Shown here in pieces: positions 1-64,000 of a stretch of DNA of 64,000 nt. How positions within the stretch are numbered: position 1 is the stretch's first letter; every line of letters begins with the position of its first letter. Below the pieces are notes generated by a model, which was not told the origin of the DNA, did not search any database, and saw only the letters and a program-made list of their open reading frames with translations. The DNA is taken from assembly GCA_947589005.1 (NCBI GenBank), contig CANPZO010000008.1:1-64000 (forward strand), read 5' to 3'. This stretch comes from an uncultured Clostridia bacterium. Lineage in GTDB: Bacteria > Bacillota > Clostridia > UMGS1883. Both the position numbers and the translations under genes were made by a program.

Positions 1-815
1 AACAATGGGTCGTGTTTGAGAACACGCATGAAGCCATCATAGACGAGGATACCTTTACCCGTGTGCAGGAGTTACGCAGGAACAAACGCCGCCCAACGAG
101 AACAGGAAAGAGCAATATGTTCTCCGGCATCGTCCGCTGTGCTGACTGCGGGGAGAAGCTATACTACTGCACAAGCAAAAACTTTGAGGCACGGCAGGAT
201 CACTTTATCTGTTCTACATCGAGGCTCAAAGGAAACAAGGTCTTCGGGTCACATTTTATTCGAGCTGTCGTCCTCGAAGAAGGCGTCCTGAAGCATTTGC
301 AGCTGGTAGCGTTCTGCATCTCCAACTATGAAGATGCGTTTCGGAAGGCTTTGGGTGCAAAGCGTGATGCCGAGGCAAGAAAGGAAATGTCCGGCAAGCG
401 GCGGGCACTCCAGAAGTCCGAAAACCGTATCGCCGAGCTTGACAGGCTTTTCAAGCGGCTCTATGAGGATATGGTAGCGGGGCGGCTGAGTGAGGCGAGG
501 TTTCAGTTGCTTTCCGACGACTACGAAAAGGAGCAAACGGAACTGCGGGAAAGAATTACTGTTCTGACTAAGGAAATCTCCGAGCAGGAGGATCAGGCGG
601 ACAATGTAGACCGTTTCATCCGCACGGTGAAGAAGTACCTCTGCCTGACGGAGCTGACGCCCGCGATCCTGAACGATCTGGTCAAGGCGGTCTATGTCCA
701 TGCGCCGGACAAGTCCAGCGGACATCGGGTGCAGGATGTAGACATCAGCTACAACTACATCGGGATACTCCCTGCCGCACTTTTGAACGACCTCATAAAC
801 GGAACAGCGGCATGA
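1..815 (+). CDS. Large serine recombinase, C-terminal part (5' end outside the window)
   Basis: The reading frame is already open at base 3, so the true start lies left of the window. The visible part begins at the tail of the Recombinase domain (residues like WVVFENTHEAIID), continues into a zinc beta-ribbon (CADCG, then C-S-T-S near base 205), a long charged coiled coil (about 345-600) and a C-terminal segment ending YNYIGIL, as in the large serine recombinases of clostridial conjugative or mobilisable elements. These enzymes cut and rejoin DNA at short att sites; the catalytic serine domain is not in view. The fourth zinc ligand, usually Cys before x-S-H-F-I, is Phe here (VFGSHFI), possibly early decay. 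The gene ends 75 bp from a tRNA-Asn, so an element boundary probably lies close by. Confidence 0.85.
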   Translation, partial: QWVVFENTHEAIIDEDTFTRVQELRRNKRRPTRTGKSNMFSGIVRCADCGEKLYYCTSKNFEARQDHFICSTSRLKGNKVFGSHFIRAVVLEEGVLKHLQLVAFCISNYEDAFRKALGAKRDAEARKEMSGKRRALQKSENRIAELDRLFKRLYEDMVAGRLSEARFQLLSDDYEKEQTELRERITVLTKEISEQEDQADNVDRFIRTVKKYLCLTELTPAILNDLVKAVYVHAPDKSSGHRVQDVDISYNYIGILPAALLNDLINGTAA

Positions 816-890
816 CCGAAATCATGCCGTACTCCGAAAACAATATGAACTTGTTTTATTGGACGCCACCCTCCCGCGGCCCTTTTGTTA

Positions 891-966
891 TGGCTCCTCA
901 AGTTGGACTCGAACCAACGACCCTGCGGTTAACAGCCGCATGCTCTACCGACTGAGCTATTGAGGA
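891..966 (-). tRNA. tRNA-Asn (anticodon GTT)
   Basis: On the minus strand the sequence folds as a 76-nt tRNA with acceptor stem TCCTCAA/TTGAGGA, a discriminator G, an encoded CCA, a GTTCGAG T-loop and an anticodon loop CTGTTAA giving GTT (Asn). It reads towards the recombinase gene, whose stop lies 75 bp beyond the tRNA 3' end. Confidence 0.96.
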
Positions 967-986
967 ATATCTCGCTGACGAAAAGT

Positions 987-1015
987 ATTATAGCACAACC
1001 GAAGTGAAAAATCAA
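987..1015 (-). promoter_or_regulatory. Sigma-A promoter of tRNA-Asn
   Basis: Minus-strand TTGATT (1015-1010) and TATAAT (992-987) are separated by exactly 17 bp. The -10 box sits about 20 bp before the mature 5' end of the tRNA. Confidence 0.75.
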
Positions 1016-1082
1016 GAGTTTTTTTCTAATTTCCCAAAAAAATTTTGCGGTCGGGATTTTTGCGGCCCGTGGCCGGAAATCC

Positions 1083-1111
1083 TTGACATTTTTCCGCCTC
1101 CGGTGTATAAT
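1083..1111 (+). promoter_or_regulatory. Sigma-A promoter of cysE
   Basis: Perfect consensus: TTGACA at 1083-1088, a 17-bp spacer, TATAAT at 1106-1111. It lies inside the longest possible upstream extension of the cysE frame, so it also shows that translation starts at 1154 and not at 1004. Confidence 0.9.
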
Positions 1112-1153
1112 GAAATAAGAGACCGAAATTCAGAGGCCGAGGGAGGCAGATAT

Positions 1154-2038
1154 ATGGAATACGACGCCGAAAAGCTTGTCAACTCAATACTTGACAGCTA
1201 TAAAAAATACGAGCTTACCGTAAAAATCGACTCGGAAAGTATCTTGAACAAGGACGTGCTCATCTCAGTCATGGAAGAGGTGCGCCGCCTGCTGTTCCCC
1301 GGGTTTTTCGACAAAAATCAGCTGCGGGGGGATTTTCTCAAGTTCCACGTGGGTCAGAGGCTGGAGTTTATACAGTACAATCTTAAAAAACAGGTGGCCC
1401 GCGCTTTGGGCGATTTGGAGCTTTGCAGCGGCTGCGGCCGCAGCGCCAGAGAGCAGGAGGCCGAGGAGATAGTCGCGAAATTCATGGAAAAGATACCCGA
1501 GCTTCGGGAGAGCCTGTACTACGACGTTCAGGCGGCCTATAACGGCGACCCGGCGGCTTACAGCCACGAGGAGATAATTTTCTCCTATCCCGGGGTTTTT
1601 GCCGTGACGGTTTACCGCATCGCCCACGAGCTTTGGCTCCTTGAGGTGCCCATGATACCCCGCATCCTGACCGAGCACGCCCACAGCGTCACCGGCATCG
1701 ACATTCACCCCGGCGCCAAAATAGGCCGCAGCTTTTTCATCGACCACGGCACCGGCATAGTTATCGGCGAGACCACCGAAATAGGCGACAACGTCAAGAT
1801 ATATCAGGGCGTGACCCTGGGCGCTCTTTCCACCCGCAAGGGTCAGCAGCTGAAGGGCGTAAAGCGCCATCCCACCATCGGGGACAACGTCACCATCTAC
1901 TCCGGCACCACTATCCTTGGCGGCGACACGGTCATAGAGAAGGGCGCCACCATCGGGGCCAACGCTTTTATCGTCAGCTCGGTGGACGAAGGCATGAAGG
2001 TCAGCGTCAAAAACCCCGAGCTGCACTTTAGCAAGTAG
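1154..2038 (+). CDS. cysE: Serine O-acetyltransferase
   Basis: Transfers acetyl from acetyl-CoA to L-serine, giving O-acetylserine, the carbon acceptor for sulfide in cysteine synthesis; cytosolic. The 294-residue product has the long helical N-terminal region of the longer (EpsC/CysE-like) forms, then the hinge HELW and a left-handed beta-helix of hexapeptide repeats with the signature GIDIHPGAKIG, catalytic histidines in IDHGTGIVIGET, and GVTLGALS. ATG 1154 is chosen because a GAGGGAGG ribosome site precedes it and the promoter at 1083-1111 lies within any longer reading frame. It appears monocistronic, since the next gene has its own promoter. No cysK lies nearby. No T-box or S-box is visible in the short leader. 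Confidence 0.93.
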   Translation: MEYDAEKLVNSILDSYKKYELTVKIDSESILNKDVLISVMEEVRRLLFPGFFDKNQLRGDFLKFHVGQRLEFIQYNLKKQVARALGDLELCSGCGRSAREQEAEEIVAKFMEKIPELRESLYYDVQAAYNGDPAAYSHEEIIFSYPGVFAVTVYRIAHELWLLEVPMIPRILTEHAHSVTGIDIHPGAKIGRSFFIDHGTGIVIGETTEIGDNVKIYQGVTLGALSTRKGQQLKGVKRHPTIGDNVTIYSGTTILGGDTVIEKGATIGANAFIVSSVDEGMKVSVKNPELHFSK

Positions 2039-2069
2039 AGGAAAAAATAACAAAATGAAAAATTATATA

Positions 2070-2098
2070 TTGACAAACGAAAAAAATGTATGTATAAT
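2070..2098 (+). promoter_or_regulatory. Sigma-A promoter of zinc-ribbon gene 2134
   Basis: TTGACA at 2070-2075, 17-bp spacer, TATAAT at 2093-2098; both hexamers are perfect. The start codon of the downstream gene follows after about 35 bp with an AAAGGAG ribosome site. Confidence 0.9.
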
Positions 2099-2133
2099 TA
2101 AATCGAGGATTAAAGAGAAAGGAGAGTTTAGGG

Positions 2134-2688
2134 ATGGCGTTTTTTGACGATTTGGGTAAAAAAATTTCCGCCACGGGGCAGAGCGCGCTGCAAAAGACCA
2201 AGGATATAGCCGAGATAAGCAGGCTTAATTCCGCGATTTCCGATTTGGAAAAGGTTGTCGAAAATAACTACAATCAGGTCGGCAGGCTCTATGTGGCGCT
2301 TCATCCCGGTGACTATGAGGCCGACTTCGGCGGCATGATAATGAGCATTGCCGATGCCGAAGCTAAGATACGGGATATGAAGGATCAGATAATGGCTCTT
2401 CGCGGTATGGTACGCTGTGCGAACTGTGGGGCCGAGGTTTCGGCCATGTCCGTGTACTGCGACAGCTGCGGCGCCGAAATGCCCCGCAAAAAAGAGGTCG
2501 AAAATCTTATCCGGTGCGAGGGCTGCGGTGAAATGGTGCCCCGCGACAAGAGGTTCTGCACCTCCTGCGGACGGCCCATCGCTTCCGTTAAGCCTGTGGT
2601 ACCCGCGACCGGCGGCACCTGCCCCAACTGCGGCAGTGAGCTGGCCGGAGGTTCGGCTTTCTGCACTCAGTGCGGATACAAACTTTAA
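2134..2688 (+). CDS. Triple zinc-ribbon protein with N-terminal helical region
   Basis: Soluble 184-residue protein of unknown function. Residues 1-90 are helical and charged and probably form a coiled coil. They are followed by three zinc ribbons, each made of two CxxC pairs: Cys95/98 with 109/112, Cys128/131 with 142/145, and Cys163/166 with 177/180. No signal peptide or membrane segment is visible. Families with an N-terminal helix and terminal zinc ribbons are common in Firmicutes but lack a defined role. It lies just upstream of two membrane proteins that start with the same kind of ribbon, so the three may act together, for example by ribbon-ribbon contacts or metal sensing; that is inference. 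The start is supported by the promoter and AAAGGAG site. Confidence 0.85.
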   Translation: MAFFDDLGKKISATGQSALQKTKDIAEISRLNSAISDLEKVVENNYNQVGRLYVALHPGDYEADFGGMIMSIADAEAKIRDMKDQIMALRGMVRCANCGAEVSAMSVYCDSCGAEMPRKKEVENLIRCEGCGEMVPRDKRFCTSCGRPIASVKPVVPATGGTCPNCGSELAGGSAFCTQCGYKL

Positions 2689-2689
2689 G

Positions 2690-2722
2690 CACAGGGGAGT
2701 CGACCCCCGTGCGCTTATTAAG
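2690..2722. repeat. Imperfect inverted repeat with GGGGAGTCGACCCC core
   Basis: Between two zinc-ribbon genes, the arms TAAGCAC and GTGCGCTTA flank a GGGG-AGTCGA-CCCC centre, giving a long hairpin with one mismatch and one bulge. There is no T-run, so it is not a typical terminator. A similar GGGGAGTCGAC core recurs in the perfect palindrome at 49835-49866. Confidence 0.55.
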
Positions 2723-2777
2723 TTGTTTGAACCGAAAGGTTTTAAACTGAAATTATTTTTGAGAGGAAGAGGTAAAA

Positions 2778-3485
2778 ATGGCAAAATTTTGCAGTAACTG
2801 CGGCGCTCCGCTGAATGAGAGCTCCAAGGTGTGCGGCAACTGCGGCAAACCCAATCCGGGTTATGTTGCTCCCGCCGGCGCGCCGGCAGGGACGCCCGAC
2901 GGGGCTCCCAAAATCCCCAATCCCGGCAGCATAAATCTTGGCGGTGCGGTAAGCGCCGATAAGATCAAGCAGATGCTGCCCAAGATAATCGCCGCCGTGG
3001 TTGCGATCATCGTGGTCATCGTGGCTGTCAGCACCTGTGCCGCCAACACCGGCTACAAGGGAACCGCCAAGAGCTACATAAAGGCTTTGGTGGCCGAGGA
3101 CGAGGACAAGGCCGTCAAGCTTCTCAGCGAAGTAATGATGGATGGCATGGACATTAGCGAAAAGGACATGGCCGATGGACTTGAAAGTACATTCAAGTCC
3201 AGTATGGAATACGTAGAGGACCGCGTTGGCAAGAAGGTAAAGGTTAAGAAAATAGAGTTCACCGACATTGACAAGTATGACAAGGACGACTTTGAGGACT
3301 TTATTGATGAGTTGGACGACAATGACGTTGACGATTCCGACAAGATTAAGGGCGTCGTTGAGATTGAGGCCCTCGTTAACCTTAAGGGCAGCAAGAAGGA
3401 CCGTGATTACGAGATAAACTTTACCATGGTTAAGGAAAGCGGCAAGTGGAAGATATTTGATATTCCGACCCTTCATGAGGACTAA
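2778..3485 (+). CDS. Membrane-anchored zinc-ribbon protein, copy 1
   Basis: 235 residues: an N-terminal zinc ribbon (Cys5/8 and Cys19/22), a Pro/Gly/Ala-rich linker (about 28-55), one strongly hydrophobic helix (about 69-86) and an acidic extracytoplasmic domain of about 145 residues that resembles the NTF2-like/DUF4878 fold (helix GTAKSYIKALVAEDEDKA, C-terminal VKESGKWKIFD). Topology is probably ribbon inside, acidic domain outside. The gene at 3615 is a close paralogue whose last 130 residues are nearly the same. A ribosome site (GAGAGGAAGAGG) precedes the ATG. Function is unknown; the layout would suit a sensor or a small accessory membrane protein. It ends with its own terminator. Confidence 0.82.
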   Translation: MAKFCSNCGAPLNESSKVCGNCGKPNPGYVAPAGAPAGTPDGAPKIPNPGSINLGGAVSADKIKQMLPKIIAAVVAIIVVIVAVSTCAANTGYKGTAKSYIKALVAEDEDKAVKLLSEVMMDGMDISEKDMADGLESTFKSSMEYVEDRVGKKVKVKKIEFTDIDKYDKDDFEDFIDELDDNDVDDSDKIKGVVEIEALVNLKGSKKDRDYEINFTMVKESGKWKIFDIPTLHED

Positions 3486-3502
3486 TCGGCGATAACGTGA
3501 CA

Positions 3503-3541
3503 ATAAAAAAACTCCCGCGGGTTGACCTGTGGGAGTTTTTT
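3503..3541 (+). terminator. Rho-independent terminator after zinc-ribbon copy 1
   Basis: An A-run, then ACTCCC, a 13-nt loop region containing GGTTGACC, GGGAGT and a T-run. It is almost identical to the terminator at 4299-4336, so it was duplicated together with the gene. Confidence 0.85.
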
Positions 3542-3614
3542 AGAAAAGACGCGCAAAGGCTTTATAACTGCCGAAAAACGATATTTGGTTAAATAAATAA
3601 CGGGGGTGAATAAT

Positions 3615-4280
3615 ATGGCAAAGGTTTGCGGTAATTGTGGCGCTTCAATTTCGGATAGCGCGGTCTTCTGTGGGAGCTGCGGCGCTCCCGTCGAGACAGC
3701 CGCGTCCAAAAAAGGGCCCAACGTCAAGCTCATAGTGATAATAGCGGTGATAGTCGCGGTGATTGCCGCCGCCGCTGTCGGCATTATTTATGCGGTGAAC
3801 AACGCCGGCGGCTCCGGCGGGGACAAGGACGATGATAAGGCCGACAGCTACGAGGACGTGGCCAGGAGCTATATAGAGGCTTTGGTGGCCGAGGACTGGG
3901 ATAAGGCCGCCAAGCTTTTCAGCGAAGTAATGATGGATTACGAAGATGTTGACGAAAAGGACGTGGCCGATAGTCTTGAAATTACATTCAAGTCCAGAAT
4001 GGAATACGTAGAGGATCGCGTAGGCAAAAAGGTAAAGGTCCGGAAGATAGAGTTCACCGACATTGACAAGTACGACAAGGACGACCTTGAGGACTTTATT
4101 GATGAGTTGGACGATAGTGGCGTTTACGATCCCGACAAGATTAAGGGCGTCGTTGAGGTTGAGGCCCTCGTTAACCTTAAGGGCAGCAAGAAGGATCGCG
4201 ATTACGAGATGAACTTTCTCATGGTTAAGGAAAGCGGCAAGTGGAAAATATTTACTGCTTTCGGCCCCTATGAGGACTAA
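3615..4280 (+). CDS. Membrane-anchored zinc-ribbon protein, copy 2
   Basis: 221-residue paralogue of the preceding gene: zinc ribbon (Cys5/8 and 19/22), a short linker, a transmembrane helix (about 38-61), a Gly/Asp linker and the same acidic C-terminal domain. ATG 3615 gives MAKVCGNCGA, matching the MAKFCSNCGA start of copy 1, and follows a GGGGGTG ribosome site; a GTG nine bases upstream is less likely. The N-terminal half has diverged (the linker is shorter and lacks the Pro/Gly tract), whereas the acidic domain and the terminator are nearly unchanged. This points to a recent tandem duplication or gene conversion limited to the 3' half. No clear separate promoter was found between the copies. 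Confidence 0.82.
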   Translation: MAKVCGNCGASISDSAVFCGSCGAPVETAASKKGPNVKLIVIIAVIVAVIAAAAVGIIYAVNNAGGSGGDKDDDKADSYEDVARSYIEALVAEDWDKAAKLFSEVMMDYEDVDEKDVADSLEITFKSRMEYVEDRVGKKVKVRKIEFTDIDKYDKDDLEDFIDELDDSGVYDPDKIKGVVEVEALVNLKGSKKDRDYEMNFLMVKESGKWKIFTAFGPYED

Positions 4281-4298
4281 TCGGCGATAACGTGACAA

Positions 4299-4336
4299 TA
4301 AAAAACTCCCACGGGTTGACCTGTGGGAGTTTTTTG
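4299..4336. terminator. Bidirectional terminator between zinc-ribbon copy 2 and the adhE-APH operon
   Basis: ACTCCCAC and GTGGGAGT form an 8-bp stem with A-rich and T-rich flanks, so it can work for both converging genes. It duplicates the element at 3503-3541. Confidence 0.85.
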
Positions 4337-4385
4337 TGGGATATAATTTAATGAATTGAACGCGTATGGCGAGCCGCGGCCGGCT

Positions 4386-5156
4386 CTACTCGTAGTCCAC
4401 CACGTCTACCCAGGACAGCAAAAGCTCCCGCTCTTCCGGGTTGCCCTTTACGCTCTGAGAGGCGGCCACAATGGGCATCCACTTCTGGACGTACTGCTTG
4501 GCGGTGTCGCTCTTTTTGCAGAACAGGTCCAGATACTTCTCCGCCGTTTTCCGGTCGCCGGATAGACAGAACAGCAGGTACGTCCGCGCGGCGTCGGCGC
4601 CGGCGTTGCCCTGCGTCACGTGCGCCCAGTCTATCACGTAGGGGGTGCCGTCCTCGGTGATTATCACGTTGGATGGATTGAAGTCGCCGTGGCATATCTT
4701 GTTGTGCTTGGGCATACTTTCCAGTCTCGTGTGGAGCTCGTACCGGGTGGTGGCGTCCAGGTCGGTTGCGGATATCTTGCCGTTCATCTTGTCCTTCAGC
4801 TTATTCAGTATGGGACATTTTTTCGCGTGGATGGAAAGCTGAAGGTCCACGAAAAGCTCCAGATATTCCTCGCGGCGGTCTGGATTTTCCTCCATCAGCT
4901 TGGCAAGGGTTTTACCGCTGATGAATTTTGTGATTATGGCCCAGTTCCCGTCCACCTGAGTTACGGCCTCGAGAGCGGGGCAGTTGATGCCGGTGGTCTC
5001 GATTTTTGCCAGATTGAGAGCCTCGTTCAGTATGTCCGCCTTGGAAAAGCTGCCGTCAAACACCTTTATTGACAGGTCCTGCGCCTTGTCCCAGTAAACG
5101 GTTTTATTCTTGCGACGGGCGATGACCCGGCTGAGGTCCAGCTTGTTCATATCCAT
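4386..5156 (-). CDS. Aminoglycoside-phosphotransferase-fold kinase-like protein
   Basis: 256 residues with the protein-kinase-like APH/choline kinase fold. The catalytic loop is HGDFNPSN (His156-Asn163) and the metal-binding aspartate is Asp176 in VIDWAHV. The N-terminal lobe has a lysine in LSIKVFDG (Lys31) that could bind ATP phosphates. It resembles the clostridial APH family often labelled TIGR02172; the substrates of these proteins are generally unknown, and resistance to aminoglycosides should not be assumed. It starts 20 bp after adhE on the same strand with an AAAGGAGG site, so it is probably cotranscribed with adhE. Confidence 0.85.
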   Translation of the reverse strand: MDMNKLDLSRVIARRKNKTVYWDKAQDLSIKVFDGSFSKADILNEALNLAKIETTGINCPALEAVTQVDGNWAIITKFISGKTLAKLMEENPDRREEYLELFVDLQLSIHAKKCPILNKLKDKMNGKISATDLDATTRYELHTRLESMPKHNKICHGDFNPSNVIITEDGTPYVIDWAHVTQGNAGADAARTYLLFCLSGDRKTAEKYLDLFCKKSDTAKQYVQKWMPIVAASQSVKGNPEERELLLSWVDVVDYE

Positions 5157-5176
5157 TTCCGTTTTCCTCCTTTAAT

Positions 5177-7783
5177 TTACTTGCCGTAATAGGCCCTGAG
5201 ATACATATCCTTTATTTCGCTTATCAAGGGATAGCGGGGATTGGCTCCGGTACACTGGTCGTCAAAGGCGGCCTCCGACATTTCGTCCAGCCTGTCGAGA
5301 AAGACCTTCTCCTCCACGCCGTAATCCTTTATTGTGTCCTTGATGCCGATAGCCCTTTTCAACTCGTCCAGCTTGGCGATAAGGCCCTCCAGCTTTTCGC
5401 TGTCGTCCTTGCCCTTTATGCCCAAAAAGTCCGCTATCTCGCCATAACGACGGAGCGTGTGGGGATGGCCGTACTTGGGGAAGGTGCCCATCTTTGCCGG
5501 CGCCTCGGCGGCGTTGTAGCGGAGCACGTAATCTATCATCAGGGCGTTGGCCACGCCGTGGGCGATGTGGTGATAGGCGCCCAGCTTGTGAGCCATGGAG
5601 TGGCACACTCCGAGAAAAGCGTTGGCAAAGGCCATGCCCGCCATAGTGGAGGCGTTGGCCATCTTTTCGCGGGCCTCGGGGTCGTTCGCTCCGTCCGCAT
5701 AACAGCGGGGCAGATAGTCGAAAATGAGCTTTATGGCCTTGAGCGCAAGACCGTCGGTAAAGTCGGTGGCCATCATCGAGGCGTAGGCCTCGAGGGCGTG
5801 GGTCATTGCGTCGATGCCCGAGGCGGCGGTAAGGCCCTTGGGCATATTCATCATAAGGTCTATGTCGATTATCGCCATATCGGGCAGCAGCTCATAGTCC
5901 GCCAGCGGATACTTGATGCCGGTTGCATCGTCGGTTATCACCGCGAAGGGGGTCACCTCGCTGCCTGTGCCGGCGGAGGTGGGTATCGCCACAAAGTACG
6001 CCTTTTCGCCCATTTTGGGGAAGGTGTAGATGCGCTTGCGAATGTCCTGGAACCTCATGGCCATGTCCATGAAATCGGCCTCGGGATGCTCGTACAGCAC
6101 CCACATTATCTTTGCCGCGTCCATGGCGCTGCCGCCGCCAACGGCGATTATCACGTCGGGGCCGAAAGCTGTCATGGCCTTTGCGCCGGCCTCGGCGCTG
6201 GTCAGGTTCGGATCGGGAGCCACATCGAAAAAGGTGGTGTGCGAAATGCCCATTTCGTCCAGCTTGGCGGTTATTTCCTCAGTATAGCCGTTGTTGTACA
6301 GGAAGGAGTCCGTCACGATAAAAGCCTTTTTCTTGCCCATGACGGTCTTTAATTCGTCCAGGGCCACGGGAATGGAGCCCCTGTTTATATACACCTTTTC
6401 GGGTGCGCGGAACCACAGCATATTCTCTCTCCTCTCGGCCACGGTCTTGATGTTTAAAAGGTGTCTGACGCCCACGTTCTCGGATACGGAGTTCCCGCCC
6501 CAGCTTCCGCAGCCCAAGGTCAGGGAGGGCGCCAGCTTGAAGTTGTAAAGGTCGCCTATGCCGCCTTGGGAGGAGGGGGTGTTCACAAGAATTCGGCAGG
6601 TTTTCATCCTTTCCCGATGGGCGGCCATTTTGTCCTGCGCGGTGAGGACATTGCAGTAAAGGGAGGAAGTGTGGCCGTAGCCGCCGTCGGCTATGAGCCG
6701 CTCGGCCTTTGCGAGGGCGTCCTCGAAGTCTTTCGCCCTGTACATGGCCAGCACGGGCGACAGCTTTTCGTGGGCGAACTCCTCGCTCAGCTCCACGCTT
6801 TCCACCTCGCCGATGAGTATTTTTGTCTCCGCCGGAACCTCAACTCCCGCAAGGGCGGCTATTTTCGCCGCCGGCTGGCCGACTATCTTAGCGTTGACTG
6901 AGCCGTTGATAATAATGGCTCCGCGCACCTTGTCCAGCTCCTCCGGACTGAGAAAGTGACAGCCGCGGGCCGCAAACTCCGCCTTTACCGCGCCGTACAC
7001 GCCGTCAAGGGCGATGACGCTCTGCTCTGAGGCGCATATCATGCCGTTGTCGAAGGTTTTGGAATGAATTATGGAGTTCACCGCCAGCACCACGTCGGCG
7101 CTGTCGTCGATAATTGCGGGAGTGTTGCCCGCGCCCACGCCGATGGCGGGCTTGCCGGAGGAATAGGCGGCCTTGACCATGCCGGGGCCGCCGGTGGCGA
7201 GAATGATGTCCGCTTCCTTCATTATCATGTTTGTCATGTCCAGCGAGGGCACGTCTATCCAGCCTATGATATCCTCGGGCGCGCCCGCCTTTACCGCGGC
7301 CTCAAGCACGACCTTGGCAGCGGCTATGGTGCTCAGCTTGGCCCTGGGGTGTGGGCTGATAATGATGCCGTTTCTGGTCTTAAGAGCCAGCAGGGTCTTA
7401 AAGATGGCGGTGGAGGTAGGGTTGGTGGTGGGAATGACCGCCGCTATCACGCCGATGGGCTCGGCGATTTTTTTGACTCCGTAGACCCTGTCCTCCTCGA
7501 TAACCCCGCAGGTGGGGGTATTTTTGTAAGCGTTGTAGATGTATTCCGAGGCGTAGTGGTTTTTTATGACCTTGTCCTCGACCACGCCCATGCCGGTTTC
7601 CTCAACGGCCATTTTGGCCAGCGGCAGGCGGGCGTTGTTGGCGGCCAGCGCCGCCGCCCGGAAAATAGCGTCCACCCGTTCCTGAGTATAGCCGGCGAAC
7701 TCCGTCTGTGCCTTGCGCACCCGGGCTATGGCTTTTTCCAGCTTGTCGGGACTGTCCACGATATCGTAGTTTTTGTTGTTCAT
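5177..7783 (-). CDS. adhE: Bifunctional acetaldehyde-CoA/alcohol dehydrogenase
   Basis: Reduces acetyl-CoA to acetaldehyde and then ethanol, regenerating 2 NAD+; cytosolic, usually assembled in spirosome filaments. At 868 residues it has the family's usual length. The N-terminal aldehyde dehydrogenase half carries the catalytic cysteine in NGMICASEQ (Cys250). The C-terminal iron-dependent alcohol dehydrogenase half carries GGGSAMDAAK and the metal-binding histidines in GIDAMTHALEAY and CHSMAHKLGAYHH. I start it at ATG 7783, which has a GGAG site. A longer frame begins at 7819, but that codon lies only one base from the -10 box and would be at or before the transcription start. Confidence 0.96.
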   Translation of the reverse strand: MNNKNYDIVDSPDKLEKAIARVRKAQTEFAGYTQERVDAIFRAAALAANNARLPLAKMAVEETGMGVVEDKVIKNHYASEYIYNAYKNTPTCGVIEEDRVYGVKKIAEPIGVIAAVIPTTNPTSTAIFKTLLALKTRNGIIISPHPRAKLSTIAAAKVVLEAAVKAGAPEDIIGWIDVPSLDMTNMIMKEADIILATGGPGMVKAAYSSGKPAIGVGAGNTPAIIDDSADVVLAVNSIIHSKTFDNGMICASEQSVIALDGVYGAVKAEFAARGCHFLSPEELDKVRGAIIINGSVNAKIVGQPAAKIAALAGVEVPAETKILIGEVESVELSEEFAHEKLSPVLAMYRAKDFEDALAKAERLIADGGYGHTSSLYCNVLTAQDKMAAHRERMKTCRILVNTPSSQGGIGDLYNFKLAPSLTLGCGSWGGNSVSENVGVRHLLNIKTVAERRENMLWFRAPEKVYINRGSIPVALDELKTVMGKKKAFIVTDSFLYNNGYTEEITAKLDEMGISHTTFFDVAPDPNLTSAEAGAKAMTAFGPDVIIAVGGGSAMDAAKIMWVLYEHPEADFMDMAMRFQDIRKRIYTFPKMGEKAYFVAIPTSAGTGSEVTPFAVITDDATGIKYPLADYELLPDMAIIDIDLMMNMPKGLTAASGIDAMTHALEAYASMMATDFTDGLALKAIKLIFDYLPRCYADGANDPEAREKMANASTMAGMAFANAFLGVCHSMAHKLGAYHHIAHGVANALMIDYVLRYNAAEAPAKMGTFPKYGHPHTLRRYGEIADFLGIKGKDDSEKLEGLIAKLDELKRAIGIKDTIKDYGVEEKVFLDRLDEMSEAAFDDQCTGANPRYPLISEIKDMYLRAYYGK

Positions 7784-7820
7784 GGCTTTCGCTCCGTTTC
7801 TGAAATTGATTTCTGACATT

Positions 7821-7849
7821 ATTATAGGTTATTTTTTGTAAAATGTCAA
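7821..7849 (-). promoter_or_regulatory. Sigma-A promoter of adhE
   Basis: On the minus strand, TTGACA (7849-7844), 17 bp, TATAAT (7826-7821): perfect consensus. The expected transcription start is near 7813, which supports translation from 7783. I looked for a Rex-type operator (TTGTTAA-n4-TTAACAA) and saw none. Confidence 0.88.
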
Positions 7850-7961
7850 TAATTATACAATATCAAAAACAGTCCTTCCACGACATGTAAATTAGTAAAA
7901 CTGCCTAAAAATCCCTTTAAAAATTTTACATATAGGACACAAAAATTTAACAGAGCGGGTC

Positions 7962-7990
7962 TTGCCCGGCCATGACATTTTTGCTATAAT
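7962..7990 (+). promoter_or_regulatory. Promoter and long leader of the PLC-like gene
   Basis: TTGCCC (7962-7967), 17 bp, TATAAT (7985-7990). Transcription would leave a leader of about 130 nt before the start at 8130. The leader is purine-rich and contains a CAGTC/GACTG pair (about 8070-8097) around CGCGAGACCGTAAAACGA, so it may fold; it matches no riboswitch class that I recognise. The rest of the 7850-7960 gap is AT-rich and shows nothing else. Confidence 0.65.
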
Positions 7991-8129
7991 GATATCATAG
8001 AAAGAATGTGGTTTTGTATGTTTTGTACAAAAAACGGGCAAAAAGCACGGGAACAAATCAAAAGAAAGCAGTCCGCGAGACCGTAAAACGAGACTGTAAA
8101 AACGGAAAAACTGAATGGAGGAATTTTAT

Positions 8130-11100
8130 ATGAAAATGAAAAAACTTTTGGCCGCGGCCCTCGCCCTCGCGATGGTTGCCGCTCTTGTGCCGGGGCTGGC
8201 GGTAACGGCCGGCGCGGAGGAGGCGGGCACGCTCGGTGACAGTTTTACCGACGCTGTTGTATATAACTATATCAAGGAACAGTTACCGGTTTTTGACGCT
8301 GTGAGAGATTTCAAAGGAACATACAAACAGGACATGAAAATATCCGACGCATGGGACGGTTGGAGCGGCGGAAACGGAGATGCAGCAGTAGACAGTGACG
8401 GAACCTTTTTAAATGTTGCTGGCTCGGGCACGGCTCCAAGAATACAGGTTTACAGCAGCGAAAAAGGTGGAAATGGATATGGACACCCACAGACTGTCAG
8501 TACACCTGGTTATGGCCAAAACAGCGATTTTATATTATTTAGATTTAAGACGGAATATGATGCGAGTTGGGGCGATGTGGCATTTAAGGATTCTCAAGGC
8601 AGTTTGATAACTTCATTCCGTTTTGGCAGTGGCGACAATAATTCTTTCAATGTAAGCTGGGGTCACAGCGGCTGGGCAACTCCTTTTGGTGACGATTGGG
8701 GAAAAAGGGCATATTCCGCAGGCAATGCGAAAAACCAGACCGTTCAGAGCGGTGTGTCTCAAATAGATATTTTGATACGCAAAAAAAGTGCGGACAGCTA
8801 TGTAGCCACATATTTTTGCGACGGAAGCCTGTTTTGTACAGCGGTTTATGAAGGAACATTTGAAGATTTAAGATATATTGTAATGAGCGTGGGAGCTTGG
8901 GGTAAGGACGATAACTACAAGAGAATATCGCTTCTCACTCCCTCGATTTACGCAGGAAATTATTCCGATATCGCAACTAACGAACTTTCTTACTACACTG
9001 TAAATTACAGCTTTGACGATAACAAAACGGTTGAAGCTACAAAAACATATTATGACACTAATGCAGATAATTTAAAGGGTTACAACAATGGGGTTATATT
9101 CCCGAATGTGGAAATTCCTTATTTTGAGGGGTATGTATTCCATACAAAGGCGGTTGATGCAGGGTCAAATACAGTGACGCTGAGCTATAAGACAGCGGAC
9201 AACAAAAAATTCTTTGATAATGTGAGTGTGGATACAAAGCTGACGGATTTAAATATGCTTGGCGCTCACGACGCATTTACGGCCGGTATGAATTCCAGTA
9301 ATGTCATGGCCGACGCAGCAAATATAACATTGGAGAATAGTCTTTTAGGCAGCTCGGCACTGGCCGCATCCGCTGGGAGCGGTGCAATTCCGTACAGCCG
9401 GGCGCAAAGCACCGACGCATATGGACTTTTGGAAGCGGGAGTGCGTTATTTCGATATACGGCTTTCAAGGTCTTCGAAGACCGCAACGTATGGATTTCTG
9501 CGAACAGCCCAGCACACAAATGGCGTGTTTTATACTACGCACGGCCTGCTCAGTAATGAACTTAGACCGATACTATTTACCATTGGGCAATGGGCAAAGG
9601 CACATCCAGGAGAAATCATAGCCCTGGATTTCCAAAGCGTTGCGGATACGACGGACGGACAGACGATCAATAGTGTTGACGGGCATGGCTCGGTGCAAAC
9701 ATGGAATGATATTAATACGTTGCTTGTGGAGTCTGGGATATATTCTCTTGCGACCATCAGCGACAGCGTGGCGAACGTCACATACGGAGAGCTGACAGAC
9801 AACGGAAAACGTTCAAATGTACTTATATTTGCACAGACATTAGCTAAGGATATAGGAAGGTTTATTGAAAGGAACGGCGGCGGCGAAACCGGTCTCTTCT
9901 CGGGGCAGCTTTATTCCAATTATAATCAGACAAGCCCGGCCATAGGTAATGCGTACAATGCCGCATATATACAGTCTCAGGCGGACGTGGGTATTGCGGA
10001 CAGTAGATTCCAAAACATGGTTCGCGTTATGCAGGCGCAGTCAGGGGGAACAAGCGGCAACCTTTTGAATCAGGCGGCTACTGATCACCCCAAGCTCCTG
10101 AACGACCTGAAAGATAGTAAGTCATTATGGCTTGAACAACTCCCCGTAATCATGGTCGACGACGCGGCGGTAGGGACGGAAGAATTACTTAAATTACTTA
10201 AGAGCAGTAATGAGGTGATAACAACAAATTACAAGCTTGACGGCAGAACGCTTGAGACAAAGAAGCACAAACAAAACATAGCCCGCCAATACGGTTATCG
10301 TGAGGAAAATACAGGTAATGTTCTTTATTACGGCGAAAAGACAGCTGTAGAAATGGTTGGGGAGAGTATTGACATTGAATTGAAAGCCGTAAACAATGCC
10401 GATGTAAAAGATTACAAAAAGGGTGCGGTTTTTGAGCATGAAGGCAAAACCTATCAGGTTGTCAGCGGAAACCTTATCCCCAATGGTGATTTTGCCTATG
10501 GCACCGCCGGTTGGTACGATAGAGCTAATAATGAATTGGCTATGCCCCATTGGAAAGTTGAAGATGGTGTTCTTGAGCATAAAGATAACGAAACAGGCGA
10601 AAACTCCGCTCAAAGGCTTGGAACGGCTTGGGACGTTAAAGCTGGTAAAAAGTATGTTTTCACTATTGATTCGGCAAAAACATCAGTTGATAGTAGTCGC
10701 AATTATAGCGAAATCACATTCCCGAATGGCACTAACTCAAAACTTCCAACGTCATACGACACACTTACAACAGATACTTTCGTTTTTGACAGCGGTGACA
10801 AAGACGGGACTTTGGCTTTGCATTTCCGTTGGTTAACCAATGAGGCAAAATACGATAACTTCGGCCTTTATGAGGTTAAGGAAATTAATCCCGCTTTAGA
10901 CGCCAAACTGGGTTATGACGGCAAAAATCTCACGATAGACTATTTGTTTGGCGGCGATATGCCGGAGGGTTATACGGTCGAGGTGACAAGACAGGACGGA
11001 ACGGCAGTAGGCACAGCAGTGGACGAAGCCAAGCTCACCGAAAACAACAACACCATAATTCTTACCCCGTCCGACAGCAACGCCATTTATACCGTTACAG

Positions 11101-11618
11101 TTAAGGCGGGCGAAAAGGCCGTCGGTTCAATCAGTGCAAGCCTTTACAGCGAGGTGGTGGAAAACCTCGAAAATGTGGGTTATACAGGCGAAAATGCGCC
11201 AAACAGTGACATGATAGCCAAGGCCAACGCGGTTATCACCCACGGCGGAGTATACTATGACGGCAATGCGGACACGCTGAACGCCGAGACAAAGAAAATC
11301 GTTGAAGTTACCGAGACGGACGGAAAAATCACCGTTACGGTCAAGGAGCCCTACAAGGGTTACGGCATAGGCTTTATACTCAGCGGCGGCAAGATTTATG
11401 TAGGTTCGGAGGACAGAACGATAACGGACGCCGAGGCGGACAAGGTTTATGACAGCTTTACCGTTGATAAAAACGGCGGTACCGTTACCCTTTCCAACGC
11501 GGCGGAGGTCGTGACACTGTCTCTTGACGCGGTGAATATAGAGCTTGCGGAAACGCTCGCCGGCGAAATCGATGCTGACGGCGCGGACGCCCGTTACGGC
11601 CTTGTGCCCGAAATATGA
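8130..11618 (+). CDS. Large secreted protein with PI-PLC-like phosphodiesterase domain
   Basis: 1,162 residues, exported by a Sec signal peptide (KMKKLL, hydrophobic core, AGA-E). The N-terminal 300 residues are beta-rich and may be a lectin/LamG-like module. Residues of about 375-680 match the X-domain barrel of phosphatidylinositol-specific phospholipase C: LGAHDAFT (His380), YFDIRLS, TTHGLL (His471) and GEIIALDFQ. Around residue 780 a segment beginning NLIPNGDF, then GTAGW, resembles a CBM4/9-like carbohydrate-binding module; the C-terminus is a further beta-rich region. The paired histidines suggest phosphodiester cleavage, on lipid or another extracellular substrate. ATG 8130 follows GGAGG; the upstream ATG 8115 overlaps that site. 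Base composition is clearly more AT-rich in the middle than at both ends. Confidence 0.78.
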   Translation: MKMKKLLAAALALAMVAALVPGLAVTAGAEEAGTLGDSFTDAVVYNYIKEQLPVFDAVRDFKGTYKQDMKISDAWDGWSGGNGDAAVDSDGTFLNVAGSGTAPRIQVYSSEKGGNGYGHPQTVSTPGYGQNSDFILFRFKTEYDASWGDVAFKDSQGSLITSFRFGSGDNNSFNVSWGHSGWATPFGDDWGKRAYSAGNAKNQTVQSGVSQIDILIRKKSADSYVATYFCDGSLFCTAVYEGTFEDLRYIVMSVGAWGKDDNYKRISLLTPSIYAGNYSDIATNELSYYTVNYSFDDNKTVEATKTYYDTNADNLKGYNNGVIFPNVEIPYFEGYVFHTKAVDAGSNTVTLSYKTADNKKFFDNVSVDTKLTDLNMLGAHDAFTAGMNSSNVMADAANITLENSLLGSSALAASAGSGAIPYSRAQSTDAYGLLEAGVRYFDIRLSRSSKTATYGFLRTAQHTNGVFYTTHGLLSNELRPILFTIGQWAKAHPGEIIALDFQSVADTTDGQTINSVDGHGSVQTWNDINTLLVESGIYSLATISDSVANVTYGELTDNGKRSNVLIFAQTLAKDIGRFIERNGGGETGLFSGQLYSNYNQTSPAIGNAYNAAYIQSQADVGIADSRFQNMVRVMQAQSGGTSGNLLNQAATDHPKLLNDLKDSKSLWLEQLPVIMVDDAAVGTEELLKLLKSSNEVITTNYKLDGRTLETKKHKQNIARQYGYREENTGNVLYYGEKTAVEMVGESIDIELKAVNNADVKDYKKGAVFEHEGKTYQVVSGNLIPNGDFAYGTAGWYDRANNELAMPHWKVEDGVLEHKDNETGENSAQRLGTAWDVKAGKKYVFTIDSAKTSVDSSRNYSEITFPNGTNSKLPTSYDTLTTDTFVFDSGDKDGTLALHFRWLTNEAKYDNFGLYEVKEINPALDAKLGYDGKNLTIDYLFGGDMPEGYTVEVTRQDGTAVGTAVDEAKLTENNNTIILTPSDSNAIYTVTVKAGEKAVGSISASLYSEVVENLENVGYTGENAPNSDMIAKANAVITHGGVYYDGNADTLNAETKKIVEVTETDGKITVTVKEPYKGYGIGFILSGGKIYVGSEDRTITDAEADKVYDSFTVDKNGGTVTLSNAAEVVTLSLDAVNIELAETLAGEIDADGADARYGLVPEI

Positions 11619-11632
11619 GAGGAGTGGTCGGT

Positions 11633-11812
11633 ATGAAAAAAGAATTTAAGACCCCTGCGATAGAGACCCGCGCCATGACGGTCGGGCGCGTAATGGACGA
11701 TGATTTGGCGGTTTTTGCCAACAGCCCCGGCCAGAGCCTCAAGCGCGACGGCGTGGATATGACCGACACGGTCTCACAGGGCTATAACGCATGGAAGGGC
11801 TTTGAAAAGTAA
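11633..11812 (+). CDS. Small coupled peptide, 59 residues, unknown function
   Basis: ATG 11633 is preceded by a GAGGAG site overlapping the end of the PLC-like gene, whose stop is only 14 bp upstream, so both are translated from one message. The peptide begins MKKEFKTPAIETRAM, has an acidic centre (VMDDDLAVFA) and ends GYNAWKGFEK. It has no cysteine, no transmembrane helix and no ordinary signal peptide. Short proteins starting MKK-x-(Y/F)-x-x-P-x-I-E are frequent in Clostridia and mostly uncharacterised. A role as a chaperone, a secreted factor or a modified-peptide precursor is possible, but nothing here shows which. An alternative start at 11615 overlaps the upstream stop codon. Confidence 0.65.
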   Translation: MKKEFKTPAIETRAMTVGRVMDDDLAVFANSPGQSLKRDGVDMTDTVSQGYNAWKGFEK

Positions 11813-11820
11813 GTGAAGTA

Positions 11821-11855
11821 AAAAAAGGCGCACCGGTAAAATGGTGCGCCTTTTT
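11821..11855 (+). terminator. Rho-independent terminator after the PLC/peptide operon
   Basis: Perfect 8-bp stem GGCGCACC (11827-11834) and GGTGCGCC (11843-11850), an 8-nt loop, then five Ts. Confidence 0.93.
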
Positions 11856-11863
11856 ACATACAA

Positions 11864-11908
11864 TTAACACAATCGCGCTTTCAGAATTAACATCGCCTGT
11901 GCTAATAT
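11864..11908 (+). promoter_or_regulatory. Candidate PhoB/PhoP-dependent promoter of the pst operon
   Basis: Two TTAACA repeats (11864-11869 and 11887-11892) lie 23 bp apart, two turns of an 11-12 bp periodicity, as in Bacillus PhoP boxes. A weak -10, TAATAT, is at 11903-11908, and no good -35 is present. A -35-poor promoter overlapped by repeats is what an activator-dependent Pho promoter looks like. The phoB gene five genes downstream encodes the likely activator. Confidence 0.55.
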
Positions 11909-11909
11909 G

Positions 11910-11932
11910 TAATTGTATCAAGGATACAATTA
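11910..11932 (+). promoter_or_regulatory. Perfect inverted repeat in the pstS leader
   Basis: TAATTGTATC (11910-11919), a 3-nt gap and GATACAATTA (11923-11932), followed by TTTTT, 20 bp before the pstS start. It could be an RNA hairpin that weakly terminates or protects the message, or an operator for a dimeric regulator. Confidence 0.6.
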
Positions 11933-11952
11933 TTTTTGGAAGGTGATTTATA

Positions 11953-12774
11953 ATGAAAAAATTGGCAACAATGCTGCTTGCGGTCGGAATGTCGGCGGCT
12001 ATTGCGGGCTGCGGAGGGACGGCGAGAACGACGGACGGCGCGGCGCAGACGGTATCGACGGACGGCTCGACCTCGATGGAGAAGGTAATAGGCTACCTAA
12101 GCGAGGCGTATATGGCCGAAAACAGCAACGCGAAAATAACGTACAACCCGACGGGCTCCGGCGCGGGCATACAGGCGGCGGCCGAGGGCCGCTGCGACAT
12201 AGGACTTTCGAGCCGCGACTTAAAGCCGGAGGAGGCGGAAACGCTTGACGGGACGGTAATTGCGATTGACGGTATCGCGATGATTGTAAATCCGCAAAAT
12301 CCCGTTTCGGACTTGACCATTGAGCAGATAGGGAGGCTCTACAAGGGTGAAATTTCGAATTGGAGCGAGGTTGGAGGCTCGGACGCGCCGGTGGTTTTAA
12401 TCGGGCGCGAGGCGGCCTCGGGTACCCGCGACGGATTTGAGGCCATAACCGGAACGGAGGGCGAATGTAAATACACGCAGGAGCTTACCTCGACGGGCGA
12501 CGTCGTTCAAACCGTTTCATCGAACCCCAACGCGATAGGCTACGCGTCCCTCGCGTCGGTCAAGGACAGCGTGAAGCTGCTGTCGGTTGAGGGAGTTACG
12601 CCGTCAACCGAGACAATACAGAACGGAACGTATAAAATTCAGCGTGATTTCGTGTTCGTTACACCGAAGGACAAGGAACTGTCCGAAGCGGCGCGGGCGT
12701 TTATGGATTACGCCACGAGCGAGGCGGCTGACGAAATGATTGAAAAGGCGGGCGCCGTTCCGGTGAAGAGATAG
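11953..12774 (+). CDS. pstS: Phosphate ABC transporter substrate-binding lipoprotein
   Basis: Captures inorganic phosphate outside the membrane and delivers it to PstCA. The 273-residue product has a lipoprotein signal with lipobox AIAGC (Cys20), then the type II periplasmic-binding fold: DGSTSMEKV, NPTGSGAGIQAA, RDLKPEE, and the ligand-binding GREAASGTRDGFE. It is first in pstSCAB-phoU-phoB-phoR. A GGAAGGTG site lies 8 bp before the ATG, just after the leader hairpin. It is shorter than the classical Gram-negative PstS, as is usual for clostridial lipoprotein forms. Confidence 0.94.
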   Translation: MKKLATMLLAVGMSAAIAGCGGTARTTDGAAQTVSTDGSTSMEKVIGYLSEAYMAENSNAKITYNPTGSGAGIQAAAEGRCDIGLSSRDLKPEEAETLDGTVIAIDGIAMIVNPQNPVSDLTIEQIGRLYKGEISNWSEVGGSDAPVVLIGREAASGTRDGFEAITGTEGECKYTQELTSTGDVVQTVSSNPNAIGYASLASVKDSVKLLSVEGVTPSTETIQNGTYKIQRDFVFVTPKDKELSEAARAFMDYATSEAADEMIEKAGAVPVKR

Positions 12775-12784
12775 GCGGCGCGCC

Positions 12785-13666
12785 ATGAGCAATCTGAGAA
12801 AGACAGCCGACGCGCTTGAAAAAGCGATGAACGCCGTGTTTACATTCTGCGGATTTTTAGCGGTGGCGTTTGTGCTGGTGATAACGGCGTTCCTCGTGAT
12901 AAGCGGTGTTCCGGCGATAGGTGAAATAGGGATATGGGATTTTCTTTTCGGCAGAGTTTGGGCGTCAACCGCCGCCGAACCGCGCTACGGCATACTGCCG
13001 TTCATATTAACCTCCGTCTACGGAACGGCGGGCGCGATTGTTATAGGTGTGCCGGTAGGACTGATGTGCGCGGTGTATCTCGCGAAAATGTCAGGCGGCA
13101 AAAGCGCGGGAATTGTGCGGACGGCGGTGGATTTGCTGTCGGGCATACCGTCGGTGGTATACGGCTTATTGGGCATGATAATAATAGTCCCGCTCGTGCG
13201 CGAGATATTCAATCTTCCCGACGGAGCGAACCTGTTTTCGGCGATTATAGTGCTTGCGGTGATGATTTTGCCGTCGGTGATTTCCGTATCGGAAACGGCC
13301 ATAAAAGCCGTGCCCAAGGAGTACGAGGAAGCGTCGCTGGCGCTGGGCGCGACGAAAACGGAAACGGTTTTCAAGGTAATCGTGCCCGCCGCGAAAAGCG
13401 GCATACTCACCGCCGTTGTGCTGGGCATAGGCAGGGCGATCGGCGAGGCGATGGCGGTTATGATGGTCTCGGGGAACGTCGCAAATATGCCGAGCCTTTT
13501 TCAAAGCGTGCGCTTCCTTACAACGGCGGTGGCGAGCGAGATGTCGTATTCGTCGGGGCTGCAAAGACAGGCGCTGTTTTCAATCGCGCTTGTACTGTTT
13601 GTGTTCATTTTGATAATTAATCTTATACTTAACCTTGTCGTGAAGCGGGGTGGGAAGAATGAATAG
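12785..13666 (+). CDS. pstC: Phosphate ABC transporter permease PstC
   Basis: One half of the membrane channel of the high-affinity phosphate importer. The 293-residue protein has a cytoplasmic N-terminus, a first transmembrane helix at about residues 22-42, then the binding-protein-dependent transport core with several further helices. The EAA-type loop that docks the ATPase is visible as EYEEASLALGATKTET, followed by IGRAIGEAMAV. It begins 10 bp after pstS and overlaps pstA by 8 bp, showing translational coupling in the operon. Neighbours on both sides are the standard Pst partners, so the assignment of PstC rather than a sulfate or molybdate permease is secure. Confidence 0.94.
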   Translation: MSNLRKTADALEKAMNAVFTFCGFLAVAFVLVITAFLVISGVPAIGEIGIWDFLFGRVWASTAAEPRYGILPFILTSVYGTAGAIVIGVPVGLMCAVYLAKMSGGKSAGIVRTAVDLLSGIPSVVYGLLGMIIIVPLVREIFNLPDGANLFSAIIVLAVMILPSVISVSETAIKAVPKEYEEASLALGATKTETVFKVIVPAAKSGILTAVVLGIGRAIGEAMAVMMVSGNVANMPSLFQSVRFLTTAVASEMSYSSGLQRQALFSIALVLFVFILIINLILNLVVKRGGKNE

Positions 13667-14522
13667 CGGAATATCGAAAAGGCGCAGGGTTGAAATCGCG
13701 GTATTAAACGCGCTTGTATACATCTGCGCGGGACTGGTGTGTCTTATGCTTTTGGGGATTATCGGCTACATTCTCGTGCGCGGAGTACCCCACATAACGC
13801 TCGGTCTGCTGACGTCAAAGCCGAGCCTTATAAACGGCACGACAGGAATTTTGCCGAACATTTTAAACACGCTTTACATCATAGCCGCGACGCTTGTAAT
13901 CGTTCTGCCGATAGGCGTGGGAGCGGCGGTTTACCTTAACGAGTATGCGAGGAATAGGCGGGTTGTGCGGATAATCGAGCTTGCGACGGAAACGCTGTCG
14001 GGTATTCCGTCGATTATATACGGACTTGTGGGACTGTTGATATTCGTACAGTTTTTCTCGCTCGGCACAAGCCTTATCGCGGGAGCTTTGACGCTCGTTA
14101 TAATGACGCTGCCGACGGTTATAAAAACTACGCAGGAGAGCCTTAAGACCGTGCCGAACGGCTACCGCGAGGGCGCGTTGGGATTGGGAGCGGGCAAGTG
14201 GCACATGATACGCACGACGGTGCTGCCGTCGGCGATTGACGGAATTGTGACGGGCTGTATTTTGTCAATCGGAAGAATTGTCGGCGAGAGCGCGGCGCTG
14301 CTGTTTACAGCGGGTATGGCGAGTGAAATTTTGGGTATATGGGAAAGCGTAATGCCCGGCAAGGCGGGCTCGACGCTCACGGTCGCGCTGTATGTGTACG
14401 CGAAGGAACGCGGCGAGTTTGACATCGCGTTTTCAATCGCGGCGATACTGCTGATACTGACGCTTATCATAAACCTCGCGGCAAAGCTCGCGGCTAAGAA
14501 ACTCAGGAGGAAGGAAAGCTGA
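13659..14522 (+). CDS. pstA: Phosphate ABC transporter permease PstA
   Basis: Second membrane subunit of the phosphate importer, pairing with PstC. 287 residues with a basic N-terminus (SKRRRVE), about six hydrophobic helices, and the ATPase-docking loop [15 protein letters not shown] followed by [15 protein letters not shown] 13659 has GGGGTGG six bases upstream; a GTG at 13650 in the same frame is possible but less well placed. It overlaps the end of pstC and is followed by pstB after one base, a tightly packed arrangement that keeps the subunits in balance. Confidence 0.94.
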
Positions 14523-14523
14523 C

Positions 14524-15276
14524 ATGGCTGATATTTTAATGGCGCATAAGCTTAATTTATGGTACAACGCGCATCAGGCGCTGAAAAATATAAATATGGA
14601 TATCCCCGAAAAGCGGATTACAGCCTTGATAGGGCCCTCCGGATGCGGGAAATCGACGTTTCTAAAGACGCTCAACCGCATGAACGACCTTGTCGAGGGC
14701 TGCCGCATAGAGGGCGATATCACGCTTGGGGGCGTGGATATTTACAAAGAAATGGACGTAAATGTGCTGCGCAAGCGCGTCGGCATGGTGTTTCAGAAGC
14801 CAAACCCGTTCCCCATGAGCATTTACGACAACATAGCCTACGGGCCGAGAATACACGGAATAAAGTCGCGTGTGAAGCTCGACGGGATAGTAGAGCGTTC
14901 ACTGAGGCAGGCTGCGATATGGGACGAGTGCAAGGACAGACTCAAAAAAAGCGCCCTCGGCATGAGCGGCGGTCAACAGCAGAGACTGTGTATCGCGCGG
15001 GCGCTGGCCGTGGAGCCGGAAATACTTTTAATGGACGAGCCGACATCCGCGCTCGACCCTATTTCAACGTCAAAGATAGAGGACCTGGCGGCGGAGCTGC
15101 GTGAAAAATACACGATTGTGATTGTCACGCACAATATGCAGCAGGCGGCGCGAATATCGGATAAGACGGCGTTTTTTCTGCTTGGCGAAATCGTGGAGTA
15201 CGACGATACGGAAAAAATGTTCTCGATGCCCGCCGACAAGAGAACGGAGGACTATATAACGGGGAGGTTCGGATAA
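14524..15276 (+). CDS. pstB: Phosphate ABC transporter ATPase PstB
   Basis: Hydrolyses ATP to drive phosphate import through PstCA at the inner face of the membrane. 250 residues with Walker [11 protein letters not shown]-loop [11 protein letters not shown] (the NPFPMS part is typical of PstB), the signature MSGGQQQR, Walker B ILLMDEP and the switch histidine in IVTHNMQQA. Length and motifs fit PstB closely. It lies one base after pstA, and its stop overlaps the phoU start by one base (TAATG). Confidence 0.96.
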
Positions 15277-15917
15277 TGCGGAACAGATTTGACGGACAGC
15301 TCGCGCACCTTAACGACGAGCTTACAACGATGGGCGCACTGTGCGAGGAAGCGATAAGCGGCTGCGTAAAGTATCTTACGGAGGGCGGCGACGCCATGCG
15401 CGAGGCGGCTCTCGAAGCGGACAGGCAGATAGACCAAAAGGAGCGCGATATAGAGCGGCTCTGCATGAGGCTCCTTTTGCAGCAGCAGCCGGTGGCGACG
15501 GATTTAAGGGTAATATCCTCCGCGCTTAAAATGATTTCCGACATGGAACGCATCGGCGACCAGGCCACGGATATTACGGAGATTGTCGAGCATATCAACG
15601 CTGACGCGCCGGTGAGCAAAACGCATATAACGGATATGGCCAACGCGACGATAAAAATGGTGACGGACAGCGTGGAGTCGTTTGTGAAAAAGGATATTTC
15701 GCTGGCGAAATCCGTCATCGGTCAGGACGATACGGTTGACGCGCTGTTTGACAAGGTCAAAGGCGAGCTTATCGTCGCGGTGCGCGAGGGCAAAGACAGC
15801 GCCGAGGCGCTGATAGATTTGCTGATGATTGCGAAATACTTCGAGCGCATCGGCGACCATGCGGAAAATATCGCGGAGTGGGTAATTTATTCGATAACGA
15901 ATAAACGTCCGGGTTGA
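15276..15917 (+). CDS. phoU: Phosphate signalling protein PhoU
   Basis: Negative regulator linking Pst transport to the PhoR/PhoB pair and limiting phosphate uptake. 213 residues forming two repeats of a three-helix bundle, each with the metal-binding pattern around DMERIGDQATDI (about residues 87-98) and YFERIGDHAENIAEW (about 188-202). The start codon overlaps the pstB stop. The promoter of phoB-phoR is embedded in the last bases of this gene, including its stop codon. Confidence 0.94.
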   Translation: MRNRFDGQLAHLNDELTTMGALCEEAISGCVKYLTEGGDAMREAALEADRQIDQKERDIERLCMRLLLQQQPVATDLRVISSALKMISDMERIGDQATDITEIVEHINADAPVSKTHITDMANATIKMVTDSVESFVKKDISLAKSVIGQDDTVDALFDKVKGELIVAVREGKDSAEALIDLLMIAKYFERIGDHAENIAEWVIYSITNKRPG

Positions 15918-15942
15918 AAATTCCGCGCGGATAGTGTATAAT
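15914..15942 (+). promoter_or_regulatory. Internal sigma-A promoter of phoB-phoR
   Basis: TTGAAA (15914-15919), overlapping the phoU stop codon, 17 bp, TATAAT (15937-15942). It would keep the two-component system expressed when the pst promoter is off. Confidence 0.8.
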
Positions 15943-15961
15943 ACGGTGGGAGGGATGTCAA

Positions 15962-16642
15962 ATGATATATATGCTTGAGGACGACGACAACATCAGAAAG
16001 CTGGTCAGCTACGCGCTGGGGCGTGAGGACTACGATGTGCGCGGCTTTGACACGCCGCGCCGGTTTTGGGACGCCCTTGGCGCCGCCGCGCCGGAATTAG
16101 TCCTGCTTGACATAATGCTCCCCGGCGAGGACGGGCTGTCGATTTTAAAAAAGCTCAGGGAAAACCCGTCAACAGCCGATATTCCCGTTATTATGCTCAC
16201 CGCGAAGGGCAGCGAATTTGATAAGGTCACCGGCCTCGACCTGGGCGCTGACGATTATATCGCAAAGCCGTTCGGCATGACCGAGCTTATATCGCGCGTC
16301 CGCGCCGTGCTGCGCCGATACGAAAAAACCGCGCCGCGCGAAAAGATATACCAAATCGGAGATTTATATGTAAATCCCGCAAAGCATATTATAGAGGTTT
16401 CGGGGAAAAGCGTGGAGCTTTCGTATAAAGAATACCTTCTGCTTATGGCGCTGCTCGAGGCGGAGGGAAAGGTGGTAGAGCGCGAAACGCTCCTATCTAA
16501 GGTATGGGGCGAGTATTATACCGAGTCGCGGACGCTCGACGTGCACATACGAAAGCTGCGCATAAAGCTCGGCGAGGTAGGCGGAGCGATCCAAACGGTG
16601 AAAGGCATCGGATATAAAATAGGCGGTGAAAAGCGTGAATAA
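15962..16642 (+). CDS. phoB: Phosphate-type response regulator (OmpR/PhoB family)
   Basis: 226 residues: a receiver domain with acidic pocket EDDD at residues 6-9, phospho-acceptor Asp50 in LLDIMLPG, and the switch Lys in YIAKPFG, followed by an OmpR/PhoB winged-helix DNA-binding domain ending RTLDVHIRKLRIKLG and VKGIGYKI. The position after phoU and before a histidine kinase supports a phosphate-starvation regulator (phoB/phoP); probable targets are the TTAACA repeats ahead of pstS. ATG 15962 follows GGGAGGG. The end overlaps the kinase gene by 8 bp. Confidence 0.9.
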   Translation: MIYMLEDDDNIRKLVSYALGREDYDVRGFDTPRRFWDALGAAAPELVLLDIMLPGEDGLSILKKLRENPSTADIPVIMLTAKGSEFDKVTGLDLGADDYIAKPFGMTELISRVRAVLRRYEKTAPREKIYQIGDLYVNPAKHIIEVSGKSVELSYKEYLLLMALLEAEGKVVERETLLSKVWGEYYTESRTLDVHIRKLRIKLGEVGGAIQTVKGIGYKIGGEKRE

Positions 16643-17969
16643 AAAGATATTTCGCTCCTCATTTTTAACGGCGTTTCTTGTACTTGCCGCCGCCATAATC
16701 ATGATTATGGGCATTTTGTTTGACTTGTTCGGGCGGCAGATACTGCGCGAGGTGGAGAGCGAGGCCCGGTATATTTCACAGGCGGTGGAAAACGAGGGTG
16801 TGTCCTATTTAAGCGGCCTTACGGAAATCGACAGGCGCATAACCCTCGTGGCCCCCGACGGGACGGTTGTTTTTGACAATCAGGCCGACGCGGCGTCGCT
16901 GGACAATCACGGAGACCGCGAAGAGATCAGAGAGGCCATGGAAACGGGAACTGGCACCAGCGCGCGGTACTCGAAAACTCTTACGGAAAAAACTCTTTAT
17001 TACGCCGTAAAATTGTCCGACGGCAGCATTTTGAGAGTTTCGACCAATCAATATTCGGCGGTCGCCGTCATACTCGTGCTTTTGCGCCCGATTATTTTAA
17101 TCCTCGTCGCGGCTCTGATTTTGACGGCGATTTTATCGGCGAAAGTGTCGAGGTCGATAGTTAAGCCGATAAACGGTCTTGACCTTGAAAACCCCGAGGG
17201 GAATGAAACCTATGAGGAATTAACGCCTCTTCTTAGAAAAATATCCGAACAGAAGCGCACGATTTCAAGCCAGATCGATGAGCTTTCGAAGCGCGACGAA
17301 ATGCGGCGCGAGTTTACGGCGAACGTATCGCACGAATTAAAAACGCCGCTTACGTCGATTTCCGGCTTTGCGGAGCTTATGAAAAACGGAGATGTCCCGC
17401 GGGACGTCGCGGCGGATTTTGCAAAATCAATCTATGACGAAGCGCAGCGGCTTATTTCGCTTGTGAACGATATTATAGAGTTGTCCGAGCTTGACGAAAA
17501 AAGCGTCCCGCGCGAAAAGGAACCCGTTGATTTATATGAATTGTCCGGCGAGGTCATCGGCAGGCTAAAGAACCAGGCGGCAAAGAAAAACGTGAGCCTT
17601 AATTTAATGGGCGGCAGCACCGAGATTGTCGGCGTGCGGAAAATTCTCGACGAGATGATTTACAATCTTTGCGACAACGCGATAAAGTATAATAAGGAAA
17701 ACGGAACGGTTGACGTGATTGTGAATGACGCGGATAAAAAGGCGTATCTCACTGTCCGCGACACGGGCATAGGTATCCCCGCCGAGCACAGATCGCGGGT
17801 TTTCGAGCGATTTTACCGCGTGGATAAAAGCCGCTCAAAGCAGGTCGGCGGCACGGGACTGGGGCTTGCAATCGTAAAGCACGGCGCGATTTATCATGGC
17901 GCCGAAATATCCCTGGAGAGCGCCGAGGGCAAGGGCACGAGCGTTACGGTGACGTTTGATAAAGCATAA
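16635..17969 (+). CDS. phoR: Phosphate-type sensor histidine kinase
   Basis: Membrane kinase that phosphorylates the preceding regulator. About 444 residues: an N-terminal helix (about 9-32), an extracytoplasmic sensor stretch, a second helix (about 140-162), a short HAMP-like linker, HisKA with the phospho-acceptor His in FTANVSHELKTPLTS, and an HATPase domain with N-box DNAIKYN, G1 DTGIGIP and G2 GTGLGLAIVKH. GTG 16635 has AGGCGGTG about six bases upstream; a GTG at 16626 is an alternative. It is shorter than Bacillus PhoR and no PAS domain is obvious, so the signal probably comes through Pst/PhoU. Confidence 0.9.
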   Translation: MNKKIFRSSFLTAFLVLAAAIIMIMGILFDLFGRQILREVESEARYISQAVENEGVSYLSGLTEIDRRITLVAPDGTVVFDNQADAASLDNHGDREEIREAMETGTGTSARYSKTLTEKTLYYAVKLSDGSILRVSTNQYSAVAVILVLLRPIILILVAALILTAILSAKVSRSIVKPINGLDLENPEGNETYEELTPLLRKISEQKRTISSQIDELSKRDEMRREFTANVSHELKTPLTSISGFAELMKNGDVPRDVAADFAKSIYDEAQRLISLVNDIIELSELDEKSVPREKEPVDLYELSGEVIGRLKNQAAKKNVSLNLMGGSTEIVGVRKILDEMIYNLCDNAIKYNKENGTVDVIVNDADKKAYLTVRDTGIGIPAEHRSRVFERFYRVDKSRSKQVGGTGLGLAIVKHGAIYHGAEISLESAEGKGTSVTVTFDKA

Positions 17970-18006
17970 AAAACGGGTCTCGGCACGGGTCGAGACCTGC
18001 TTTTTA
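17970..18006 (+). terminator. Terminator of the pst-pho operon
   Basis: Stem GGTCTCG (17976-17982) and CGAGACC (17991-17997) with an A-run before it and CTTTTTATTT after it. Confidence 0.85.
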
Positions 18007-18041
18007 TTTCTATTCGACTTCTCATTGCCTAAACGAGGAAT

Positions 18042-18061
18042 GACGCAGCCGAAGCTGCGCC
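18042..18061 (-). repeat. UUCG-tetraloop hairpin after hydG
   Basis: On the minus strand GGCGCAGC-TTCG-GCTGCGTC forms a very stable C(UUCG)G hairpin 11 bp past the hydG stop. No T-run follows, so it may stabilise the 3' end rather than terminate. The neighbouring words ATTGCCTAAA (18024-18033) recur beside the palindrome at 49835-49866. Confidence 0.55.
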
Positions 18062-18072
18062 ATTTCTGAAAT

Positions 18073-19494
18073 TTAAAACCTGAAATCTCTTGAGCCGTTC
18101 TCGATGGCCTCGAGGTTTTTGCGGGCAATCTCCTTGACCTTGGGGTTGGTGACCTTTTCTATCTCCTTCTCGATGAGGGCCTCGCCGATTTTACGGGTCT
18201 CGGGAGAGGCGTAATCCATCAGGTACTCCTTCAGGGTCATGAGGGCGTTGGGGTGACAGCAGTTGAGTATCTGCTGATTTTTGCAAAGGGTCATGAACCG
18301 GTCTCCGGTGCGGCCCTCACGGTAGCAGGCCGTGCAGAACGAGGGGATAAAGCCCCGCTCCATGAGCCAGCGCACCACCTCGTCAAGGGTGCGGGTGTCG
18401 CTGACGTCAAACTGCTCGGTCACGTCCTCGTCCTCGAGAGTGCCGTCCGCGTAGCCGCCCACGCTGGTCTTGCTGCCGCCGCTTATCTGGCTGATGCCCA
18501 GCTCGAGCACGCGCTCGCGGCACTTCTGATTTTCGCGGGTGGAAATTATCATGCCGGTGTAGGGAACGGCGATGCGTATACAGGCCACTATCTTGGCGAA
18601 GGTGTCGTCGTCGATGCCGTTGTCAAAGGTGTCGGGGTCGATGTCGTCGGCCCGCTTAAGCCTCGGTACGCTTATGGTGTGGGGGCCTACGCCGAAAACC
18701 GCCTCAAGGTGCTCGGCGTGCATGAGCAGACCGGCGAACTCGTAGCGGTACAGCTCGAGGCCGAACAGCACTCCGCAGCCCACGTCGTCGATGCCGCCCT
18801 CCATGGCGCGGTCCATGGCCTCGGTGTGGTAGCAGTAGTTGTGCTTGGGACCGGTGGGATGGAGCTTTTCATAGCTCTCCTTGTGATAGGTCTCCTGGAA
18901 AAGAATGTAGGTGCCGATGCCGGCCTCCTTGAGCTTGCGGTAGTTCTCAACGGTGGTGGCGGCGATGTTCACGTTTACGCGGCGGATGGCGCCGTTTTTG
19001 TGCTTGATGGAGTAAATGGTCTTGATGCTCTCAAGCACATATTCGATGGGATTGTTCACCGGGTCCTCGCCGGTCTCCAGGGCAAGGCGCTTGTGGCCCA
19101 TGTCCTGAAGGGCTATGACCTCGTTCCTTATTTCCTCCTGAGTCAGCTTTTTACGGGCGATATGCTTGTTTTTCAGGTGGTAGGGACAGTAGGTGCAGCC
19201 GTTTACGCAGTAGTTGGACAGGTACAGCGGCGCGAACATTACTATTCGGTTGCCGTAAAAGTCCTCCTTTATCTGCTTGGCAAGGGTGAAAATTTCCTGA
19301 TTTCTGTCCTCCAGCTCGCAGGCCAGCAGAACCGAAGCCTCACGGTGGCCCAGACCCTTGCGCAGCTTCGCCTTCTCGATTATGGAGTCGATAAGCTCGG
19401 CGTCGGTCTTGTGGGCCTCGGCATAGGCCAGCGTGTCGAGAATTTCCTCATGGTTGATGAACTCCTCGGCGTGTTTGGATTTTACGTCGTACAT
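18073..19494 (-). CDS. hydG: [FeFe]-hydrogenase H-cluster maturase HydG (radical SAM tyrosine lyase)
   Basis: Splits tyrosine to give the CO and CN- ligands of the hydrogenase H-cluster. The 473-residue length is typical. The radical SAM cluster ligands are Cys96, Cys100 and Cys103 (CVNGCTYC, then PYH), and the auxiliary-cluster motif near the C-terminus is CTACYREGRTGDRFM with a later CC pair, as in HydG and not in ThiH. It follows pyrG by 60 bp on the same strand with no obvious promoter, though an AAAGGAAG ribosome site is present. hydF lies 28 kb away; hydE and a hydrogenase structural gene are not in the window. Confidence 0.95.
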   Translation of the reverse strand: MYDVKSKHAEEFINHEEILDTLAYAEAHKTDAELIDSIIEKAKLRKGLGHREASVLLACELEDRNQEIFTLAKQIKEDFYGNRIVMFAPLYLSNYCVNGCTYCPYHLKNKHIARKKLTQEEIRNEVIALQDMGHKRLALETGEDPVNNPIEYVLESIKTIYSIKHKNGAIRRVNVNIAATTVENYRKLKEAGIGTYILFQETYHKESYEKLHPTGPKHNYCYHTEAMDRAMEGGIDDVGCGVLFGLELYRYEFAGLLMHAEHLEAVFGVGPHTISVPRLKRADDIDPDTFDNGIDDDTFAKIVACIRIAVPYTGMIISTRENQKCRERVLELGISQISGGSKTSVGGYADGTLEDEDVTEQFDVSDTRTLDEVVRWLMERGFIPSFCTACYREGRTGDRFMTLCKNQQILNCCHPNALMTLKEYLMDYASPETRKIGEALIEKEIEKVTNPKVKEIARKNLEAIENGSRDFRF

Positions 19495-19554
19495 ATTTTT
19501 CTTCCTTTCTTTCGGGTCAGAACAAATCTTCCCCGTTAGATATTTTTAAGCAAA

Positions 19555-21168
19555 TCAGATATTTTTATGTTCCCCGGCCGCCTTAATAAACGACGCGAAC
19601 AGGGGATGCGCCCGATTGGGCCGGGACTTGAACTCCGGATGGAACTGAACGCCGATGAACCACGGGTGGTCCGTTATCTCCACGGTCTCCACCAGACGGT
19701 TGTCCGGCGAGATGCCGCCCAGCGTCAGCCCCGCGTTAACAAGGGCCTCGCGGTAGTCGTTATTGAACTCGTAGCGGTGGCGGTGGCGCTCGTAAATCAC
19801 CTCGTCGTTATAGATGCCGGCGATGCGGCTGCCCTCCGCCAGCTTGCAGGGATAAAGACCCAGACGCAGCGTGCCGCCCATATTCTCGATGTCTATCTGG
19901 TCGGGCATGATGTGTATCACCGGATGGGCGCTGTTTTCGTCAAACTCGGCGCTGTTGGCGTCCTTGAGACCCAGCACGTCCCGGGCGTACTCGATGACGG
20001 CCATCTGCATACCAAGGCATATTCCGAAAAACGGAACCTTGTTCTCACGGGCGTAGCGGGCAGCCTGAATTTTGCCCTCTATGCCGCGGTCGCCGAAGCC
20101 GCCGGGCACCAAAATCCCGTCCGCGTCCCTGAGCAGCTCGGCCGCGTTTTCGGCGGTGAGCTTTTCGCTGTCCACCCAGTCTATCTCAACGTCGATTTTA
20201 TTGGCGATGCCGCCGTGACGCAGAGCCTCGGCCACGCTGAGGTAAGCGTCGTGAAGGGCCACGTACTTGCCGACAAGGGCTATCTTGACCTTGCGGCCGT
20301 CGGTGCCCAGTGAAAGCACGGTCTCCACCATCTGCCTCCACTCGGTCAGGTCGGGCTCGACCTGGGGCAGCTTCAGGCAGCTCAGGGCCGCCGTGGCAAG
20401 TCCGCCCTCCTCCAGGGCCAGTGGAACGGCGTAAAGCGTGGGAGCGTCAAGATTTTCCACCACGCACTCTCTGTTCACGTTGCAGAAGGAGGCGATTTTT
20501 TCTTTTATGCCCTTTTCGAGGGGAATTTCCGTGCGGCACACGATGATGTCAGGCTGTATGCCCAGGCTGAGCAGCTCCTTGACGCTGTGCTGGGTGGGCT
20601 TTGACTTCTGTTCGCCGCTGGAGGCGATGTAGGGTACAAGCGTAACGTGTATGTAGAGACAGTTGTCCCTGCCCACCTCGCGCTGTACCTGGCGTATGGA
20701 CTCAAGGAAGGGCAGACTTTCGATATCGCCCACGGTGCCGCCTATCTCGGTAATCACAAAATCCACGTTGTGCTTGCCGGCGCGGTATATCCTTTCCTTT
20801 ATCTCGTTGGTGATATGGGGTATCACCTGCACCGTGCCGCCCAGATAGTCGCCCCGGCGCTCCTTGTTGATGACGTTGTAGTATACCTTGCCGCTGGTGA
20901 CGTTGGAGTTGCTGTTGAGGTTTTCGTCCACAAAACGCTCGTAGTGTCCCAGGTCAAGGTCGGTCTCCGCTCCGTCGTCGGTGACAAAAACCTCGCCGTG
21001 CTGGTAGGGGCTCATTGTGCCGGGGTCAAAGTTGATGTAAGGGTCAAACTTCTGGATAGTTATCTTATAGCCTCTGCACTTGAGCAGACGCCCCAGGGAG
21101 GCCGCGGTTATGCCCTTGCCGAGACCGGAGACCACGCCGCCGGTCACGAAGATGTATTTTGTTTCCAC
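19555..21168 (-). CDS. pyrG: CTP synthase
   Basis: Converts UTP to CTP using ATP and glutamine ammonia. 537 residues: an N-terminal amidoligase domain beginning [17 protein letters not shown], with [13 protein letters not shown], and a C-terminal class I glutamine amidotransferase with the nucleophile in GICLGMQ and the His/Glu pair in [10 protein letters not shown]. The start is GTG 21168, eight bases after a GGGGG ribosome site, and the promoter at 21215-21243 fits. The leader does not begin with the G-run used in Bacillus pyrG attenuation, so that control is probably absent. Confidence 0.96.
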
Positions 21169-21214
21169 TGATACTTCCCCCTTTGTGAAAGTTTGGTTGT
21201 GCTTTAACTACACC

Positions 21215-21243
21215 ATTGTAACACATAATTACAAAATCCGCAA
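21215..21243 (-). promoter_or_regulatory. Promoter of pyrG
   Basis: Minus-strand TTGCGG (21243-21238), 17 bp, TACAAT (21220-21215), in the gap between pyrG and the glycosyltransferase gene. Confidence 0.7.
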
Positions 21244-21271
21244 GAGCTAATTTATAAAAAACTCGGGTTTT

Positions 21272-21934
21272 TTAGTCCTCCTTCATTCGGCGGAGAACTA
21301 TCTGCCGCCGCCGCTCGGCCAGCTCGGGGTTTTTCGTGGGGGAGTAGACCGAGGGGGCGTTGGGTATTCCGGCCAGCATGGTGCATTGGTACTCGTCCAT
21401 GGCGGCGGGCTCCGTGTTAAAATAGCCCATGGCCGCGTCGTATATGCAGTAGTAGCCGTCGCCGAAGTATATGCTGTTGGCGTAAAGCTCCAAAATTTCG
21501 TTTTTAGTGTAATTTTTTTCCAAATCAAAGGCGATGAAAGCCTCGGCTATCTTCTTTATGAGGTTGCGGTTGTTTATGGAGTAGAGGTTTTTGGCGAGCT
21601 GCTGGGTAATGGTGCTGCCGCCCTCGTTCATCTCCTTGTCGCGCAAATTCACATACATGGCCCGGAGTATGCCTATGGGGTCCACGCCGCCGTGCTTGTA
21701 AAAGCGCCTGTCCTCAACGGCCACCACAGCCTTCACATAGGTGTCGGGCAAATCGGCATAGACGGTGTAATTTTCCTTTGACCTGACCTCCGCCACGGCG
21801 GAGGTCAGGCTTTTTGCGCCGACGATGGAACGGTATTCGTTATAGCCCAGCAGGACCAGCGCCCCCACCGTCAGCACAGCCAGTATCAACAGACACAGCA
21901 GCAGCGTTTTTATGATTTTTGCCACAGAGAACAC
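21272..21934 (-). CDS. Monofunctional peptidoglycan glycosyltransferase (GT51)
   Basis: Polymerises lipid II into glycan strands at the outer face of the membrane. 220 residues: one N-terminal helix (about 7-29), then the GT51 domain with catalytic Glu74 in VEDRRFYKHGG, the second motif GGSTITQQLAKNL, and the later motifs KKIAEAFIAFDLEK and EILELYANSIYFGDG. There is no transpeptidase domain, so it is an MtgA-like form rather than a class A PBP. It begins 12 bp after the MATE gene and is probably cotranscribed with it. Confidence 0.9.
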   Translation of the reverse strand: MFSVAKIIKTLLLCLLILAVLTVGALVLLGYNEYRSIVGAKSLTSAVAEVRSKENYTVYADLPDTYVKAVVAVEDRRFYKHGGVDPIGILRAMYVNLRDKEMNEGGSTITQQLAKNLYSINNRNLIKKIAEAFIAFDLEKNYTKNEILELYANSIYFGDGYYCIYDAAMGYFNTEPAAMDEYQCTMLAGIPNAPSVYSPTKNPELAERRRQIVLRRMKED

Positions 21935-21946
21935 TCTCCTTTTACC

Positions 21947-23296
21947 TTATGTATTTACCAGGTCCTTAAGCCAGGTCCCCCGGCGCTGACGGATTATGAC
22001 CGCCGCGCACTTGAACAGCTCCTCGACATAGCTTGCGCCGAGCACCACCGGCGCCGGAAGCCCCAGCACAAGGCCCGTCACGCAGACCAACGGCACGCCG
22101 ATGAGCCATACGCCGCCCACGTCGCATATCATGCAGAACACCGTGTCCCCGCCGCTGCGCATTGTGCCCACTATCGCGGCGGTAGAAAATGCCTTGAGGA
22201 ACATCGCGCAGGCGCAGATACGGAGCATGGCCGCGCAGATATTGCGGGTGTCGGGAGTCATTTTGAACAGCAGGGTTATTGGTCCGGACAGGGAGAAAAG
22301 TATTACGCCGGTGACCAATCCCTGAAGCGCCGCCATACGCTGGAAAAAGTGAGATTTCTCCAGCGCCGCCTTTCGGTTGCCGGAGCCGATCTCCTTGCCC
22401 ACGAGCACTCCGGCGGCGGTGGCCGTGCCGAAAACAAGGGCAAAGAGCATATTTTCCACCGTGCCCACTATACTGTGGGCGGCGGCGGGGCCGCTGCCGA
22501 GACGGGCGATCACCGTGCTGTAAATGGTAACGCCGACGCCCCAGAGGGACTCGTTAAAGAACACCGGCAGGCTGGTACGGAAGTATCCGGCTATGAAGCC
22601 CTTCGGAAAGCCGAACATCTCCCTTATGGGGGCGAAGAACAAATCCCTATACCCCCGCAGGCCGAACAGCACTACCCCCAGCTCCAAAAATCTCGCCGTC
22701 ACGGTGGCGATAGCCGCGCCCCTCACCCCAAGGGCGGGGAGGCCGAGCTTGCCGAAGATGAGCAGATAGTTGAGCACGGCGTTGGCGCCCAAAGACACAA
22801 GGCTGCCTATCAGCGGTATACGGGGCTGCTCGATGGCCTTCAAGCCCGTGCCCATAATTATCGTCAGGCCGAAAAGGATATATCCCAGGACGGAAATTTT
22901 GAGGTAGGCCGTGCCCGGCGGTATGACCTCCACGCTGCGGCCCACCAGCAGGCCCATTATCCCGCGGGAGAAAAGGCCCGCCCCGACGGTGAATATCAGG
23001 CCGAAAATCAGGCTCAGGCTCAGACCTACCGTCATCACGGAGCGTATGCCCTTTTTGTCCTGCTTACCCCAGAATTGGGAAAAGAACACCGTGGCCCCGC
23101 TGCATATGCCGAAAACCATCAAATTATATACAAAAAACACCTTGTTGGCCATTGCAACCCCGGCCAGCTCCACTTCTCCGAGACGGCCTATCATCAGGTT
23201 GTCCAACAGGTTTACGCTGCTGGTCACCAGATTTTGCAGGGTCAGAGGAATGACAAGGCGAACGTAATTTTTCATCGCTTCGCTGCTTTTAAACAT
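21947..23296 (-). CDS. MATE family efflux transporter
   Basis: Cation-coupled exporter of small organic compounds in the membrane. 449 residues with about 12 hydrophobic helices in two repeats; the N-terminal repeat begins RLVIPLTLQNLVTSSVNLLDNLMIGRLGEVELAGVA split over the first two helices, the usual MATE opening. The start at 23296 follows GGAAGGAG; a longer frame to 23329 has no ribosome site. Substrates cannot be told from sequence. Confidence 0.88.
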   Translation of the reverse strand: MFKSSEAMKNYVRLVIPLTLQNLVTSSVNLLDNLMIGRLGEVELAGVAMANKVFFVYNLMVFGICSGATVFFSQFWGKQDKKGIRSVMTVGLSLSLIFGLIFTVGAGLFSRGIMGLLVGRSVEVIPPGTAYLKISVLGYILFGLTIIMGTGLKAIEQPRIPLIGSLVSLGANAVLNYLLIFGKLGLPALGVRGAAIATVTARFLELGVVLFGLRGYRDLFFAPIREMFGFPKGFIAGYFRTSLPVFFNESLWGVGVTIYSTVIARLGSGPAAAHSIVGTVENMLFALVFGTATAAGVLVGKEIGSGNRKAALEKSHFFQRMAALQGLVTGVILFSLSGPITLLFKMTPDTRNICAAMLRICACAMFLKAFSTAAIVGTMRSGGDTVFCMICDVGGVWLIGVPLVCVTGLVLGLPAPVVLGASYVEELFKCAAVIIRQRRGTWLKDLVNT

Positions 23297-23319
23297 TTTT
23301 GCGGCTCCTTCCTGAACAT

Positions 23320-23348
23320 ATATTATCATATTGTCGGGTCATTTTCAA
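23320..23348 (-). promoter_or_regulatory. Promoter of the MATE-GT51 operon
   Basis: Minus-strand TTGAAA (23348-23343), 17 bp, TAATAT (23325-23320), about 25 bp before the MATE start. Confidence 0.65.
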
Positions 23349-23447
23349 GCCCGTTTTTGAATATAAATAAAATTGTAAGGTTTAATTAAGAGGCTGCGGC
23401 CATTTGCGCGGCGGCGCCTTAAACTTTTTTGTGGGGGAGATGAGGTT

Positions 23448-23648
23448 TTGCCCGATGTCCGAAAATATATACTGGGCTTTCTTTACCGGACGGCGATATG
23501 CGCCTGTCTTTTTCTGCTGTGCTATATAATAGGCCGACTTTGGCCGGCGGCCCTGAGCGGTCTGCTCGACAAGCTGTTTTACTCCGTGGACTACGAGCGG
23601 CTTGCGGCGGACTTTAAGGACCTGGCAAGGTGCGTGCTGCCAAGGTGA
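23448..23648 (+). CDS. Small membrane protein upstream of SpoIVFB-like protease
   Basis: 66 residues from a TTG start, with GGGGGAG eight bases upstream. One hydrophobic helix (about 10-30) follows a basic N-terminus, then a short amphipathic tail (DKLFYSVDYERLAADFKDL). Its stop overlaps the GTG start of the protease gene (GTGA), so the two are coupled. In Bacillus, spoIVFA occupies this place and encodes a membrane regulator of SpoIVFB. This protein is far shorter and lacks a peptidase-like domain, so it may be a minimal SpoIVFA counterpart or an unrelated coupling peptide. That reading rests on position, not on clear similarity. Confidence 0.6.
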   Translation: MPDVRKYILGFLYRTAICACLFLLCYIIGRLWPAALSGLLDKLFYSVDYERLAADFKDLARCVLPR

Positions 23649-24172
23649 AAATAAAAATACATCCGACGGCGATAATTGCTATCGCCTTTTTTATTTGGAA
23701 CAAAGGCTTTGCCAAGCTGCTCGCAGCCGTGCTCCTTCACGAGCTGGGCCACAGTCTGGCGGCCCGGGCGCTGGGACGGAAAAATCAGGTGCTGACCCTG
23801 ACGCCTCTGGGCTGCTCCCTCTACGTCGGGGAGCTGACCGGCCCGGCGGCGGTGGCGGTGTATCTGGCCGGACCGGTGGTGAGCCTGCTGCTCCTGCCCC
23901 TGCTCTACCCCCAGACCCTATGGGTCTTTGCGTTTAATATCCTGCCGGTGATGCCGCTGGACGGGGGACGGGTGCTGGCGGCGCTGGCGGGGGAACGCCG
24001 CTGCGGACTCGCGGGGGGCCTTGTGCTGCTGGCCCTGACGGAGCTGTGCCTCCTGAACGCCGCGCCACCTGTGGGACTGACGGTGATACTCTATCTCCAC
24101 AGCCGCTGGCTCGCCTCGGCGCGCTTTGTAAAAATTCGGCGGGCGGCGGATTTTTTGCGGGATTTGTATTGA
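23645..24172 (+). CDS. spoIVFB: SpoIVFB-like site-2 membrane protease (M50)
   Basis: Intramembrane zinc metalloprotease; in sporulating Bacilli and Clostridia the family matures pro-sigma-K in the mother cell. 175 residues, shorter than Bacillus SpoIVFB because the CBS-like tail is missing. The zinc-binding HELGH lies at about residues 38-42 in the second hydrophobic stretch, and the second motif NILPVMPLDGGR at about 100-111 supplies the aspartate ligand. GTG 23645 overlaps the upstream stop by four bases; a GTG at 23630 is possible. No sigK is in the window. Confidence 0.85.
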   Translation: MKIKIHPTAIIAIAFFIWNKGFAKLLAAVLLHELGHSLAARALGRKNQVLTLTPLGCSLYVGELTGPAAVAVYLAGPVVSLLLLPLLYPQTLWVFAFNILPVMPLDGGRVLAALAGERRCGLAGGLVLLALTELCLLNAAPPVGLTVILYLHSRWLASARFVKIRRAADFLRDLY

Positions 24173-24197
24173 AAAAGTAATATTTATAATGTATAAT
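24169..24197 (+). promoter_or_regulatory. Promoter of the radical SAM operon
   Basis: TTGAAA (24169-24174), overlapping the spoIVFB stop, 17 bp, TATAAT (24192-24197). Confidence 0.82.
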
Positions 24198-24240
24198 ATA
24201 AGTATGTAAATTTTACGCGAGAGCTTGAAAGGACAGTAAT

Positions 24241-26133
24241 ATGAGCACCGTCAACATCGATAAAATCCTGATGCGCGTGCAGAAGCCCACCCGCTACAGC
24301 GGCGGCGAGCTGAACAGCGTCATAAAAAATCCGGCGGACGTTAAGATACGCTACGCCTTCGCGTTCCCCGACACCTATGAGGTGGGCATGAGCCACCTCG
24401 GTATGAAGATACTCTACCACTGCCTCAACCTCCGGCCCGACACCTGGTGCGAGCGGGTCTTTGCCCCTTGGGTTGACATGGAGGAGGAAATGCGCAAAGA
24501 GCATATACCGCTCTTTTCCGTCGAAAGCCGGACGCCGGTAAGGGAGTTCGACTTCCTTGGCGTGACCCTTCAATATGAGATGTGCTACACCAACGTCCTC
24601 AATATGCTGGATTTGGCGGGCATACCCCTGCTCAGCAGGGATCGCGGCGAGGACGACCCCTTTGTCAACGCCGGAGGCCCCTGCGCTTACAATCCCGAGC
24701 CGCTGGCGGAGATATTCGACTTCTTCACCATGGGCGAGGGGGAGGAGGTCATCGGCGAGCTGATGGACGCCTACAACGAGTGGAAGGCCGAGGGCGGCAA
24801 GCGCATGGATTACCTCAAAAAAATCGCCAAAATCGAGGGGATATATGTGCCCTGCCTCTACGATGTGGAGTACAATGAGGACGGCACGCTCAGGTCCATG
24901 ACCCCCAACTGCCCCGAGGCCAAGCCTCGGGTGCGGAAAAGAATAGTTGAAAATCTGGACGAAATAGTCTATCCCGATAAATTTATCGTTCCCTTCATGG
25001 ACATAGTCCACGACCGGGCCAGCCTTGAGGTCTTTCGGGGCTGCATAAGGGGCTGCCGCTTCTGTCAGGCGGGCATGATATACCGCCCCATCAGGGAAAA
25101 AAGCCCCGAAAGGCTCCTCGACGACGCAAAAAAGTTGCTGGCCTCCACAGGCTACGAGGAGATAAGCCTCTCGAGCCTTTCCACCAGCGACTACACCCGC
25201 TTTGAGGAGCTGGCGGACAAACTGCTGGACATAACCGAAAAGGAAAAGGTTGGGCTTTCCCTGCCGTCGCTGAGGGTGGACAACTTCGGGCTGAGCCTTA
25301 TGGAGCGGGTGCAGAAGGTGCGCAAGAGCGGCCTGACCTTCGCTCCCGAGGCGGGCAGTCAGCGTATGCGCGACGTTATCAATAAAAACGTCACCGAGGA
25401 GGACCTGATGCGCAGCGTGGACCTGGCCTTCGCCGGGGGCTGGCTGACGGTGAAGCTTTATTTCATGATAGGTCTGCCCTACGAGGAGGACGGGGATATC
25501 GCCGGCATCGCCCGCCTTGCGGAAAAGGTGGCGGAGCGGTATTACGCCTCGGACAAGACCAATAAGCGCCGCGCCCCGTCGGTGAATATCAGCGTGGCGG
25601 GCTTCGTGCCGAAGCCCTTCACCCCCTTCCAGTGGGCGGCCCAGAACGACATGGACACCCTCAGACGGAAGCAGCTGCTCCTTAAGGACGAAATACACAA
25701 CCGCCATGTAAAATACAGCTATCATCAGAGCGACATAAGCGTGCTGGAGGGAGTTTTCGCCCGGGGCGACCGCAGGTTGAACAAGGTTCTTGTGCGGGCC
25801 TTTGAGCTGGGGTGCAGATTGGACGGCTGGAGCGAGTGCTTCGACATGGACAGGTGGCGCCGGGCCTTCGCCGACTGCGGCGTGGATATGGCCTTTTACA
25901 CCCGTGAGCGGAGCTATGACGAGCTTTTTCCCTGGGATTTTGTGGACATCGGCGTGACCAAGGATTTCATGATGAAAGAAAACGAGCGCGCCAAGGCTGC
26001 CGTCACCACGCCGCACTGCCGGCTCAAATGCTCCGGCTGCGGGGCGGCGTCCCTCTGCGCGGGAGGAAGGTGCAGCGTTTATACCGAGGAGAGCAGCCTG
26101 CGCAGGATAAAGGAGTTAAAAGAAAATGGCTGA
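24241..26133 (+). CDS. B12-binding-type radical SAM protein (TIGR03960 family)
   Basis: 630 residues. An N-terminal region resembles the cobalamin-binding fold used by many radical SAM enzymes (FPDTYEVGMSHLGMK), followed by the radical SAM core with cluster ligands Cys268, Cys272 and Cys275 (CIRGCRFC), and a C-terminal Cys cluster (CRLKCSGCG, CAGGRC) that may hold another metal site. The family is widespread in Clostridia beside the DUF2344 gene that follows here with an 8-bp overlap; in many genomes the pair precedes rng and rplU. The reaction is unknown. ATG 24241 follows an AAAGGAC site. Confidence 0.88.
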   Translation: MSTVNIDKILMRVQKPTRYSGGELNSVIKNPADVKIRYAFAFPDTYEVGMSHLGMKILYHCLNLRPDTWCERVFAPWVDMEEEMRKEHIPLFSVESRTPVREFDFLGVTLQYEMCYTNVLNMLDLAGIPLLSRDRGEDDPFVNAGGPCAYNPEPLAEIFDFFTMGEGEEVIGELMDAYNEWKAEGGKRMDYLKKIAKIEGIYVPCLYDVEYNEDGTLRSMTPNCPEAKPRVRKRIVENLDEIVYPDKFIVPFMDIVHDRASLEVFRGCIRGCRFCQAGMIYRPIREKSPERLLDDAKKLLASTGYEEISLSSLSTSDYTRFEELADKLLDITEKEKVGLSLPSLRVDNFGLSLMERVQKVRKSGLTFAPEAGSQRMRDVINKNVTEEDLMRSVDLAFAGGWLTVKLYFMIGLPYEEDGDIAGIARLAEKVAERYYASDKTNKRRAPSVNISVAGFVPKPFTPFQWAAQNDMDTLRRKQLLLKDEIHNRHVKYSYHQSDISVLEGVFARGDRRLNKVLVRAFELGCRLDGWSECFDMDRWRRAFADCGVDMAFYTRERSYDELFPWDFVDIGVTKDFMMKENERAKAAVTTPHCRLKCSGCGAASLCAGGRCSVYTEESSLRRIKELKENG

Positions 26134-26773
26134 CGAGAGAATTTTGTACGACTATTATATTATATACGAAAAAACCGACAACGCCAAATATATTTCTCAT
26201 CTGGACTTTGTGCGCGCGTATAACCGCACCATGCGGCGTGTGGGTCTGCCGGTGGCGTTTTCCGAGGGCTTCAACCCCCATCCGCTGCTGAGCTTCGCCC
26301 TGCCGCTGTCCGTGGGCTATACCAGCGGGTGCGAGCTTTTGGAGCTGCGCCTCGCCGAGGAAGTGGCGGAGGAGGACATAAGGGACCGCCTTAACGCCGC
26401 CGCCCCCCGCGGGATAAGGATACTCTCCGTCCGTCGGGGCAAAAGCCGGATGAAAAATCTGCGATACGCCCTTTACACCGTAACTCCCGAGTCTATGCCC
26501 GAGAGCGTGGACGGGTTTATGGATATGGACAAAATAATTATCGACAAAAAGACAAAAAGCGGCGTGAAGGACACCGACGTCAGGCCCGACATCAGGGAGA
26601 TAAGGCTCCTGCCGGGGAAAATCGAAATGGTGCTCAGCGCCGGCAGCGACAGGAACCTCAAGCCGGACGTGGTGATGAAGGCCATGAACAAATACATCCC
26701 CGGCTATGACAGCGGGGACTGCGAGTACCACCGGACGGCGATATACGACGGGGAAATGAAAACGATAGAGTAG
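26126..26773 (+). CDS. TIGR03936/DUF2344 radical SAM-associated protein
   Basis: 215 residues beginning YDYYIIYEKTDNAKYISHLD and containing FSEGFNPHPLLSFALPL, the conserved core of DUF2344. It overlaps the radical SAM gene by 8 bp and is almost always found with it; in some species the two are fused, so they probably act as one unit. The fold resembles RNA-binding ferredoxin-like domains, which would fit an RNA or ribosome substrate, but this is inference. Confidence 0.87.
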   Translation: MADERILYDYYIIYEKTDNAKYISHLDFVRAYNRTMRRVGLPVAFSEGFNPHPLLSFALPLSVGYTSGCELLELRLAEEVAEEDIRDRLNAAAPRGIRILSVRRGKSRMKNLRYALYTVTPESMPESVDGFMDMDKIIIDKKTKSGVKDTDVRPDIREIRLLPGKIEMVLSAGSDRNLKPDVVMKAMNKYIPGYDSGDCEYHRTAIYDGEMKTIE

Positions 26774-26783
26774 GAGAGTTATT

Positions 26784-27329
26784 ATGGGCTCGTTTTGGGG
26801 ACATTTGACCACCATAACCCGGCACAAGCTGCTGGTAATGAAATACTGCTTTAAGCTGGGGCTCTACCGTCAGGGCCTTATGCACGACCTGTCAAAGTAT
26901 TCGCCCACGGAGTTTTGGATGGGCGTAAAATACTATCAGGGCACCCAAAGTCCCAACAACGCCGAGCGGCGGGACAGGGGCTACAGCTCCGCATGGCTCC
27001 ACCACAAAGGCCGCAACAAGCACCACATCGAGTATTGGACCGATTACGGCCTCGGTCCGGAAAAACAGGTGGTGCCGGTGGAGATGCCGCCGGTCTACGT
27101 GGCGGAAATGCTCTGCGACCGCATCGCCGCCAGCCGTATATACAAAAAGGACGAATATACCGACGCCTCGCCGTATGAGTACTATACCCGCTCCAAGGAG
27201 CGGGGCATCATTCACCCCAACACACACCGGCTGCTGACCGAGCTGCTGACCATGCTTAAGGACGAGGGCGAGGACGCCACCTTTGAATATGTGAGAAAAA
27301 ATCTGCTCAAAAAGAGTGGGAGGAAGTAA
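26784..27329 (+). CDS. DUF5662 family protein
   Basis: 181-residue soluble protein rich in histidines: MHDLSKYSPTEFW near residue 33, WLHHKGRNKHHIEYW near 73-87 and ILCDRIAAS-like MLCDRIAAS near 110. The spacing of His and Asp (H-D, then HH-x4-HH, then D) resembles metal-binding HD-type phosphohydrolases, but no function is established. It follows the DUF2344 gene by 10 bp with GGAG upstream, and its 3' end carries the ribosome site of the next gene. It replaces the rng/rplU genes often found here. Confidence 0.8.
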   Translation: MGSFWGHLTTITRHKLLVMKYCFKLGLYRQGLMHDLSKYSPTEFWMGVKYYQGTQSPNNAERRDRGYSSAWLHHKGRNKHHIEYWTDYGLGPEKQVVPVEMPPVYVAEMLCDRIAASRIYKKDEYTDASPYEYYTRSKERGIIHPNTHRLLTELLTMLKDEGEDATFEYVRKNLLKKSGRK

Positions 27330-27331
27330 AG

Positions 27332-29740
27332 ATGAAAAACTTCAGGAAATTTCTGAGCCTTCTGCTGGCGGCGGCCATGGTGCTGGCCGCGCTGCCGGCC
27401 ATGGCCGAGGACGGCGTTACCCGGGCCTTTGCCATCCACAGCTTTGTGGAAGTGTTGGGGAAGGAAAACTTTGCCGTTCGGCAGGGCGACATTTCCGGCT
27501 TTTCCGACGCCGCCGAGGTGCCCGAGGAATACCGTGAGGATATGGAGATAGCCGTGGCCAACGGCATTATTCTCGGCTCCGGCGGCAAGCTACTGCCCAA
27601 TCAGGAGCTTAGCCGCCTCGAGGCAATGATAATTTTGGGCCGGTTCCTTGACGGGCCGGAGGAGGTGCGTCCCGGCATCGAGTTCACGGACGTGCCCGAC
27701 TGGGCCGAGGAGGATATCGACCGGCTTTACCGGGCCGGCATAGTCAACGGCTACGGCGGGGGAAGGCTGGGCTCGGACGACCCGGTCAGCCGCGAGCAGC
27801 TCGCCCTCCTGACCGGCAGGGTGAGGGCGGCCTATCCTTGGACGGCCGACCTTAAGGACGACTATTACTCCTCGGTGAACGGTGAATTTCTCAAGTCCAA
27901 CAGCGTGAACGACCGCCACCCCGAGAATTCCTATTCCTCGCGGCTCAGAGGGAGCATATCCGCTTACCTCGTAAAGCGCAGCGACGAGCTGCTGGCGCGG
28001 CTGAACGGCGGCGAAAAGCTTAATCAGGCCGAGGAGCTGGCCGCCCAGATTTACGGGCTGGCTTTGGACGGCCCCGAAGATGAAAGGCTGACGGAGCCCG
28101 TGGACAAATACCTGGCGCTGATAGACGGCTGTGAGGACGCTACGGATTTCGGGCGGGTCAACGGCATCGTGCTGAGGGACCTTTCCACGCCCATAATGTT
28201 TGAAGCGGTTCTTCCCTGCCGTGTGTCGGCCGACGGTTACCTTGAGGCCGTGGACGGGGTGTATCTCGAGTATGTCGATACCGGCGTGGACAAGACCTAT
28301 TGGCAGGACGACCCCGAGGGGGTGCGCGATGCCTATGAGACCTACGCCGCCAAAATTTTTGACCTTGCGGGGATAGAGGTCTCCGCCGCCGCCGTGTCCG
28401 CCGCCGCCGACTTCCAGCGCGACGTGGCCTTGGCGGGACTTAGCGCGTCGGAGTATTATTCCATGAAGGAACCCGAGTGGCAGTACGTTTTCGATTGGGA
28501 AGAGCTTGGCGGAATGTATGCCGGCAAGTGGAAAAATCCCCTGCCCTATATATTCTTTTCGCTGGACCCCAAGGAGATGACCGGCCTCGACGCATATGTC
28601 GTCCCCGACCGGGGCGAAACGGACAAGGCCGTGGAGCTGATGAACACCGTTGATGCCGAGACCGTCAGGACGGTTTGCAAGCTCAACCTCATCAGCCGGC
28701 TGTCCGACTTCCTGCCGCCCGAGTTCAGAGACGCCGAAAGCGAGTTCACAATGGCGGCCATGGGCGTCGGCAGCCAGTCATCGTTGAAGGCCCACGCCGC
28801 CGGTCTCGCGTCCACGATGTTCCCCGCGGCCTATGAGGAGGATTTTGTCGGGACTTTGGACTACGACAAAAAGTTTTTACAGGATATGACCGATGATATA
28901 GTGAATGTTTTTGAGCAAAAGTTCGCCTCGAGCGGGCGCATTTCTCCCGAAACCGCCGAGCGCGCCCGGGCCAAGCTGGATAGAGTGGAAAAGGCCGTCT
29001 GTGACTACGACAGGGCCGATAGCGTCTCTTACAGGGTGACATTTGACACCGAAAAGTCCTTTTTCGCCAACGGCGTGGAGTCCCTTGAGTCTGTCGGCGG
29101 CGACTATTTCTCCGTGGTGGTGCTGGTGGACGACACATTCCCCAGCTATACGGTCAACGCCTCTTACGGCACTTATGCCAACAGGATAGACATCTACGGC
29201 GGCATACTCGGCGCCCCGTATTATGACCCCTCGGCGTCGTATGAGGAAAACCTCGGCTCCATCGGCTTTGTGATAGCCCACGAGCTCTCCCACGCCTTTG
29301 ACGGCAACGGTAGCCTGTATAACGAAAACGGCGACCTTGAGCCCTGGTGGGAGGAGGACGACTACGAGAGGTATGACGAGTTTGTGGATAAGCTCGGCGC
29401 CTATTACGGCGGTTACGCCAACGCCTTCGGCGAGAAGGTGGACAGCGGGCTTACCAGCAACGAAAATATAGCCGACATCCTTGCCATGGAGTGCGTCATC
29501 GCTCTGGCGAAGGAAAAAGGGCTTGATTTGGATAAGGTGTTCCGCTCCTTCGCGAAAAGCTGGGCCGCGATATATACGCCGAAGTACGCCCGCTATCTGT
29601 CCCGTGTGGACAACCACTCTCCGAACAACGCCCGCGTCAACGCCGTCCTGAGCAACTTTGACGAGTTTTATGAGACCTACGGCATAACCGAGGGCGACGG
29701 TATGTACGTGCCGCCCGAGGAAAGGGTCAGATTTTTCTGA
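27332..29740 (+). CDS. Secreted M13 (neprilysin-like) metallopeptidase with N-terminal SLH domains
   Basis: 802 residues. A signal peptide ending ALPAMA is followed by two to three SLH-like repeats (about 30-165; ISGFSDAAEVPEEYR, IEFTDVPDWAEEDI), which anchor proteins to the cell wall. From about residue 170 it is an M13 peptidase: NSYSSRLRG region, zinc site HELSH (650-654), third ligand Glu711 in NENIAD, and the C-terminal HSPNNARVN. The M13 helical cap region is present, so it should cut oligopeptides at the cell surface. SLH placed before M13 is an unusual order. It is the last gene of the operon, and a terminator follows. Confidence 0.9.
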   Translation: MKNFRKFLSLLLAAAMVLAALPAMAEDGVTRAFAIHSFVEVLGKENFAVRQGDISGFSDAAEVPEEYREDMEIAVANGIILGSGGKLLPNQELSRLEAMIILGRFLDGPEEVRPGIEFTDVPDWAEEDIDRLYRAGIVNGYGGGRLGSDDPVSREQLALLTGRVRAAYPWTADLKDDYYSSVNGEFLKSNSVNDRHPENSYSSRLRGSISAYLVKRSDELLARLNGGEKLNQAEELAAQIYGLALDGPEDERLTEPVDKYLALIDGCEDATDFGRVNGIVLRDLSTPIMFEAVLPCRVSADGYLEAVDGVYLEYVDTGVDKTYWQDDPEGVRDAYETYAAKIFDLAGIEVSAAAVSAAADFQRDVALAGLSASEYYSMKEPEWQYVFDWEELGGMYAGKWKNPLPYIFFSLDPKEMTGLDAYVVPDRGETDKAVELMNTVDAETVRTVCKLNLISRLSDFLPPEFRDAESEFTMAAMGVGSQSSLKAHAAGLASTMFPAAYEEDFVGTLDYDKKFLQDMTDDIVNVFEQKFASSGRISPETAERARAKLDRVEKAVCDYDRADSVSYRVTFDTEKSFFANGVESLESVGGDYFSVVVLVDDTFPSYTVNASYGTYANRIDIYGGILGAPYYDPSASYEENLGSIGFVIAHELSHAFDGNGSLYNENGDLEPWWEEDDYERYDEFVDKLGAYYGGYANAFGEKVDSGLTSNENIADILAMECVIALAKEKGLDLDKVFRSFAKSWAAIYTPKYARYLSRVDNHSPNNARVNAVLSNFDEFYETYGITEGDGMYVPPEERVRFF

Positions 29741-29766
29741 TATAAAAAAATGGCGCAGATTAAAAC

Positions 29767-29812
29767 CGGAACAGGCGTAGCAACGCTTGTTCCGATTTCT
29801 TTAAAATTTTTT
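29767..29812 (+). terminator. Terminator after the M13 peptidase
   Basis: 12-bp stem with one G-U pair, CGGAACAGGCGT / ACGCTTGTTCCG (29767-29794), then a T-rich tail. Confidence 0.8.
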
Positions 29813-29834
29813 CGGCGGCCCCGGGCAAGCCGCC

Positions 29835-30606
29835 CTACATGACGAGGTCGGTAAAAGGCTCTATGTCAAGAATAGTGGTGTAAAATCCTGCAAAGAATTT
29901 ACGAAAGTGATATTTGTCCACGATCTGTACGGCGTTCTTGAAATAAATACCGGCCATATCGGCATAAGGCCTCCACATATCCGGCACAAAGAATTTAACC
30001 TTATCTCGTTTTTCCTTGCCATAATCTCTCAAATATTCGATTAGATGGCTGTTTCTTATGTCCGGCAAAATGTCCAATACCCGCCCGTTCGCCGGATCGG
30101 TAAGTATGCACTGGTACTTTTGAGCGCCGGTACTGCCTTTAAATTCGTCTATGGCGAAAATCTCCGGAAGCCCGGTAGGATGGGACATTTCCACCGCGTC
30201 GAATATCCTGACAACAGACGAAACCGCCCCCTTATCCCTTGCAACGAAGGAGAAGGAACGTTCATTGCTCAAAGCCTCAATAATCTTAGAGGTAAAACGC
30301 GGCATCATTTTCCGGCGTCGGGCGACGAAAGTGTTTTTCTCGGGGAAGCACTTGCCACGGCCGGTGTAGCGGTATCTGCGGCGGCGATATGCCAGAGTGA
30401 GGCTGCGTCCAGCCACTGATAGACCATTATGTGACGGAAGCGGTAGTCGTGGACGCGGGAAGTCTTGCAGCCGCAGGCCGGGCAGATGTGCTCTGTTACG
30501 GGCAGTTCCGCATGAACCGTCAGCTTGTTTGCGGCGGTTTCCACTTTTTTACTATTGCCCCTTGCAAATCGAGAATTTCTGTAGTATAATTGTTGTTAGA
30601 GAGCAT
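29835..30606 (-). pseudogene. ISL3-family transposase, frameshifted and 3'-truncated
   Basis: Reading on the minus strand from ATG 30606 (AGGAGG upstream): MLSNNNYTTEILDLQGAIVK, the classical ISL3 N-terminus. A one-base loss in an A-run near 30548 shifts the frame into the HICPACGCKTSRVHDYR zinc finger. A second shift near 30434 moves into the frame with AGRSLTLAYRRRRY, then the catalytic-core text EIFAIDEFKGSTG, KYQCILTDP, FFVPDMWRPYADMAGIYF and IVDKYHF. Directly after DKYHFRKFFAG the frame runs into the left terminal repeat, so the C-terminal half of the transposase was deleted. No active enzyme can be made. Confidence 0.85.
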
Positions 30607-30734
30607 ATTTGTTTCCTCCTGTCTGAGTTTAGGGGTAAATTCATTATACAGGATTTTTTTCAAATATGCTCTCTCTTTTTTTGATAGACGGTTTTGGTGC
30701 CACTATTTATGGTGTAGAATATAGTATAGAACCC
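29857..30734 (-). mobile_element. Internally deleted ISL3-family insertion sequence
   Basis: Left end GGCTCTATGTC..AATAGTGG (from 29857) and right end, read inward on the minus strand, GGGTTCTATAC..AATAGTGG (from about 30734), form imperfect inverted repeats around the transposase remnant. About 880 bp remain of a family normally 1.3-1.6 kb long. The exact right boundary is uncertain by about 15 bp, and no clear target duplication was seen. Confidence 0.75.
30598..30674 (-). promoter_or_regulatory. Start-codon-hiding inverted repeat and promoter of the ISL3 element
   Basis: The 14-bp arms CAAATATGCTCTCT (containing the transposase ATG, minus strand 30611-30598) and AGAGAGCATATTTG (30674-30661) are perfect complements, 49 nt apart. 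A minus-strand TATAAT (30648-30643) lies between them, so transcripts from it would lack the upstream arm. Confidence 0.65.
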
Positions 30735-30758
30735 TATATTTTCCCCGCCGCGGTGCGC

Positions 30759-31988
30759 TCACTCCGCAAACGCATACCGTCCCATGAACAGTATCTCGCC
30801 GCTGGTGTTGTCCTTTATTACGTAGGTGAAGGGGTGGTCAAGTTTCATCTCCACAGGCTCGGGATACTCGCGCAAGCCGGTGCCCACCATCATTATCGCG
30901 GTTACGGCGGCGGCCTCGGTGCCCTCCTCGTCCACATTTATATAGGTCTTGTGCAGCACCTCGTCGATTTTAAAATCTCCGCCGTCAAACATGGAGCCAA
31001 ACTGGGCGTCGTTGTCAAAGGCCCGGTTTATGCCAAGGGCCTTAAGCGCGTCGTTCAAATTCAGGTCAAACTCCGTCTTAAATTTCGGCATGGAAAGCTT
31101 CACATACGCGCTGCTCAGCTCCGCATTGTTCAAAAGCTCCTCGGGATTTTCATCATTGCCAAGTATAACGTACATACTCACGTCGATGTCGTTATACCTG
31201 GTTCGGCCCTCTAAAAAGCCGTTTTCGTCCACACGGTTCTCGTAATTCCGGTAGGGAAGCTCGGCTATCTGTGTCTCGCCGTCGGAATAATAGTTCATGT
31301 AGTCGGTCCTGCGCATCATGTCCACCTGGCCGACCTTCCCCGCGGCGTCGGTAAAGTTTTCCCTTTCGGTCGCTCCCTTCGCGAACTCGTTCTGCCAGTG
31401 GGCCTTAAAGTATACGGCGTTGACCAGCGCGGCGGCAAATCCGCTGTCGCTGATTATTCCGGGTATCTTTTCCCTTGTTTTGTCGCTGACCCAGCCATTT
31501 ATTGTGGAAACGGCGTTATTGTCGTTCACCTCGTCGGCCTCGGCGTCGTAATAAGTCTCAAGAGTGTTTTTGTAGTCCCGGGCGAACCTGCTGCCCGTGC
31601 GGTCAGTGTTCAGCCATATCGAGTTGGCAATGTCAAGGCTGAGTATGTCCGCCTGACTGTAGCGGTCTATCATCTGCCGCGAATATAGGTTGAACTCGTC
31701 CAGCTCCGCAATATCGCAGGCGGCCAGAATTTCGCTCCGCGTCTCCCCCTCCGCGCCGTTGGCGGCCAGCGCGAGGGCCATTTTCACCGAAAGCGGCGAA
31801 AACATATAGTTTTCGTCCCGGGGCATTTGAGCGTTTAACCTGTCGGCAAAGGTGGCGCCGTCGTCCACGCAAACCACTTCCTTTTCCGTTTCTCCGTTCA
31901 CATTCGGCCCCTGTGCGGGAGCGCCCGACAGAGCCGCAAGCATCGACGCAAGTATCGACGCGAGTATTGAAGCTAATGTACTTTTCAT
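30759..31988 (-). CDS. Secreted serpin-type protease inhibitor
   Basis: 410 residues. A signal peptide built from three ASIL/ASML units is followed by a complete serpin fold: ENYMFSPLSVKMALALAANGA, ANSIWLN, ALVNAVYFKAHWQNEF, LSMPKFKTEF, and the hinge DEEGTEAAAVTAIMM leading into the reactive-centre loop MVGTGLREYPEP, then DHPFTYVIKDNTSGEILFMGRY. The Ala-rich hinge is intact, so it should be inhibitory, trapping a serine or cysteine protease outside the cell. M17 of the open frame (31988) follows AAAGGA and is chosen over upstream starts. Gut bacteria use serpins against host or competitor proteases; the target is unknown. Confidence 0.9.
   Translation of the reverse strand: MKSTLASILASILASMLAALSGAPAQGPNVNGETEKEVVCVDDGATFADRLNAQMPRDENYMFSPLSVKMALALAANGAEGETRSEILAACDIAELDEFNLYSRQMIDRYSQADILSLDIANSIWLNTDRTGSRFARDYKNTLETYYDAEADEVNDNNAVSTINGWVSDKTREKIPGIISDSGFAAALVNAVYFKAHWQNEFAKGATERENFTDAAGKVGQVDMMRRTDYMNYYSDGETQIAELPYRNYENRVDENGFLEGRTRYNDIDVSMYVILGNDENPEELLNNAELSSAYVKLSMPKFKTEFDLNLNDALKALGINRAFDNDAQFGSMFDGGDFKIDEVLHKTYINVDEEGTEAAAVTAIMMVGTGLREYPEPVEMKLDHPFTYVIKDNTSGEILFMGRYAFAE
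31938..31974 (-). repeat. Three 12-bp tandem units in the serpin signal peptide
   Basis: Three consecutive near-identical 12-bp units encode ASIL-ASIL-ASML, the hydrophobic core of the signal peptide. Such in-frame units can expand or contract by slippage and change the length of the core. Confidence 0.7.
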
Positions 31989-32113
31989 TTTTACCATCCT
32001 TTCCTGCATACATAGATTAGACGCAGATAAATCCAAAAAAGTTCCGGATAGAATGTAAAAATTTTGTACAAACCGTCAAGCCTCAATCACAGGGGTGTCG
32101 AAAGACCCCGGCG

Positions 32114-33004
32114 CTATTCCTCCTCGTAATCACTGATATCAAACTCGCCGGAGGTGGAGTAGGCGAAGCCGTACAGGGTGGGGCCGCCATGGGTGCCGAT
32201 TATGGGCCCGAGGCGGCAGTCGAGTATGTTGACATCCGGGAACCGGGCCTTAAGCTCTTTTTTAAGCTCCGCAATCTTGTCGTCCACATCGGCGCAAACG
32301 GTGATAACGGTCTTGCCGTTGAGGTCGCCGGCACGGTTCGCGGCCATTTCGACTATCTTTTTGTTGACCCGTTTTTCGCCCCTGACCTTGTCGGACTGCA
32401 CCACAAGTCCCCCGTCGATAGTGAGGATGGGCTTGATGTCCAGCATATTGGCAAAAAGAAGGGTGGCGGCGTTGATGCGGCCGCCCTTTTTAAGGTGGGT
32501 AAGCTCATCTACCACAAAGGCGGCGTTAAAGTCGGCGGTGGCCCGCTTGAGGTAGTCCTCCACCTCGTCAACCCCCGCTCCGGCGGCAACCATTTTTGCG
32601 GCGTGGATAACGGGCTGCGCGTAAAGGCAGGTATAAGTCTGCGAGTCCACCACCCGAATGTCACAGCCGGTCTCCTCCATCACCTCGGCGGCGGCGAGGT
32701 GGGCGTTCTGACAGGTGCCGCTGGCGCTGCCGCTGAGGGTGGTGACGATAATGGCGTCGCAGCCGCCGGCTATCTCCTCGCGGTAAATGTCGGCGAACTG
32801 GGAGGGGGTTATCTGAGCGGTCTTGGGCGGCGTATCGGCCTCCCGCAGGTGCTTATAAAACTCCCCTATGGTCTCGTCCACCATGCTGCGCAGATAGTTT
32901 TCCCCGTCATAGGTATAGGTGAAGGGTATGAGGCGTATGCCGTAGCGTTCAGCCACGGACGGCTTAAGGTCGCTGCCGGTATCGGTTATGAGTTTGATTT
33001 TCAC
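32114..33004 (-). CDS. DegV family fatty-acid-binding protein
   Basis: 296 residues of the DegV fold, which binds a fatty acid; in Gram-positive bacteria related FakB proteins present exogenous fatty acids to the kinase FakA. Seen here are IKLITDTGSDL at the N-terminus, TPSQF, TLSGSASGTCQNA, VVDSQT, LKKGGRINA and PIIGTHGGP near the end. GTG 33004 follows GAAGGA and gives the normal DegV length; the longer frame to 33085 adds an unrelated tail. No fakA is in the window. A short GGGG-CCCC hairpin (32092-32109) lies just after the stop. Confidence 0.88.
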   Translation of the reverse strand: MKIKLITDTGSDLKPSVAERYGIRLIPFTYTYDGENYLRSMVDETIGEFYKHLREADTPPKTAQITPSQFADIYREEIAGGCDAIIVTTLSGSASGTCQNAHLAAAEVMEETGCDIRVVDSQTYTCLYAQPVIHAAKMVAAGAGVDEVEDYLKRATADFNAAFVVDELTHLKKGGRINAATLLFANMLDIKPILTIDGGLVVQSDKVRGEKRVNKKIVEMAANRAGDLNGKTVITVCADVDDKIAELKKELKARFPDVNILDCRLGPIIGTHGGPTLYGFAYSTSGEFDISDYEEE

Positions 33005-33081
33005 TGTAATCCTTCCTTCTCGTTTATATTTTAAAAAATGTTTGTTATTTAGTGTATGCCGACTTGCCGCGGTTTGTTCGC

Positions 33082-35379
33082 TCACCTCGGCGGTGGCCCG
33101 CCGGGGCCCCGTCCGCCTCCACCGGGACCGCGCCCGCCGCGTCCGGGGCCGCCGCCCTCGGCGTCGATGGCCACGGACATGGCCGTCATTGTGCGCTGGG
33201 CCCTCACAAGAGAGGCGTAGATGCCGTCCTTTTCCATGAGCTCGTTGTGACTGCCTATCTCGGCGACGCGGCCCTCCTCAAGCACCACAAGGCGGTTGGC
33301 GTTTTTGAGCGTGGACAGCCGGTGAGCGATGGCGAAGGTGGTGCGGCCCTTGATTATTCGGGCCAGAGCCTCCTGTATCTGCTGTTCGGTCTCGGTGTCC
33401 ACCGAGGCCGTCGCCTCGTCAAGTATCATTATCTTGGGGTCGCTGAGCACGGCCCGGGCGATTGAAATGCGCTGCCGCTCGCCGCCGCTCAGCCGCTGGC
33501 CCTTTTCGCCGACATAGGTGTCGTAGCCGTCGGGCAAGTCCAGAATGAACTCGTGGGCGTTGGCTATCTTGGCCGCCCGTATGCACTCGTCGTCGGAGGC
33601 GTCGGGCCGGGCGTAACGGATATTGTTGATTATGCTGCCGCTGAAAAGATAGCTCTCCTGAAGCACCACTCCCAGGCGGTTTTTGTAGTCCGCGAGGCCG
33701 TAGTCCTCGATGCTGCCGCCGTCTATCTTTATATCGCCCTCGTCGGCCTTATACAGCCGCATAAGGAGGTTTATCATGGTGGACTTGCCGGCGCCGCTGT
33801 GACCCACAAGGCCGATCATTTCGCCCTGCTTCACGTCAAGGTCGATGTTTTTAAGCACGCTCTTGTAAGACTTGTAGCCGAAGGTCACGTCCTCGAAGCT
33901 GACGTCCCCACGAATATTCTCCGCGTCGGCCTTGGCTTCCGGCTCGGGCAAAGGCTCCTCGTCCATCACCTCAAACACGCGCTGGGCGCTGGTGACGGCC
34001 TCGCTCACGCGGCGGGGCAGCATACTGAACCAGTCCAGCCGGCTGTAAAGATAACCCGCGTAAGTGGAGAACTGCATCAGCTCACCGAGGGTCATGGGCG
34101 TCCCGCCCAAAAGCCCCAGCACCTTCATGCCGCCGTAAAGGGTGACAAAATAGCTGCCGAAGCCTATCAAAAATCTGGCTATGGGGAACACGGTGTACAC
34201 GTACTTTTCCACCCGGCAGGTGGTGTCACGGACGGATGAGGCGACGCTGTCGAAATGCTCTATCTCCCGCTCCTCCTGGCCAAAGACCTTGACAACCTTT
34301 ATGCCGTTAAGCACGTTGTTCAGCGCGTCGGTGAGCTTATCCATCCACCGCCACTGACGGTGGTAGCGTTGACGCACGGTATTTCGAATATATCCGGTAA
34401 AAAGCAGAGCGAAGGGTATGGGTATCATTATCAGCATGGCCATAAAGGGATTGTAGCTTACCACCACAATACCGACGCCGATAAACAGGCAGACCTCGTT
34501 TATGGCCTGGACCGCCACGTTTTGGATAAAGCTCTGGATGCGGCCCGTGTCGCCGTTGATGCGGTGCATAAGGTCGCCGGCCTTTTTTTCCTCTATATAA
34601 CCCAAGGACATGGACTGAACCTTGCTGTAAATGTCGTTGCGCAGGTCGCGGACCATAAGGTTGCTGGCCTTGGCGGAAACCACCTCCCGTCCCGCCCCGA
34701 TAAGGGTGGTCGCCAGAGAGCACAGTCCGGTAAGGAGCACCAGCCACAGCAGATTGGGCAGCAAAGCGGCGCCGGCTCCCTTGTGGACAAGGACGTCGTT
34801 TATAAGATGCTTGCTGACAACCGGCGACAAAAGCATGACCGCGCTGTTGAGCCAGAAAAGCACCAGCAAAATCCCGTACATACCCCAGCAGGGGCGGCTT
34901 ATCCTCCAAATGCGCTTGAACACGCCCATGCGGTCGCTGCAATTGCGGCAGATGCGGGTATTGCGGATATAAGGCCGCCCGCAGATGGGGCATTTTTTCT
35001 CGTCGTCAACGCTGACGGCCTTGGGCCTGCGGCCCTCGATAAGGTCGGTGACTATCCTCTCGGCCATGGCGTAGCGGGCCATGTGCTCCATGGTGAAGAA
35101 CACGATGGGCCGCGGGTCGCCGTCAATGTCGGCCTCCAGCATACCGGAGGAATTCAACTCGCCGCAGCAGCAGCCCGTCAGCTCGCTCACCGGAATAATC
35201 CTGTCCACCTCTCCCGATCGCAGAGCAATGAGCCTTGCGGCGGTTATCACAAGGTAGCCATCGGTAAATTTCCCGTCCGCCGTCAGGTCGTATGGCAGAC
35301 AGTAGAGTATTTCCTCGCCCTTAAGCACCTTTTCGGCGGCGGCCGCCTCGGCGTCGGGGAGGGTATAATTAAGCAGCAT
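33082..35379 (-). CDS. ABC exporter with N-terminal PH-like and zinc-ribbon region (second of pair)
   Basis: 765 residues. Residues 1-120 form a beta-rich, PH/GRAM-like domain (TDGYLVITAARLIALRSGE). A zinc ribbon CPICG-x9-CRNC follows at about 135-152, then a six-helix type I exporter domain (about 165-470), then the ATPase: Walker A GHSGAGKST, signature LSGGERQR, Walker B IMILDEAT and the switch His in AIAHRLSTLK. The tail is Gly/Arg/Pro-rich (GGGPGRGGRGPGGGG). A full exporter half-transporter that probably pairs with the homologue encoded at 35988-38249, with the DUF1854 gene between them. Substrate unknown. Confidence 0.88.
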   Translation of the reverse strand: MLLNYTLPDAEAAAAEKVLKGEEILYCLPYDLTADGKFTDGYLVITAARLIALRSGEVDRIIPVSELTGCCCGELNSSGMLEADIDGDPRPIVFFTMEHMARYAMAERIVTDLIEGRRPKAVSVDDEKKCPICGRPYIRNTRICRNCSDRMGVFKRIWRISRPCWGMYGILLVLFWLNSAVMLLSPVVSKHLINDVLVHKGAGAALLPNLLWLVLLTGLCSLATTLIGAGREVVSAKASNLMVRDLRNDIYSKVQSMSLGYIEEKKAGDLMHRINGDTGRIQSFIQNVAVQAINEVCLFIGVGIVVVSYNPFMAMLIMIPIPFALLFTGYIRNTVRQRYHRQWRWMDKLTDALNNVLNGIKVVKVFGQEEREIEHFDSVASSVRDTTCRVEKYVYTVFPIARFLIGFGSYFVTLYGGMKVLGLLGGTPMTLGELMQFSTYAGYLYSRLDWFSMLPRRVSEAVTSAQRVFEVMDEEPLPEPEAKADAENIRGDVSFEDVTFGYKSYKSVLKNIDLDVKQGEMIGLVGHSGAGKSTMINLLMRLYKADEGDIKIDGGSIEDYGLADYKNRLGVVLQESYLFSGSIINNIRYARPDASDDECIRAAKIANAHEFILDLPDGYDTYVGEKGQRLSGGERQRISIARAVLSDPKIMILDEATASVDTETEQQIQEALARIIKGRTTFAIAHRLSTLKNANRLVVLEEGRVAEIGSHNELMEKDGIYASLVRAQRTMTAMSVAIDAEGGGPGRGGRGPGGGGRGPGGPPPR

Positions 35380-35412
35380 TGTATCACCTCAAAACAGGTA
35401 TGCGATTTGTTA

Positions 35413-35940
35413 TCAAAGCCATATTTCCAGAAGTCTCAGGGCCTTCTCCCCCACCTTGGTGACGTCGGGGAAGATATAGCGGTTGCCGTCCACATCAATG
35501 ATGAGGACGCGGTTGTTGCCAAGGTTGAGCAGGTTGCTGTTCAAATCAAAGACCGTGAAATTCCGGCTTCCGGCGGTGGTCTCGGTCTCCCAGTAGGTGT
35601 GGCCGTACTCCTCCTTGACCTTGACGACCTTGGTTATTTCCGGCACAAAGTAGCGGCGCGCCAGCTCCTCGTCGATAATGGCCCGCTGTTCGCCGGAGAA
35701 GTCGGAGAGCTTCTCGATGACGCCGTACTCGACCCGGCTGTCCCGGCGGTCGCGCAGCTCACGGCGCACGGAGATGAAGTTGTCGGTGTTGCGCAGGGGG
35801 AACATCCTCACCAGCGCGACTCGGCCCAGGTCCTCGCCCCGCATCTTAAGGCCCAGCAGCCCGCCCTCCGTCCGGTAAAACTCGCAGTCCTCCGGAGCGA
35901 GGTAGTTTATGTCGGCGTAGTTTTTCATTTTATTTTCCAT
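35413..35940 (-). CDS. DUF1854 domain protein between two ABC exporters
   Basis: 175 residues matching DUF1854: YLAPEDCEFYRTEGGLLGLK, a central RMFPLRNTDNFISVR and an ELARRYFVPEITKVVKVKEE core, then the beta-rich YWETETTAGSRNFTVFD and YIFPDVTKV. No membrane helix or signal. DUF1854 genes are known to travel with ABC exporters of this kind, including some linked to cyanophycin genes, but no biochemical role is fixed. Spacing to both exporters is short (33 and 47 bp), and an AGAAGG site precedes ATG 35940, so the three genes form one unit. Confidence 0.85.
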   Translation of the reverse strand: MENKMKNYADINYLAPEDCEFYRTEGGLLGLKMRGEDLGRVALVRMFPLRNTDNFISVRRELRDRRDSRVEYGVIEKLSDFSGEQRAIIDEELARRYFVPEITKVVKVKEEYGHTYWETETTAGSRNFTVFDLNSNLLNLGNNRVLIIDVDGNRYIFPDVTKVGEKALRLLEIWL

Positions 35941-35987
35941 GACATTACCTTCTTTATTACTTTTTTGCGGCTCTGTTTTCGGAGAGT

Positions 35988-38249
35988 CTAAAGCTGTTCC
36001 TCGTCTCCCACGCCGCGTATCTTCAGCGCGTCCCGCTGACGGCCCAGCATACGGGCGTAAATGCCGCCGGGCTTGTCGGCCAGCTCCTCGTGGGTGCCAG
36101 TCTCGGCTATCTCGCCATGCTCCACCACCACAAGGCGGTCGGCGTTTTTGAGGGTGGACAGCCGGTGAGCGATGGCTATTGTGGTGCGGCCCCTGGTCAG
36201 GGTCTCGAGAGCCTCCTGTATCTGCTGCTCGGTCTCGGTGTCAAGGGAGGCCGTGGCCTCGTCCAGTATCAAAATCGCCGGGTCCATGAGCACCGCCCGG
36301 GCGATGGAAATGCGCTGGCGCTCGCCGCCGCTCAGATTGGTCTTGCGCCGGCCTATCTCGGTCTCATAGCCGTCGGGCAGCTTCATTATAAAATCGTGGG
36401 CGTTGGCCAGCTTAGCCGCGCGGACTATCTCCTCCATGGAGGCGTCGGGCTTGGCGTAGGCGATGTTTTCGGCAATTGTGCCGTTGAACAGGAAGGTCTC
36501 CTGCAAAACCATGCCTATCTGACCGTGCAGCTCCTTTTGGCGTATTTTTTTGATGTTTACTCCGTCGATGAGCAGCTCGCCCTCGGTCACGTCATAAAGT
36601 CGGGTTATCAGGTTGGTTATGGTGGACTTGCCGGCGCCGCTGTGACCCACAAGGCCAATCATCTCGCCGGGCATGACGTGGAAGCTCACATTGTGGAGGA
36701 CGTTCTTGTTGGCCTCGTAAGCAAAGGTGACATCCCTAAGCTCCACATCGCCCTTTATGCGGCCCATGTCCACGGGGTCGCGGGCCTCGGGCACATCGGT
36801 GCGGCGGTCGATTATCTCAAATATACGCTGGGCGCTGTTCATGCAGTTGGCCCACCAGTCGTAGGTGCGTATCATGAAGTTGATAGGCGCGTAAAGCATA
36901 CCGATATAGCCCACAAAGGTCATGAGCGTGCCGAAGGTCATGCCGCCCTTAAGCACCTGCCAACCGCCGAGGCCCCATACAAACAGGCCGCCGATGGTCA
37001 TAAGATAGTTGAGCATCGGGAAAATTCGGGCGGACATGAGGCCCTCCCTCACCCGCACGTCATACAGGTCCTGAGTGGCCTTTTCAAAACGGCCTATCTC
37101 GCTTTTCTCCTTACCGAAAGCCTTTACGACCCTGACGCCTAAGAGGGCGTCGTTGATTATGCTGTTGAGCTTGCTGGACTTGTGCCAGCCTATCCACTTG
37201 AAGCGGTTGAACTTTGGTATGACTTTTCTGATTATGTAAACTATCAAGGGTATCGGCAGCATTATCAGCAGCGCCAGCAGAGGGTTGGACACCAGCACCA
37301 CGCCGCCGATGCCGACGATGGTGATGGCGTTGATTATGAACTGTGGCATACCGTCGTTCAGGAAATACTGAATGTCGAGAGCGTCGGAGTTGACGCGGTT
37401 CATGAGATTTCCGGTGTGCTTGGAGTTGAAGAAGCTCATGCTGAGGTTCTGCATGGCTCCGAACACCTCGCTTTTGATGTCGTAAACTATCTTACTGGAA
37501 ACCGCCGCCCCTATTCGGCCCTGCACAATGTTTACCGCGAGGGTCAGGAGCTCAAGCCCTATCATAAAAAGCACAAAGGGAAGTATCTTGCCGTAATATC
37601 TGCCGCCCTCGGTGAGCACCTGGTCGTAGAGGGTGCTGCCGTTCAGGAAGGGGCGCAGCAGGCCCACAAGACTGCTCAGCACCACCATGCCCATGACCAG
37701 CGCCAGCTCCTTCTTGTACCGGGGCATATAGCCCAGCACCCGAATGAAGAGCTTCTTTTTGCTCTGGCATTTGGGACAGGTGCGCCGGCCCTTCTGGTAG
37801 GGAGTGCCGCACTTGGGACAGACCCTGTCCTCCTCGCCCCGGCGGAAGTCATCGTCGGACAAAGGCTTGCCGTCCCGCAGCCGTTCGCAGACCCGGCATA
37901 TATTGCCCACGGTCTTGCCGCAGGTATCGGTAAAGGCGGCGGCCACAAGCTCCCTGTCCCCGCTGACGGCCAGCACCGCACCGGTGGTAAGGTAGTTTTC
38001 CAGCCTTATCTCCCACTCGTCGAAGCGGAAAACGTCAAAAGCCCCGCTGTCAGGCCGGGCGACGATGAGCCGCTTTTCCTCGGCAAGGAGCCACACGTCG
38101 GCGTAGCTGCCGTCCACGCTGAGGTCGCTTTTGGCGGCGGCGATTATATTTTCGGGCTGCACCCCAAGGCCGCGGACAAAGTCCGTGACCTTTTCATCGG
38201 GCGTATCAAAGCCTCTTAAATTGGGATACAGCTCAGACTTTTTCTCCAT
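35988..38249 (-). CDS. ABC exporter with N-terminal PH-like and zinc-ribbon region (first of pair)
   Basis: 753 residues with the same plan as its partner: a PH-like N-terminal domain (YADVWLLAEEKRLIVARPD), a zinc ribbon CPKCG-x9-CPKC (about 172-189), a type I exporter membrane domain and the ATPase (GHSGAGKST, LSGGERQR, ILILDEAT, AIAHRLSTLK). ATG 38249 has GGAGG eight bases upstream; the frame extends to an ATG at 38264 that lies within that site. It is the first gene of the exporter-DUF1854-exporter operon. Two different half-transporters encoded together usually form a heterodimer. Confidence 0.88.
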   Translation of the reverse strand: MEKKSELYPNLRGFDTPDEKVTDFVRGLGVQPENIIAAAKSDLSVDGSYADVWLLAEEKRLIVARPDSGAFDVFRFDEWEIRLENYLTTGAVLAVSGDRELVAAAFTDTCGKTVGNICRVCERLRDGKPLSDDDFRRGEEDRVCPKCGTPYQKGRRTCPKCQSKKKLFIRVLGYMPRYKKELALVMGMVVLSSLVGLLRPFLNGSTLYDQVLTEGGRYYGKILPFVLFMIGLELLTLAVNIVQGRIGAAVSSKIVYDIKSEVFGAMQNLSMSFFNSKHTGNLMNRVNSDALDIQYFLNDGMPQFIINAITIVGIGGVVLVSNPLLALLIMLPIPLIVYIIRKVIPKFNRFKWIGWHKSSKLNSIINDALLGVRVVKAFGKEKSEIGRFEKATQDLYDVRVREGLMSARIFPMLNYLMTIGGLFVWGLGGWQVLKGGMTFGTLMTFVGYIGMLYAPINFMIRTYDWWANCMNSAQRIFEIIDRRTDVPEARDPVDMGRIKGDVELRDVTFAYEANKNVLHNVSFHVMPGEMIGLVGHSGAGKSTITNLITRLYDVTEGELLIDGVNIKKIRQKELHGQIGMVLQETFLFNGTIAENIAYAKPDASMEEIVRAAKLANAHDFIMKLPDGYETEIGRRKTNLSGGERQRISIARAVLMDPAILILDEATASLDTETEQQIQEALETLTRGRTTIAIAHRLSTLKNADRLVVVEHGEIAETGTHEELADKPGGIYARMLGRQRDALKIRGVGDEEQL

Positions 38250-38314
38250 GAGTCCATCCTCCAATAGCAGGGTCGTCCGGCATCAAAAAATTTAGGTACC
38301 GAAAAATTTGTTAT

Positions 38315-38343
38315 ATAATACCATATATTCAATATATATTCAA
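38315..38343 (-). promoter_or_regulatory. Promoter of the ABC-DUF1854-ABC operon
   Basis: Minus-strand TTGAAT (38343-38338), 17 bp, TATTAT (38320-38315), in a very AT-rich stretch with overlapping ATATAT repeats. Confidence 0.65.
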
Positions 38344-38365
38344 TGGGACAAATGTAAACAATTTG

Positions 38366-39145
38366 TTAATTTTTCCCTGTCTTTTCGGCTATTTGCTCCC
38401 GCAACCCGGGGACGGCGCCGCCACGGTCCGAGTTTACGGCGTACATCAGGAATTCCGTGTTTCCCTCCGGGCCCTTGATGGGCGATCGTTCTATACCTTT
38501 TACGTAAAAACCGAGGGCGGCGGCAAAGTCAACTATCTCCTCCACCACGCGCCGGTGGACGGCCGGCTCCCTGACGACGCCCTTTTTGTTCAGATGCTCC
38601 CGTCCGGCCTCGAACTGGGGCTTTATCAAAGCGGCCAGCTCTCCTCCGTCTGCAAGAATGTTTTTGATCGACGGCAAAATCAGGCGCAAAGAAATAAAGG
38701 CCACATCCGCCGAAACGAAGGCGGCCTTTTCGGGCAGGGACAGGCGTCGGGCGTCGGTCCCCTCCATATTGACAACGCGGCCGTCATTCAAGAGCTTCGC
38801 CGCGAGCTGACCGTGGCCCACGTCCACGGCGTAGACCCTGGCGGCCCCGTTTTGCAGCATACAGTCGGTAAAGCCCCCCGTCGAGGCGCCGATATCCACG
38901 GCCACTTTGCCGCGCAGGTCCAGTCCGAAGCAGGCGATGGCCTTCTCCAGCTTCAGCCCGCCGCGGCTCACATACCCGAGCGGCTCGCCACGAAGCTCCA
39001 CCGTGCCGCCGTCCACGTCCTGCCTAGGCTTTTGGGCGGGCAGACCGTTCACATATATTTTTCCCTCGGCGATAAGCCGCTTGGCGGCGTCGCGGCCTCC
39101 GGCCATACCCGCCTCCACCATATAAACATCAAGACGCTTTTTCAC
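38366..39145 (-). CDS. tlyA: TlyA-type RNA 2'-O-methyltransferase with S4 domain
   Basis: 259 residues: an N-terminal S4 RNA-binding domain (RLDVYMVEAGMAGGRDAAKRLI), then an RrmJ/FtsJ-type SAM methyltransferase with motif I VAVDIGASTGGFTDCML, AVDVGHGQLA and ALIKPQFE. TlyA methylates 16S and 23S rRNA cytidines in mycobacteria; the clostridial versions are often called hemolysin-like, but methylation is the more likely role. Its ATG overlaps the dxs stop by four bases (ATGA), so it is translated after dxs, a common clostridial order. Confidence 0.9.
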   Translation of the reverse strand: MKKRLDVYMVEAGMAGGRDAAKRLIAEGKIYVNGLPAQKPRQDVDGGTVELRGEPLGYVSRGGLKLEKAIACFGLDLRGKVAVDIGASTGGFTDCMLQNGAARVYAVDVGHGQLAAKLLNDGRVVNMEGTDARRLSLPEKAAFVSADVAFISLRLILPSIKNILADGGELAALIKPQFEAGREHLNKKGVVREPAVHRRVVEEIVDFAAALGFYVKGIERSPIKGPEGNTEFLMYAVNSDRGGAVPGLREQIAEKTGKN

Positions 39146-40986
39146 AGTATTTCCTCAATTTTCCTCAAAAGGCCCCGCGTGGTAAATCCGTAGTCGGCCT
39201 CAAGCTCGCTCATGGTGGCATGGGGAATAAAGCCGTCGGGCAGGGAAATGAGCTTTATTTTCACGTCCCGTCCCCGAAGCTTGAGATTGGTCACCAACTG
39301 TTCACCGATGCCGCCGCAGCGGACGACCTCCTCCATGAACACCAGTTTGCCGGTCTTGGCGGAGCTTTTGGATATCGTCGCGGTGTCGAAGGGCTTGACG
39401 CTGCGCAAATCAATGACCTCGGCCTCTATTCCCCTTTTCTCCAGCTCATCGGCGCAGTCCATGGCCCGGCTGACCATACTTCCGTAGGCGGCTATGGTAA
39501 CGTCCATGCCGACGCGCAGAACCTTGGCCTTGCCCAGCACAAAGTCGCCGTTGTCGAAGGAACGCTCCTCGCCGCCCCGCGGATAGCGGACGGCAATGGG
39601 GCCCTTGTGCTCCTTCACGGCGTAAATCAGCATTTTTCTCAGCTCCTCAAGGCATGAGGGCGCCAGAACCGCCACATTCGGTATGGCCGACAGAAAGGCC
39701 ACGTCGAAAACTCCCTGATGGGTGGCTCCGTCGCCGGGCACAAGGCCCGCCCGATCGATGGCCAGCACCGCGTGCAGCCCGCCAATGGCCAGGTCGTGTA
39801 TCACATTATCATAAGCTCTTTGCAAAAAAGACGAATATACGGATATGACCGGTATGGCTCCCCCCGCCGCCAGCCCCGCCCCAAAGGTCACGGCGTGGCC
39901 CTCGGCGATGCCGACGTCGAAGAAGCGGCTCTTATACTTGCGTGAAAATCCAATCAGGCCGCTGCCCAGGGTCATGGACGGAGTTATCACCGCCAGCCGA
40001 GGCTCCTCGGCGGCCAAAGCGCACATTGTATCGCCGAACACGGCGGAATAGGTCTTTTCCATACATTCCTTCACGCCGGAATGTACGTCGAAGGGCCCCA
40101 CGCCGTGATATTTTTCGGGGGCCTTTTCCGCATAGCCGTATCCCCTGCCCTTTTGGGTCACCACGTGCACCAGCACAGGCTCGTCCATGGTCAGCGCCCG
40201 CTTGAACATATCCTCCATGGCCTTGATGTTGTGTCCGTTCACGGGCCCGAGATATGTAACGCCAAGGGACTCGAACATGGCGCCGCCGGTGGTGATGGCG
40301 TACTTGATATGCTCCTTCACGAAGCGTGTGGCGGAATACACTCCCGGCAGCTTTTTCAGCGCGAGCTCCACCTTGTCCTTTACCTTGCGGTAGCCCATGC
40401 CGGACCTTGCCTTGGAAAGCATACGCGAAATACCGCCCACATTTTTTGTTATGGACATTTCATTGTCATTTAAAACTATCAGCAGCGGCTTGTCCAAATG
40501 ACCGATATGGTCGATGGCCTCTATGGCCAGACCGCCGGTGAGGGCGCCGTCGCCGATGACGGCGCAGACCCTGCCGCCGCTGCCGGTCAGCTCGTTCGCC
40601 ATCACCGCGCCGATGGCGGCGGAAAGCGACGCGGAGCTGTGGCCGGAAACGGTAAAGTCGTATTCCGACTCCCACGGGGCGCAGAAGCCGCAGGCCCCGC
40701 CCTCGTGACGCAGCCGCTCGAGCTCCTTCCGCCGGCCGGTGAGCATCTTATACACATAGGACTGGTGTCCCACGTCCCATATGAGCTTGTCCTTGGGCAG
40801 GTCGAGGGAGCGGCAGAGGGCCAGCGTCAGCTCCACCACGCCCAGATTGCTGGACAGATGGCCGCCGTTTTTGGACACGACGGAAAGAACCTCCTCCCGA
40901 AGCTCTCCGGCCAGGGTCTCAAGCTGGGGAAAGGTGAGTTTTTTCAAGTCATTCGGTTGTTTTACGGTATCAAGAATTTTTTCCAA
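39142..40986 (-). CDS. dxs: 1-deoxy-D-xylulose-5-phosphate synthase
   Basis: Condenses pyruvate with glyceraldehyde-3-phosphate, the first step of MEP isoprenoid synthesis, using thiamine diphosphate. About 614 residues. Seen: GHLSSNLGVVELT, WDVGHQSYVYKMLTGR, SGHSSASLSAAIG, the ThDP motif GDGALTGGLA with LIVLNDNEMS, and the transketolase-like second half (YSSFLQRAYDNVIHD). The start is uncertain: TTG 40986 gives LEKILDT, the usual dxs N-terminus, with AAAGGAG 13 bases upstream and a 17-bp overlap with the preceding gene; a frame to 41019 also exists. Confidence 0.92.
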   Translation of the reverse strand: MEKILDTVKQPNDLKKLTFPQLETLAGELREEVLSVVSKNGGHLSSNLGVVELTLALCRSLDLPKDKLIWDVGHQSYVYKMLTGRRKELERLRHEGGACGFCAPWESEYDFTVSGHSSASLSAAIGAVMANELTGSGGRVCAVIGDGALTGGLAIEAIDHIGHLDKPLLIVLNDNEMSITKNVGGISRMLSKARSGMGYRKVKDKVELALKKLPGVYSATRFVKEHIKYAITTGGAMFESLGVTYLGPVNGHNIKAMEDMFKRALTMDEPVLVHVVTQKGRGYGYAEKAPEKYHGVGPFDVHSGVKECMEKTYSAVFGDTMCALAAEEPRLAVITPSMTLGSGLIGFSRKYKSRFFDVGIAEGHAVTFGAGLAAGGAIPVISVYSSFLQRAYDNVIHDLAIGGLHAVLAIDRAGLVPGDGATHQGVFDVAFLSAIPNVAVLAPSCLEELRKMLIYAVKEHKGPIAVRYPRGGEERSFDNGDFVLGKAKVLRVGMDVTIAAYGSMVSRAMDCADELEKRGIEAEVIDLRSVKPFDTATISKSSAKTGKLVFMEEVVRCGGIGEQLVTNLKLRGRDVKIKLISLPDGFIPHATMSELEADYGFTTRGLLRKIEEIL

Positions 40987-42730
40987 TTTTTTCCGCCAGC
41001 TCCTTTCCCGGCTCCACAAGGGCCGTATTGTAGCCTTCGTAAATCACCATGCCCGCCTTGGCCCCGTTGGGTTTTTTGACGTGGCTGACAGGACAGTAGT
41101 CCACCTCTACCTTGGGAGAGTTTTTCCCCTTGGAAAACCACGCCGCGAGCGAGGCGGCGGCGGTAACCACATCGTCGGGGAAGTCCTCGCCCCGATACTT
41201 TATCAAAACGTGGCTGCCGGGTATACTCTTGGTGTGGAGCCACAGGTCGCGGCTCCGGCCTATTTTCAGAGTGAGATAATCGTTTTGGACGTTGTTGCGT
41301 CCGACAAGTATGGTATAGCCACCGTATTCCAGCTCCATAGGCATGGACGGGGCGGGGCGGCGGGGCTTTTTTCCGGTCTCGGCCTTGATGTAGCCCCCCG
41401 CCTCCAGCTCGGCCCTTATCTCCCCCAGCTCCGCGAGGCTGCCGGCATTTTCCGCCGACAGCAGCACCGATTCGAGATACTGTATCTCGGTTTTGGCCGC
41501 CTCTATCTGCTCTCTGGCGTAAAGCTCGGTGTTCTTGGCCTTGCGGTACTTGTTGTAGAAGCCCTTCGCGTTCTGAGAGGGGGATTTGGCAATGTCAAGG
41601 GGAATGGTTATCTCCCCTTGATTTTCGTCGTAATAGTTCACCACGGTGACGCTTTTGTCGCCCCTGTTCACCAAATGTATGTTGGCGGTGAGCAGGTCGC
41701 CGTAAATACGGTATTTTTCCCTGTCCATCGAAGCGGCCAGGTCGTTTTCCAGCAGGGCCAGCTTTTTCGTGGCGCGGGACAGGCTGTTGTTGAGTATCTT
41801 CATAATGGAAGCGCCGTGGCTTTTCATCCTCGCGGCCCGGTCGCGGAGGGCGTAAAACTCCTCGGCGGCGGCGTTCATGGAGGGCATGGGCCTTATCCTG
41901 ACCCGCTCGCCGTACTGACGCACCCTAAAGGGGGCGAAGTCGGCGGCGGAGCCGTCATCCTTCAAAAGGACGCAGGGCTCGAAGCTCCCGGCCTTCACCC
42001 TATCAAAAAGCTTTTCCAGCGCGACGGCGGTCTTTTGCCGCATATTGGGCGTCATCTCTCCCAAAGCCAGGTTTCCGTCTCCGCAGGCGGCAAAAACACA
42101 CTCGCGGGCCATGAGCGGGCTTATGCCGCCAACGGCGGAGGTTATGGCCTTGTCCGCGGGGACGCCGTCCCCGGCGGCGTCAAGAGCCCTAAAGTAATCG
42201 GCGGCGCCGGCCTCCATAGGGTCCAGCCGTCCGCTGTCCGGCGGCATAATGTATCTCAGCCCCGGCAGGATGGTGCGGACGGAGCTGACCGTCAAATCCA
42301 CCCGCTTTACGCTGTCTATTATCTTCATTTCATCGTTCAGAAAGATTATATTGCTGTTGCGGCCCATTATCTCGCAGATGAGATGTCGGGGGATAAGGTC
42401 GCCAAGCTCGGTATAACTTTCCAATTCTATGTCAATAATCCTTTCAAAGCCCAGCTGCCGCACGGCGCTTATCCGTCCGCCGCCAAGGTGCTTGCGCAGA
42501 AGCATACAGAACATGGGCGGGGCGGAGGGGTTTTCGAACCGGCTTTCGGTGAGGCCAAGCCTGGGATTGGCGCTGTTGGCGCTTATGAGCAGTCTGCGGG
42601 CGGCGGAGGGCCCCCGCAGCACAAGGACTATCATATCCTTTTCGGGCTGCTGTATTTTATCTATTTTAAAGCCCACAAGCTCCTGAAGCTCGTTTACCTG
42701 GGCCCGCAGAGCTATAGCGTCAAGGGGCAT
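40970..42730 (-). CDS. rqcH: Rqc2/RqcH-type NFACT protein
   Basis: Binds 60S/50S subunits with stalled nascent chains and adds alanine tails for degradation; older annotations call it a fibronectin-binding protein. 586 residues: an NFACT-N domain, a long coiled coil (about 290-430) and the C-terminal NFACT-R domain (RDLWLHTKSIPGSHV). The tRNA-binding Asp-Arg pair of B. subtilis RqcH (97/98) appears as Glu96-Arg97 in GFERIID, a conservative change. ATG 42730 follows GGAGG. It is the first gene of an operon with dxs and tlyA. Confidence 0.9.
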   Translation of the reverse strand: MPLDAIALRAQVNELQELVGFKIDKIQQPEKDMIVLVLRGPSAARRLLISANSANPRLGLTESRFENPSAPPMFCMLLRKHLGGGRISAVRQLGFERIIDIELESYTELGDLIPRHLICEIMGRNSNIIFLNDEMKIIDSVKRVDLTVSSVRTILPGLRYIMPPDSGRLDPMEAGAADYFRALDAAGDGVPADKAITSAVGGISPLMARECVFAACGDGNLALGEMTPNMRQKTAVALEKLFDRVKAGSFEPCVLLKDDGSAADFAPFRVRQYGERVRIRPMPSMNAAAEEFYALRDRAARMKSHGASIMKILNNSLSRATKKLALLENDLAASMDREKYRIYGDLLTANIHLVNRGDKSVTVVNYYDENQGEITIPLDIAKSPSQNAKGFYNKYRKAKNTELYAREQIEAAKTEIQYLESVLLSAENAGSLAELGEIRAELEAGGYIKAETGKKPRRPAPSMPMELEYGGYTILVGRNNVQNDYLTLKIGRSRDLWLHTKSIPGSHVLIKYRGEDFPDDVVTAAASLAAWFSKGKNSPKVEVDYCPVSHVKKPNGAKAGMVIYEGYNTALVEPGKELAEKIGKNS

Positions 42731-42804
42731 GAAATCGCCTCCGAAAAATTATTGCGAAAAATTTATCTTTTTGTAAACTCCGAGCTATATTATAATTCAA
42801 TTTT

Positions 42805-42833
42805 ATTATACCTCAAACCAAAAATTAAATCAA
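42805..42833 (-). promoter_or_regulatory. Promoter of the rqcH-dxs-tlyA operon
   Basis: Minus-strand TTGATT (42833-42828), 17 bp, TATAAT (42810-42805). It faces away from the sigH promoter about 35 bp to the right. Confidence 0.78.
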
Positions 42834-42866
42834 GATATATTTTTGTACATTTTTTACAAAATACTC

Positions 42867-42896
42867 TTGACAAACGTACTTAATTTATGTTATAGT
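42867..42896 (+). promoter_or_regulatory. Promoter of sigH
   Basis: TTGACA (42867-42872), 18 bp, TATAGT (42891-42896). Confidence 0.75.
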
Positions 42897-42919
42897 AAAA
42901 AAGAATAGAGGTGCAGGCT

Positions 42920-43558
42920 ATGGAAACTCAGGGAGATTTGCGCCCCGAAGACGGCTCCGCGGACGAGGAGCTGGCCGCCGCATCACAGAGAGGCGACAAG
43001 GCAGCCACGGATCGCCTCCTGAACAAATACTCCCCTTTGGTCAAAAAGATATCGGGCCGGTATTTTCTTATCGGCGCGGATCACGACGACCTTATACAGG
43101 AGGGTATGATAGGGCTTTTCAAGGCGGTCAGGGATTATTCGCCCGATAAGAGCACTTCTTTCCGTTCCTTTTCCGAGCTGTGCATAACACGTCAGATATT
43201 GACGGCCATCAAAAATGCCACCCGGCAAAAGCACGCCCCCCTCAATTCATATGTTTCCCTTGACGGGCCCGTATATGACGACGGCTACGATGTGACGTTG
43301 ATGGACATCATCGGCCGCAGCGACGCCGTAAATCCCGAGGATATCGTCATAAGCAGGGAAAGGTTTAACGCCATCGGCAGCCGCATCGGTAAATTTCTTT
43401 CAAAGCTTGAATGTGAGGTTCTGCTGTACTATCTGCGAGGCGAGAGCTATACGGACATTGCCGCCCGGCTCGGCAAAGACCCAAAGGCCATCGACAACGC
43501 CCTTCAGCGCATACGCCGCAAGTTTGAAAAAATAGTCGATTATGACGCGCCGGTGTGA
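42920..43558 (+). CDS. sigH: RNA polymerase sigma factor, SigH (Spo0H) family
   Basis: Directs transcription at the onset of sporulation and in the transition phase. 212 residues: region 2 with LLNKYSPLVKKISGRYF, DDLIQEGMIGLFKAVRDY and FRSFSELCITRQILTAIK, then TRQKHAPLNSYVSLDGP, which is characteristic of SigH, and a region 4 helix-turn-helix (CEVLLYYLRGESYTDIAARL). ATG 42920 has AGAGGTG upstream; GTG 42911 is less likely. It is divergent from rqcH. The rplK/secE genes that often follow sigH in Clostridia are absent; a tRNA-Gly comes next. Confidence 0.9.
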   Translation: METQGDLRPEDGSADEELAAASQRGDKAATDRLLNKYSPLVKKISGRYFLIGADHDDLIQEGMIGLFKAVRDYSPDKSTSFRSFSELCITRQILTAIKNATRQKHAPLNSYVSLDGPVYDDGYDVTLMDIIGRSDAVNPEDIVISRERFNAIGSRIGKFLSKLECEVLLYYLRGESYTDIAARLGKDPKAIDNALQRIRRKFEKIVDYDAPV

Positions 43559-43569
43559 ACCGCGTCCGC

Positions 43570-43643
43570 GCGGATGTAGCTCAATGGCAGAGTTCCAGCT
43601 TCCCAAGCTGGATACGCGGGTTCGATTCCCGTCATCCGCTCCA
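43570..43643 (+). tRNA. tRNA-Gly (anticodon CCC)
   Basis: Acceptor stem GCGGATG/CATCCGC, encoded CCA, GGTTCGATTCC T-arm, and anticodon stem CCAGC/GCTGG around loop TTCCCAA, giving CCC. It begins 11 bp after sigH and shows no promoter of its own, so it may be processed from the sigH transcript. Confidence 0.94.
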
Positions 43644-43702
43644 CAAGTTATTTGCCCCACGAGGGGTGAAAATATTTTTTAATACTAAGTGAGGAGATCA
43701 TT

Positions 43703-43972
43703 ATGTACGAAGACAAGACTTTAGTCTGCAAGGATTGCGGACAGGAATTTGTGTTCACCGCCGGTGAGCAGGAATTCTATGCAGAAAAAGGCTTCCAGAA
43801 CGAGCCTCAGCGGTGCAAGGAGTGCCGCGCCAAGAAGAAGGCCGCTCTCAAGGAAGGCAGAGAGATGTATACAGCCATCTGCGCCGACTGCGGTCAGGAA
43901 GCCAAAGTTCCTTTTGTTCCCAAGAACGACAGACCCATTTACTGCAGTGAGTGCTACGCCAAGCACAAGTAA
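43703..43972 (+). CDS. Small double zinc-ribbon protein
   Basis: 89 residues with two treble-clef-type motifs: CKDCGQEF with CKECRAKKK, and CADCGQEAKV with YCSECYAKHK. The family (PF13451-like) is common in Clostridia and is sometimes mislabelled cytochrome C551; no heme site (CxxCH) is present. It is probably a small nucleic-acid- or ribosome-associated protein, with no tested role known to me. It lies 60 bp after tRNA-Gly and is followed by a strong terminator. Confidence 0.85.
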   Translation: MYEDKTLVCKDCGQEFVFTAGEQEFYAEKGFQNEPQRCKECRAKKKAALKEGREMYTAICADCGQEAKVPFVPKNDRPIYCSECYAKHK

Positions 43973-44017
43973 TAGATCTCCTTCTTAGAAACTTAACGAA
44001 ACTACAGCAGAATCTGC

Positions 44018-44045
44018 AAAACGGAGCCCCGGCAGGCTCCGTTTT
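44018..44045 (+). terminator. Terminator after the small zinc-ribbon gene
   Basis: CGGAGCC (44022-44028) and GGCTCCG (44035-44041) with AAAA before and TTTT after. Confidence 0.9.
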
Positions 44046-44116
44046 AATTTGCGCAAAAATACCGGCCTCGGGGCGCCGTATGTATTTTCCCTGCAAATGA
44101 AACATGGTTTGTCAGC

Positions 44117-44257
44117 CTTGCAGGGGCGGGCGCCGCGCGTCCGCGTTCATATATTTACGGTAACAAATACTCGAATTTGTAAATATATTTGTCAAAATAA
44201 CGTCTATGATTGTTATCATAAACGAAATGCAGGGACGGCCGATGCCGCCCCTGCAAG
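44117..44257. repeat. Inverted-repeat-bounded 141-bp intergenic segment
   Basis: Perfect 13-bp inverted ends CTTGCAGGGGCGG (44117-44129) and CCGCCCCTGCAAG (44245-44257). Inside are a nested pair ATATATTTAC/GTAAATATAT and, at 44229-44254, a GCAGGG..CGGC-CGAT-GCCG..CCCTGC hairpin. It carries no reading frame of note and lies between two converging genes. It may be a MITE or REP-like unit. Confidence 0.5.
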
Positions 44258-44300
44258 ATTTGTGCGAAGTTTAAGGCGGCGCTGAGCGACGCGCCCGTTT

Positions 44301-46382
44301 TTACTGTTGCAGTCTGCCTTCCTTCCGGCGTTTCAGATAATCCTTTACCTCGTCCACGACCTGACCGTGGAGAAGAATGACCGCGAAGAGGTTGGGTATC
44401 GCCATAAGGCCGTTAAAGGTGTCGGAGATGTTCCACACCAGATCCAGCGAGCCCACGCAGCCAAGGATTATGGCGCAGATGAATATCACCTTGTACACGG
44501 GCACGGCCTTGAGGCCGAACACGTACTCGATACCCCTCTGGCCGTAGTAGGACCAGCCAAGTATGGTGGAGAAGGCGAAGAGGGCAAGGCTGACGCTGAT
44601 AAAGATGCCGCCGAAGTTTATGCCGCCCGCGCTGAACACGGAGTTGAAGGCCGCCGTGGTAAGCTGGGCGCCGTTAAGGGCGTTGCCGGCCTCGTCAAAT
44701 TTGGTGACGCCGGAGGCGGGGTCGTAAACGGTGGTGAGTATGGAAAGGGCGGTTATGGTGCAGATGCAGATGGTGTCCGCAAACACCTCGAATATGCCCC
44801 ACATACCCTGAACGACAGGCTCCTTGACGTCGGAGGCGGAGTGTACCATTACGGACGAACCGAGACCGGCCTCGTTGCTGAACACGCCCCGGGCGATGCC
44901 GAAGCGCATGGCCTGCATCACGGTATAGCCGAGAAAGCCGCCGCCGACGGCCTTAAGGTTGAAAGCGCCGCGGAATATCATTCCGAAGGCCGCCGGAACC
45001 TTGCCGGCGTTGATTATTATGAGGGCGACGCCGCCCACTATGTAAAACAGCGCCATAAACGGAACTATTTTTTCGGTAACCTGAGCTATCCTCTTTATGC
45101 CGCCGATGATTACCAGCGCGGCAAAGACCATGATAACTATGCCTATAACCCACTTGGGTATAACGGGGAAGGTGCCGTTCACCGCCGAGGCGATGGAGTT
45201 GGCCTGGCTCAGGTTGCCTATGCCGAAGGACGCGAGTATGCAGAAGAAGGAGAAGATAACGGCCAGCCACTTCATCTTAAGGCCGCGGTCCATGTATATC
45301 ATGGCGCCGCCGACCCAGTCGCCCTTCTCGTTTTTATAGCGGTACTTTATGCCCAGCACGTTCTCGCTGAAGTTGGTCATCATGCCCAGGAAGGCGCTGA
45401 GCCACATCCAGAAGATGGCGCCGGGGCCGCCGCTGACGATGGCCGTGGCGACGCCTGTGATGTTGCCGGTGCCCACCGTGGCCGCAAGGGCGGTGGAAAG
45501 GGCCTGGAACTGGCTGATGGCCTTTTTGTCGTCGGTCTTGCGGACGCTCTTTTTCTTGAATATCGCAAGAATTGTCTCGTCAAACCAAAGCTTGATTTTG
45601 GTGACCTGAAACACCTTGGTTCTGAGGGTGCAAAGCAGACCCACGAACAGGAACACCACCAGCATTATCGGGCCCCACACAAAGCCGTTGACGGCGTCGT
45701 TCACCCGCGCCACCGTTTCAAGGAAGGTATAGGGTATCTTTTCAAATTTTAAGCCGTTCTCTTTGGCCCAGTCCTTGGCGTAGCTGTCGCTGTGGGCCAT
45801 TACGGTGCCGGTCTTGTCAAAGGCGCCCTCGCCTATCTCGCTCACGCTGTCGGGCAGGGAAACGCTGCTCACGCCGGAGCCGGCAAAAGCGCCCGCGCCT
45901 ATGGAGCTGACTCCGTCGGGCAGCTCTATCCCGCTCAGCGCGGAGCAGCCGGCAAAGGCGTTTTCGCCTATGGCCTCAAGGTTGCCGCTCTTGTCAAAGA
46001 CTACCGTCGTCAGCGAGGTGCAGCCCTCGAAGGCCCCCTCGCCTATTTCCGTCATATAGACGGGCAGGGAAACGCTCTTAATCTCGGTATCTCCGGAAAA
46101 AGCCTTGTCCATTATCCGGCGGACGGGGATTGGGTCCTCCTCGTCGCCCAGCTCGGCGCGGACCTTTATCTCGGTCACACCGGCCTCGCCGCCCGTCAGC
46201 ATGGCGAACGGATTGCCGTGCTCATCTTCGTCGATGACGTAGGAAAGCCCGTTCACGGTCATCATTTCGCCCTGGGGGAGCTTTTCGGCCATCGCCGCCA
46301 TGGGCAGAGCCATGATTGCCAGCACCAGCGTCAGCGAGGCCAAGGCCCCCAGCCGCCGGAGCGCGTTGCGGTATCTCATCAT
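44301..46382 (-). CDS. Alanine/glycine:cation symporter fused to BspA-like leucine-rich repeats
   Basis: 693 residues, about 220 more than an ordinary AGCS transporter. A signal-type N-terminus (ALASLTLVLAIMALPMAAMA) is followed by BspA/LRR_5-type repeats at about 85-195: IGEGAFEGCTSLTTV, IGENAFAGCSALSGI, IGAGAFAGSGVSSV and IGEGAFDKTGTV. From about residue 225 comes the complete AGCS core: helix FVWGPIMLVVFLFVGLL, GTGNITGVATAI, SNEAGLGSSVMVHSAS and about ten helices. The LRR part should lie outside the cell. The whole frame is continuous without a stop or shift, so the fusion is real in this sequence. GAGGAGG precedes the ATG pair at 46382/46379. Confidence 0.88.
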   Translation of the reverse strand: MMRYRNALRRLGALASLTLVLAIMALPMAAMAEKLPQGEMMTVNGLSYVIDEDEHGNPFAMLTGGEAGVTEIKVRAELGDEEDPIPVRRIMDKAFSGDTEIKSVSLPVYMTEIGEGAFEGCTSLTTVVFDKSGNLEAIGENAFAGCSALSGIELPDGVSSIGAGAFAGSGVSSVSLPDSVSEIGEGAFDKTGTVMAHSDSYAKDWAKENGLKFEKIPYTFLETVARVNDAVNGFVWGPIMLVVFLFVGLLCTLRTKVFQVTKIKLWFDETILAIFKKKSVRKTDDKKAISQFQALSTALAATVGTGNITGVATAIVSGGPGAIFWMWLSAFLGMMTNFSENVLGIKYRYKNEKGDWVGGAMIYMDRGLKMKWLAVIFSFFCILASFGIGNLSQANSIASAVNGTFPVIPKWVIGIVIMVFAALVIIGGIKRIAQVTEKIVPFMALFYIVGGVALIIINAGKVPAAFGMIFRGAFNLKAVGGGFLGYTVMQAMRFGIARGVFSNEAGLGSSVMVHSASDVKEPVVQGMWGIFEVFADTICICTITALSILTTVYDPASGVTKFDEAGNALNGAQLTTAAFNSVFSAGGINFGGIFISVSLALFAFSTILGWSYYGQRGIEYVFGLKAVPVYKVIFICAIILGCVGSLDLVWNISDTFNGLMAIPNLFAVILLHGQVVDEVKDYLKRRKEGRLQQ

Positions 46383-46412
46383 TATTCCTCCTCGTTAAAA
46401 AAAGATACATAC

Positions 46413-46441
46413 ATTTTATATTTATGCCCATGGTTTGTCAA
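46413..46441 (-). promoter_or_regulatory. Promoter of the LRR-AGCS gene
   Basis: Minus-strand TTGACA (46441-46436), 17 bp, TAAAAT (46418-46413). Confidence 0.78.
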
Positions 46442-46452
46442 TATTCATTTAC

Positions 46453-46480
46453 CAAAAAACCGCTAAGAATCACGGTTTTT
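46453..46480 (-). terminator. Terminator after hydF
   Basis: Minus-strand AAAAACCG, a 10-nt loop, CGGTTTTTT; it separates hydF from the AGCS promoter. Confidence 0.7.
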
Positions 46481-46500
46481 GATAAAAAACGTGTGGATTT

Positions 46501-47706
46501 TCAAGCATTGTCCAGCTCTTTCAATAAACGTGGGAAAATTTCGAGGCTCCGCCGGAGTATGCCCTTCATATGAGCGATGGCCACGCCGTAATTGGTGATG
46601 GGCACGTTTTGGTCAAGGGCGCACTTCATGCGGTATTTCATCTCACGCTCGGTGAGCATACAGCCCCCGCAGTGGATAACCAGCGAATATCCGCTCAGGT
46701 CCTCGGGGAACTCACGCCCGGAGGTGAAGCTCAGCTCCGGCTCCGCGCCGGTATACTCACGGAGCCACCGTGGGAGCTTTACGGTGCCGATGTCCTCGCA
46801 CTGACGGTGATGGCTGCAGCCCTCGGAGATAAGGACCCTGTCGCCGGTCCTGAGACGGTCGATGGCGGCGGCGCCCTTCACCGCGGTTTCCAACAGGCCC
46901 TTGTAACGGGCCATGAGTATGGAAAAGGAGGTGAGCTTTATGTCCGGAGGGGTCTCGGCGGCGGCCAGCGAAAACGCCTGACTGTCGGTTATTACCAGAG
47001 AAGGCTTTTGGGCCAGGCTTTTAAGGGCGGCGGCGTATTCGGTCTCACGCACAACGAGGGCGGCGGCGCCGGCCTCCAGCACGTCGCGTATGGTCTGCTG
47101 CTGAGGGAGTATCAGCCGTCCCTTTGGGGCGGCGGAGTCTATGGGCGTTATGAGGACGACAGTATCCCCGCCGCTTATCAGGTCGCCCACGATGCGCAGC
47201 CTTTCGCTGTCGCTTTTTATCATCACGGAAAGCCGTTCCTTCAGCTCACGGATACCGGTCTTTTCAAGGGCGCTGACGGCCATTACGTTTTCGCCGGCGA
47301 TGGCCGTGGGGCCAAGGTCACACTTGTTGGCGGCCAATATATAAGGTACGTTTTTCTTTTTAAACGCCTCTATCAGCTCACGGTCGGCGGCGGCCAGTCC
47401 CTCGGCCGCGTCGAATACCAGCACGGCGATGTCCACCTTGTTCAGCACCTGCACGGCCTTTTTCACGCGCAGGCCGCCCAGCTCGCCCTCGTCGTCGATG
47501 CCGGGGGTGTCCACTATCATAACCGGGCCGAGGGGCAGAAGCTCCATTGCCTTGTACACCGGGTCGGTGGTGGTGCCCTTTACGTCGGAGACCACCGCCA
47601 GCTCCTGACCGGTGACGGCGTTGACCAGGCTTGACTTGCCGGCGTTGCGCCGGCCGAAAAAGCCGATGTGTACCCTCTCGGCGGAGGGCGTTTCATTGAG
47701 TCCCAT
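46501..47706 (-). CDS. hydF: [FeFe]-hydrogenase maturation GTPase HydF
   Basis: Scaffold and carrier that receives the H-cluster precursor made by HydE and HydG and loads it into the hydrogenase. 401 residues: an N-terminal GTPase domain (FGRRNAGKSSLVNA, DTPGIDD, NKCDLG), a dimerisation domain, and the iron-sulfur domain with EGCSHHRQCEDIG and HCGGCMLTE, which are specific to HydF. ATG 47706 shares one base with the stop codon of the upstream gene (TGATG) and has AAAGGAAG before it; the frame extends to 47742 inside the upstream gene but that start is unlikely. It is translationally coupled to an apparently unrelated exoprotein gene. Confidence 0.94.
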   Translation of the reverse strand: MGLNETPSAERVHIGFFGRRNAGKSSLVNAVTGQELAVVSDVKGTTTDPVYKAMELLPLGPVMIVDTPGIDDEGELGGLRVKKAVQVLNKVDIAVLVFDAAEGLAAADRELIEAFKKKNVPYILAANKCDLGPTAIAGENVMAVSALEKTGIRELKERLSVMIKSDSERLRIVGDLISGGDTVVLITPIDSAAPKGRLILPQQQTIRDVLEAGAAALVVRETEYAAALKSLAQKPSLVITDSQAFSLAAAETPPDIKLTSFSILMARYKGLLETAVKGAAAIDRLRTGDRVLISEGCSHHRQCEDIGTVKLPRWLREYTGAEPELSFTSGREFPEDLSGYSLVIHCGGCMLTEREMKYRMKCALDQNVPITNYGVAIAHMKGILRRSLEIFPRLLKELDNA

Positions 47707-49766
47707 CAAAATCTTCCTTTCAGTTTTCGCAGCAGCGCCCAAAGCCCAATAAGGGCCAAAATCAGCGCCCCGGCCGCAAGAGGCCAGACCCCGCCGCTTC
47801 TCACCGTGTATTCCTCTCCGCAGCTGGCGCAGACGTAGAGAGTGGTGCTGCCGAAAATGCTTTTATCAGTAACGGCGCCTTTGCCGAAGCTGTGTCCCGT
47901 AACGGGGATTACCTCGTCCTCGTTTTCACCGCAGGTGAGGCAGGTTCTGCGGCGGATGCCCGTCTCGGTGCAGGAGGGTTCCTCGGCCCGGTACCAGTCG
48001 CCGAAGCTGTGCCCCTCCACCCGGTACGGCTCGTCCTTCGAGCCGTCGCCCCCTATGAAGGAGGCGTTATCCATATCCAGATAAAAGGCCGGCCTTATGC
48101 CGTTGGAGGACCGGACGGCGGCGATGGAATGTATCCAGCCGTCGAGGGTAACGGCGCGGACGTTGCAGCCCTGCTCCGCGTCAGCGTCACGGAGCCACCA
48201 CACCGCGCTGAGGTCCGCCGAAAGGTCCTCGCCGCCGGCCTCGTTCAGGTTCACGGCGTTGGCGGTGGGTCTGGCGGTGAGGAAGCTTCCGAAGTCGTTT
48301 TTCACCAGATTGGCCTCTCCTATGCTCAGCAAAAACACCCGGTCATAGGTAACGGAAGCATAGGCCGAGGAATAGTTGCCGAGATTGTTCACATTTCTCA
48401 GAGACTGCATCGGCTCCGAGCCAAGCGTACTATCGTCAATGTCGCCGGTGTAGATGACCGTCCGCACGGGCACCCGCGCTATTATGGGGCGCTCCTCGGG
48501 AGAAAAGCTCGTCAGAAAGCCCTTTTCCTTAGAGTAGCCGTTATTGCCCTCGCAGCGGTCGGAGGCGGGGGCGTTGCCGCAGGGCCAGTCAACGGCGGCG
48601 TCCTCGGAGTTGAGCCAGGCCCGTATATTCGACATGGCCCAGTTATTGCTGCCGCTGCCGTCCCGAAGCTCGTCTCCGTGATCGCCGGAGGCGTCAAAGG
48701 ATTTAAAGCTGAGTATTCGGTCGCTGAGCATCAGTGGGCCGTTTTCGTTTATATCCACGCAGCGCCAGAGTATTTCCTCGCCGTTATAGCGCCCGGCGGA
48801 AAGATAGTCCCCCTCGGTTATGGAGGAATACGCCCCCCTCAGGGTAAGGCGCTCGGCATTGTCCGCCGCCGAGCCCTTGTCCAGCGGCAGGGACAGTATT
48901 TCGTCAGAGACATAGTAGGGCGAATTTTCGTAGCCGTTGCCGCCTATGGCCGTTATCTCGTCCTTGACATATATCGCCGGCCGGACGCCGACGGAGCTGT
49001 CGAAGGAGTCCGCGAAAAGCACCCGTCCGTCCGGATAAACGCAGCGCACCGACTCGGTAAACTCGGCGTTGCCCAGGCTGTCGCGGAGCCAGTAGTAGCC
49101 GCTGCCGAGGCTTTCAAGGTTCTTGATGTTGCCGGTCTGGTCCAAAGCCGCCCGCGTGGGAGCGGCGACGAAGTCGGTGGGGAAATTGGTCATGACCAGC
49201 TCCATTTGGGATATATTCGGGCAAAACACCCGATCCTCGGTGACGACGGCGTAAGCCTCGTCATAATTCTGCACGGTCTTGGCGAACTGGCCCGTGGAAT
49301 TGTAAAGATGGACGGCGCCGCCCTCGTCGGCGGAGCCTGCGTCGGCCTCGTTAAGGGCGCTCCTGTTTTCGGCGGTGAGTATCAGCTTCCGCTCCTCCGG
49401 AGAAAACCCGCTGAGGAAGCCGGGTTCGTCGGCATAGGCGTTGCCGTCGGCGGTATAGCCGTCGGGGGCCTGTCCCTCCCAGTCAACGGCGGCGTCCTCG
49501 CTGTTGAGCCATTTCCTGAGCCATGACCTGTCCCAGCGGGAGAGACCCGCGGAATATGCCTTAAAGCAGATTATGTCCCTGCTGATAAACAGGAGGCCGT
49601 TGCCGTCCCTGCCCACGCAGCGCCAGATAAGCGGCCGGCCCATATAGCTGCCCAAGCGCAGATAATTGCCGGGGCGGAGCCGCACCGCGGAAACGTCCCC
49701 CGCCATGGCGGAGAAGGACAAAACCAACATCAAAGCGGCCAGGGCCGCGGAAATTATTCTCTTCAT
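47706..49766 (-). CDS. Secreted, membrane-anchored protein with two DUF6273-type domains
   Basis: 686 residues. Signal peptide (MKRIISAALAALMLVLSF), then two related domains of about 270 residues, each with LIWRCVGRDGNGLLFIS-type openings, W-L-N-S-E-D-A-A-V-D-W, GFLSGFSPEER, YWLRDS/WWLRDA and VRPAIYV/IRPAFYL. This is the pattern of DUF6273, which resembles formylglycine-enzyme/C-type-lectin-like folds. A C-terminal pair of CxxC stretches (CLTCGENEDE, CASCGEEYT) precedes one membrane helix and a basic tail. ATG 49766 is supported by GAAAGGGTGG. Function unknown; probably displayed on the cell surface. It is coupled to hydF. Confidence 0.8.
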   Translation of the reverse strand: MKRIISAALAALMLVLSFSAMAGDVSAVRLRPGNYLRLGSYMGRPLIWRCVGRDGNGLLFISRDIICFKAYSAGLSRWDRSWLRKWLNSEDAAVDWEGQAPDGYTADGNAYADEPGFLSGFSPEERKLILTAENRSALNEADAGSADEGGAVHLYNSTGQFAKTVQNYDEAYAVVTEDRVFCPNISQMELVMTNFPTDFVAAPTRAALDQTGNIKNLESLGSGYYWLRDSLGNAEFTESVRCVYPDGRVLFADSFDSSVGVRPAIYVKDEITAIGGNGYENSPYYVSDEILSLPLDKGSAADNAERLTLRGAYSSITEGDYLSAGRYNGEEILWRCVDINENGPLMLSDRILSFKSFDASGDHGDELRDGSGSNNWAMSNIRAWLNSEDAAVDWPCGNAPASDRCEGNNGYSKEKGFLTSFSPEERPIIARVPVRTVIYTGDIDDSTLGSEPMQSLRNVNNLGNYSSAYASVTYDRVFLLSIGEANLVKNDFGSFLTARPTANAVNLNEAGGEDLSADLSAVWWLRDADAEQGCNVRAVTLDGWIHSIAAVRSSNGIRPAFYLDMDNASFIGGDGSKDEPYRVEGHSFGDWYRAEEPSCTETGIRRRTCLTCGENEDEVIPVTGHSFGKGAVTDKSIFGSTTLYVCASCGEEYTVRSGGVWPLAAGALILALIGLWALLRKLKGRF

Positions 49767-49834
49767 GAGCGTCACCACCCTTTCGGCGAGGAGCCGCGGA
49801 GACAGCCGCCGGACCGACCGGCAAGGCTGCGGCG

Positions 49835-49866
49835 TAGGCAATGGGGAGTCGACTCCCCATTGCCTA
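49835..49866. repeat. 32-bp perfect palindrome in the DUF6273-hydF leader
   Basis: TAGGCAATGGGGAGTC is followed directly by its reverse complement, centred between 49850 and 49851, with no spacer and no mismatch. It lies 69 bp before the start codon, inside a leader of about 150 nt. Confidence 0.85.
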
Positions 49867-49919
49867 AAGCCCGCGTCCGCGTGAAAACCGCTCCCGCATA
49901 CGGCAAATCATATATTATA

Positions 49920-49948
49920 ATTATACACCCTCGCCGCGCTCATGTCAA
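49920..49948 (-). promoter_or_regulatory. Promoter of the DUF6273-hydF operon
   Basis: Minus-strand TTGACA (49948-49943), 17 bp, TATAAT (49925-49920). The -35 box overlaps the end of the ylmC-like gene. Confidence 0.85.
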
Positions 49949-50182
49949 GGTTTTTACAAGTATCAGGTCCTCCCCTATTTTGTAAATGTCGCTCCATGGT
50001 ATCCGCAGGTCCTCCGCCTGACCGAAAAATCCGAAAAACCGGCTTTGGCCCGGGATAATGATGGATTCTATGACGCCCCTCTCAAAATCTATCTCCACAT
50101 CGCTCACAAAGCCGAGCCGCTTTCCCTCGGTTATGCTGATGACCTCCTTTTGACGAAAATCCGAGCTGCGTTTCGACACTGT
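49940..50182 (-). CDS. YlmC/YmxH family PRC-barrel protein
   Basis: 80-residue PRC-barrel protein: FRQKEVISITEGKRLGFVSDVEID at the start, VIESIIIPG, a Phe/Gly loop and IPWSDIYKIGEDLILV at the end. Members accumulate with sporulation in Bacilli and Clostridia and are annotated YlmC/YmxH; the mechanism is unknown. GTG 50182 has GGAGGGAAGG directly upstream; the frame runs back to 50194, which would overlap that site. It is divergent from the ANL gene. Confidence 0.88.
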   Translation of the reverse strand, partial: TVSKRSSDFRQKEVISITEGKRLGFVSDVEIDFERGVIESIIIPGQSRFFGFFGQAEDLRIPWSDIYKIGEDLILVKTLT

Positions 50183-50205
50183 CCTTCCCTCCACTGACCT
50201 GCAAT

Positions 50206-50250
50206 TTTATGGAAAAAACTCTTTACAACCTCAAAGTTATGTGATATAAT
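50206..50250. promoter_or_regulatory. Divergent promoters of the ylmC-like and ANL genes
   Basis: Rightward: TTTACA (50222-50227), 17 bp, TATAAT (50245-50250). Leftward: TTGAGG (50234-50229), 17 bp, CATAAA (50211-50206). The two -35 boxes lie side by side, so the promoters may compete. The leftward one is weaker. Confidence 0.65.
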
Positions 50251-50288
50251 AAAATATAAAATTATGCCGGAAAGGAGCTGAAGCCGCC

Positions 50289-51803
50289 GTGAATACCGCG
50301 TTGGTCCATGAAATGATAGCAAGCCGGGCGGAGATGTACTATGGCAATACCGCCTTCATTGACCGGAGCGGCCGCAGCTACAGCTATGGCGAGCTCCTTA
50401 TCGACGCGAGCGCCTTTTCCTCCGCGGTGAACGCCCGCTCGCTGGCGGGTCGGCCCGCCGCCGTTATCGGCGAGGTAACTTATGGTTCGCTGGCGGCCAT
50501 GTTAGGCTGTATGAAGGCCGGCTGTCCGATAGTGCCCCTCAGCCAAAGTCTTGGCACCGACGAGCTTTGCGCCCTCATTACGGAGTATGAGATAGGCGTG
50601 CTGATATATTCCGAGGGCTGCGGCGAGATGGCGGAGATACTGACCGGCCGCTTAAGCGGACTTACCGCGCTGCCGGACGACAAGCAGGCCCTCGGCTCCC
50701 CGGCGGAGCTGGCGGAGACGGCGGAGACCGCCAATATGAACGCCGATCCAATGTCGCCGGCCTTTCTCTTCTCCGCCGCCGACGGCGGGGGAATTCTTCT
50801 TTCACATAAAAATATATGCGGCTGCGTCGAGGCTATTGCCTCGGTCAGGGATATAAGCTCATACACTTTTCTTTCGCCGTCGGTATGGGGCGGAGCTTTC
50901 GACTGCACGGCGGGGCTGCTGCTGCCGCTGTACGCGGGCTGCGCTCTGGTGCAGAGGGGCGAAAAGCGCGGCGCGGCAAAGGCCATATCCGAGTCCGGCG
51001 CCACAGCCCTGACCTGCACTCCCCAGCGGCTGAGAAGCCTGGAACGCTCGCTTCGAATACGCTCCGAAAAAAAGCGCGGCAGCCTCGGCACCGCGGTATA
51101 CAGCCTGTTCGGGCGGCTGGGCAGTCTGCTCAGTCCCGATTTGGGCAAGCGTATGCACAGAAGGGTACACAAGCTGCTGGGCGACAATCTGAGGCTCATA
51201 ATCTGCGGCGGGCCCTGGCCGGAGCAAAACGCCGCCCGCAAGTTCACGGAATGGGGCATCGAGGTATGCAGCTACTATTTCACCGCCGAGTGCGGGGCCT
51301 TGGCCGTTTACGACGGGGCCATGAAAAGGCTCTCTCCCCTGGCCCCGCTGAGCGTGCCCTCGCCCATCAAGGGCGGCAGCGGTGAGCTTTGTCTCTCGGG
51401 CGACCGGGTGCCCATAGGCTACTTCGGCGGCAGGACGGACTTCGACGGTTCCTTCCCCACCGGGGACGTGGGCCTCGTCACCGATGACGGATATCTGGAG
51501 CTGCGGGGCAGGAAAAAGACCATGCTCTACGGCAAGGACGGCGAGCTGATTTTCCCCGAGGAGCTTATCGCCGTCATGCGCAAAAACCGGTATATAACCG
51601 ACTGCTCCATAACCGGCCGGTACGACACCCGCACCGCCGACGTTATAATCACCGCCCACATTACGCCCGATTTTAAGGAAATAGGCGAGGCGATGGGCGA
51701 AAAATATTCCGCCAACCGGCTTAAGCTGTTTTTTAACCATATCATGGATAAGATGGCGGACGAACTGCCCCACAAGGTGCACGAGTTTACCCTGCCCGAC
51801 TGA
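50289..51803 (+). CDS. ANL-superfamily (acyl-CoA synthetase-like) protein with degenerate motifs
   Basis: 504 residues with the overall layout of AMP-binding enzymes: a YSYGELLIDASAF opening, a core with TCTPQRLRSLE, YYFTAECG, GGSGELCLSG, PTGDVG near residue 391 and the hinge LRGRKKTMLYGKDGELIFPEEL. The phosphate-binding loop, normally TSGTTGxPKG, reads FSAADGGGILLSHKN (160-174) without the usual Lys. The protein ends at HKVHEFTLPD, just before the conserved C-terminal Gly-Lys that drives adenylation. It may be a pseudoenzyme or bind a nucleotide without turnover. GTG 50289 follows GGAAAGGAG. yybS follows after 22 bp. Confidence 0.8.
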   Translation: MNTALVHEMIASRAEMYYGNTAFIDRSGRSYSYGELLIDASAFSSAVNARSLAGRPAAVIGEVTYGSLAAMLGCMKAGCPIVPLSQSLGTDELCALITEYEIGVLIYSEGCGEMAEILTGRLSGLTALPDDKQALGSPAELAETAETANMNADPMSPAFLFSAADGGGILLSHKNICGCVEAIASVRDISSYTFLSPSVWGGAFDCTAGLLLPLYAGCALVQRGEKRGAAKAISESGATALTCTPQRLRSLERSLRIRSEKKRGSLGTAVYSLFGRLGSLLSPDLGKRMHRRVHKLLGDNLRLIICGGPWPEQNAARKFTEWGIEVCSYYFTAECGALAVYDGAMKRLSPLAPLSVPSPIKGGSGELCLSGDRVPIGYFGGRTDFDGSFPTGDVGLVTDDGYLELRGRKKTMLYGKDGELIFPEELIAVMRKNRYITDCSITGRYDTRTADVIITAHITPDFKEIGEAMGEKYSANRLKLFFNHIMDKMADELPHKVHEFTLPD

Positions 51804-51825
51804 CACAGAGGGATGCTGATATATA

Positions 51826-52791
51826 ATGAATGAAAATAACTATATAATGTTTCTGTCGATGCGGCTGCTTATATCACTGCTGCCGCTGGCCATGGGCTGG
51901 CCGCTGGTGGCCTTTTGCTTCTGCGCCTACAACCTTGTGATGATAACCGTCTCAAGGGGCGGCGTGTACGGCGGGATAGTCACCGCGGCGACGGCGCTGG
52001 CCGGAGGGCTGTTATGCTTTGTCTGCGGCTACGGGGCCGCTTACGGAGGATTTTTCGCGATGCAGCTCATACTGAGCTCCTCCCTCTGTATTCTGGCGAC
52101 CGTAAAGCGCATGGCCTTCCCCGCGGGACTGCTGTTCACCTCCGCAGGCTACGGCCTGGGTCAGGCCCTGAACCTGAAGCAAGCGGCCGGCAGTCAGGGA
52201 ATGAGCATAGTGGATTACATCTTTTCCGGCGTCGAGCCGGCCTTTGACGCCGCCGGAACCGCCATAACCCAGCAGGGCGGCGACTCCTCCATGTACGCTT
52301 CTCTCGCCCAGAGTATGCTGGACGCCATGAAGGACGTGGTGCGCGGCTGTATTCCCTCGGCGCTGATAGTCACCTCCCTTGTGGCGGGCTACATCGTGAT
52401 GTGGCTGGTGTCAAAGAGCCTTCGGGGGACGCCGCTGGATAACGGGCACTCCTTTTCGGGCCTGCGTCTGAGCATACCGACGGTATGCTTTGGCGGAATA
52501 ATGCTGGGGTTGATATTTGTCCCCGCGGATATGGTGCGGCTGGTGGGCATGAACGGCTTTGTCGTTTTTCTGTTCCTTTCCTTCTGCGCGGGCCTCAGCC
52601 TGACCGACTTTCTGCTCAGGCGCAAAGTGCCGCGTACCGGCGTGAGGATACTTATCCACGGTCTCCTGTTCCTCGGCAGTATGTTTTTGTCCGCAATGAT
52701 ACCGCTGGCAAATATTTTCCTTATATATATTATAATGGGCGTGGTAGACTGCTTCGCGTCCATAAGAAAGAAGGTGACCACGCGGCAATGA
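51826..52791 (+). CDS. yybS: YybS-like DUF2232 membrane protein
   Basis: 321 residues with about eight hydrophobic helices and no large soluble domain, typical of DUF2232 (MWL, then C-terminal FLIYIIMGVVDC). In Bacillus the order yybS-gdpP-rplI-dnaC is conserved, and here the ATG of gdpP overlaps its stop by four bases. The family has an ECF S-component-like look, but no substrate is known. The gene probably shares the promoter ahead of the ANL gene. Confidence 0.85.
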   Translation: MNENNYIMFLSMRLLISLLPLAMGWPLVAFCFCAYNLVMITVSRGGVYGGIVTAATALAGGLLCFVCGYGAAYGGFFAMQLILSSSLCILATVKRMAFPAGLLFTSAGYGLGQALNLKQAAGSQGMSIVDYIFSGVEPAFDAAGTAITQQGGDSSMYASLAQSMLDAMKDVVRGCIPSALIVTSLVAGYIVMWLVSKSLRGTPLDNGHSFSGLRLSIPTVCFGGIMLGLIFVPADMVRLVGMNGFVVFLFLSFCAGLSLTDFLLRRKVPRTGVRILIHGLLFLGSMFLSAMIPLANIFLIYIIMGVVDCFASIRKKVTTRQ

Positions 52792-54764
52792 AAAAGGGCA
52801 ACAATTACTTTAAAGCCCTGCTCAAAAGCTCGGCCTACATCTATGTGGTGCTTGTGCTGATTTGCGCGGTATTCACCATAAGGGAAAACCTTCTCGCGGG
52901 CTGCGCCATTATCGCCTGCTCGATAATAATGCTGGTCCACCAGTTCATCGAGCGGCACAACCGTATGCAGAAGATGAAGAAATACTTTGACGAGCTCAGC
53001 GGCGAGGCCATGGCTCAGAGTAGCCAGCTGATGTTCAATATTCCCGACCCCATTGCCGGGGTGAAAATAGACGGCACCTTCGCCTGGTACAACAACCCCT
53101 TCCACGAAGCCTTTTACCGCAGTGATTTCGGCCGCAAGCTGTGCGAGATTTTCCCCGACGTCCACGTGAAGGACATCATCGCCGACAAGGGCGAGCATCC
53201 CATAAGCGTGAGCCACAACGGTATGGAGTACAAGATTATTCCCACCATTGTCAACGACACCGACCCGGAAAAGCCGGCTCTGATACTGTATTTCGAAAAC
53301 GTGACCGACGTGAACAGGCTCCATCAGCTTGCCATCGACGCCCGGCCGGTGGTCATGAACATCACCATCGACAATTACGGCGAGACCATAGCCGACGCCG
53401 GCGAAAACGAGCAGCTCGAGCTGGTGGCCTCCATCGACCGCACCCTCACGGGCTGGGTCAATTTGCTGGGCGGCCTTGTGCGCAAGCTGGAACGTGACCG
53501 GTACGTGGCGGTCTTTTCCCACGAGGCTTTTGAGAAAATAAAGGAGGATAAGTTCTCCGTTTTGAACGATGTAAAGGGCGTAAGCCTGACGGACATGGCT
53601 CCGCCCACTGTGAGCATAGGCGTGGGACTGGGAGGCGAGACTATAGCCGACTGTGACAATTACGCCCGCATGGCCCTAGATATGGCCCTGGGCAGAGGCG
53701 GAGACCAGGCGGCCGTATGCGACGGGGGCAAGTTCAGTTACTTCGGCGGCAGCGCCAAGGACGTTGAAAAACGCACCCGCGTAAAGGCCAGAGTCGTGGC
53801 CACCTCTCTGAGGGAGCTGATACTCTCCTCCGGCAACGTGATAATCATGGGGCACAAGGAAGCCGACGCCGACGCCATAGGCGCGGCCATCGGCCTTGCC
53901 TGCGCGGTGTCGCACCTCGACAGGGACGTGAAAATACTCCTCAACACCACCGATTCCGCCGTGCTTTCGCTGGTGGACACCATAAACCGCAATCACTATC
54001 ACGACGGCCTTTTCGTGGGCCGCACCCAGGTTCGGGACTACATCGCCGACAACACCCTGCTCATAATCTGCGACACCCACCGCCCGTCCCTGACGGAAAT
54101 GCCGGAACTGCTTGAGCTGGTAAACCGCAAGGCGATGATGGACCATCACCGCAAAAGCGAAAGCTTCATAGAGGACTGCGCCCTCGTGTATCACGAGCCG
54201 GCCGCCTCCTCCACCTGCGAGATGGTAACCGAGATACTGATGTACATGGACGGCGGACTGAACCTGTCCACCATAGACGCCACCGCCCTCTACGCCGGCA
54301 TAGTCCTTGACACGAAAAACTTCGTGCTCAAGGCCGGCTCCCGCACCTTCGAGGCGGCGGCCTTCCTGAGAGGCTTCGGCGTGGACACGGTCAAGGTAAA
54401 GCTGCTGTTCCGTGAAAGTCCCGAGTCCTACCGGCTGCGCACCGACCTGATTTCCGCCGCCGAGATAGACGGCCGCGGCATATGCGTTTCGGTCAGCGCC
54501 GACGAGCTGCCCCACAGCATCGCCGCTCAAGCGGCGGACGCCATGCTGGACATCGAGGGCGTAAAAGCCTCCTTTGTGGTCTACAGGGACGGCGACGGAG
54601 TGCGTATAAGCGGCCGCAGTCTGGGCGAGGTGAACGTCCAGCTCATCGCCGAATTCATGGGCGGCGGCGGCCACGCCATGGCAGCGGCGGCACAGCTCAG
54701 CCACACCACCGTGGCGGAGGGCGCGGCGCGGCTGGGCGAGGCGATAGACGAGTACTGTAAATAA
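52788..54764 (+). CDS. gdpP: Cyclic-di-AMP phosphodiesterase GdpP
   Basis: Hydrolyses the second messenger c-di-AMP, which controls potassium and osmotic balance. 658 residues: two N-terminal helices (about 12-55), a PAS domain, a degenerate GGDEF domain (VSIGVGLGGE), then DHH/DHHA1 with HKEADADAIGAAIG, CDTHRP, MDHHRKS and GGGGHAMAAAA. ATG 52788 overlaps the yybS stop (ATGA) and follows AAGGTGA; the frame remains open far upstream inside yybS but has no usable start there. Confidence 0.94.
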   Translation: MKKGNNYFKALLKSSAYIYVVLVLICAVFTIRENLLAGCAIIACSIIMLVHQFIERHNRMQKMKKYFDELSGEAMAQSSQLMFNIPDPIAGVKIDGTFAWYNNPFHEAFYRSDFGRKLCEIFPDVHVKDIIADKGEHPISVSHNGMEYKIIPTIVNDTDPEKPALILYFENVTDVNRLHQLAIDARPVVMNITIDNYGETIADAGENEQLELVASIDRTLTGWVNLLGGLVRKLERDRYVAVFSHEAFEKIKEDKFSVLNDVKGVSLTDMAPPTVSIGVGLGGETIADCDNYARMALDMALGRGGDQAAVCDGGKFSYFGGSAKDVEKRTRVKARVVATSLRELILSSGNVIIMGHKEADADAIGAAIGLACAVSHLDRDVKILLNTTDSAVLSLVDTINRNHYHDGLFVGRTQVRDYIADNTLLIICDTHRPSLTEMPELLELVNRKAMMDHHRKSESFIEDCALVYHEPAASSTCEMVTEILMYMDGGLNLSTIDATALYAGIVLDTKNFVLKAGSRTFEAAAFLRGFGVDTVKVKLLFRESPESYRLRTDLISAAEIDGRGICVSVSADELPHSIAAQAADAMLDIEGVKASFVVYRDGDGVRISGRSLGEVNVQLIAEFMGGGGHAMAAAAQLSHTTVAEGAARLGEAIDEYCK

Positions 54765-54826
54765 TGTCAGCGCGGGAAGAGCGGGACGCGCCGCTCATTT
54801 CCCACAAATGAAAGGATGATATAAAT

Positions 54827-55273
54827 ATGAAAGTTGTATTACTGGCAGACGTAAAGGGTCACGGCAAGAAGGGCGATTTGGTTGAGGCCAGCGACGGCTA
54901 CGCCCGCAACTACCTTCTGCCCCGAGGGCTGGCCAAGGAGGCCACCAAGGGCATAATCAACGAGCTTAAGGGCAAAAGCGACGCCGCCGCTTACCATCGC
55001 GAGCAGGAGCGCAAGGCCGCGCTCGAGGCCAAGGCCGCCCTTGAAAGCGGCAAGGTAGTCCTCACCGCCCGGGCCGGAGAGGGAGGCAAGCTCTTCGGCA
55101 AAATAACCTCTCAGGATGTGGCCCAGGCCATAAAGATGCAGCTCCACCACGTTGTGGACAAGAAAAAAATCGTTCTGCCCGACGGCATAAAGGCCATCGG
55201 CGACAAGACCGTGGAGGTAAAGCTCTATCCCGAGATATCCGCCAAGGTAACCGTGACTGTTACCCCCGAATAA
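54827..55273 (+). CDS. rplI: 50S ribosomal protein L9
   Basis: 148 residues, the normal bacterial length. The N-terminal domain begins MKVVLLADVKGHGKKGDLVE with GYARNYLLPRGLA, the long connecting helix spans about 45-75, and the C-terminal domain contains GKLFGKITSQDVAQAI and ends TVTVTPE. It binds 23S rRNA at the base of the L1 stalk. It sits between gdpP and dnaB as in other Firmicutes, with a good ribosome site (AAAGGATG). Confidence 0.97.
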   Translation: MKVVLLADVKGHGKKGDLVEASDGYARNYLLPRGLAKEATKGIINELKGKSDAAAYHREQERKAALEAKAALESGKVVLTARAGEGGKLFGKITSQDVAQAIKMQLHHVVDKKKIVLPDGIKAIGDKTVEVKLYPEISAKVTVTVTPE

Positions 55274-55301
55274 AACGCGCTAAACATAGGAGGTGAGAGG
55301 A

Positions 55302-56627
55302 TTGGACTCTCCCATAGGCGTAAATATGCCCTACAACCTTGAGGCAGAACAGGCCGTCCTCGCCAGCGCCATCCTCAGCGAGGACGCTCTCAGCACGGTC
55401 ATGGAGGCGTTGAACGAGGACGACTTTTACATCAGCGCACACAGGGCCGTCTTTAACGCTGTCAACTCCCTGTTTTCCACCGGCAGGCCCGTGGACCTTG
55501 TCACGGTCTCCGGCGAGCTGGGCGAAAAGCTGGACAGCATCGGCGGCATAAGCTACCTTACGAAAATCATGCAGGGTATCTATACCACCGAAAATCTCAG
55601 GCACTATATAGACATAGTCCGCTCCAAGACTCTGCTCCGCCGCCTTATCGAGGCGGGCAGCACCGTTGTGGATATGGCCTCAAAGGACGAGGACGAGGCC
55701 GAAATTATACTGGACCGCAGCGAACAGCTCATTTTTGAGATAAGCGAAAAGCGCGGCGCGAAGGGCTTTTTCCACATAGGCGAGGTAGTCAAGAGCGCAA
55801 TGGCCATATTGGAGGAGCTAAAACGGCGCAGCGGCAAAATAACCGGCATAGCCACGGGCTTTTCCGGACTGGACAACTACACCGCCGGCCTCCAGAACAG
55901 CGACCTCATAATCATGGCCGCCAGACCCGGCGTGGGCAAGACGAGCCTTGCCCTCAATATCATTGAAAACGCCGCCATTCGGGGCAAGTCCACCGCGGCC
56001 ATATTTTCGCTGGAAATGAGCAAGGAACAGCTCGTCAACCGCGTGCTTTCCAGCGAGGCGCTGGTGGAGCTGGCCAAGCTCCGCGTGGGAGATATAGGCC
56101 CCGAGGAGATGACGCGACTGGCCCATGCCCTGAAGGACGTGGTCACCGCCCCCATCTACATCGACGACACTCCCGACATAACCGTGTCGGAAATAAGGGC
56201 CAAGTGCCGCCGCCTGAAAATGGAGAAGGGGCTGGGCGTTGTGGTTATCGACTACCTCCAGCTCATGCAGGGCGGCCGGCGTGACGGGAACCGCGCCACG
56301 GAGGTGGCCGAGATATCCCGCTCGCTCAAAATAATGGCAAAGGAACTGAATGTTCCGGTGATAACCCTTTCGCAGCTGAACCGCGCGGCGGAAAGCGAAA
56401 AGCGCCGCCCCAAAATCAGCGACCTCCGTGAAAGCGGAGCCATAGAGCAGGACGCGGACATAGTGCTGCTGCTCTACAATCCGTCGGCCGACGACGGCGA
56501 AGGGGCCGAACCGTCAAATATAATCGAGTGTATAGTCGCCAAAAACCGTTCCGGCTCCACCGGCACCGTAAAGCTGGCGTGGAGAGGCGAATACACCAAG
56601 TTTATGGACGTGGACGTCCGGCAGTAA
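55302..56627 (+). CDS. dnaB: Replicative DNA helicase DnaB
   Basis: Ring helicase that unwinds DNA at the replication fork (called DnaC in Bacillus). 441 residues: an N-terminal domain (YNLEAEQAVLASAIL), a linker, and a RecA-type domain with Walker A ARPGVGKTS, FSLEMSKEQL, Walker B VVVIDYLQLM and the arginine region SDLRESGAIEQDADIV. TTG 55302 lies six bases after AGGAGGTG; the frame can be extended to GTG 55293, which falls inside that site. No intein is present. Confidence 0.95.
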   Translation: MDSPIGVNMPYNLEAEQAVLASAILSEDALSTVMEALNEDDFYISAHRAVFNAVNSLFSTGRPVDLVTVSGELGEKLDSIGGISYLTKIMQGIYTTENLRHYIDIVRSKTLLRRLIEAGSTVVDMASKDEDEAEIILDRSEQLIFEISEKRGAKGFFHIGEVVKSAMAILEELKRRSGKITGIATGFSGLDNYTAGLQNSDLIIMAARPGVGKTSLALNIIENAAIRGKSTAAIFSLEMSKEQLVNRVLSSEALVELAKLRVGDIGPEEMTRLAHALKDVVTAPIYIDDTPDITVSEIRAKCRRLKMEKGLGVVVIDYLQLMQGGRRDGNRATEVAEISRSLKIMAKELNVPVITLSQLNRAAESEKRRPKISDLRESGAIEQDADIVLLLYNPSADDGEGAEPSNIIECIVAKNRSGSTGTVKLAWRGEYTKFMDVDVRQ

Positions 56628-56640
56628 AGGTGGGCGGTAT

Positions 56641-57987
56641 ATGCTGTATGAAAAGGTGAAGAAAACCGTCGCGGACCATTCCATGCTGGAAAAGGGCGAC
56701 ACCGTCATCTGCGCCGTCAGCGGCGGGGCGGACTCGATGTGTCTGCTGACCCTGATGCTAAGGCTGAGCAAGGAAATGGAGCTTAAGGTGGCCGCCGCCA
56801 ATCTCAACCACTCCCTGCGGGGAGCCGAGGGCGACGGAGACTCCCAGTTTGTGGAGACGGTCTGCGAGATAATGGGCGTTCCTTTTTACGGTAAAAAGCT
56901 GGACATTGCCGCCATCGCCCGCGCCCGAGGCCAAAGCGTCGAGGAGGCGGGCAGGGATGAGCGCTACAAATTTTTCGACGAGCTGTCGGCCAAGCTGGGC
57001 GGGGCGAAAATAGCCACCGGCCACAACCTCAGCGACAATGCCGAAACCATAATCTTCCGTCTTGCGCGCGGCAGCGGGGCCAAGGGGCTCTGCGGCATAC
57101 GGTACAAACGGGGCAACATAATCCGCCCGCTGCTGGACTCCACCCGCAAGGAGATAGAGGCTTATCTGGTGGAAAACGCGGTGATGTGGCGGGAGGACAG
57201 CACCAATTCCCAGCTGCGGTATTCCCGCAACAAGATACGCCACACCGTAATACCCCGTCTGGAGGAAATACAGCCCTCCGCAGTGGAAAAAATCGTAAGC
57301 TGCGGCCGCAGCATCGCCGAGGACGAGGAGTACCTTTCCTCGCTGGCGGATAAGCTGCTGACCTCGGCCTATGTGGACGAGGACGAGTATTCCAGCTCGG
57401 CTATACTGGCCGCTCCCCCGCCCATCGCCCGCCGGGCCGCCGCGAGGCTGCTGGAGGACTGGGGCGCCCGGGACATTACCCAGGATAAAATTATGGCCTT
57501 TCTCGACCTTTGCACCAAGCCCTCCGGCAAGCGCATGGACCTCAACGGCGACGCCTACGCTCTCAGGAGCTTTTACACCGTGGTCAAGCAGAGCCGCCGG
57601 AAGGAGAAGGGCTTTTCATACACAATAAAGCCCGGCCAGAAGGTCCGCCACGACAACTGGGAGGTTTCCATAACCATAACCGACGAGCCGCCGAGGGTCA
57701 GGGACGGCAGCGTGGCCGTGTTTGACCCGAACCAGCTTTTCGGCAGATTTACCGTACGTTCCCGCGAGGACGGGGACAAAATCAAGCTCCGCGGCGGCGG
57801 CAGCAAAAAGCTTAAGGAGCTGTTCATCGAGCAAAAGATACCCCAAAGTATGCGCAGCGCCGTTCCCGTAGTGGTCAAGGGCGACGAGGTACTGTTCGTG
57901 CCGCCCTACAGAAAAAGCCCCCGCTACGAGCCGCCACCCGACGCAAAAAGTTTTCTTGTCATAGAGTATAAGGAGGTTTTACCTTGA
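56641..57987 (+). CDS. tilS: tRNA(Ile)-lysidine synthase
   Basis: Attaches lysine to C34 of the minor tRNA-Ile so that it reads AUA. 448 residues: an ATP-pyrophosphatase domain with the P-loop AVSGGADSMCLL and GHNLSDNAET, the RKEIEAYL and EDSTNSQLRYSRNKIR motifs, and a C-terminal TilS domain (VRSREDGDKIKLRGGGSKKLKELF). It starts 13 bp after dnaB and its stop overlaps the TTG of ftsH. The hpt gene commonly between tilS and ftsH in Firmicutes is missing. Confidence 0.94.
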   Translation: MLYEKVKKTVADHSMLEKGDTVICAVSGGADSMCLLTLMLRLSKEMELKVAAANLNHSLRGAEGDGDSQFVETVCEIMGVPFYGKKLDIAAIARARGQSVEEAGRDERYKFFDELSAKLGGAKIATGHNLSDNAETIIFRLARGSGAKGLCGIRYKRGNIIRPLLDSTRKEIEAYLVENAVMWREDSTNSQLRYSRNKIRHTVIPRLEEIQPSAVEKIVSCGRSIAEDEEYLSSLADKLLTSAYVDEDEYSSSAILAAPPPIARRAAARLLEDWGARDITQDKIMAFLDLCTKPSGKRMDLNGDAYALRSFYTVVKQSRRKEKGFSYTIKPGQKVRHDNWEVSITITDEPPRVRDGSVAVFDPNQLFGRFTVRSREDGDKIKLRGGGSKKLKELFIEQKIPQSMRSAVPVVVKGDEVLFVPPYRKSPRYEPPPDAKSFLVIEYKEVLP

Positions 57988-59840
57988 ATAAAACCATAAA
58001 AAGCATAAGTCTTTACCTGATAATCACAATTATTCTCGTGGCCGTCTGCGCCTATATTTTCCGCGAGCCGGACCAGCCTAAGAGCATGAGCTTTTCCGAG
58101 CTGGTCAACAGCATCAACGAGGGCAAGGTTTCCAGCCTTGAGATAAACGACGACTCCTGCGTGGCAACCATAGACAACGTCAAGCACGAGGTGGAGGCCC
58201 GCATAGATATGCTTTACTCCGCCTGCGAGGAGGCGATAAACACCCAGATGGAAAAGGGCACCCTGACCGTGACCTCTCCCAAGCCCGAGACCGTAAGCTG
58301 GTGGGTGAGCTTTATCCCCTCCCTGCTGCTGTGCCTGATACCGGTGGTAATAATCATCATCTTCATGCGCCAGCAGATGGGCGGCAAAAACGGCATCGGC
58401 GGCTTCGGCAAAAGCCACGCCAAGACCGACGGCGAAAATTCGCCCAAGGTGACCTTTGACGACGTGGCCGGCGCCGACGAGGAAAAGCAGGAGCTTCAGG
58501 AAATAGTTGAGTTTTTGAAAAATCCGCGCAAATTCATTGATTTGGGCGCGCGCATACCAAAGGGCGTGCTGCTGGTGGGGCCTCCCGGCACCGGTAAGAC
58601 ATTGCTGGCAAAGGCCATCGCGGGCGAGGCCAAGGTTCCCTTCTTCTCAATTTCCGGCTCCGATTTTGTTGAAATGTTCGTGGGCGTGGGCGCCAGCCGT
58701 GTCCGCGACCTGTTTGACCAGGCCCGCAAGTCCCTGCCCGCCATTATCTTTATCGACGAGATAGACGCTGTGGGCCGGCAGAGAGGCGCTGGACTGGGCG
58801 GCGGCCACGACGAAAGGGAGCAGACCCTTAACCAGCTCCTTGTGGAAATGGACGGTTTCGCCCCCAACGAGGGGATAATAATGATAGCCGCCACCAACCG
58901 CCCCGACATTCTTGACCCGGCCCTGCTGCGGCCCGGACGCTTCGACCGTCAGGTAGTGGTCAACTACCCCGACCAGAAGGGGCGCGAGGCCATACTTAAG
59001 GTACACTCCAAAAACAAGCCCATCGACGAGACGAGCGTTTCTCTTGAAAAGGTGGCCAAAACCACCTACGGCTTTACCGGCGCAGACCTTGAAAACCTCC
59101 TTAACGAAGCGGCCATTCTCGCCGCGCGTGCGGGCAAGAAAAAAATCACCATGGCCGAAATGGACGAGGCAATGCTCAAGACCGTCATCGGTCCCGAGAA
59201 AAAGTCCAGCAAGCACACCGAAAAGGACAAAAAGCAGACCGCCTATCACGAGGCTGGCCACGCGGTTGTCACCAGGCTTCTGCCCACGCAGGATCCGGTG
59301 CATCAGGTTTCCATCATACCCAGAGGCCGCGCGGGGGGCTTCACCCTCAACCTGCCCGACAAGGACAAGGCGTATATCAACGAGCAGACCATGCTTGACG
59401 ATATAGTTGTGACGCTGGCGGGCCGCGCGGCGGAAAAGATAATGTTTGGCGAGATAAACACCGGCGCTTCCAGCGATTTGACCCACGCCACCGACACCGC
59501 CCGCAAGATGGTGATGCAGTACGGCATGAGCGACAAGCTGGGCTACGTCAGCTTTGACAACGGCAGCCACAACGTGTTCCTGGGCCGCGACCTCAGCGAG
59601 GGCCGCAACTACAGCGAGGCTGTGGCCGCCCAGATAGACGCCGAGATAAAGCGCATTATCGACGAGAGCTACCGGCGCTGCGAGCAGCTTCTCAGAGACC
59701 ACATGGCCAAGCTGGAAAATGTGGCTCAGGCCCTGATGGAGCACGAAAAGCTGGACGGCGACGAGTTCGAGCAGGCGTTCATGAAGGACGAGACCGCCAA
59801 CGCTGCCGACGGCGGCGCGGACGGTCAGGAGCAGGAATAA
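57984..59840 (+). CDS. ftsH: ATP-dependent zinc metalloprotease FtsH
   Basis: Membrane AAA+ protease that degrades misfolded membrane proteins and regulators. 618 residues: an N-terminal helix (about 7-25), a small extracytoplasmic domain, a second helix (about 108-130), an AAA domain with Walker A GPPGTGKT (near 199-206), Walker [13 protein letters not shown] region [20 protein letters not shown] and the zinc site HEAGH (422-426). The TTG start overlaps the tilS stop by four bases and has AAGGAGG upstream. The acidic Gly-rich tail is typical. Confidence 0.96.
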
Positions 59841-59865
59841 TACCCGCGCTTAAAATGTACAAAAA

Positions 59866-59917
59866 GAAAACCCGCTCATTGATATGCGACGCGCATATCA
59901 TAAGAGCGGGTTTTTAT
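59866..59917. terminator. Bidirectional nested terminator between ftsH and the lipoprotein gene
   Basis: Outer stem AAAACCCGCTC/GAGCGGGTTTT and inner stem TGATATGCG/CGCATATCA on one axis, with A and T runs on both flanks. Confidence 0.88.
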
Positions 59918-59926
59918 AAGACCTTT

Positions 59927-60799
59927 CTATTTGTTAAGAGACTTTACAAGCTCGGTAAGGACGTCCACGCCCTCAAGTATATCGGCGGTGGCGGCCTCGT
60001 CAAGCTCACCGTTGGCGGCGGACTGAGTGTATACCTCAAGGGTGTCCTTGATAACCTTCATGTAGTCCTTCTTGATTTGGTCGTCGCCGGCGGAAATGTT
60101 GGCGTCGGCGCCGCTTACAAGAGTGGCAAGCTTCTCAAGCTCGTCATTGACGTTACGGCCCTCGGTAACGGTGGGGGTAGTGTCGTCGTTGACGGTCTGG
60201 GCTACGCCCTCGATGAACTCAAGCGCCTCCATAACATCTTCGGCGGTGTATGTACCGGCGTCGAGACCGGCCTGCATCTCGGTGAGCTGCTCCTGAGCGT
60301 CGGTTATTATCTGCTGCTGAAGAACGGTGCCGTTGGCGGCAACATTCTCATAAACGCCGCTGAGAAGAGTGGCCACGGTCTCAAATTTATTGGTGAGGTC
60401 CTCCTCCGTAACGGGCGTGTTGTCGGGGTTATTGCCCTTGGCGGCCTCGCCTATGTTTTCTATGGTCTCGGTCAGCTCGGCCAGCTCCGCGGTAAGAGAA
60501 GCCGCTTCCTCGGCGGTAAGCTCTTTCTCGGCTTCGGCGGCTATTTCATCGAGCCGTGTCTTGGCCTCCTCGAGCTCCTCCTTCTGTCCGACGCTGCCGG
60601 ACTCGGCAACGACGTCGGCCACGCCGCCGTAATTTGTGGTGGCAACCTCGAGAGCGTCGATAAGAGCATCCATATCGGCCACATTAGTAGTTTCCTTCGC
60701 CGCGTCTGTCTTTTCCTTGTCCTTATCCTTGTTGCAGCCGGCGAAAACTCCGACCGTGAGAGCAAGAACAGCCACAAGGCTCAAAACCTTTTTGTACAT
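59927..60799 (-). CDS. Lipoprotein with helical, coiled-coil body
   Basis: 290 residues. The lipoprotein signal ends GVFAGC (Cys23), followed by a Lys/Asp linker (NKDKDKEK). The rest is highly acidic and helical, rich in Ala, Glu and Leu, with heptad-like stretches (EELEEAKTRLDEIAAEAEKEL) and repeated TAEE/TAED-type turns. No catalytic motif is seen. It is probably an extracytoplasmic scaffold or adhesion component. ATG 60799 follows GGAGG with correct spacing; an ATG nine bases upstream touches that site. It has its own promoter and terminator. Confidence 0.8.
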   Translation of the reverse strand: MYKKVLSLVAVLALTVGVFAGCNKDKDKEKTDAAKETTNVADMDALIDALEVATTNYGGVADVVAESGSVGQKEELEEAKTRLDEIAAEAEKELTAEEAASLTAELAELTETIENIGEAAKGNNPDNTPVTEEDLTNKFETVATLLSGVYENVAANGTVLQQQIITDAQEQLTEMQAGLDAGTYTAEDVMEALEFIEGVAQTVNDDTTPTVTEGRNVNDELEKLATLVSGADANISAGDDQIKKDYMKVIKDTLEVYTQSAANGELDEAATADILEGVDVLTELVKSLNK

Positions 60800-60856
60800 A
60801 TTAATCATCCTCCAATTTAAATTTTTTGAGCGGCTTCCCGCTCATGTCACAGCTTT

Positions 60857-60885
60857 ATTGTAAATCTTTTTATAAAAAATGTCAA
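60857..60885 (-). promoter_or_regulatory. Promoter of the lipoprotein gene
   Basis: Minus-strand TTGACA (60885-60880), 17 bp, TACAAT (60862-60857). The leader contains a GAGCGG-GAAG-CCGCTC hairpin shortly before the ribosome site. Confidence 0.8.
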
Positions 60886-60933
60886 TATTTATTTTAATTT
60901 TTTTGAAATTATGCAAAATATTTGACGCGTTCC

Positions 60934-60973
60934 AAAAAAGCGAGCCGTCCGGGGCTAATTCCCGAACGGCTCG
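60934..60973 (-). terminator. Terminator of the leucine operon
   Basis: Minus-strand stem CGAGCCGTTCGGG / CCCGGACGGCTCG with one mismatch, then CTTTTTT. Confidence 0.88.
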
Positions 60974-60979
60974 AAAAGT

Positions 60980-62038
60980 TTAAAGATACTTTATAACGGC
61001 GTCGCCCATTTCCTTTGTTCCGATGGGCGTCACGCCGCCCGCGATGTCCGCCGTGCGACAGCCCGCGTCGAGGGCCTTGCTGACTGCGGCCTCGATGGCG
61101 TCGGCTTCGGCCCGCATACCGAAGGAATAGCGGAGCATCATGGCGCCGGAAAGAATGGTGGCCAGAGGGTTGGCTATATTTTTGCCGGCGATGTCGGGGG
61201 CGGAGCCGTGTACCGGCTCGTACATACCGAAGCTGCCCTCGCCCAGCGAGGCGGAGGGAAGCATACCGATGGAGCCGGTTATCTGGCTGGCCTCGTCGGA
61301 AAGTATGTCGCCGAAAATGTTGCTGGTGGCTATCACGTCGAACTGTCTGGGGTTGCGCACAAGCTGCATGGAGGCGTTGTCCACGTAGAGGAAGTCAACC
61401 TTTATCTCGGGATACTCGGCAAAAACCTTGGCCGCGCACTCCCGCCACATACGGGAGGTCTCGAGGATATTGGCCTTGTCCACAACCGTCACGTGCTTAT
61501 TGCGCTTCATGGCTATTTCCGCCGCCTGACGGAGAAGCCGCTCTATCTCGTAGAAGGAGTACTCCTCCACGTCGTAGCCCTTCTGTCCGTCCTCGCTGCG
61601 GCCGCTTTTGCCGAAGTAAATGCCGCCGGTGAGCTCGCGGACTATCATAATGTCAAGTCCGCCCTCGATGATGGACTCCTTCAGGGGGCAGGCTTCCTTA
61701 AGCTGGTCATACATGATGGCGGGGCGAAGGTTGGCGAAAAGTCCCAGTCCTCCGCGGAGGCCCAGCAGCGCCTGCTCGGGACGGATGCCGGGGATATGGT
61801 CCCACTTGGGGCCGCCAACCGCGCCCAGAAGAACGCTGTCGCTCTTTTTACAAGCCTCGAGGGTGGCCTCGGGGAGAGGCTTGCCGGTGCTGTCAATGGC
61901 GCAGCCGCCGGCCTCGAGATAGGTGTAGTTGAATTTGTGTCCGAATTTTTCTCCCACGGCGTCCAGAACTCTCACAGTCTGGGCAACGACCTCCTCGCCG
62001 ATGCCGTCGCCGGGAATAACCGCTATATTCTTTATCAT
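60980..62038 (-). CDS. leuB: 3-isopropylmalate dehydrogenase
   Basis: NAD-dependent oxidative decarboxylation of 3-isopropylmalate to 2-oxoisocaproate, the last dedicated leucine step before transamination; the family also serves citramalate-derived methylmalate in isoleucine synthesis. 352 residues: NIAVIPGDGIGEEV, LLGAVGGPKWD, RELTGGIYFG, VDKANILETSRMWRE, and the NAD-binding end EPVHGSAPDIAGKNIANP. ATG 62038 has GGAGG eight bases before it; a frame to 62068 overlaps leuD. It is the last gene of cimA-leuC-leuD-leuB, and a terminator follows. Confidence 0.95.
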   Translation of the reverse strand: MIKNIAVIPGDGIGEEVVAQTVRVLDAVGEKFGHKFNYTYLEAGGCAIDSTGKPLPEATLEACKKSDSVLLGAVGGPKWDHIPGIRPEQALLGLRGGLGLFANLRPAIMYDQLKEACPLKESIIEGGLDIMIVRELTGGIYFGKSGRSEDGQKGYDVEEYSFYEIERLLRQAAEIAMKRNKHVTVVDKANILETSRMWRECAAKVFAEYPEIKVDFLYVDNASMQLVRNPRQFDVIATSNIFGDILSDEASQITGSIGMLPSASLGEGSFGMYEPVHGSAPDIAGKNIANPLATILSGAMMLRYSFGMRAEADAIEAAVSKALDAGCRTADIAGGVTPIGTKEMGDAVIKYL

Positions 62039-62051
62039 GTTAATTTCCTCC

Positions 62052-62537
62052 TTACATTCTTGACGCATAGTTAGTCAAACCGCCCGCGTTGATTATCTCC
62101 TGTATGAACTCAGGGAAGGGCGTGGTCTGATACTCCTTGCCCTTGGTGACGTTCTTTATTACGCCCGCGGAAAGGTCGGCCTCGATTACGTCGCCCTTTT
62201 CCGCCTCGTCCACGCAGGCCGGGCACTCGAGAATGGGCAGGCCGATATTGATGGAGTTGCGGTAGAAGATGCGGGCGAAGCTCTTGGCTATAACAAGGCT
62301 GATGCCGCTGGCCTTGATAGCGATGGGCGCGTGCTCACGGCTGGAACCGCAGCCGAAGTTGAAGCCGCCCACCATCACGTCGCCTTCCCTGACCTCCTTG
62401 ACAAAGCTCTGGTCAATGTCCTCCATGCAGTGCTCGCTCAGGAGCTTTGCATCGCTGACATTGAGATAGCGGGCGGGGATAATAACGTCGGTATCGACGT
62501 TGTCGCCGTATTTGAATACGTTTCCTTTTATCTGCAT
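62052..62537 (-). CDS. leuD: 3-isopropylmalate dehydratase small subunit
   Basis: Completes the active site of LeuCD, which isomerises 2- to 3-isopropylmalate. 161 residues: [17 protein letters not shown], the conserved [15 protein letters not shown] swivel motif, and NIGLPILEC. Its length of about 160 residues marks the short, archaeal/clostridial-type subunit that pairs with the 420-residue LeuC encoded next to it. It lies between leuC (15 bp) and leuB (13 bp). Confidence 0.95.
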
Positions 62538-62552
62538 GACAAATTTCTCCTT

Positions 62553-63812
62553 TTACTCTGCCGGCGCGGTTATGTAGCCCGTAAGTGCGCTTGTGGCGGC
62601 GACCAGCGGAGAGGCCAGATAAACCTCGCTGTCCACATGGCCCATACGACCCACGAAGTTGCGGTTTGTGGTGGAAATGGCCCTTTCACCGTCGGCCAAA
62701 ATGCCCATATGTCCGCCGAGGCACGGCCCGCAGGTGGGCGGCGACACTATGCAGCCCGCGTCCATAAATATCTTGAACAGGCCGTTTTCCATGCACTGGG
62801 TCCAAATCTTGGGAGTGGCGGGTATGATAAGGCAGCGGACGCCGTCGGCCACGCGCTTGCCCTCCATTACCTTGGCCGCTATCTCCATGTCGCTGTAGCG
62901 GCCGTTGGTGCAGCTGCCGATAACGACCTGATCCAGCTTGATGTGCATGGCCTCGGCCTCCTGAACGGTCTTGCCGTTTTCGGGCAGATGGGGGAAGGCC
63001 ACCATCTGGGGCACCTCGGCGAGGTCGATATCCATCGTCGTCTCGTAAACGGCGTCCTCGTCGGGGGTGACAAAGGAATAATCCTTGCAGCCGGCGGCCC
63101 TGAGATAGGCTTCGGTCTTGTCGTCGCCGGGGAAGATGCCGTTCTTGGCGCCGGCCTCTATCGCCATGTTGGCTATTGTGAAACGCTCGTCCATGGTCAG
63201 CTCTCCCACGCCGGGGCCGGTGAACTCCATGGAGCCGTAAAGCGCGCCGTCAACGCCGATTTTTGAAATGATGTACAGGATAAGGTCCTTGCCGCAGGTG
63301 TTTTTGCCGAACTTGCCGGTCAGGTTGAAGCGGTGGGCGCGGGGCACCTTCATCCATGCCTTGCCGGTGGCCATGCCGACGGCCATATCCGTGGAGCCGA
63401 CGCCGGTGCTAAAGGCGTTCAGCGCGCCGTAGGTACAGGTGTGGCTGTCGGCGCCGATAACCGCGTCGCCGGCCTTTACGATGCCTTTTTCGGGGAGTAT
63501 GGCGTGTTCCACACCCGCGCAGCCGCCCTCGAAATATTTGGCAATATTCCATTTTTTGGCGAATTCACGAACCCGCTTGCACTGCTGGGCGCTTTTGATG
63601 TCCTTGTTGGGGGTGAAGTGGTCCAGCACAAAGCACACCCTGTCGGGGTACTTGACGCTGAAGCCCGCCTTTTCAAACACGTTTACCGCCACAGGGCCGG
63701 TAACGTCGTTGGCCATACAGAGGTCAAGGTTCACAAGCACCAGCTCGTCGGCCTTTACCTGGCTGAGTCCCGCCTTTTTGGCGAGTATCTTCTGAGTCAT
63801 TGTCATTCCCAT
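62553..63812 (-). CDS. leuC: 3-isopropylmalate dehydratase large subunit
   Basis: Aconitase-like subunit carrying a [4Fe-4S] cluster. 419 residues: [47 protein letters not shown], then the cluster ligands in [13 protein letters not shown] and [14 protein letters not shown]. Length and text fit the clostridial LeuC/HacA-type large subunit. ATG 63812 follows AAAGGTGA; an in-frame ATG four codons later is also possible. It starts 24 bp after the upstream citramalate synthase gene. Confidence 0.94.
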
Positions 63813-63836
63813 TTATATCACCTTTTTCAATATAAT

Positions 63837-64000
63837 TTACTTTGTTATCCTGTCCTTGAGCAGCTTGTACTCAATGGAGTCCTCAAGGGCCTTCCGCGAG
63901 GCCATGATTATGTCGGTGCTGACGCCGACGGTGGTCCAGCTATCCATGCCGTCGGTGGATTCCACCAGCACCCTTACCCTCGCGCCGGTGGCGGCGGACT
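63837..64000 (-). CDS. cimA: Citramalate synthase, C-terminal end (5' part outside the window)
   Basis: The minus strand reads in one frame from the window edge to a stop at 63837, giving about 54 residues: [20 protein letters not shown], then [22 protein letters not shown]. This is the C-terminal end of the regulatory domain of LeuA-like enzymes; W-T-T-V-G-V-S followed by A-L-x-D-S-I-E-Y-K is typical of citramalate synthase, which makes citramalate from pyruvate and acetyl-CoA for isoleucine. A diverged 2-isopropylmalate synthase cannot be excluded from so short a piece. Confidence 0.75.

What the first reader, a model, noticed from the sequence alone, without database searches (positions are those of the whole stretch)
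2134..4336. Cluster of three zinc-ribbon proteins with a recent partial duplication
A soluble triple-ribbon protein precedes two single-pass membrane proteins starting with the same ribbon type. The last 130 codons and the terminator of the two membrane genes are nearly identical, while the N-terminal linkers differ. That pattern suggests duplication followed by gene conversion or selection on the acidic outer domain. The trio could be a small membrane signalling or scaffold unit.
Basis: partly seen in the sequence, partly recalled or inferred. Interest (0 to 1): 0.5.

Follow-up and report, generated by a model that had tools for sequence, protein, structure and literature searches.

The report
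Zinc-ribbon membrane genes, half recopied
Three small neighbouring genes in a Clostridia-like bacterium encode one soluble and two membrane zinc-ribbon proteins; the outer halves of the two membrane genes were copied from one another fairly recently, a modest new example of a known kind of membrane protein.

Summary
Window 2134-4280 holds a soluble protein (helical hairpin plus three zinc ribbons) and two ribbon-membrane-outer-domain proteins, A and B. Their 3' halves and terminators are unusually alike (outer domain 78% amino-acid identity; 55 of 57 columns of 3' flank), while ribbons, linkers and membrane segments are not. Silent differences cluster: 11 of 26 informative codons in the N-part against 13 of 107 in the outer part; a free-breakpoint permutation test gives p=0.005. 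Single-copy orthologues of two sister species lack this pattern. So one DNA segment, outer domain through terminator, was duplicated or converted after the N-parts had diverged. "Nearly identical" overstates it. The outer domain is predicted to be NTF2-like. Soluble and membrane genes sit together in relatives, but linkage is partial (8 of 17 loci). Best reading: an envelope sensor/adaptor whose outer domain is coupled through the membrane to a ribbon that docks a soluble coiled-coil ribbon partner, comparable to B. subtilis YdjG-PspA or S. aureus TcaA, though not shown to be a member of either. Function is inferred. New member of a known kind.

The parts
2070..2098 (+). consensus sigma-70-type promoter TTGACA-17-TATAAT upstream of the soluble gene
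   Evidence: 12 of 12 match; consensus match only
2134..2688 (+). soluble protein: helical hairpin (residues 2-55, 63-89) followed by three zinc ribbons
   Evidence: ORF; Pfam Zn_Ribbon_1 62.5 bits, cut-off 25; DZR 55.4, cut-off 27.3; model, mean pLDDT 77, pTM 0.49; ribbon positions
2778..3485 (+). membrane protein A: N-terminal ribbon, long linker, one membrane segment, NTF2-like outer domain; orthologue-like copy
   Evidence: (Zn_Ribbon_1 26.4 bits, cut-off 25)
3052..3541 (+). segment shared with B: outer domain, stop, 3' flank and terminator
3506..3541 (+). terminator hairpin of A
3615..4280 (+). membrane protein B: N-terminal ribbon, short linker, one membrane segment, acidic spacer, NTF2-like outer domain; extra copy
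   Evidence: (Zn_Ribbon_1 32.1 bits, cut-off 25)
3847..4335 (+). segment shared with A: outer domain, stop, 3' flank and terminator
4300..4335 (+). terminator hairpin of B

Best explanation
The cluster encodes a small envelope sensor/adaptor module. Each membrane protein holds a zinc ribbon in the cytoplasm and an acidic NTF2-like domain outside (topology inferred). The soluble partner, a helical hairpin with three ribbons, is recruited to or released from the membrane through ribbon contacts or a shared partner when the outer domain binds an envelope ligand or protein. In this species the membrane gene exists twice: the segment from the outer domain through the terminator was copied between two already diverged ribbon-membrane genes (gene conversion, or partial tandem duplication fused to another ribbon-membrane 5' half). 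The result is one kind of outer domain connected to two different inner ribbons and linkers. Shown: anatomy, predicted fold, clustered divergence, partial linkage in relatives. Inferred: topology, zinc binding, partner docking, ligand sensing.
For: Copying: silent differences 11/26 in N-part vs 13/107 in outer part, Fisher p=0.001; free-breakpoint permutation p=0.005, break between A residues 81 and 88 on silent sites and 96/97 on all codons; 55 of 57 identical columns in the non-coding 3' flank. Control: G003 vs G007 single-copy orthologues pS 0.24, 0.34, 0.41 for ribbon, linker+membrane, outer, so outer silent sites are not intrinsically slow. A-B ribbon identity (14 of 25) is about that of A to G002 (16 of 30) or G003 (15 of 28), whereas the A and B outer domains are 78% alike and both are only about 36% identical to relatives (51 and 50 of 140 to G002): N-parts old, outer parts young. 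Fold: model mean pLDDT 85.6, pTM 0.81; Foldseek top matches are PBP2a, E 5.7e-4; VIA-align Z 11.2, rmsd 2.7, 107 aligned to 3gwr_A; Z 11.1, rmsd 2.7, 107 aligned to 3k7c_A (DUF4878); Z 10.5, rmsd 3.1, 109 aligned to E. faecium PBP5 8f3q; Z 9.9, rmsd 2.5, 100 aligned to 4hyz_A (DUF3887). Linkage: soluble gene next to the membrane gene in G003 and G007 (overlapping ATGA), G024, G025 (membrane-soluble-membrane), G026, G286, G181 (soluble then three membrane genes), and about 4 kb away in a Ruminococcus MAG: 8 of 17 loci. Precedent: NTF2-like extracellular domains joined to intracellular zinc ribbons were proposed to sense ligands (PMC3924330, sections 6 and 9 read); YdjG, a ribbon-TM-NTF2-like protein encoded with coiled-coil PspA (PMC11237479 and PMC9239133, passages read).
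Against: 9 of 17 outer-domain loci have no soluble gene nearby, and only 2 of the 10 loci not used to build the profiles do. The soluble family is in 166 of 293 class genomes, the outer family in 16 of 293, so the soluble protein must usually act without this partner. G002 has the membrane gene without an adjacent soluble gene. No ligand or interaction evidence exists. A strong hairpin terminator separates A from B, so B may not be co-transcribed with the soluble gene. Assembly error cannot be fully excluded, though two copies at 87.6% are distinct.
Confidence: 0.45

Rival explanations
1. Simple whole-gene tandem duplication, followed by faster change of the N-part in one copy under relaxed or positive selection; no conversion.
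For: A and B are adjacent, same strand, same architecture. Linkers are intrinsically fast-changing: G003-G007 linker+membrane amino-acid identity is only 0.61.
Against: Silent sites also differ between the parts, the upstream flanks do not match while the 3' flank does, and A-B ribbons are about as far apart as A and other species' ribbons.
Confidence: 0.2
2. Ribbon proteins that merely sit together: the soluble gene is a general Clostridia protein and A/B are a separate cell-surface pair, with no joint module.
For: The soluble family is in 166 of 293 class genomes and the outer family in 16 of 293; 9 of 17 outer loci lack the soluble gene; in G014 the soluble gene precedes a ribosomal-protein/ssb-like cluster (names recalled).
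Against: Adjacency recurs in several families with different gene orders; 4 of 20 sampled soluble-family loci have a ribbon-membrane gene on the same strand within 2 kb, against 1 of 20 displaced control stretches, that one a 70-residue fragment (the 20 were chosen mostly from the best-scoring hits, not at random).
Confidence: 0.3
3. A and B belong to surface-polysaccharide O-acylation: the membrane protein regulates or scaffolds the MBOAT acyltransferase that lies next to it in sister species.
For: In G002, G003 and G007 an MBOAT gene (Pfam PF03062, E 3.1e-27 for the G002 protein) and a 390-aa-class partner lie directly upstream of the ribbon genes.
Against: The window species has no MBOAT at this locus, and its best one genome-wide is only 34% identical over part of the query; the pair exists elsewhere without MBOAT.
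Confidence: 0.1

Closest known systems
YdjG of the B. subtilis pspA-ydjGHI operon
   Same: Zinc ribbon(s), a membrane segment and a domain with an NTF2-like fold, encoded with a coiled-coil peripheral membrane protein (PMC11237479 and PMC9239133, passages read).
   Different: YdjG has two ribbons; the coiled-coil partner here carries three ribbons of its own, which the passages read do not report for PspA. No sequence comparison with YdjG was made here.
TcaA of Staphylococcus aureus
   Same: One membrane span, an intracellular zinc finger and an outer part, predicted by AlphaFold in PMC10328498 (passages read); acts on cell-envelope teichoic acid.
   Different: TcaA is much longer (NCBIfam model 463 positions); A and B gave no match to the TcaA model at E up to 1, and the soluble protein only 12.2 bits against a cut-off of 550.
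NTF2-like extracellular domains DUF3828, DUF3887, DUF4878
   Same: Predicted fold close to 3k7c (DUF4878) and 4hyz (DUF3887); some members are joined across the membrane to zinc ribbons (PMC3924330, section 6).
   Different: A scores under the Pfam cut-offs (DUF3828 18.1 vs 26; DUF3887 18.0 vs 31.8 bits).
N-terminal NTF2-like domain of PBP2a / E. faecium PBP5
   Same: Best Foldseek match and strong structural alignment of the outer domain.
   Different: No penicillin-binding domain follows; fold likeness shows no shared function.

Membership tests
Zn_Ribbon_1 (Pfam PF13240) | profile score above the curated cut-off of 25 bits | tested here: met
   soluble 62.5, A 26.4, B 32.1 bits
Zn_Ribbon_1 (Pfam PF13240) | actual zinc binding | not testable with these tools
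   four-cysteine motifs intact in all five ribbons; no metal assay
NTF2-like superfamily (outer domain) | alpha-helices with a curved beta-sheet, matching solved NTF2-like structures | tested here: met
   model pLDDT 85.6; Z 11.2 with rmsd 2.7 over 107 residues to 3gwr_A and Z 11.1, rmsd 2.7, 107 to 3k7c_A; predicted model only
DUF3887 / DUF3828 (Pfam) | profile score above curated cut-off | tested here: not met
   A: 18.0 vs 31.8 and 18.1 vs 26 bits; DUF3828 matched 5 of 10 outer domains only weakly, best E 0.0013
CaMKII_AD (Pfam PF08332) | profile score above curated cut-off of 22.1 bits | tested here: inconclusive
   B outer domain alone 22.1, whole B 20.1, A not listed
TcaA (NCBIfam NF053815) | score above cut-off of 550 bits | tested here: not met
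   A and B not listed at E up to 1; soluble 12.2 bits
YdjG / PspA module | a PspA_IM30-type partner in the operon | tested here: not met
   the soluble protein shows no PspA match among the best 25 of 34 Pfam families listed at E up to 1, nor does its coil alone at E up to 0.1
YdjG / PspA module | membrane protein and coiled-coil protein interact | not testable with these tools
   needs two-hybrid or pull-down

The most novel reading that the evidence does not exclude
A so far unnamed two-part Clostridia membrane module: a ribbon-bearing helical-hairpin protein works with ribbon-membrane-NTF2 receptors, and the receptors evolve by modular copying of the outer domain, so that one sensor domain is re-wired to several inner ribbons (two membrane genes in the window species, two in G025, three in G181).
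Probability: 0.3. Interest if true: 0.5.

Novelty: new member of a known kind. Interest (0 to 1): 0.27.

Why it matters
Zinc-ribbon membrane proteins are common in Firmicutes and mostly unassigned (recalled). A pair in which the outer domain was recently recopied while the inner ribbons stayed different gives a natural test of which half sets specificity, and the recurring soluble partner gives a concrete interaction to test. The event itself is ordinary small-scale gene evolution.

Tried and rejected
Rejected: selection alone on the outer domain as the cause of the likeness (non-coding flank and silent sites are alike too). Rejected: a ribbon pattern search of the own genome as a way to count ribbons (the backward control gave more matches than the pattern). 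Rejected: membership in TcaA. Not decisive: PDB search by sequence, 35 weak matches, best E 0.043 to ribosomal protein L32, PBP5 at 0.095. Weak: source of B's 5' half. B's N-part aligns by DNA to the C33 ribbon gene (110 of 142 identical in gapped pieces, score 66) better than to A (46 of 69, score 46), but the match lies mostly over the low-complexity membrane segment, so no donor is claimed. Searches for a report of this pair: searches listed none whose title, abstract or read passages describe it; the library holds only open-licence PMC papers. A fold search of the soluble model was not made, since long helices match many folds.

The coil and outer profiles (A4, A5) contain sequences from G003, G007, G024-G026 and L043 (and G002 for the outer part), so finding those genomes again is circular; the 10 loci outside the outer profile are reported apart in the text.

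Full report
Observation. The window is contig C8 of a 2.1 Mb genome in 38 contigs; three of its genus relatives are MAGs titled uncultured Clostridia with isolate names 'Lapin' (a rabbit source is my guess from that name). Reading window 2134-4336 gives three same-strand genes behind a consensus promoter at 2070-2098: a soluble 184-aa protein with three zinc ribbons, and membrane proteins A (235 aa) and B (221 aa), each with one N-terminal ribbon, one hydrophobic segment and an acidic outer domain. Pfam supports a ribbon in each protein.

Divergence between A and B. Ribbon 14 of 25, linker plus membrane segment 13 of 43 and outer part 112 of 143 aligned residues are identical. Among codons that keep the amino acid and could vary silently, 11 of 26 differ in the N-part and 13 of 107 in the outer part (Fisher p=0.001; ribbon alone against outer 5 of 13 vs 13 of 107, p=0.026). 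Letting the break point float, the best silent-site break lies between A residues 81 and 88, permutation p=0.005. The non-coding 3' flank with its terminator is 55 of 57 columns identical while the 5' flanks share nothing beyond a 16-column patch. Both terminators fold into strong hairpins. As a control, single-copy orthologues of sister species G003 and G007 show pS of 0.24, 0.34 and 0.41 in ribbon, linker-membrane and outer part: the outer part is not slow at silent sites in itself. In A versus B the outer pS is 0.23, lower than between those two species, and the N-part pS is about 0.58. The event therefore copied DNA, roughly 3052-3541 onto 3847-4335 or the reverse. A is the more orthologue-like copy, since its ribbon region matches G003 at 15 of 28 against 9 of 29 for B, and G007 likewise; against G002 they nearly tie (16 and 15 of 30). 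The six residues before the shared C-terminal ED all differ inside otherwise identical DNA; a gapped alignment suggests small compensating indels.

Relatives. Within the genus, 8 genomes including the window's own were searched. An outer-type membrane gene was found in G002, G003, G007 and the window species; G004 matched by ribbon only. The soluble gene was found at E up to 1e-4 in 3 of 8. G003 and G007 have soluble and membrane genes overlapping by ATGA; G002 has the membrane gene alone there. In these three an MBOAT gene and a second gene (396 aa in G002, no Pfam match at E up to 1e-5) lie between a serine-acetyltransferase-like gene and the ribbon genes; the window species lacks them at this place and has only a 34%-identical MBOAT elsewhere. 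Names of the flanking acetyltransferase, adhE-like and phosphotransferase-like genes are recalled from their sequences. No other genus genome had two outer copies; several are incomplete.

Wider. In 293 class genomes the ribbon-free soluble profile matched 166 and the ribbon-free outer profile 16. Of 17 outer-domain loci outside the window that I read, 8 have the soluble gene in the stretch: G003, G007, G024, G025, G026, G181, G286 and a Ruminococcus MAG (L043, about 4 kb away with two genes between); 9 do not: G002, G128, G059, G236, G148, G279, G114, G037, G100. Ten of the 17 were not used to build the outer profile, and 2 of those 10 (G181, G286) have the pair. Multi-copy versions exist elsewhere: G025 membrane-soluble-membrane and G181 soluble followed by three membrane genes with similar ribbons but silent sites diverged throughout. 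Of 20 soluble-family loci, picked mostly from the best hits, 4 have a ribbon-membrane gene on the same strand within 2 kb; of 20 displaced control stretches 1 has any such call, a 70-residue fragment. Linkage is thus real but partial.

Structure. The outer domain of A, predicted from six sequences, gave mean pLDDT 85.6 and pTM 0.81. Foldseek's best matches are the N-terminal part of PBP2a, E 5.7e-4; VIA-align puts NTF2-like structures on top, Z 11.2 (rmsd 2.7, 107 aligned) for 3gwr_A, Z 11.1 (2.7, 107) for 3k7c_A, Z 10.5 (3.1, 109) for PBP5 8f3q, Z 9.9 (2.5, 100) for 4hyz_A. Rows within one Z unit are ties. Pfam NTF2-like families stay below cut-off except CaMKII_AD, which equals it for B's outer domain alone. 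The soluble protein is predicted as a helical hairpin followed by ribbons, mean pLDDT 77, pTM 0.49.

Mechanism. NTF2-like outer domains joined through the membrane to intracellular ribbons were proposed as ligand sensors (PMC3924330, sections 6 and 9 read). B. subtilis YdjG has ribbons, an NTF2-like domain and a membrane segment, and is encoded with coiled-coil PspA, which may reach YdjG or YdjH through YdjI in a two-hybrid network (PMC11237479 and PMC9239133, passages read). TcaA of S. aureus has an intracellular zinc finger, one span and an outer part and affects wall teichoic acid (PMC10328498, passages read). By analogy I propose an envelope sensor/adaptor: outer NTF2-like input, inner ribbon output, soluble hairpin-ribbon partner. 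Two membrane copies with one kind of outer domain and two kinds of inner part would give one input and two outputs. All steps after the anatomy and fold prediction are inferred.

Verdict. The kind is known, the example new, interest modest.

Noticed in passing
window 2040-2130 versus L034, L035, L036: Sister species carry an MBOAT acyltransferase gene and a partner gene between the acetyltransferase-like gene and the ribbon genes; the window species lacks both here.
   Followed up: partly
L082 1607-4690 (G181): Soluble hairpin-ribbon gene followed by three tandem ribbon-membrane-outer genes; two share an identical ribbon protein sequence although silent sites are diverged.
   Followed up: partly
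L038 964-5633 (G000:C4): Four consecutive genes in the same genome each begin with a zinc ribbon and appear to have a hydrophobic segment (by eye).
   Followed up: no
window 3460-3477 and 4255-4272: Patch of six wholly different C-terminal codons inside otherwise identical copied DNA, possibly compensating indels.
   Followed up: partly
window 1-815: C-terminal part of a recombinase-type protein (Zn_ribbon_recom and DUF4368) at the window edge next to tRNA-Asn: a possible integrated element.
   Followed up: no
window 30759-32036: A serpin-family protein, Pfam PF00079 E 4.8e-83.
   Followed up: no
window 33082-38264: Two adjacent ABC-exporter-like proteins that each carry an internal CxxC..CxxC ribbon before the membrane part (family name recalled).
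   Followed up: no
window 8115-11618: 1167-aa protein with a signal-peptide-like start and no Pfam match at E up to 1e-5.
   Followed up: no

Follow-up and report, generated by a model that had tools for sequence, protein, structure and literature searches.

A predicted exported leucine-rich-repeat ectodomain joined in one frame to an intact alanine/glycine:cation symporter in two species of one Clostridia genus

We identified a gene whose single reading frame joins a predicted exported leucine-rich-repeat (LRR) ectodomain to an intact alanine/glycine:cation symporter (AGCS), within the 64,000-nucleotide stretch of Clostridia DNA that we analysed (the window). Sequence comparison demonstrates the fusion both here and in a second genome of the same genus, and supports the view that it is a real, working-looking gene that is rare or unique among the sampled relatives. 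The window genome, labelled G000, is a draft assembly of 38 contigs.

The open reading frame at 44301-46382 on the minus strand encodes 693 amino acids, starts with ATG and has zero internal stops in its translation. This single frame comprises a predicted signal peptide, an LRR_5 domain of the BspA type and the whole of an AGCS symporter, the arrangement that the initial annotation had read from the sequence, and the profile searches confirm the two domains. The LRR_5 profile PF13306 matches residues 86-191 (83.6 bits against a cut-off of 27.7, E 1.4e-23), and the alignment resolves four full repeats (about residues 86-190) and a partial terminal repeat. At residues 40-66 a beta-hairpin caps the N-terminal end of the ectodomain, and at 201-208 a short helix caps its C-terminal end. 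Membership of the AGCS family is indicated by two profiles, both above their curated cut-offs: PF01235 at residues 282-690 (473.4 bits against 24) and TIGR00835 agcS at residues 236-682, over the full model (1-424 of 424; 471.5 bits against 272.65). The family motifs GTGNIxGVA and RGVFSNEAGLGS are present, with residues 304-312 and 498-509 invariant in the alignment and also over 45 sequences. The transporter part begins at about residue 219, which corresponds to position 45728 and lies close to the junction previously placed near 45700. The signal peptide, which bears on the surface export of the LRR, was called from hydropathy and by eye. This gene is the sole AGCS gene of its genome (a 2.1-Mb draft, 93.5% complete). 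In the direction of transcription, the features of the locus are as follows.

46501..47742, minus strand: HydF gene (TIGR03918), upstream neighbour of the fusion gene in G000 and G006
46413..46441, minus strand: candidate promoter-like TTGACA-17-TAAAAT, 11/12 consensus matches, a consensus match only
46387..46392, minus strand: Shine-Dalgarno AGGAGG, called from its sequence and its spacing to the ATG at 46382
46287..46382, minus strand: predicted signal peptide, residues 1-32; hydrophobic segment 13-31 behind a basic n-region, probable cleavage between AMA and E, character kept in G006
46128..46286, minus strand: ectodomain N-terminal cap (beta-hairpin), residues 33-85; strands 40-43, 46-52 and 58-65, pLDDT about 95 from residue 41
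45795..46127, minus strand: LRR_5/BspA-type repeats, four full and a partial fifth, residues 86-196; PF13306, alignment, fold matches to 6mlx, 4fs7 and 4gt6
45717..45794, minus strand: C-cap helix and junction, residues 197-222 (AHSDSYAKDWAKENGLKFEKIPYTFLE); 88.5% identity to G006, pLDDT in the 80s
44301..45716, minus strand: AGCS symporter, residues 223-693, with amphipathic helix 220-235, extra transmembrane (TM) segment 238-254 and LeuT-fold core from about 284; profiles, model and 6cse match
44228..44255, minus strand: terminator-like hairpin 3' of the fusion gene, 12 pairs (9 GC) and a T-rich tail, a consensus match only

The promoter-like match, the AGGAGG and the invariant motif residues agree with the earlier judgement that a good promoter, a ribosome site and intact AGCS motifs are in place. 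A glycine riboswitch was also looked for, and no Rfam match was found upstream of the fusion gene or of its relatives.

Among the eight genomes of the genus sample, G006 carries the same fusion, a single frame of 686 amino acids that matches over its full length with 83% identity in the genus search. The two genomes have the same gene order, DUF6273, HydF, fusion gene, zinc-finger protein, SigH and NFACT. Their synonymous divergence of about 0.7-1 indicates that they represent distinct species, and the junction is therefore backed by two assemblies. This bears directly on the danger of an assembly error or sequencing frameshift at the fusion point, which had been raised at the outset and which a draft in 38 contigs might invite. 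In the separately assembled G006, a contig of that genome carries the fusion between the same flanking genes and at this synonymous divergence; an assembly artefact was accordingly rejected, and we regard a chimera as vanishingly improbable. A secreted DUF6273 protein (47706-49841, minus strand, in the window) is encoded just upstream of HydF at all the HydF loci read in the genus.

Besides G000 and G006, five genus members (G002, G003, G004, G005 and G007) contain a complete orthologous AGCS gene, with 81-84% identity and matching residues 219-693 only; in G001 the AGCS gene is cut by a contig end. The frames of these five measure 483-490 amino acids, begin at the native N-terminus with a Met of their own, lack the LRR and lie at a different location. 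In the alignment, their ordinary start MDKF... is swapped for EKIPYTF in the fusion protein. In the unfused genomes where HydF was found, other genes follow it. Close relatives with separate genes had been named in advance as grounds for rejecting the fusion, and in the literal sense these five are such relatives; yet G006 shares the fusion, so that the pattern points to a recent fusion rather than to an artefact. In a maximum-likelihood tree of AGCS proteins the two fused proteins pair (support 95/94) and are sister to the five unfused ones.

The surroundings of the unfused genes vary. An M13 peptidase is followed by AGCS at a distance of 110-132 bp in G002, G003 and G007 (SLH domain confirmed in G007), and a gene for a secreted LRR_5 protein lies directly downstream of AGCS in G003 and G007. 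An LRR gene also lies near a different AGCS in G010 and G013. No LRR gene was found beside AGCS in G002, G004 or G005, and a general rule of LRR genes next to AGCS was rejected on that account; the M13 gene is likewise absent at the AGCS of G004 and G005. The regions flanking the best 80 loci of named species contained no LRR frame either. As a separate observation, L055:9229-11457 and L056:194-2524 (minus strand), directly downstream of unfused AGCS genes, encode LRR_5 proteins that are secreted and have a copper amine oxidase N1-type domain (PF07833) at the C-terminus. The block DUF2344-DUF5662-M13 is kept in the window, but no AGCS stands behind the M13 gene.

27332..29740, plus strand: M13 peptidase with SLH domains, whose orthologue directly precedes the unfused AGCS in G002, G003 and G007
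29835..30416, minus strand: partial ISL3 transposase where relatives have AGCS (PF01610, residues 2-90 of the 240 of the model)

G006 has the same block, followed by an unrelated gene that is ComM/YifB-like by eye. The window also contains a serpin gene (30759-32036, minus strand; PF00079, E 5e-83), a kind uncommon in bacteria. As judged from the gene sequences and their order, the simplest history places the origin of the fusion in a single lineage of two species, in which the AGCS gene was also relocated. In a single event or in closely spaced events, AGCS would have moved behind HydF and gained an LRR 5' part; we infer both the direction in which the gene moved and the part played by the IS element. 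The search for a donor of the LRR part found no close source, the best LRR matches in the genus being about 35-49% identical and the longer ones being secreted LRR proteins.

In the literature searched, no description of an LRR-AGCS fusion was found, nor a paper that joins the names PF13306 and PF01235. We searched for both domains in one frame at increasing taxonomic distance. There was no second case in 28 genomes of the order, which hold 44 AGCS copies, no further case in a sample of 391 genomes of the class, and none in a sample of 398 genomes of the phylum with a junction-spanning query. Among 84,980 genomes of named species, the best 80 loci, a set from which very near genomes may be missing, likewise contained none. 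These distribution searches are samples judged on the matches listed, in which "not found" is not "absent". Apparent matches reaching upstream of AGCS in G127 and G681 were dismissed as read-through, with no LRR on inspection, and long AGCS frames in G138, G126 and G116 proved by eye to have an untranslated or unrelated upstream part and no LRR. The search for other proteins of this architecture, which had been suggested as a check, thus showed G006 alone among the matches listed from the sampled genomes.

Codon comparison of G000 with G006 reveals selection on both halves. The AGCS part has 94.7% identity and a dN/dS of 0.02-0.045 (codon bootstrap 0.025-0.068), and the ectodomain 57.7% identity and a dN/dS of 0.32 (codon bootstrap 0.22-0.49), so that the LRR half evolves about 5-15 times faster. 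The best conserved stretch of the ectodomain is the junction, residues 197-222. In the repeats, hydrophobic positions of the buried type are 79% conserved, compared with 51% at the others. The ectodomain omega and this difference suggest that the fold of the LRR is retained, with drift or adaptation at its surface, and the substitution pattern indicates that this half is held by purifying selection. Its faster divergence would also suit a near-neutral origin, in which an LRR gene fused by chance when AGCS relocated and was then tolerated, for example as a supplier of signal peptide and translation start. That the fusion is restricted to two species in the samples searched agrees with such an origin, as does the loss of the ancestral linkage behind M13, where the window has the partial ISL3 transposase. 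A tolerated passenger should decay, yet the core positions are kept, omega is well below 1, and the ectodomain has acquired no stop or frameshift at dS of about 1; we therefore consider the near-neutral account unlikely.

For structure prediction, the two halves were modelled from separate alignments, because LRR fragments were misaligned onto the transporter in the full-length alignment. Modelled alone, the ectodomain reached a mean pLDDT of 86, with 149 of 214 residues at 90 or higher and block averages above 90 for residues 41-190. Its model superimposes on 6mlx (TM 0.61, rmsd 2.0 over 152 columns), to which it also has a sequence match (E 4e-27), and on 4fs7 and 4gt6; this predicts a fold of the TpLRR subclass. 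The predicted AGCS half matches 6cse with a Z of 51.4 over 428 residues at 1.9 Å and 45% identity, as expected for an AgcS/LeuT fold with one extra N-terminal TM segment. With other LeuT-fold proteins the alignment begins only at about residue 284 and leaves this extra segment (238-254) in front. The full-length model has a pLDDT of 82, falling to about 50-60 at residues 101-150, where just two sequences informed it. Both halves are thus confidently predicted to fold, one like AgcS and the other like BspA-type proteins, which answers the structural check proposed with the initial annotation.

The predicted topology is compatible with an exported N-terminal domain. In LeuT the N-terminus of the core fold is in the cytosol. 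With one extra TM segment in front of such a core, the AGCS N-terminus is predicted to lie outside, and the loop behind the first TM segment, which is strongly basic, agrees with this orientation. A signal peptide and an N-terminal ectodomain would therefore fit the native topology of the symporter.

In the full model, the junction passes through an ordered strand (212-215) and a surface helix (220-235) straight into the first TM segment (238-254). Rigid coupling would need a junction of this kind, ordered and better conserved than the ectodomain as a whole (88.5% against 58%), and the LRR might then work as a sensor or lid that alters transport, or signals through the transporter, when a ligand or partner binds. 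We regard such gating as possible but doubtful, since a conserved junction is also expected for plain folding or insertion, the first TM segment lies outside the LeuT core and offers no obvious gating route, and neither a fused nor an adjacent gene encodes a signalling partner. The junction might alternatively separate two products of one transcript, with the LRR cleaved after export or AGCS also made from an internal start; close to it, the window has in-frame ATG (M196) and GTG (V224, V227) codons. This we consider very unlikely: M196 is Lys in G006, no Shine-Dalgarno sequence precedes M196, V224 or V227 by eye, the usual start MDKF... is replaced, and no second signal-peptidase-like AxA motif was seen by eye before the first TM segment.

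We favour, with about even confidence, a role of the LRR in docking the importer or tethering it in the inner zone of the wall. On this reading, an AGCS-type alanine/glycine importer, coupled to a cation that is probably Na+, would have gained a secreted N-terminal LRR_5 ectodomain in the two-species lineage, and the signal peptide would export it to the outer face of the membrane, where the short conserved junction would hold it directly over the transporter. As a docking module, the LRR could keep the importer beside a ligand. Candidate ligands are peptidoglycan, its stem peptides, wall polymers and partners in the membrane or wall; another is an adjacent surface or wall enzyme whose activity frees alanine or glycine. 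Peptidoglycan stem peptides contain alanine and often glycine. In a monoderm cell of the Clostridia type, an ectodomain of this size (about 180 residues) would stay in the inner wall zone and not extend across the wall, and adhesion to a host surface is therefore unlikely. The M13 peptidase next to AGCS in three unfused relatives, with the LRR gene in two, gives circumstantial support to a link with extracellular peptide breakdown. Against docking counts that these neighbours are not universal, both being absent in G004 and G005 and the LRR gene in G002. Two further points against it are that a short array of four to five repeats, evolving fast, might contribute little, and that the ligands of BspA-type LRR proteins are varied and mostly unproven.

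Compared with known systems, each half is already of a known kind, an AGCS family member and a true LRR_5 domain; the new point is their combination. The closest solved transporter is AgcS of Methanococcus maripaludis (6cse/6csf; TC number 2.A.25). The transporter half of the fusion covers nearly the whole solved chain of 6cse with the family motifs intact, whereas AgcS has no signal peptide or LRR and the fusion has about 220 residues ahead. The ectodomain shares its repeat consensus and fold with BspA/TpLRR proteins (PF13306; TpLRR, 6mlx; the F. prausnitzii cell surface protein 4gt6; 4fs7), and its C-cap (...SYAKDWAKENG...) resembles that of the secreted LRR proteins L063 and L064. In contrast to the short array joined here to a multi-pass transporter, BspA/TpLRR proteins are free or wall-anchored and mostly have more repeats.

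Other extracellular additions to AGCS were found as well. Three genomes from a single family within the same phylum (G664, G749 and G428) encode an AGCS followed by an extra C-terminal TM segment and an SBP_bac_3 domain (L171:1233-3524, L172 and L173:1050-3308); PF00497 was confirmed in L171 and L173, and L172 has the same arrangement by eye and sequence likeness. Like the LRR fusion, these proteins combine a symporter and its own ectodomain in one chain, but their domain is C-terminal, behind the extra TM segment, and has an amino-acid-binding fold. In G342, L187:1135-2985 (minus strand) encodes AGCS with an insertion of about 100 amino acids, SpaA prealbumin-like (25 bits against a cut-off of 23.1), in an outer loop before the last third, and the AGCS proteins of L176:297-2102 (minus strand) and L188:1528-3303 have unassigned insertions of similar length at about the same place. 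The AGCS of L095:5803-7494 (RGIG2434) has a signal peptide and about 60-75 acidic, Ala/Glu-rich N-terminal residues. L187 and L095 thus resemble the LRR fusion as extracellular additions on AGCS in Clostridia, that of L095 also N-terminal, and differ in being a loop insertion or a low-complexity stretch with no LRR. The statement that AGCS proteins normally lack an ectodomain therefore holds for nearly all copies and not for these cases; from the sequences, AGCS has acquired outside domains rarely but repeatedly.

These comparisons suggest that the outward N-terminus, one outer loop and the C-terminus of AGCS can accept grafts, a point of use to annotation and to studies of how transporters evolve. 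To our knowledge, LeuT-fold secondary transporters rarely carry recognition domains in the same chain. We tentatively extend the comparison to a receptor-transporter, improbable as it may be, in which the LRR would recognise a wall-derived or partner ligand and position or gate a Na+:alanine/glycine importer, as one of several independent AGCS ectodomain grafts (LRR, SBP_bac_3, SpaA-like); AGCS would then be a recurrent scaffold for ligand-guided uptake. The fusion is young and well bounded, and its genus also has unfused orthologues with 81-84% identity; together they form a natural before-and-after pair in which the contribution of an LRR to an amino-acid importer can be tested directly.
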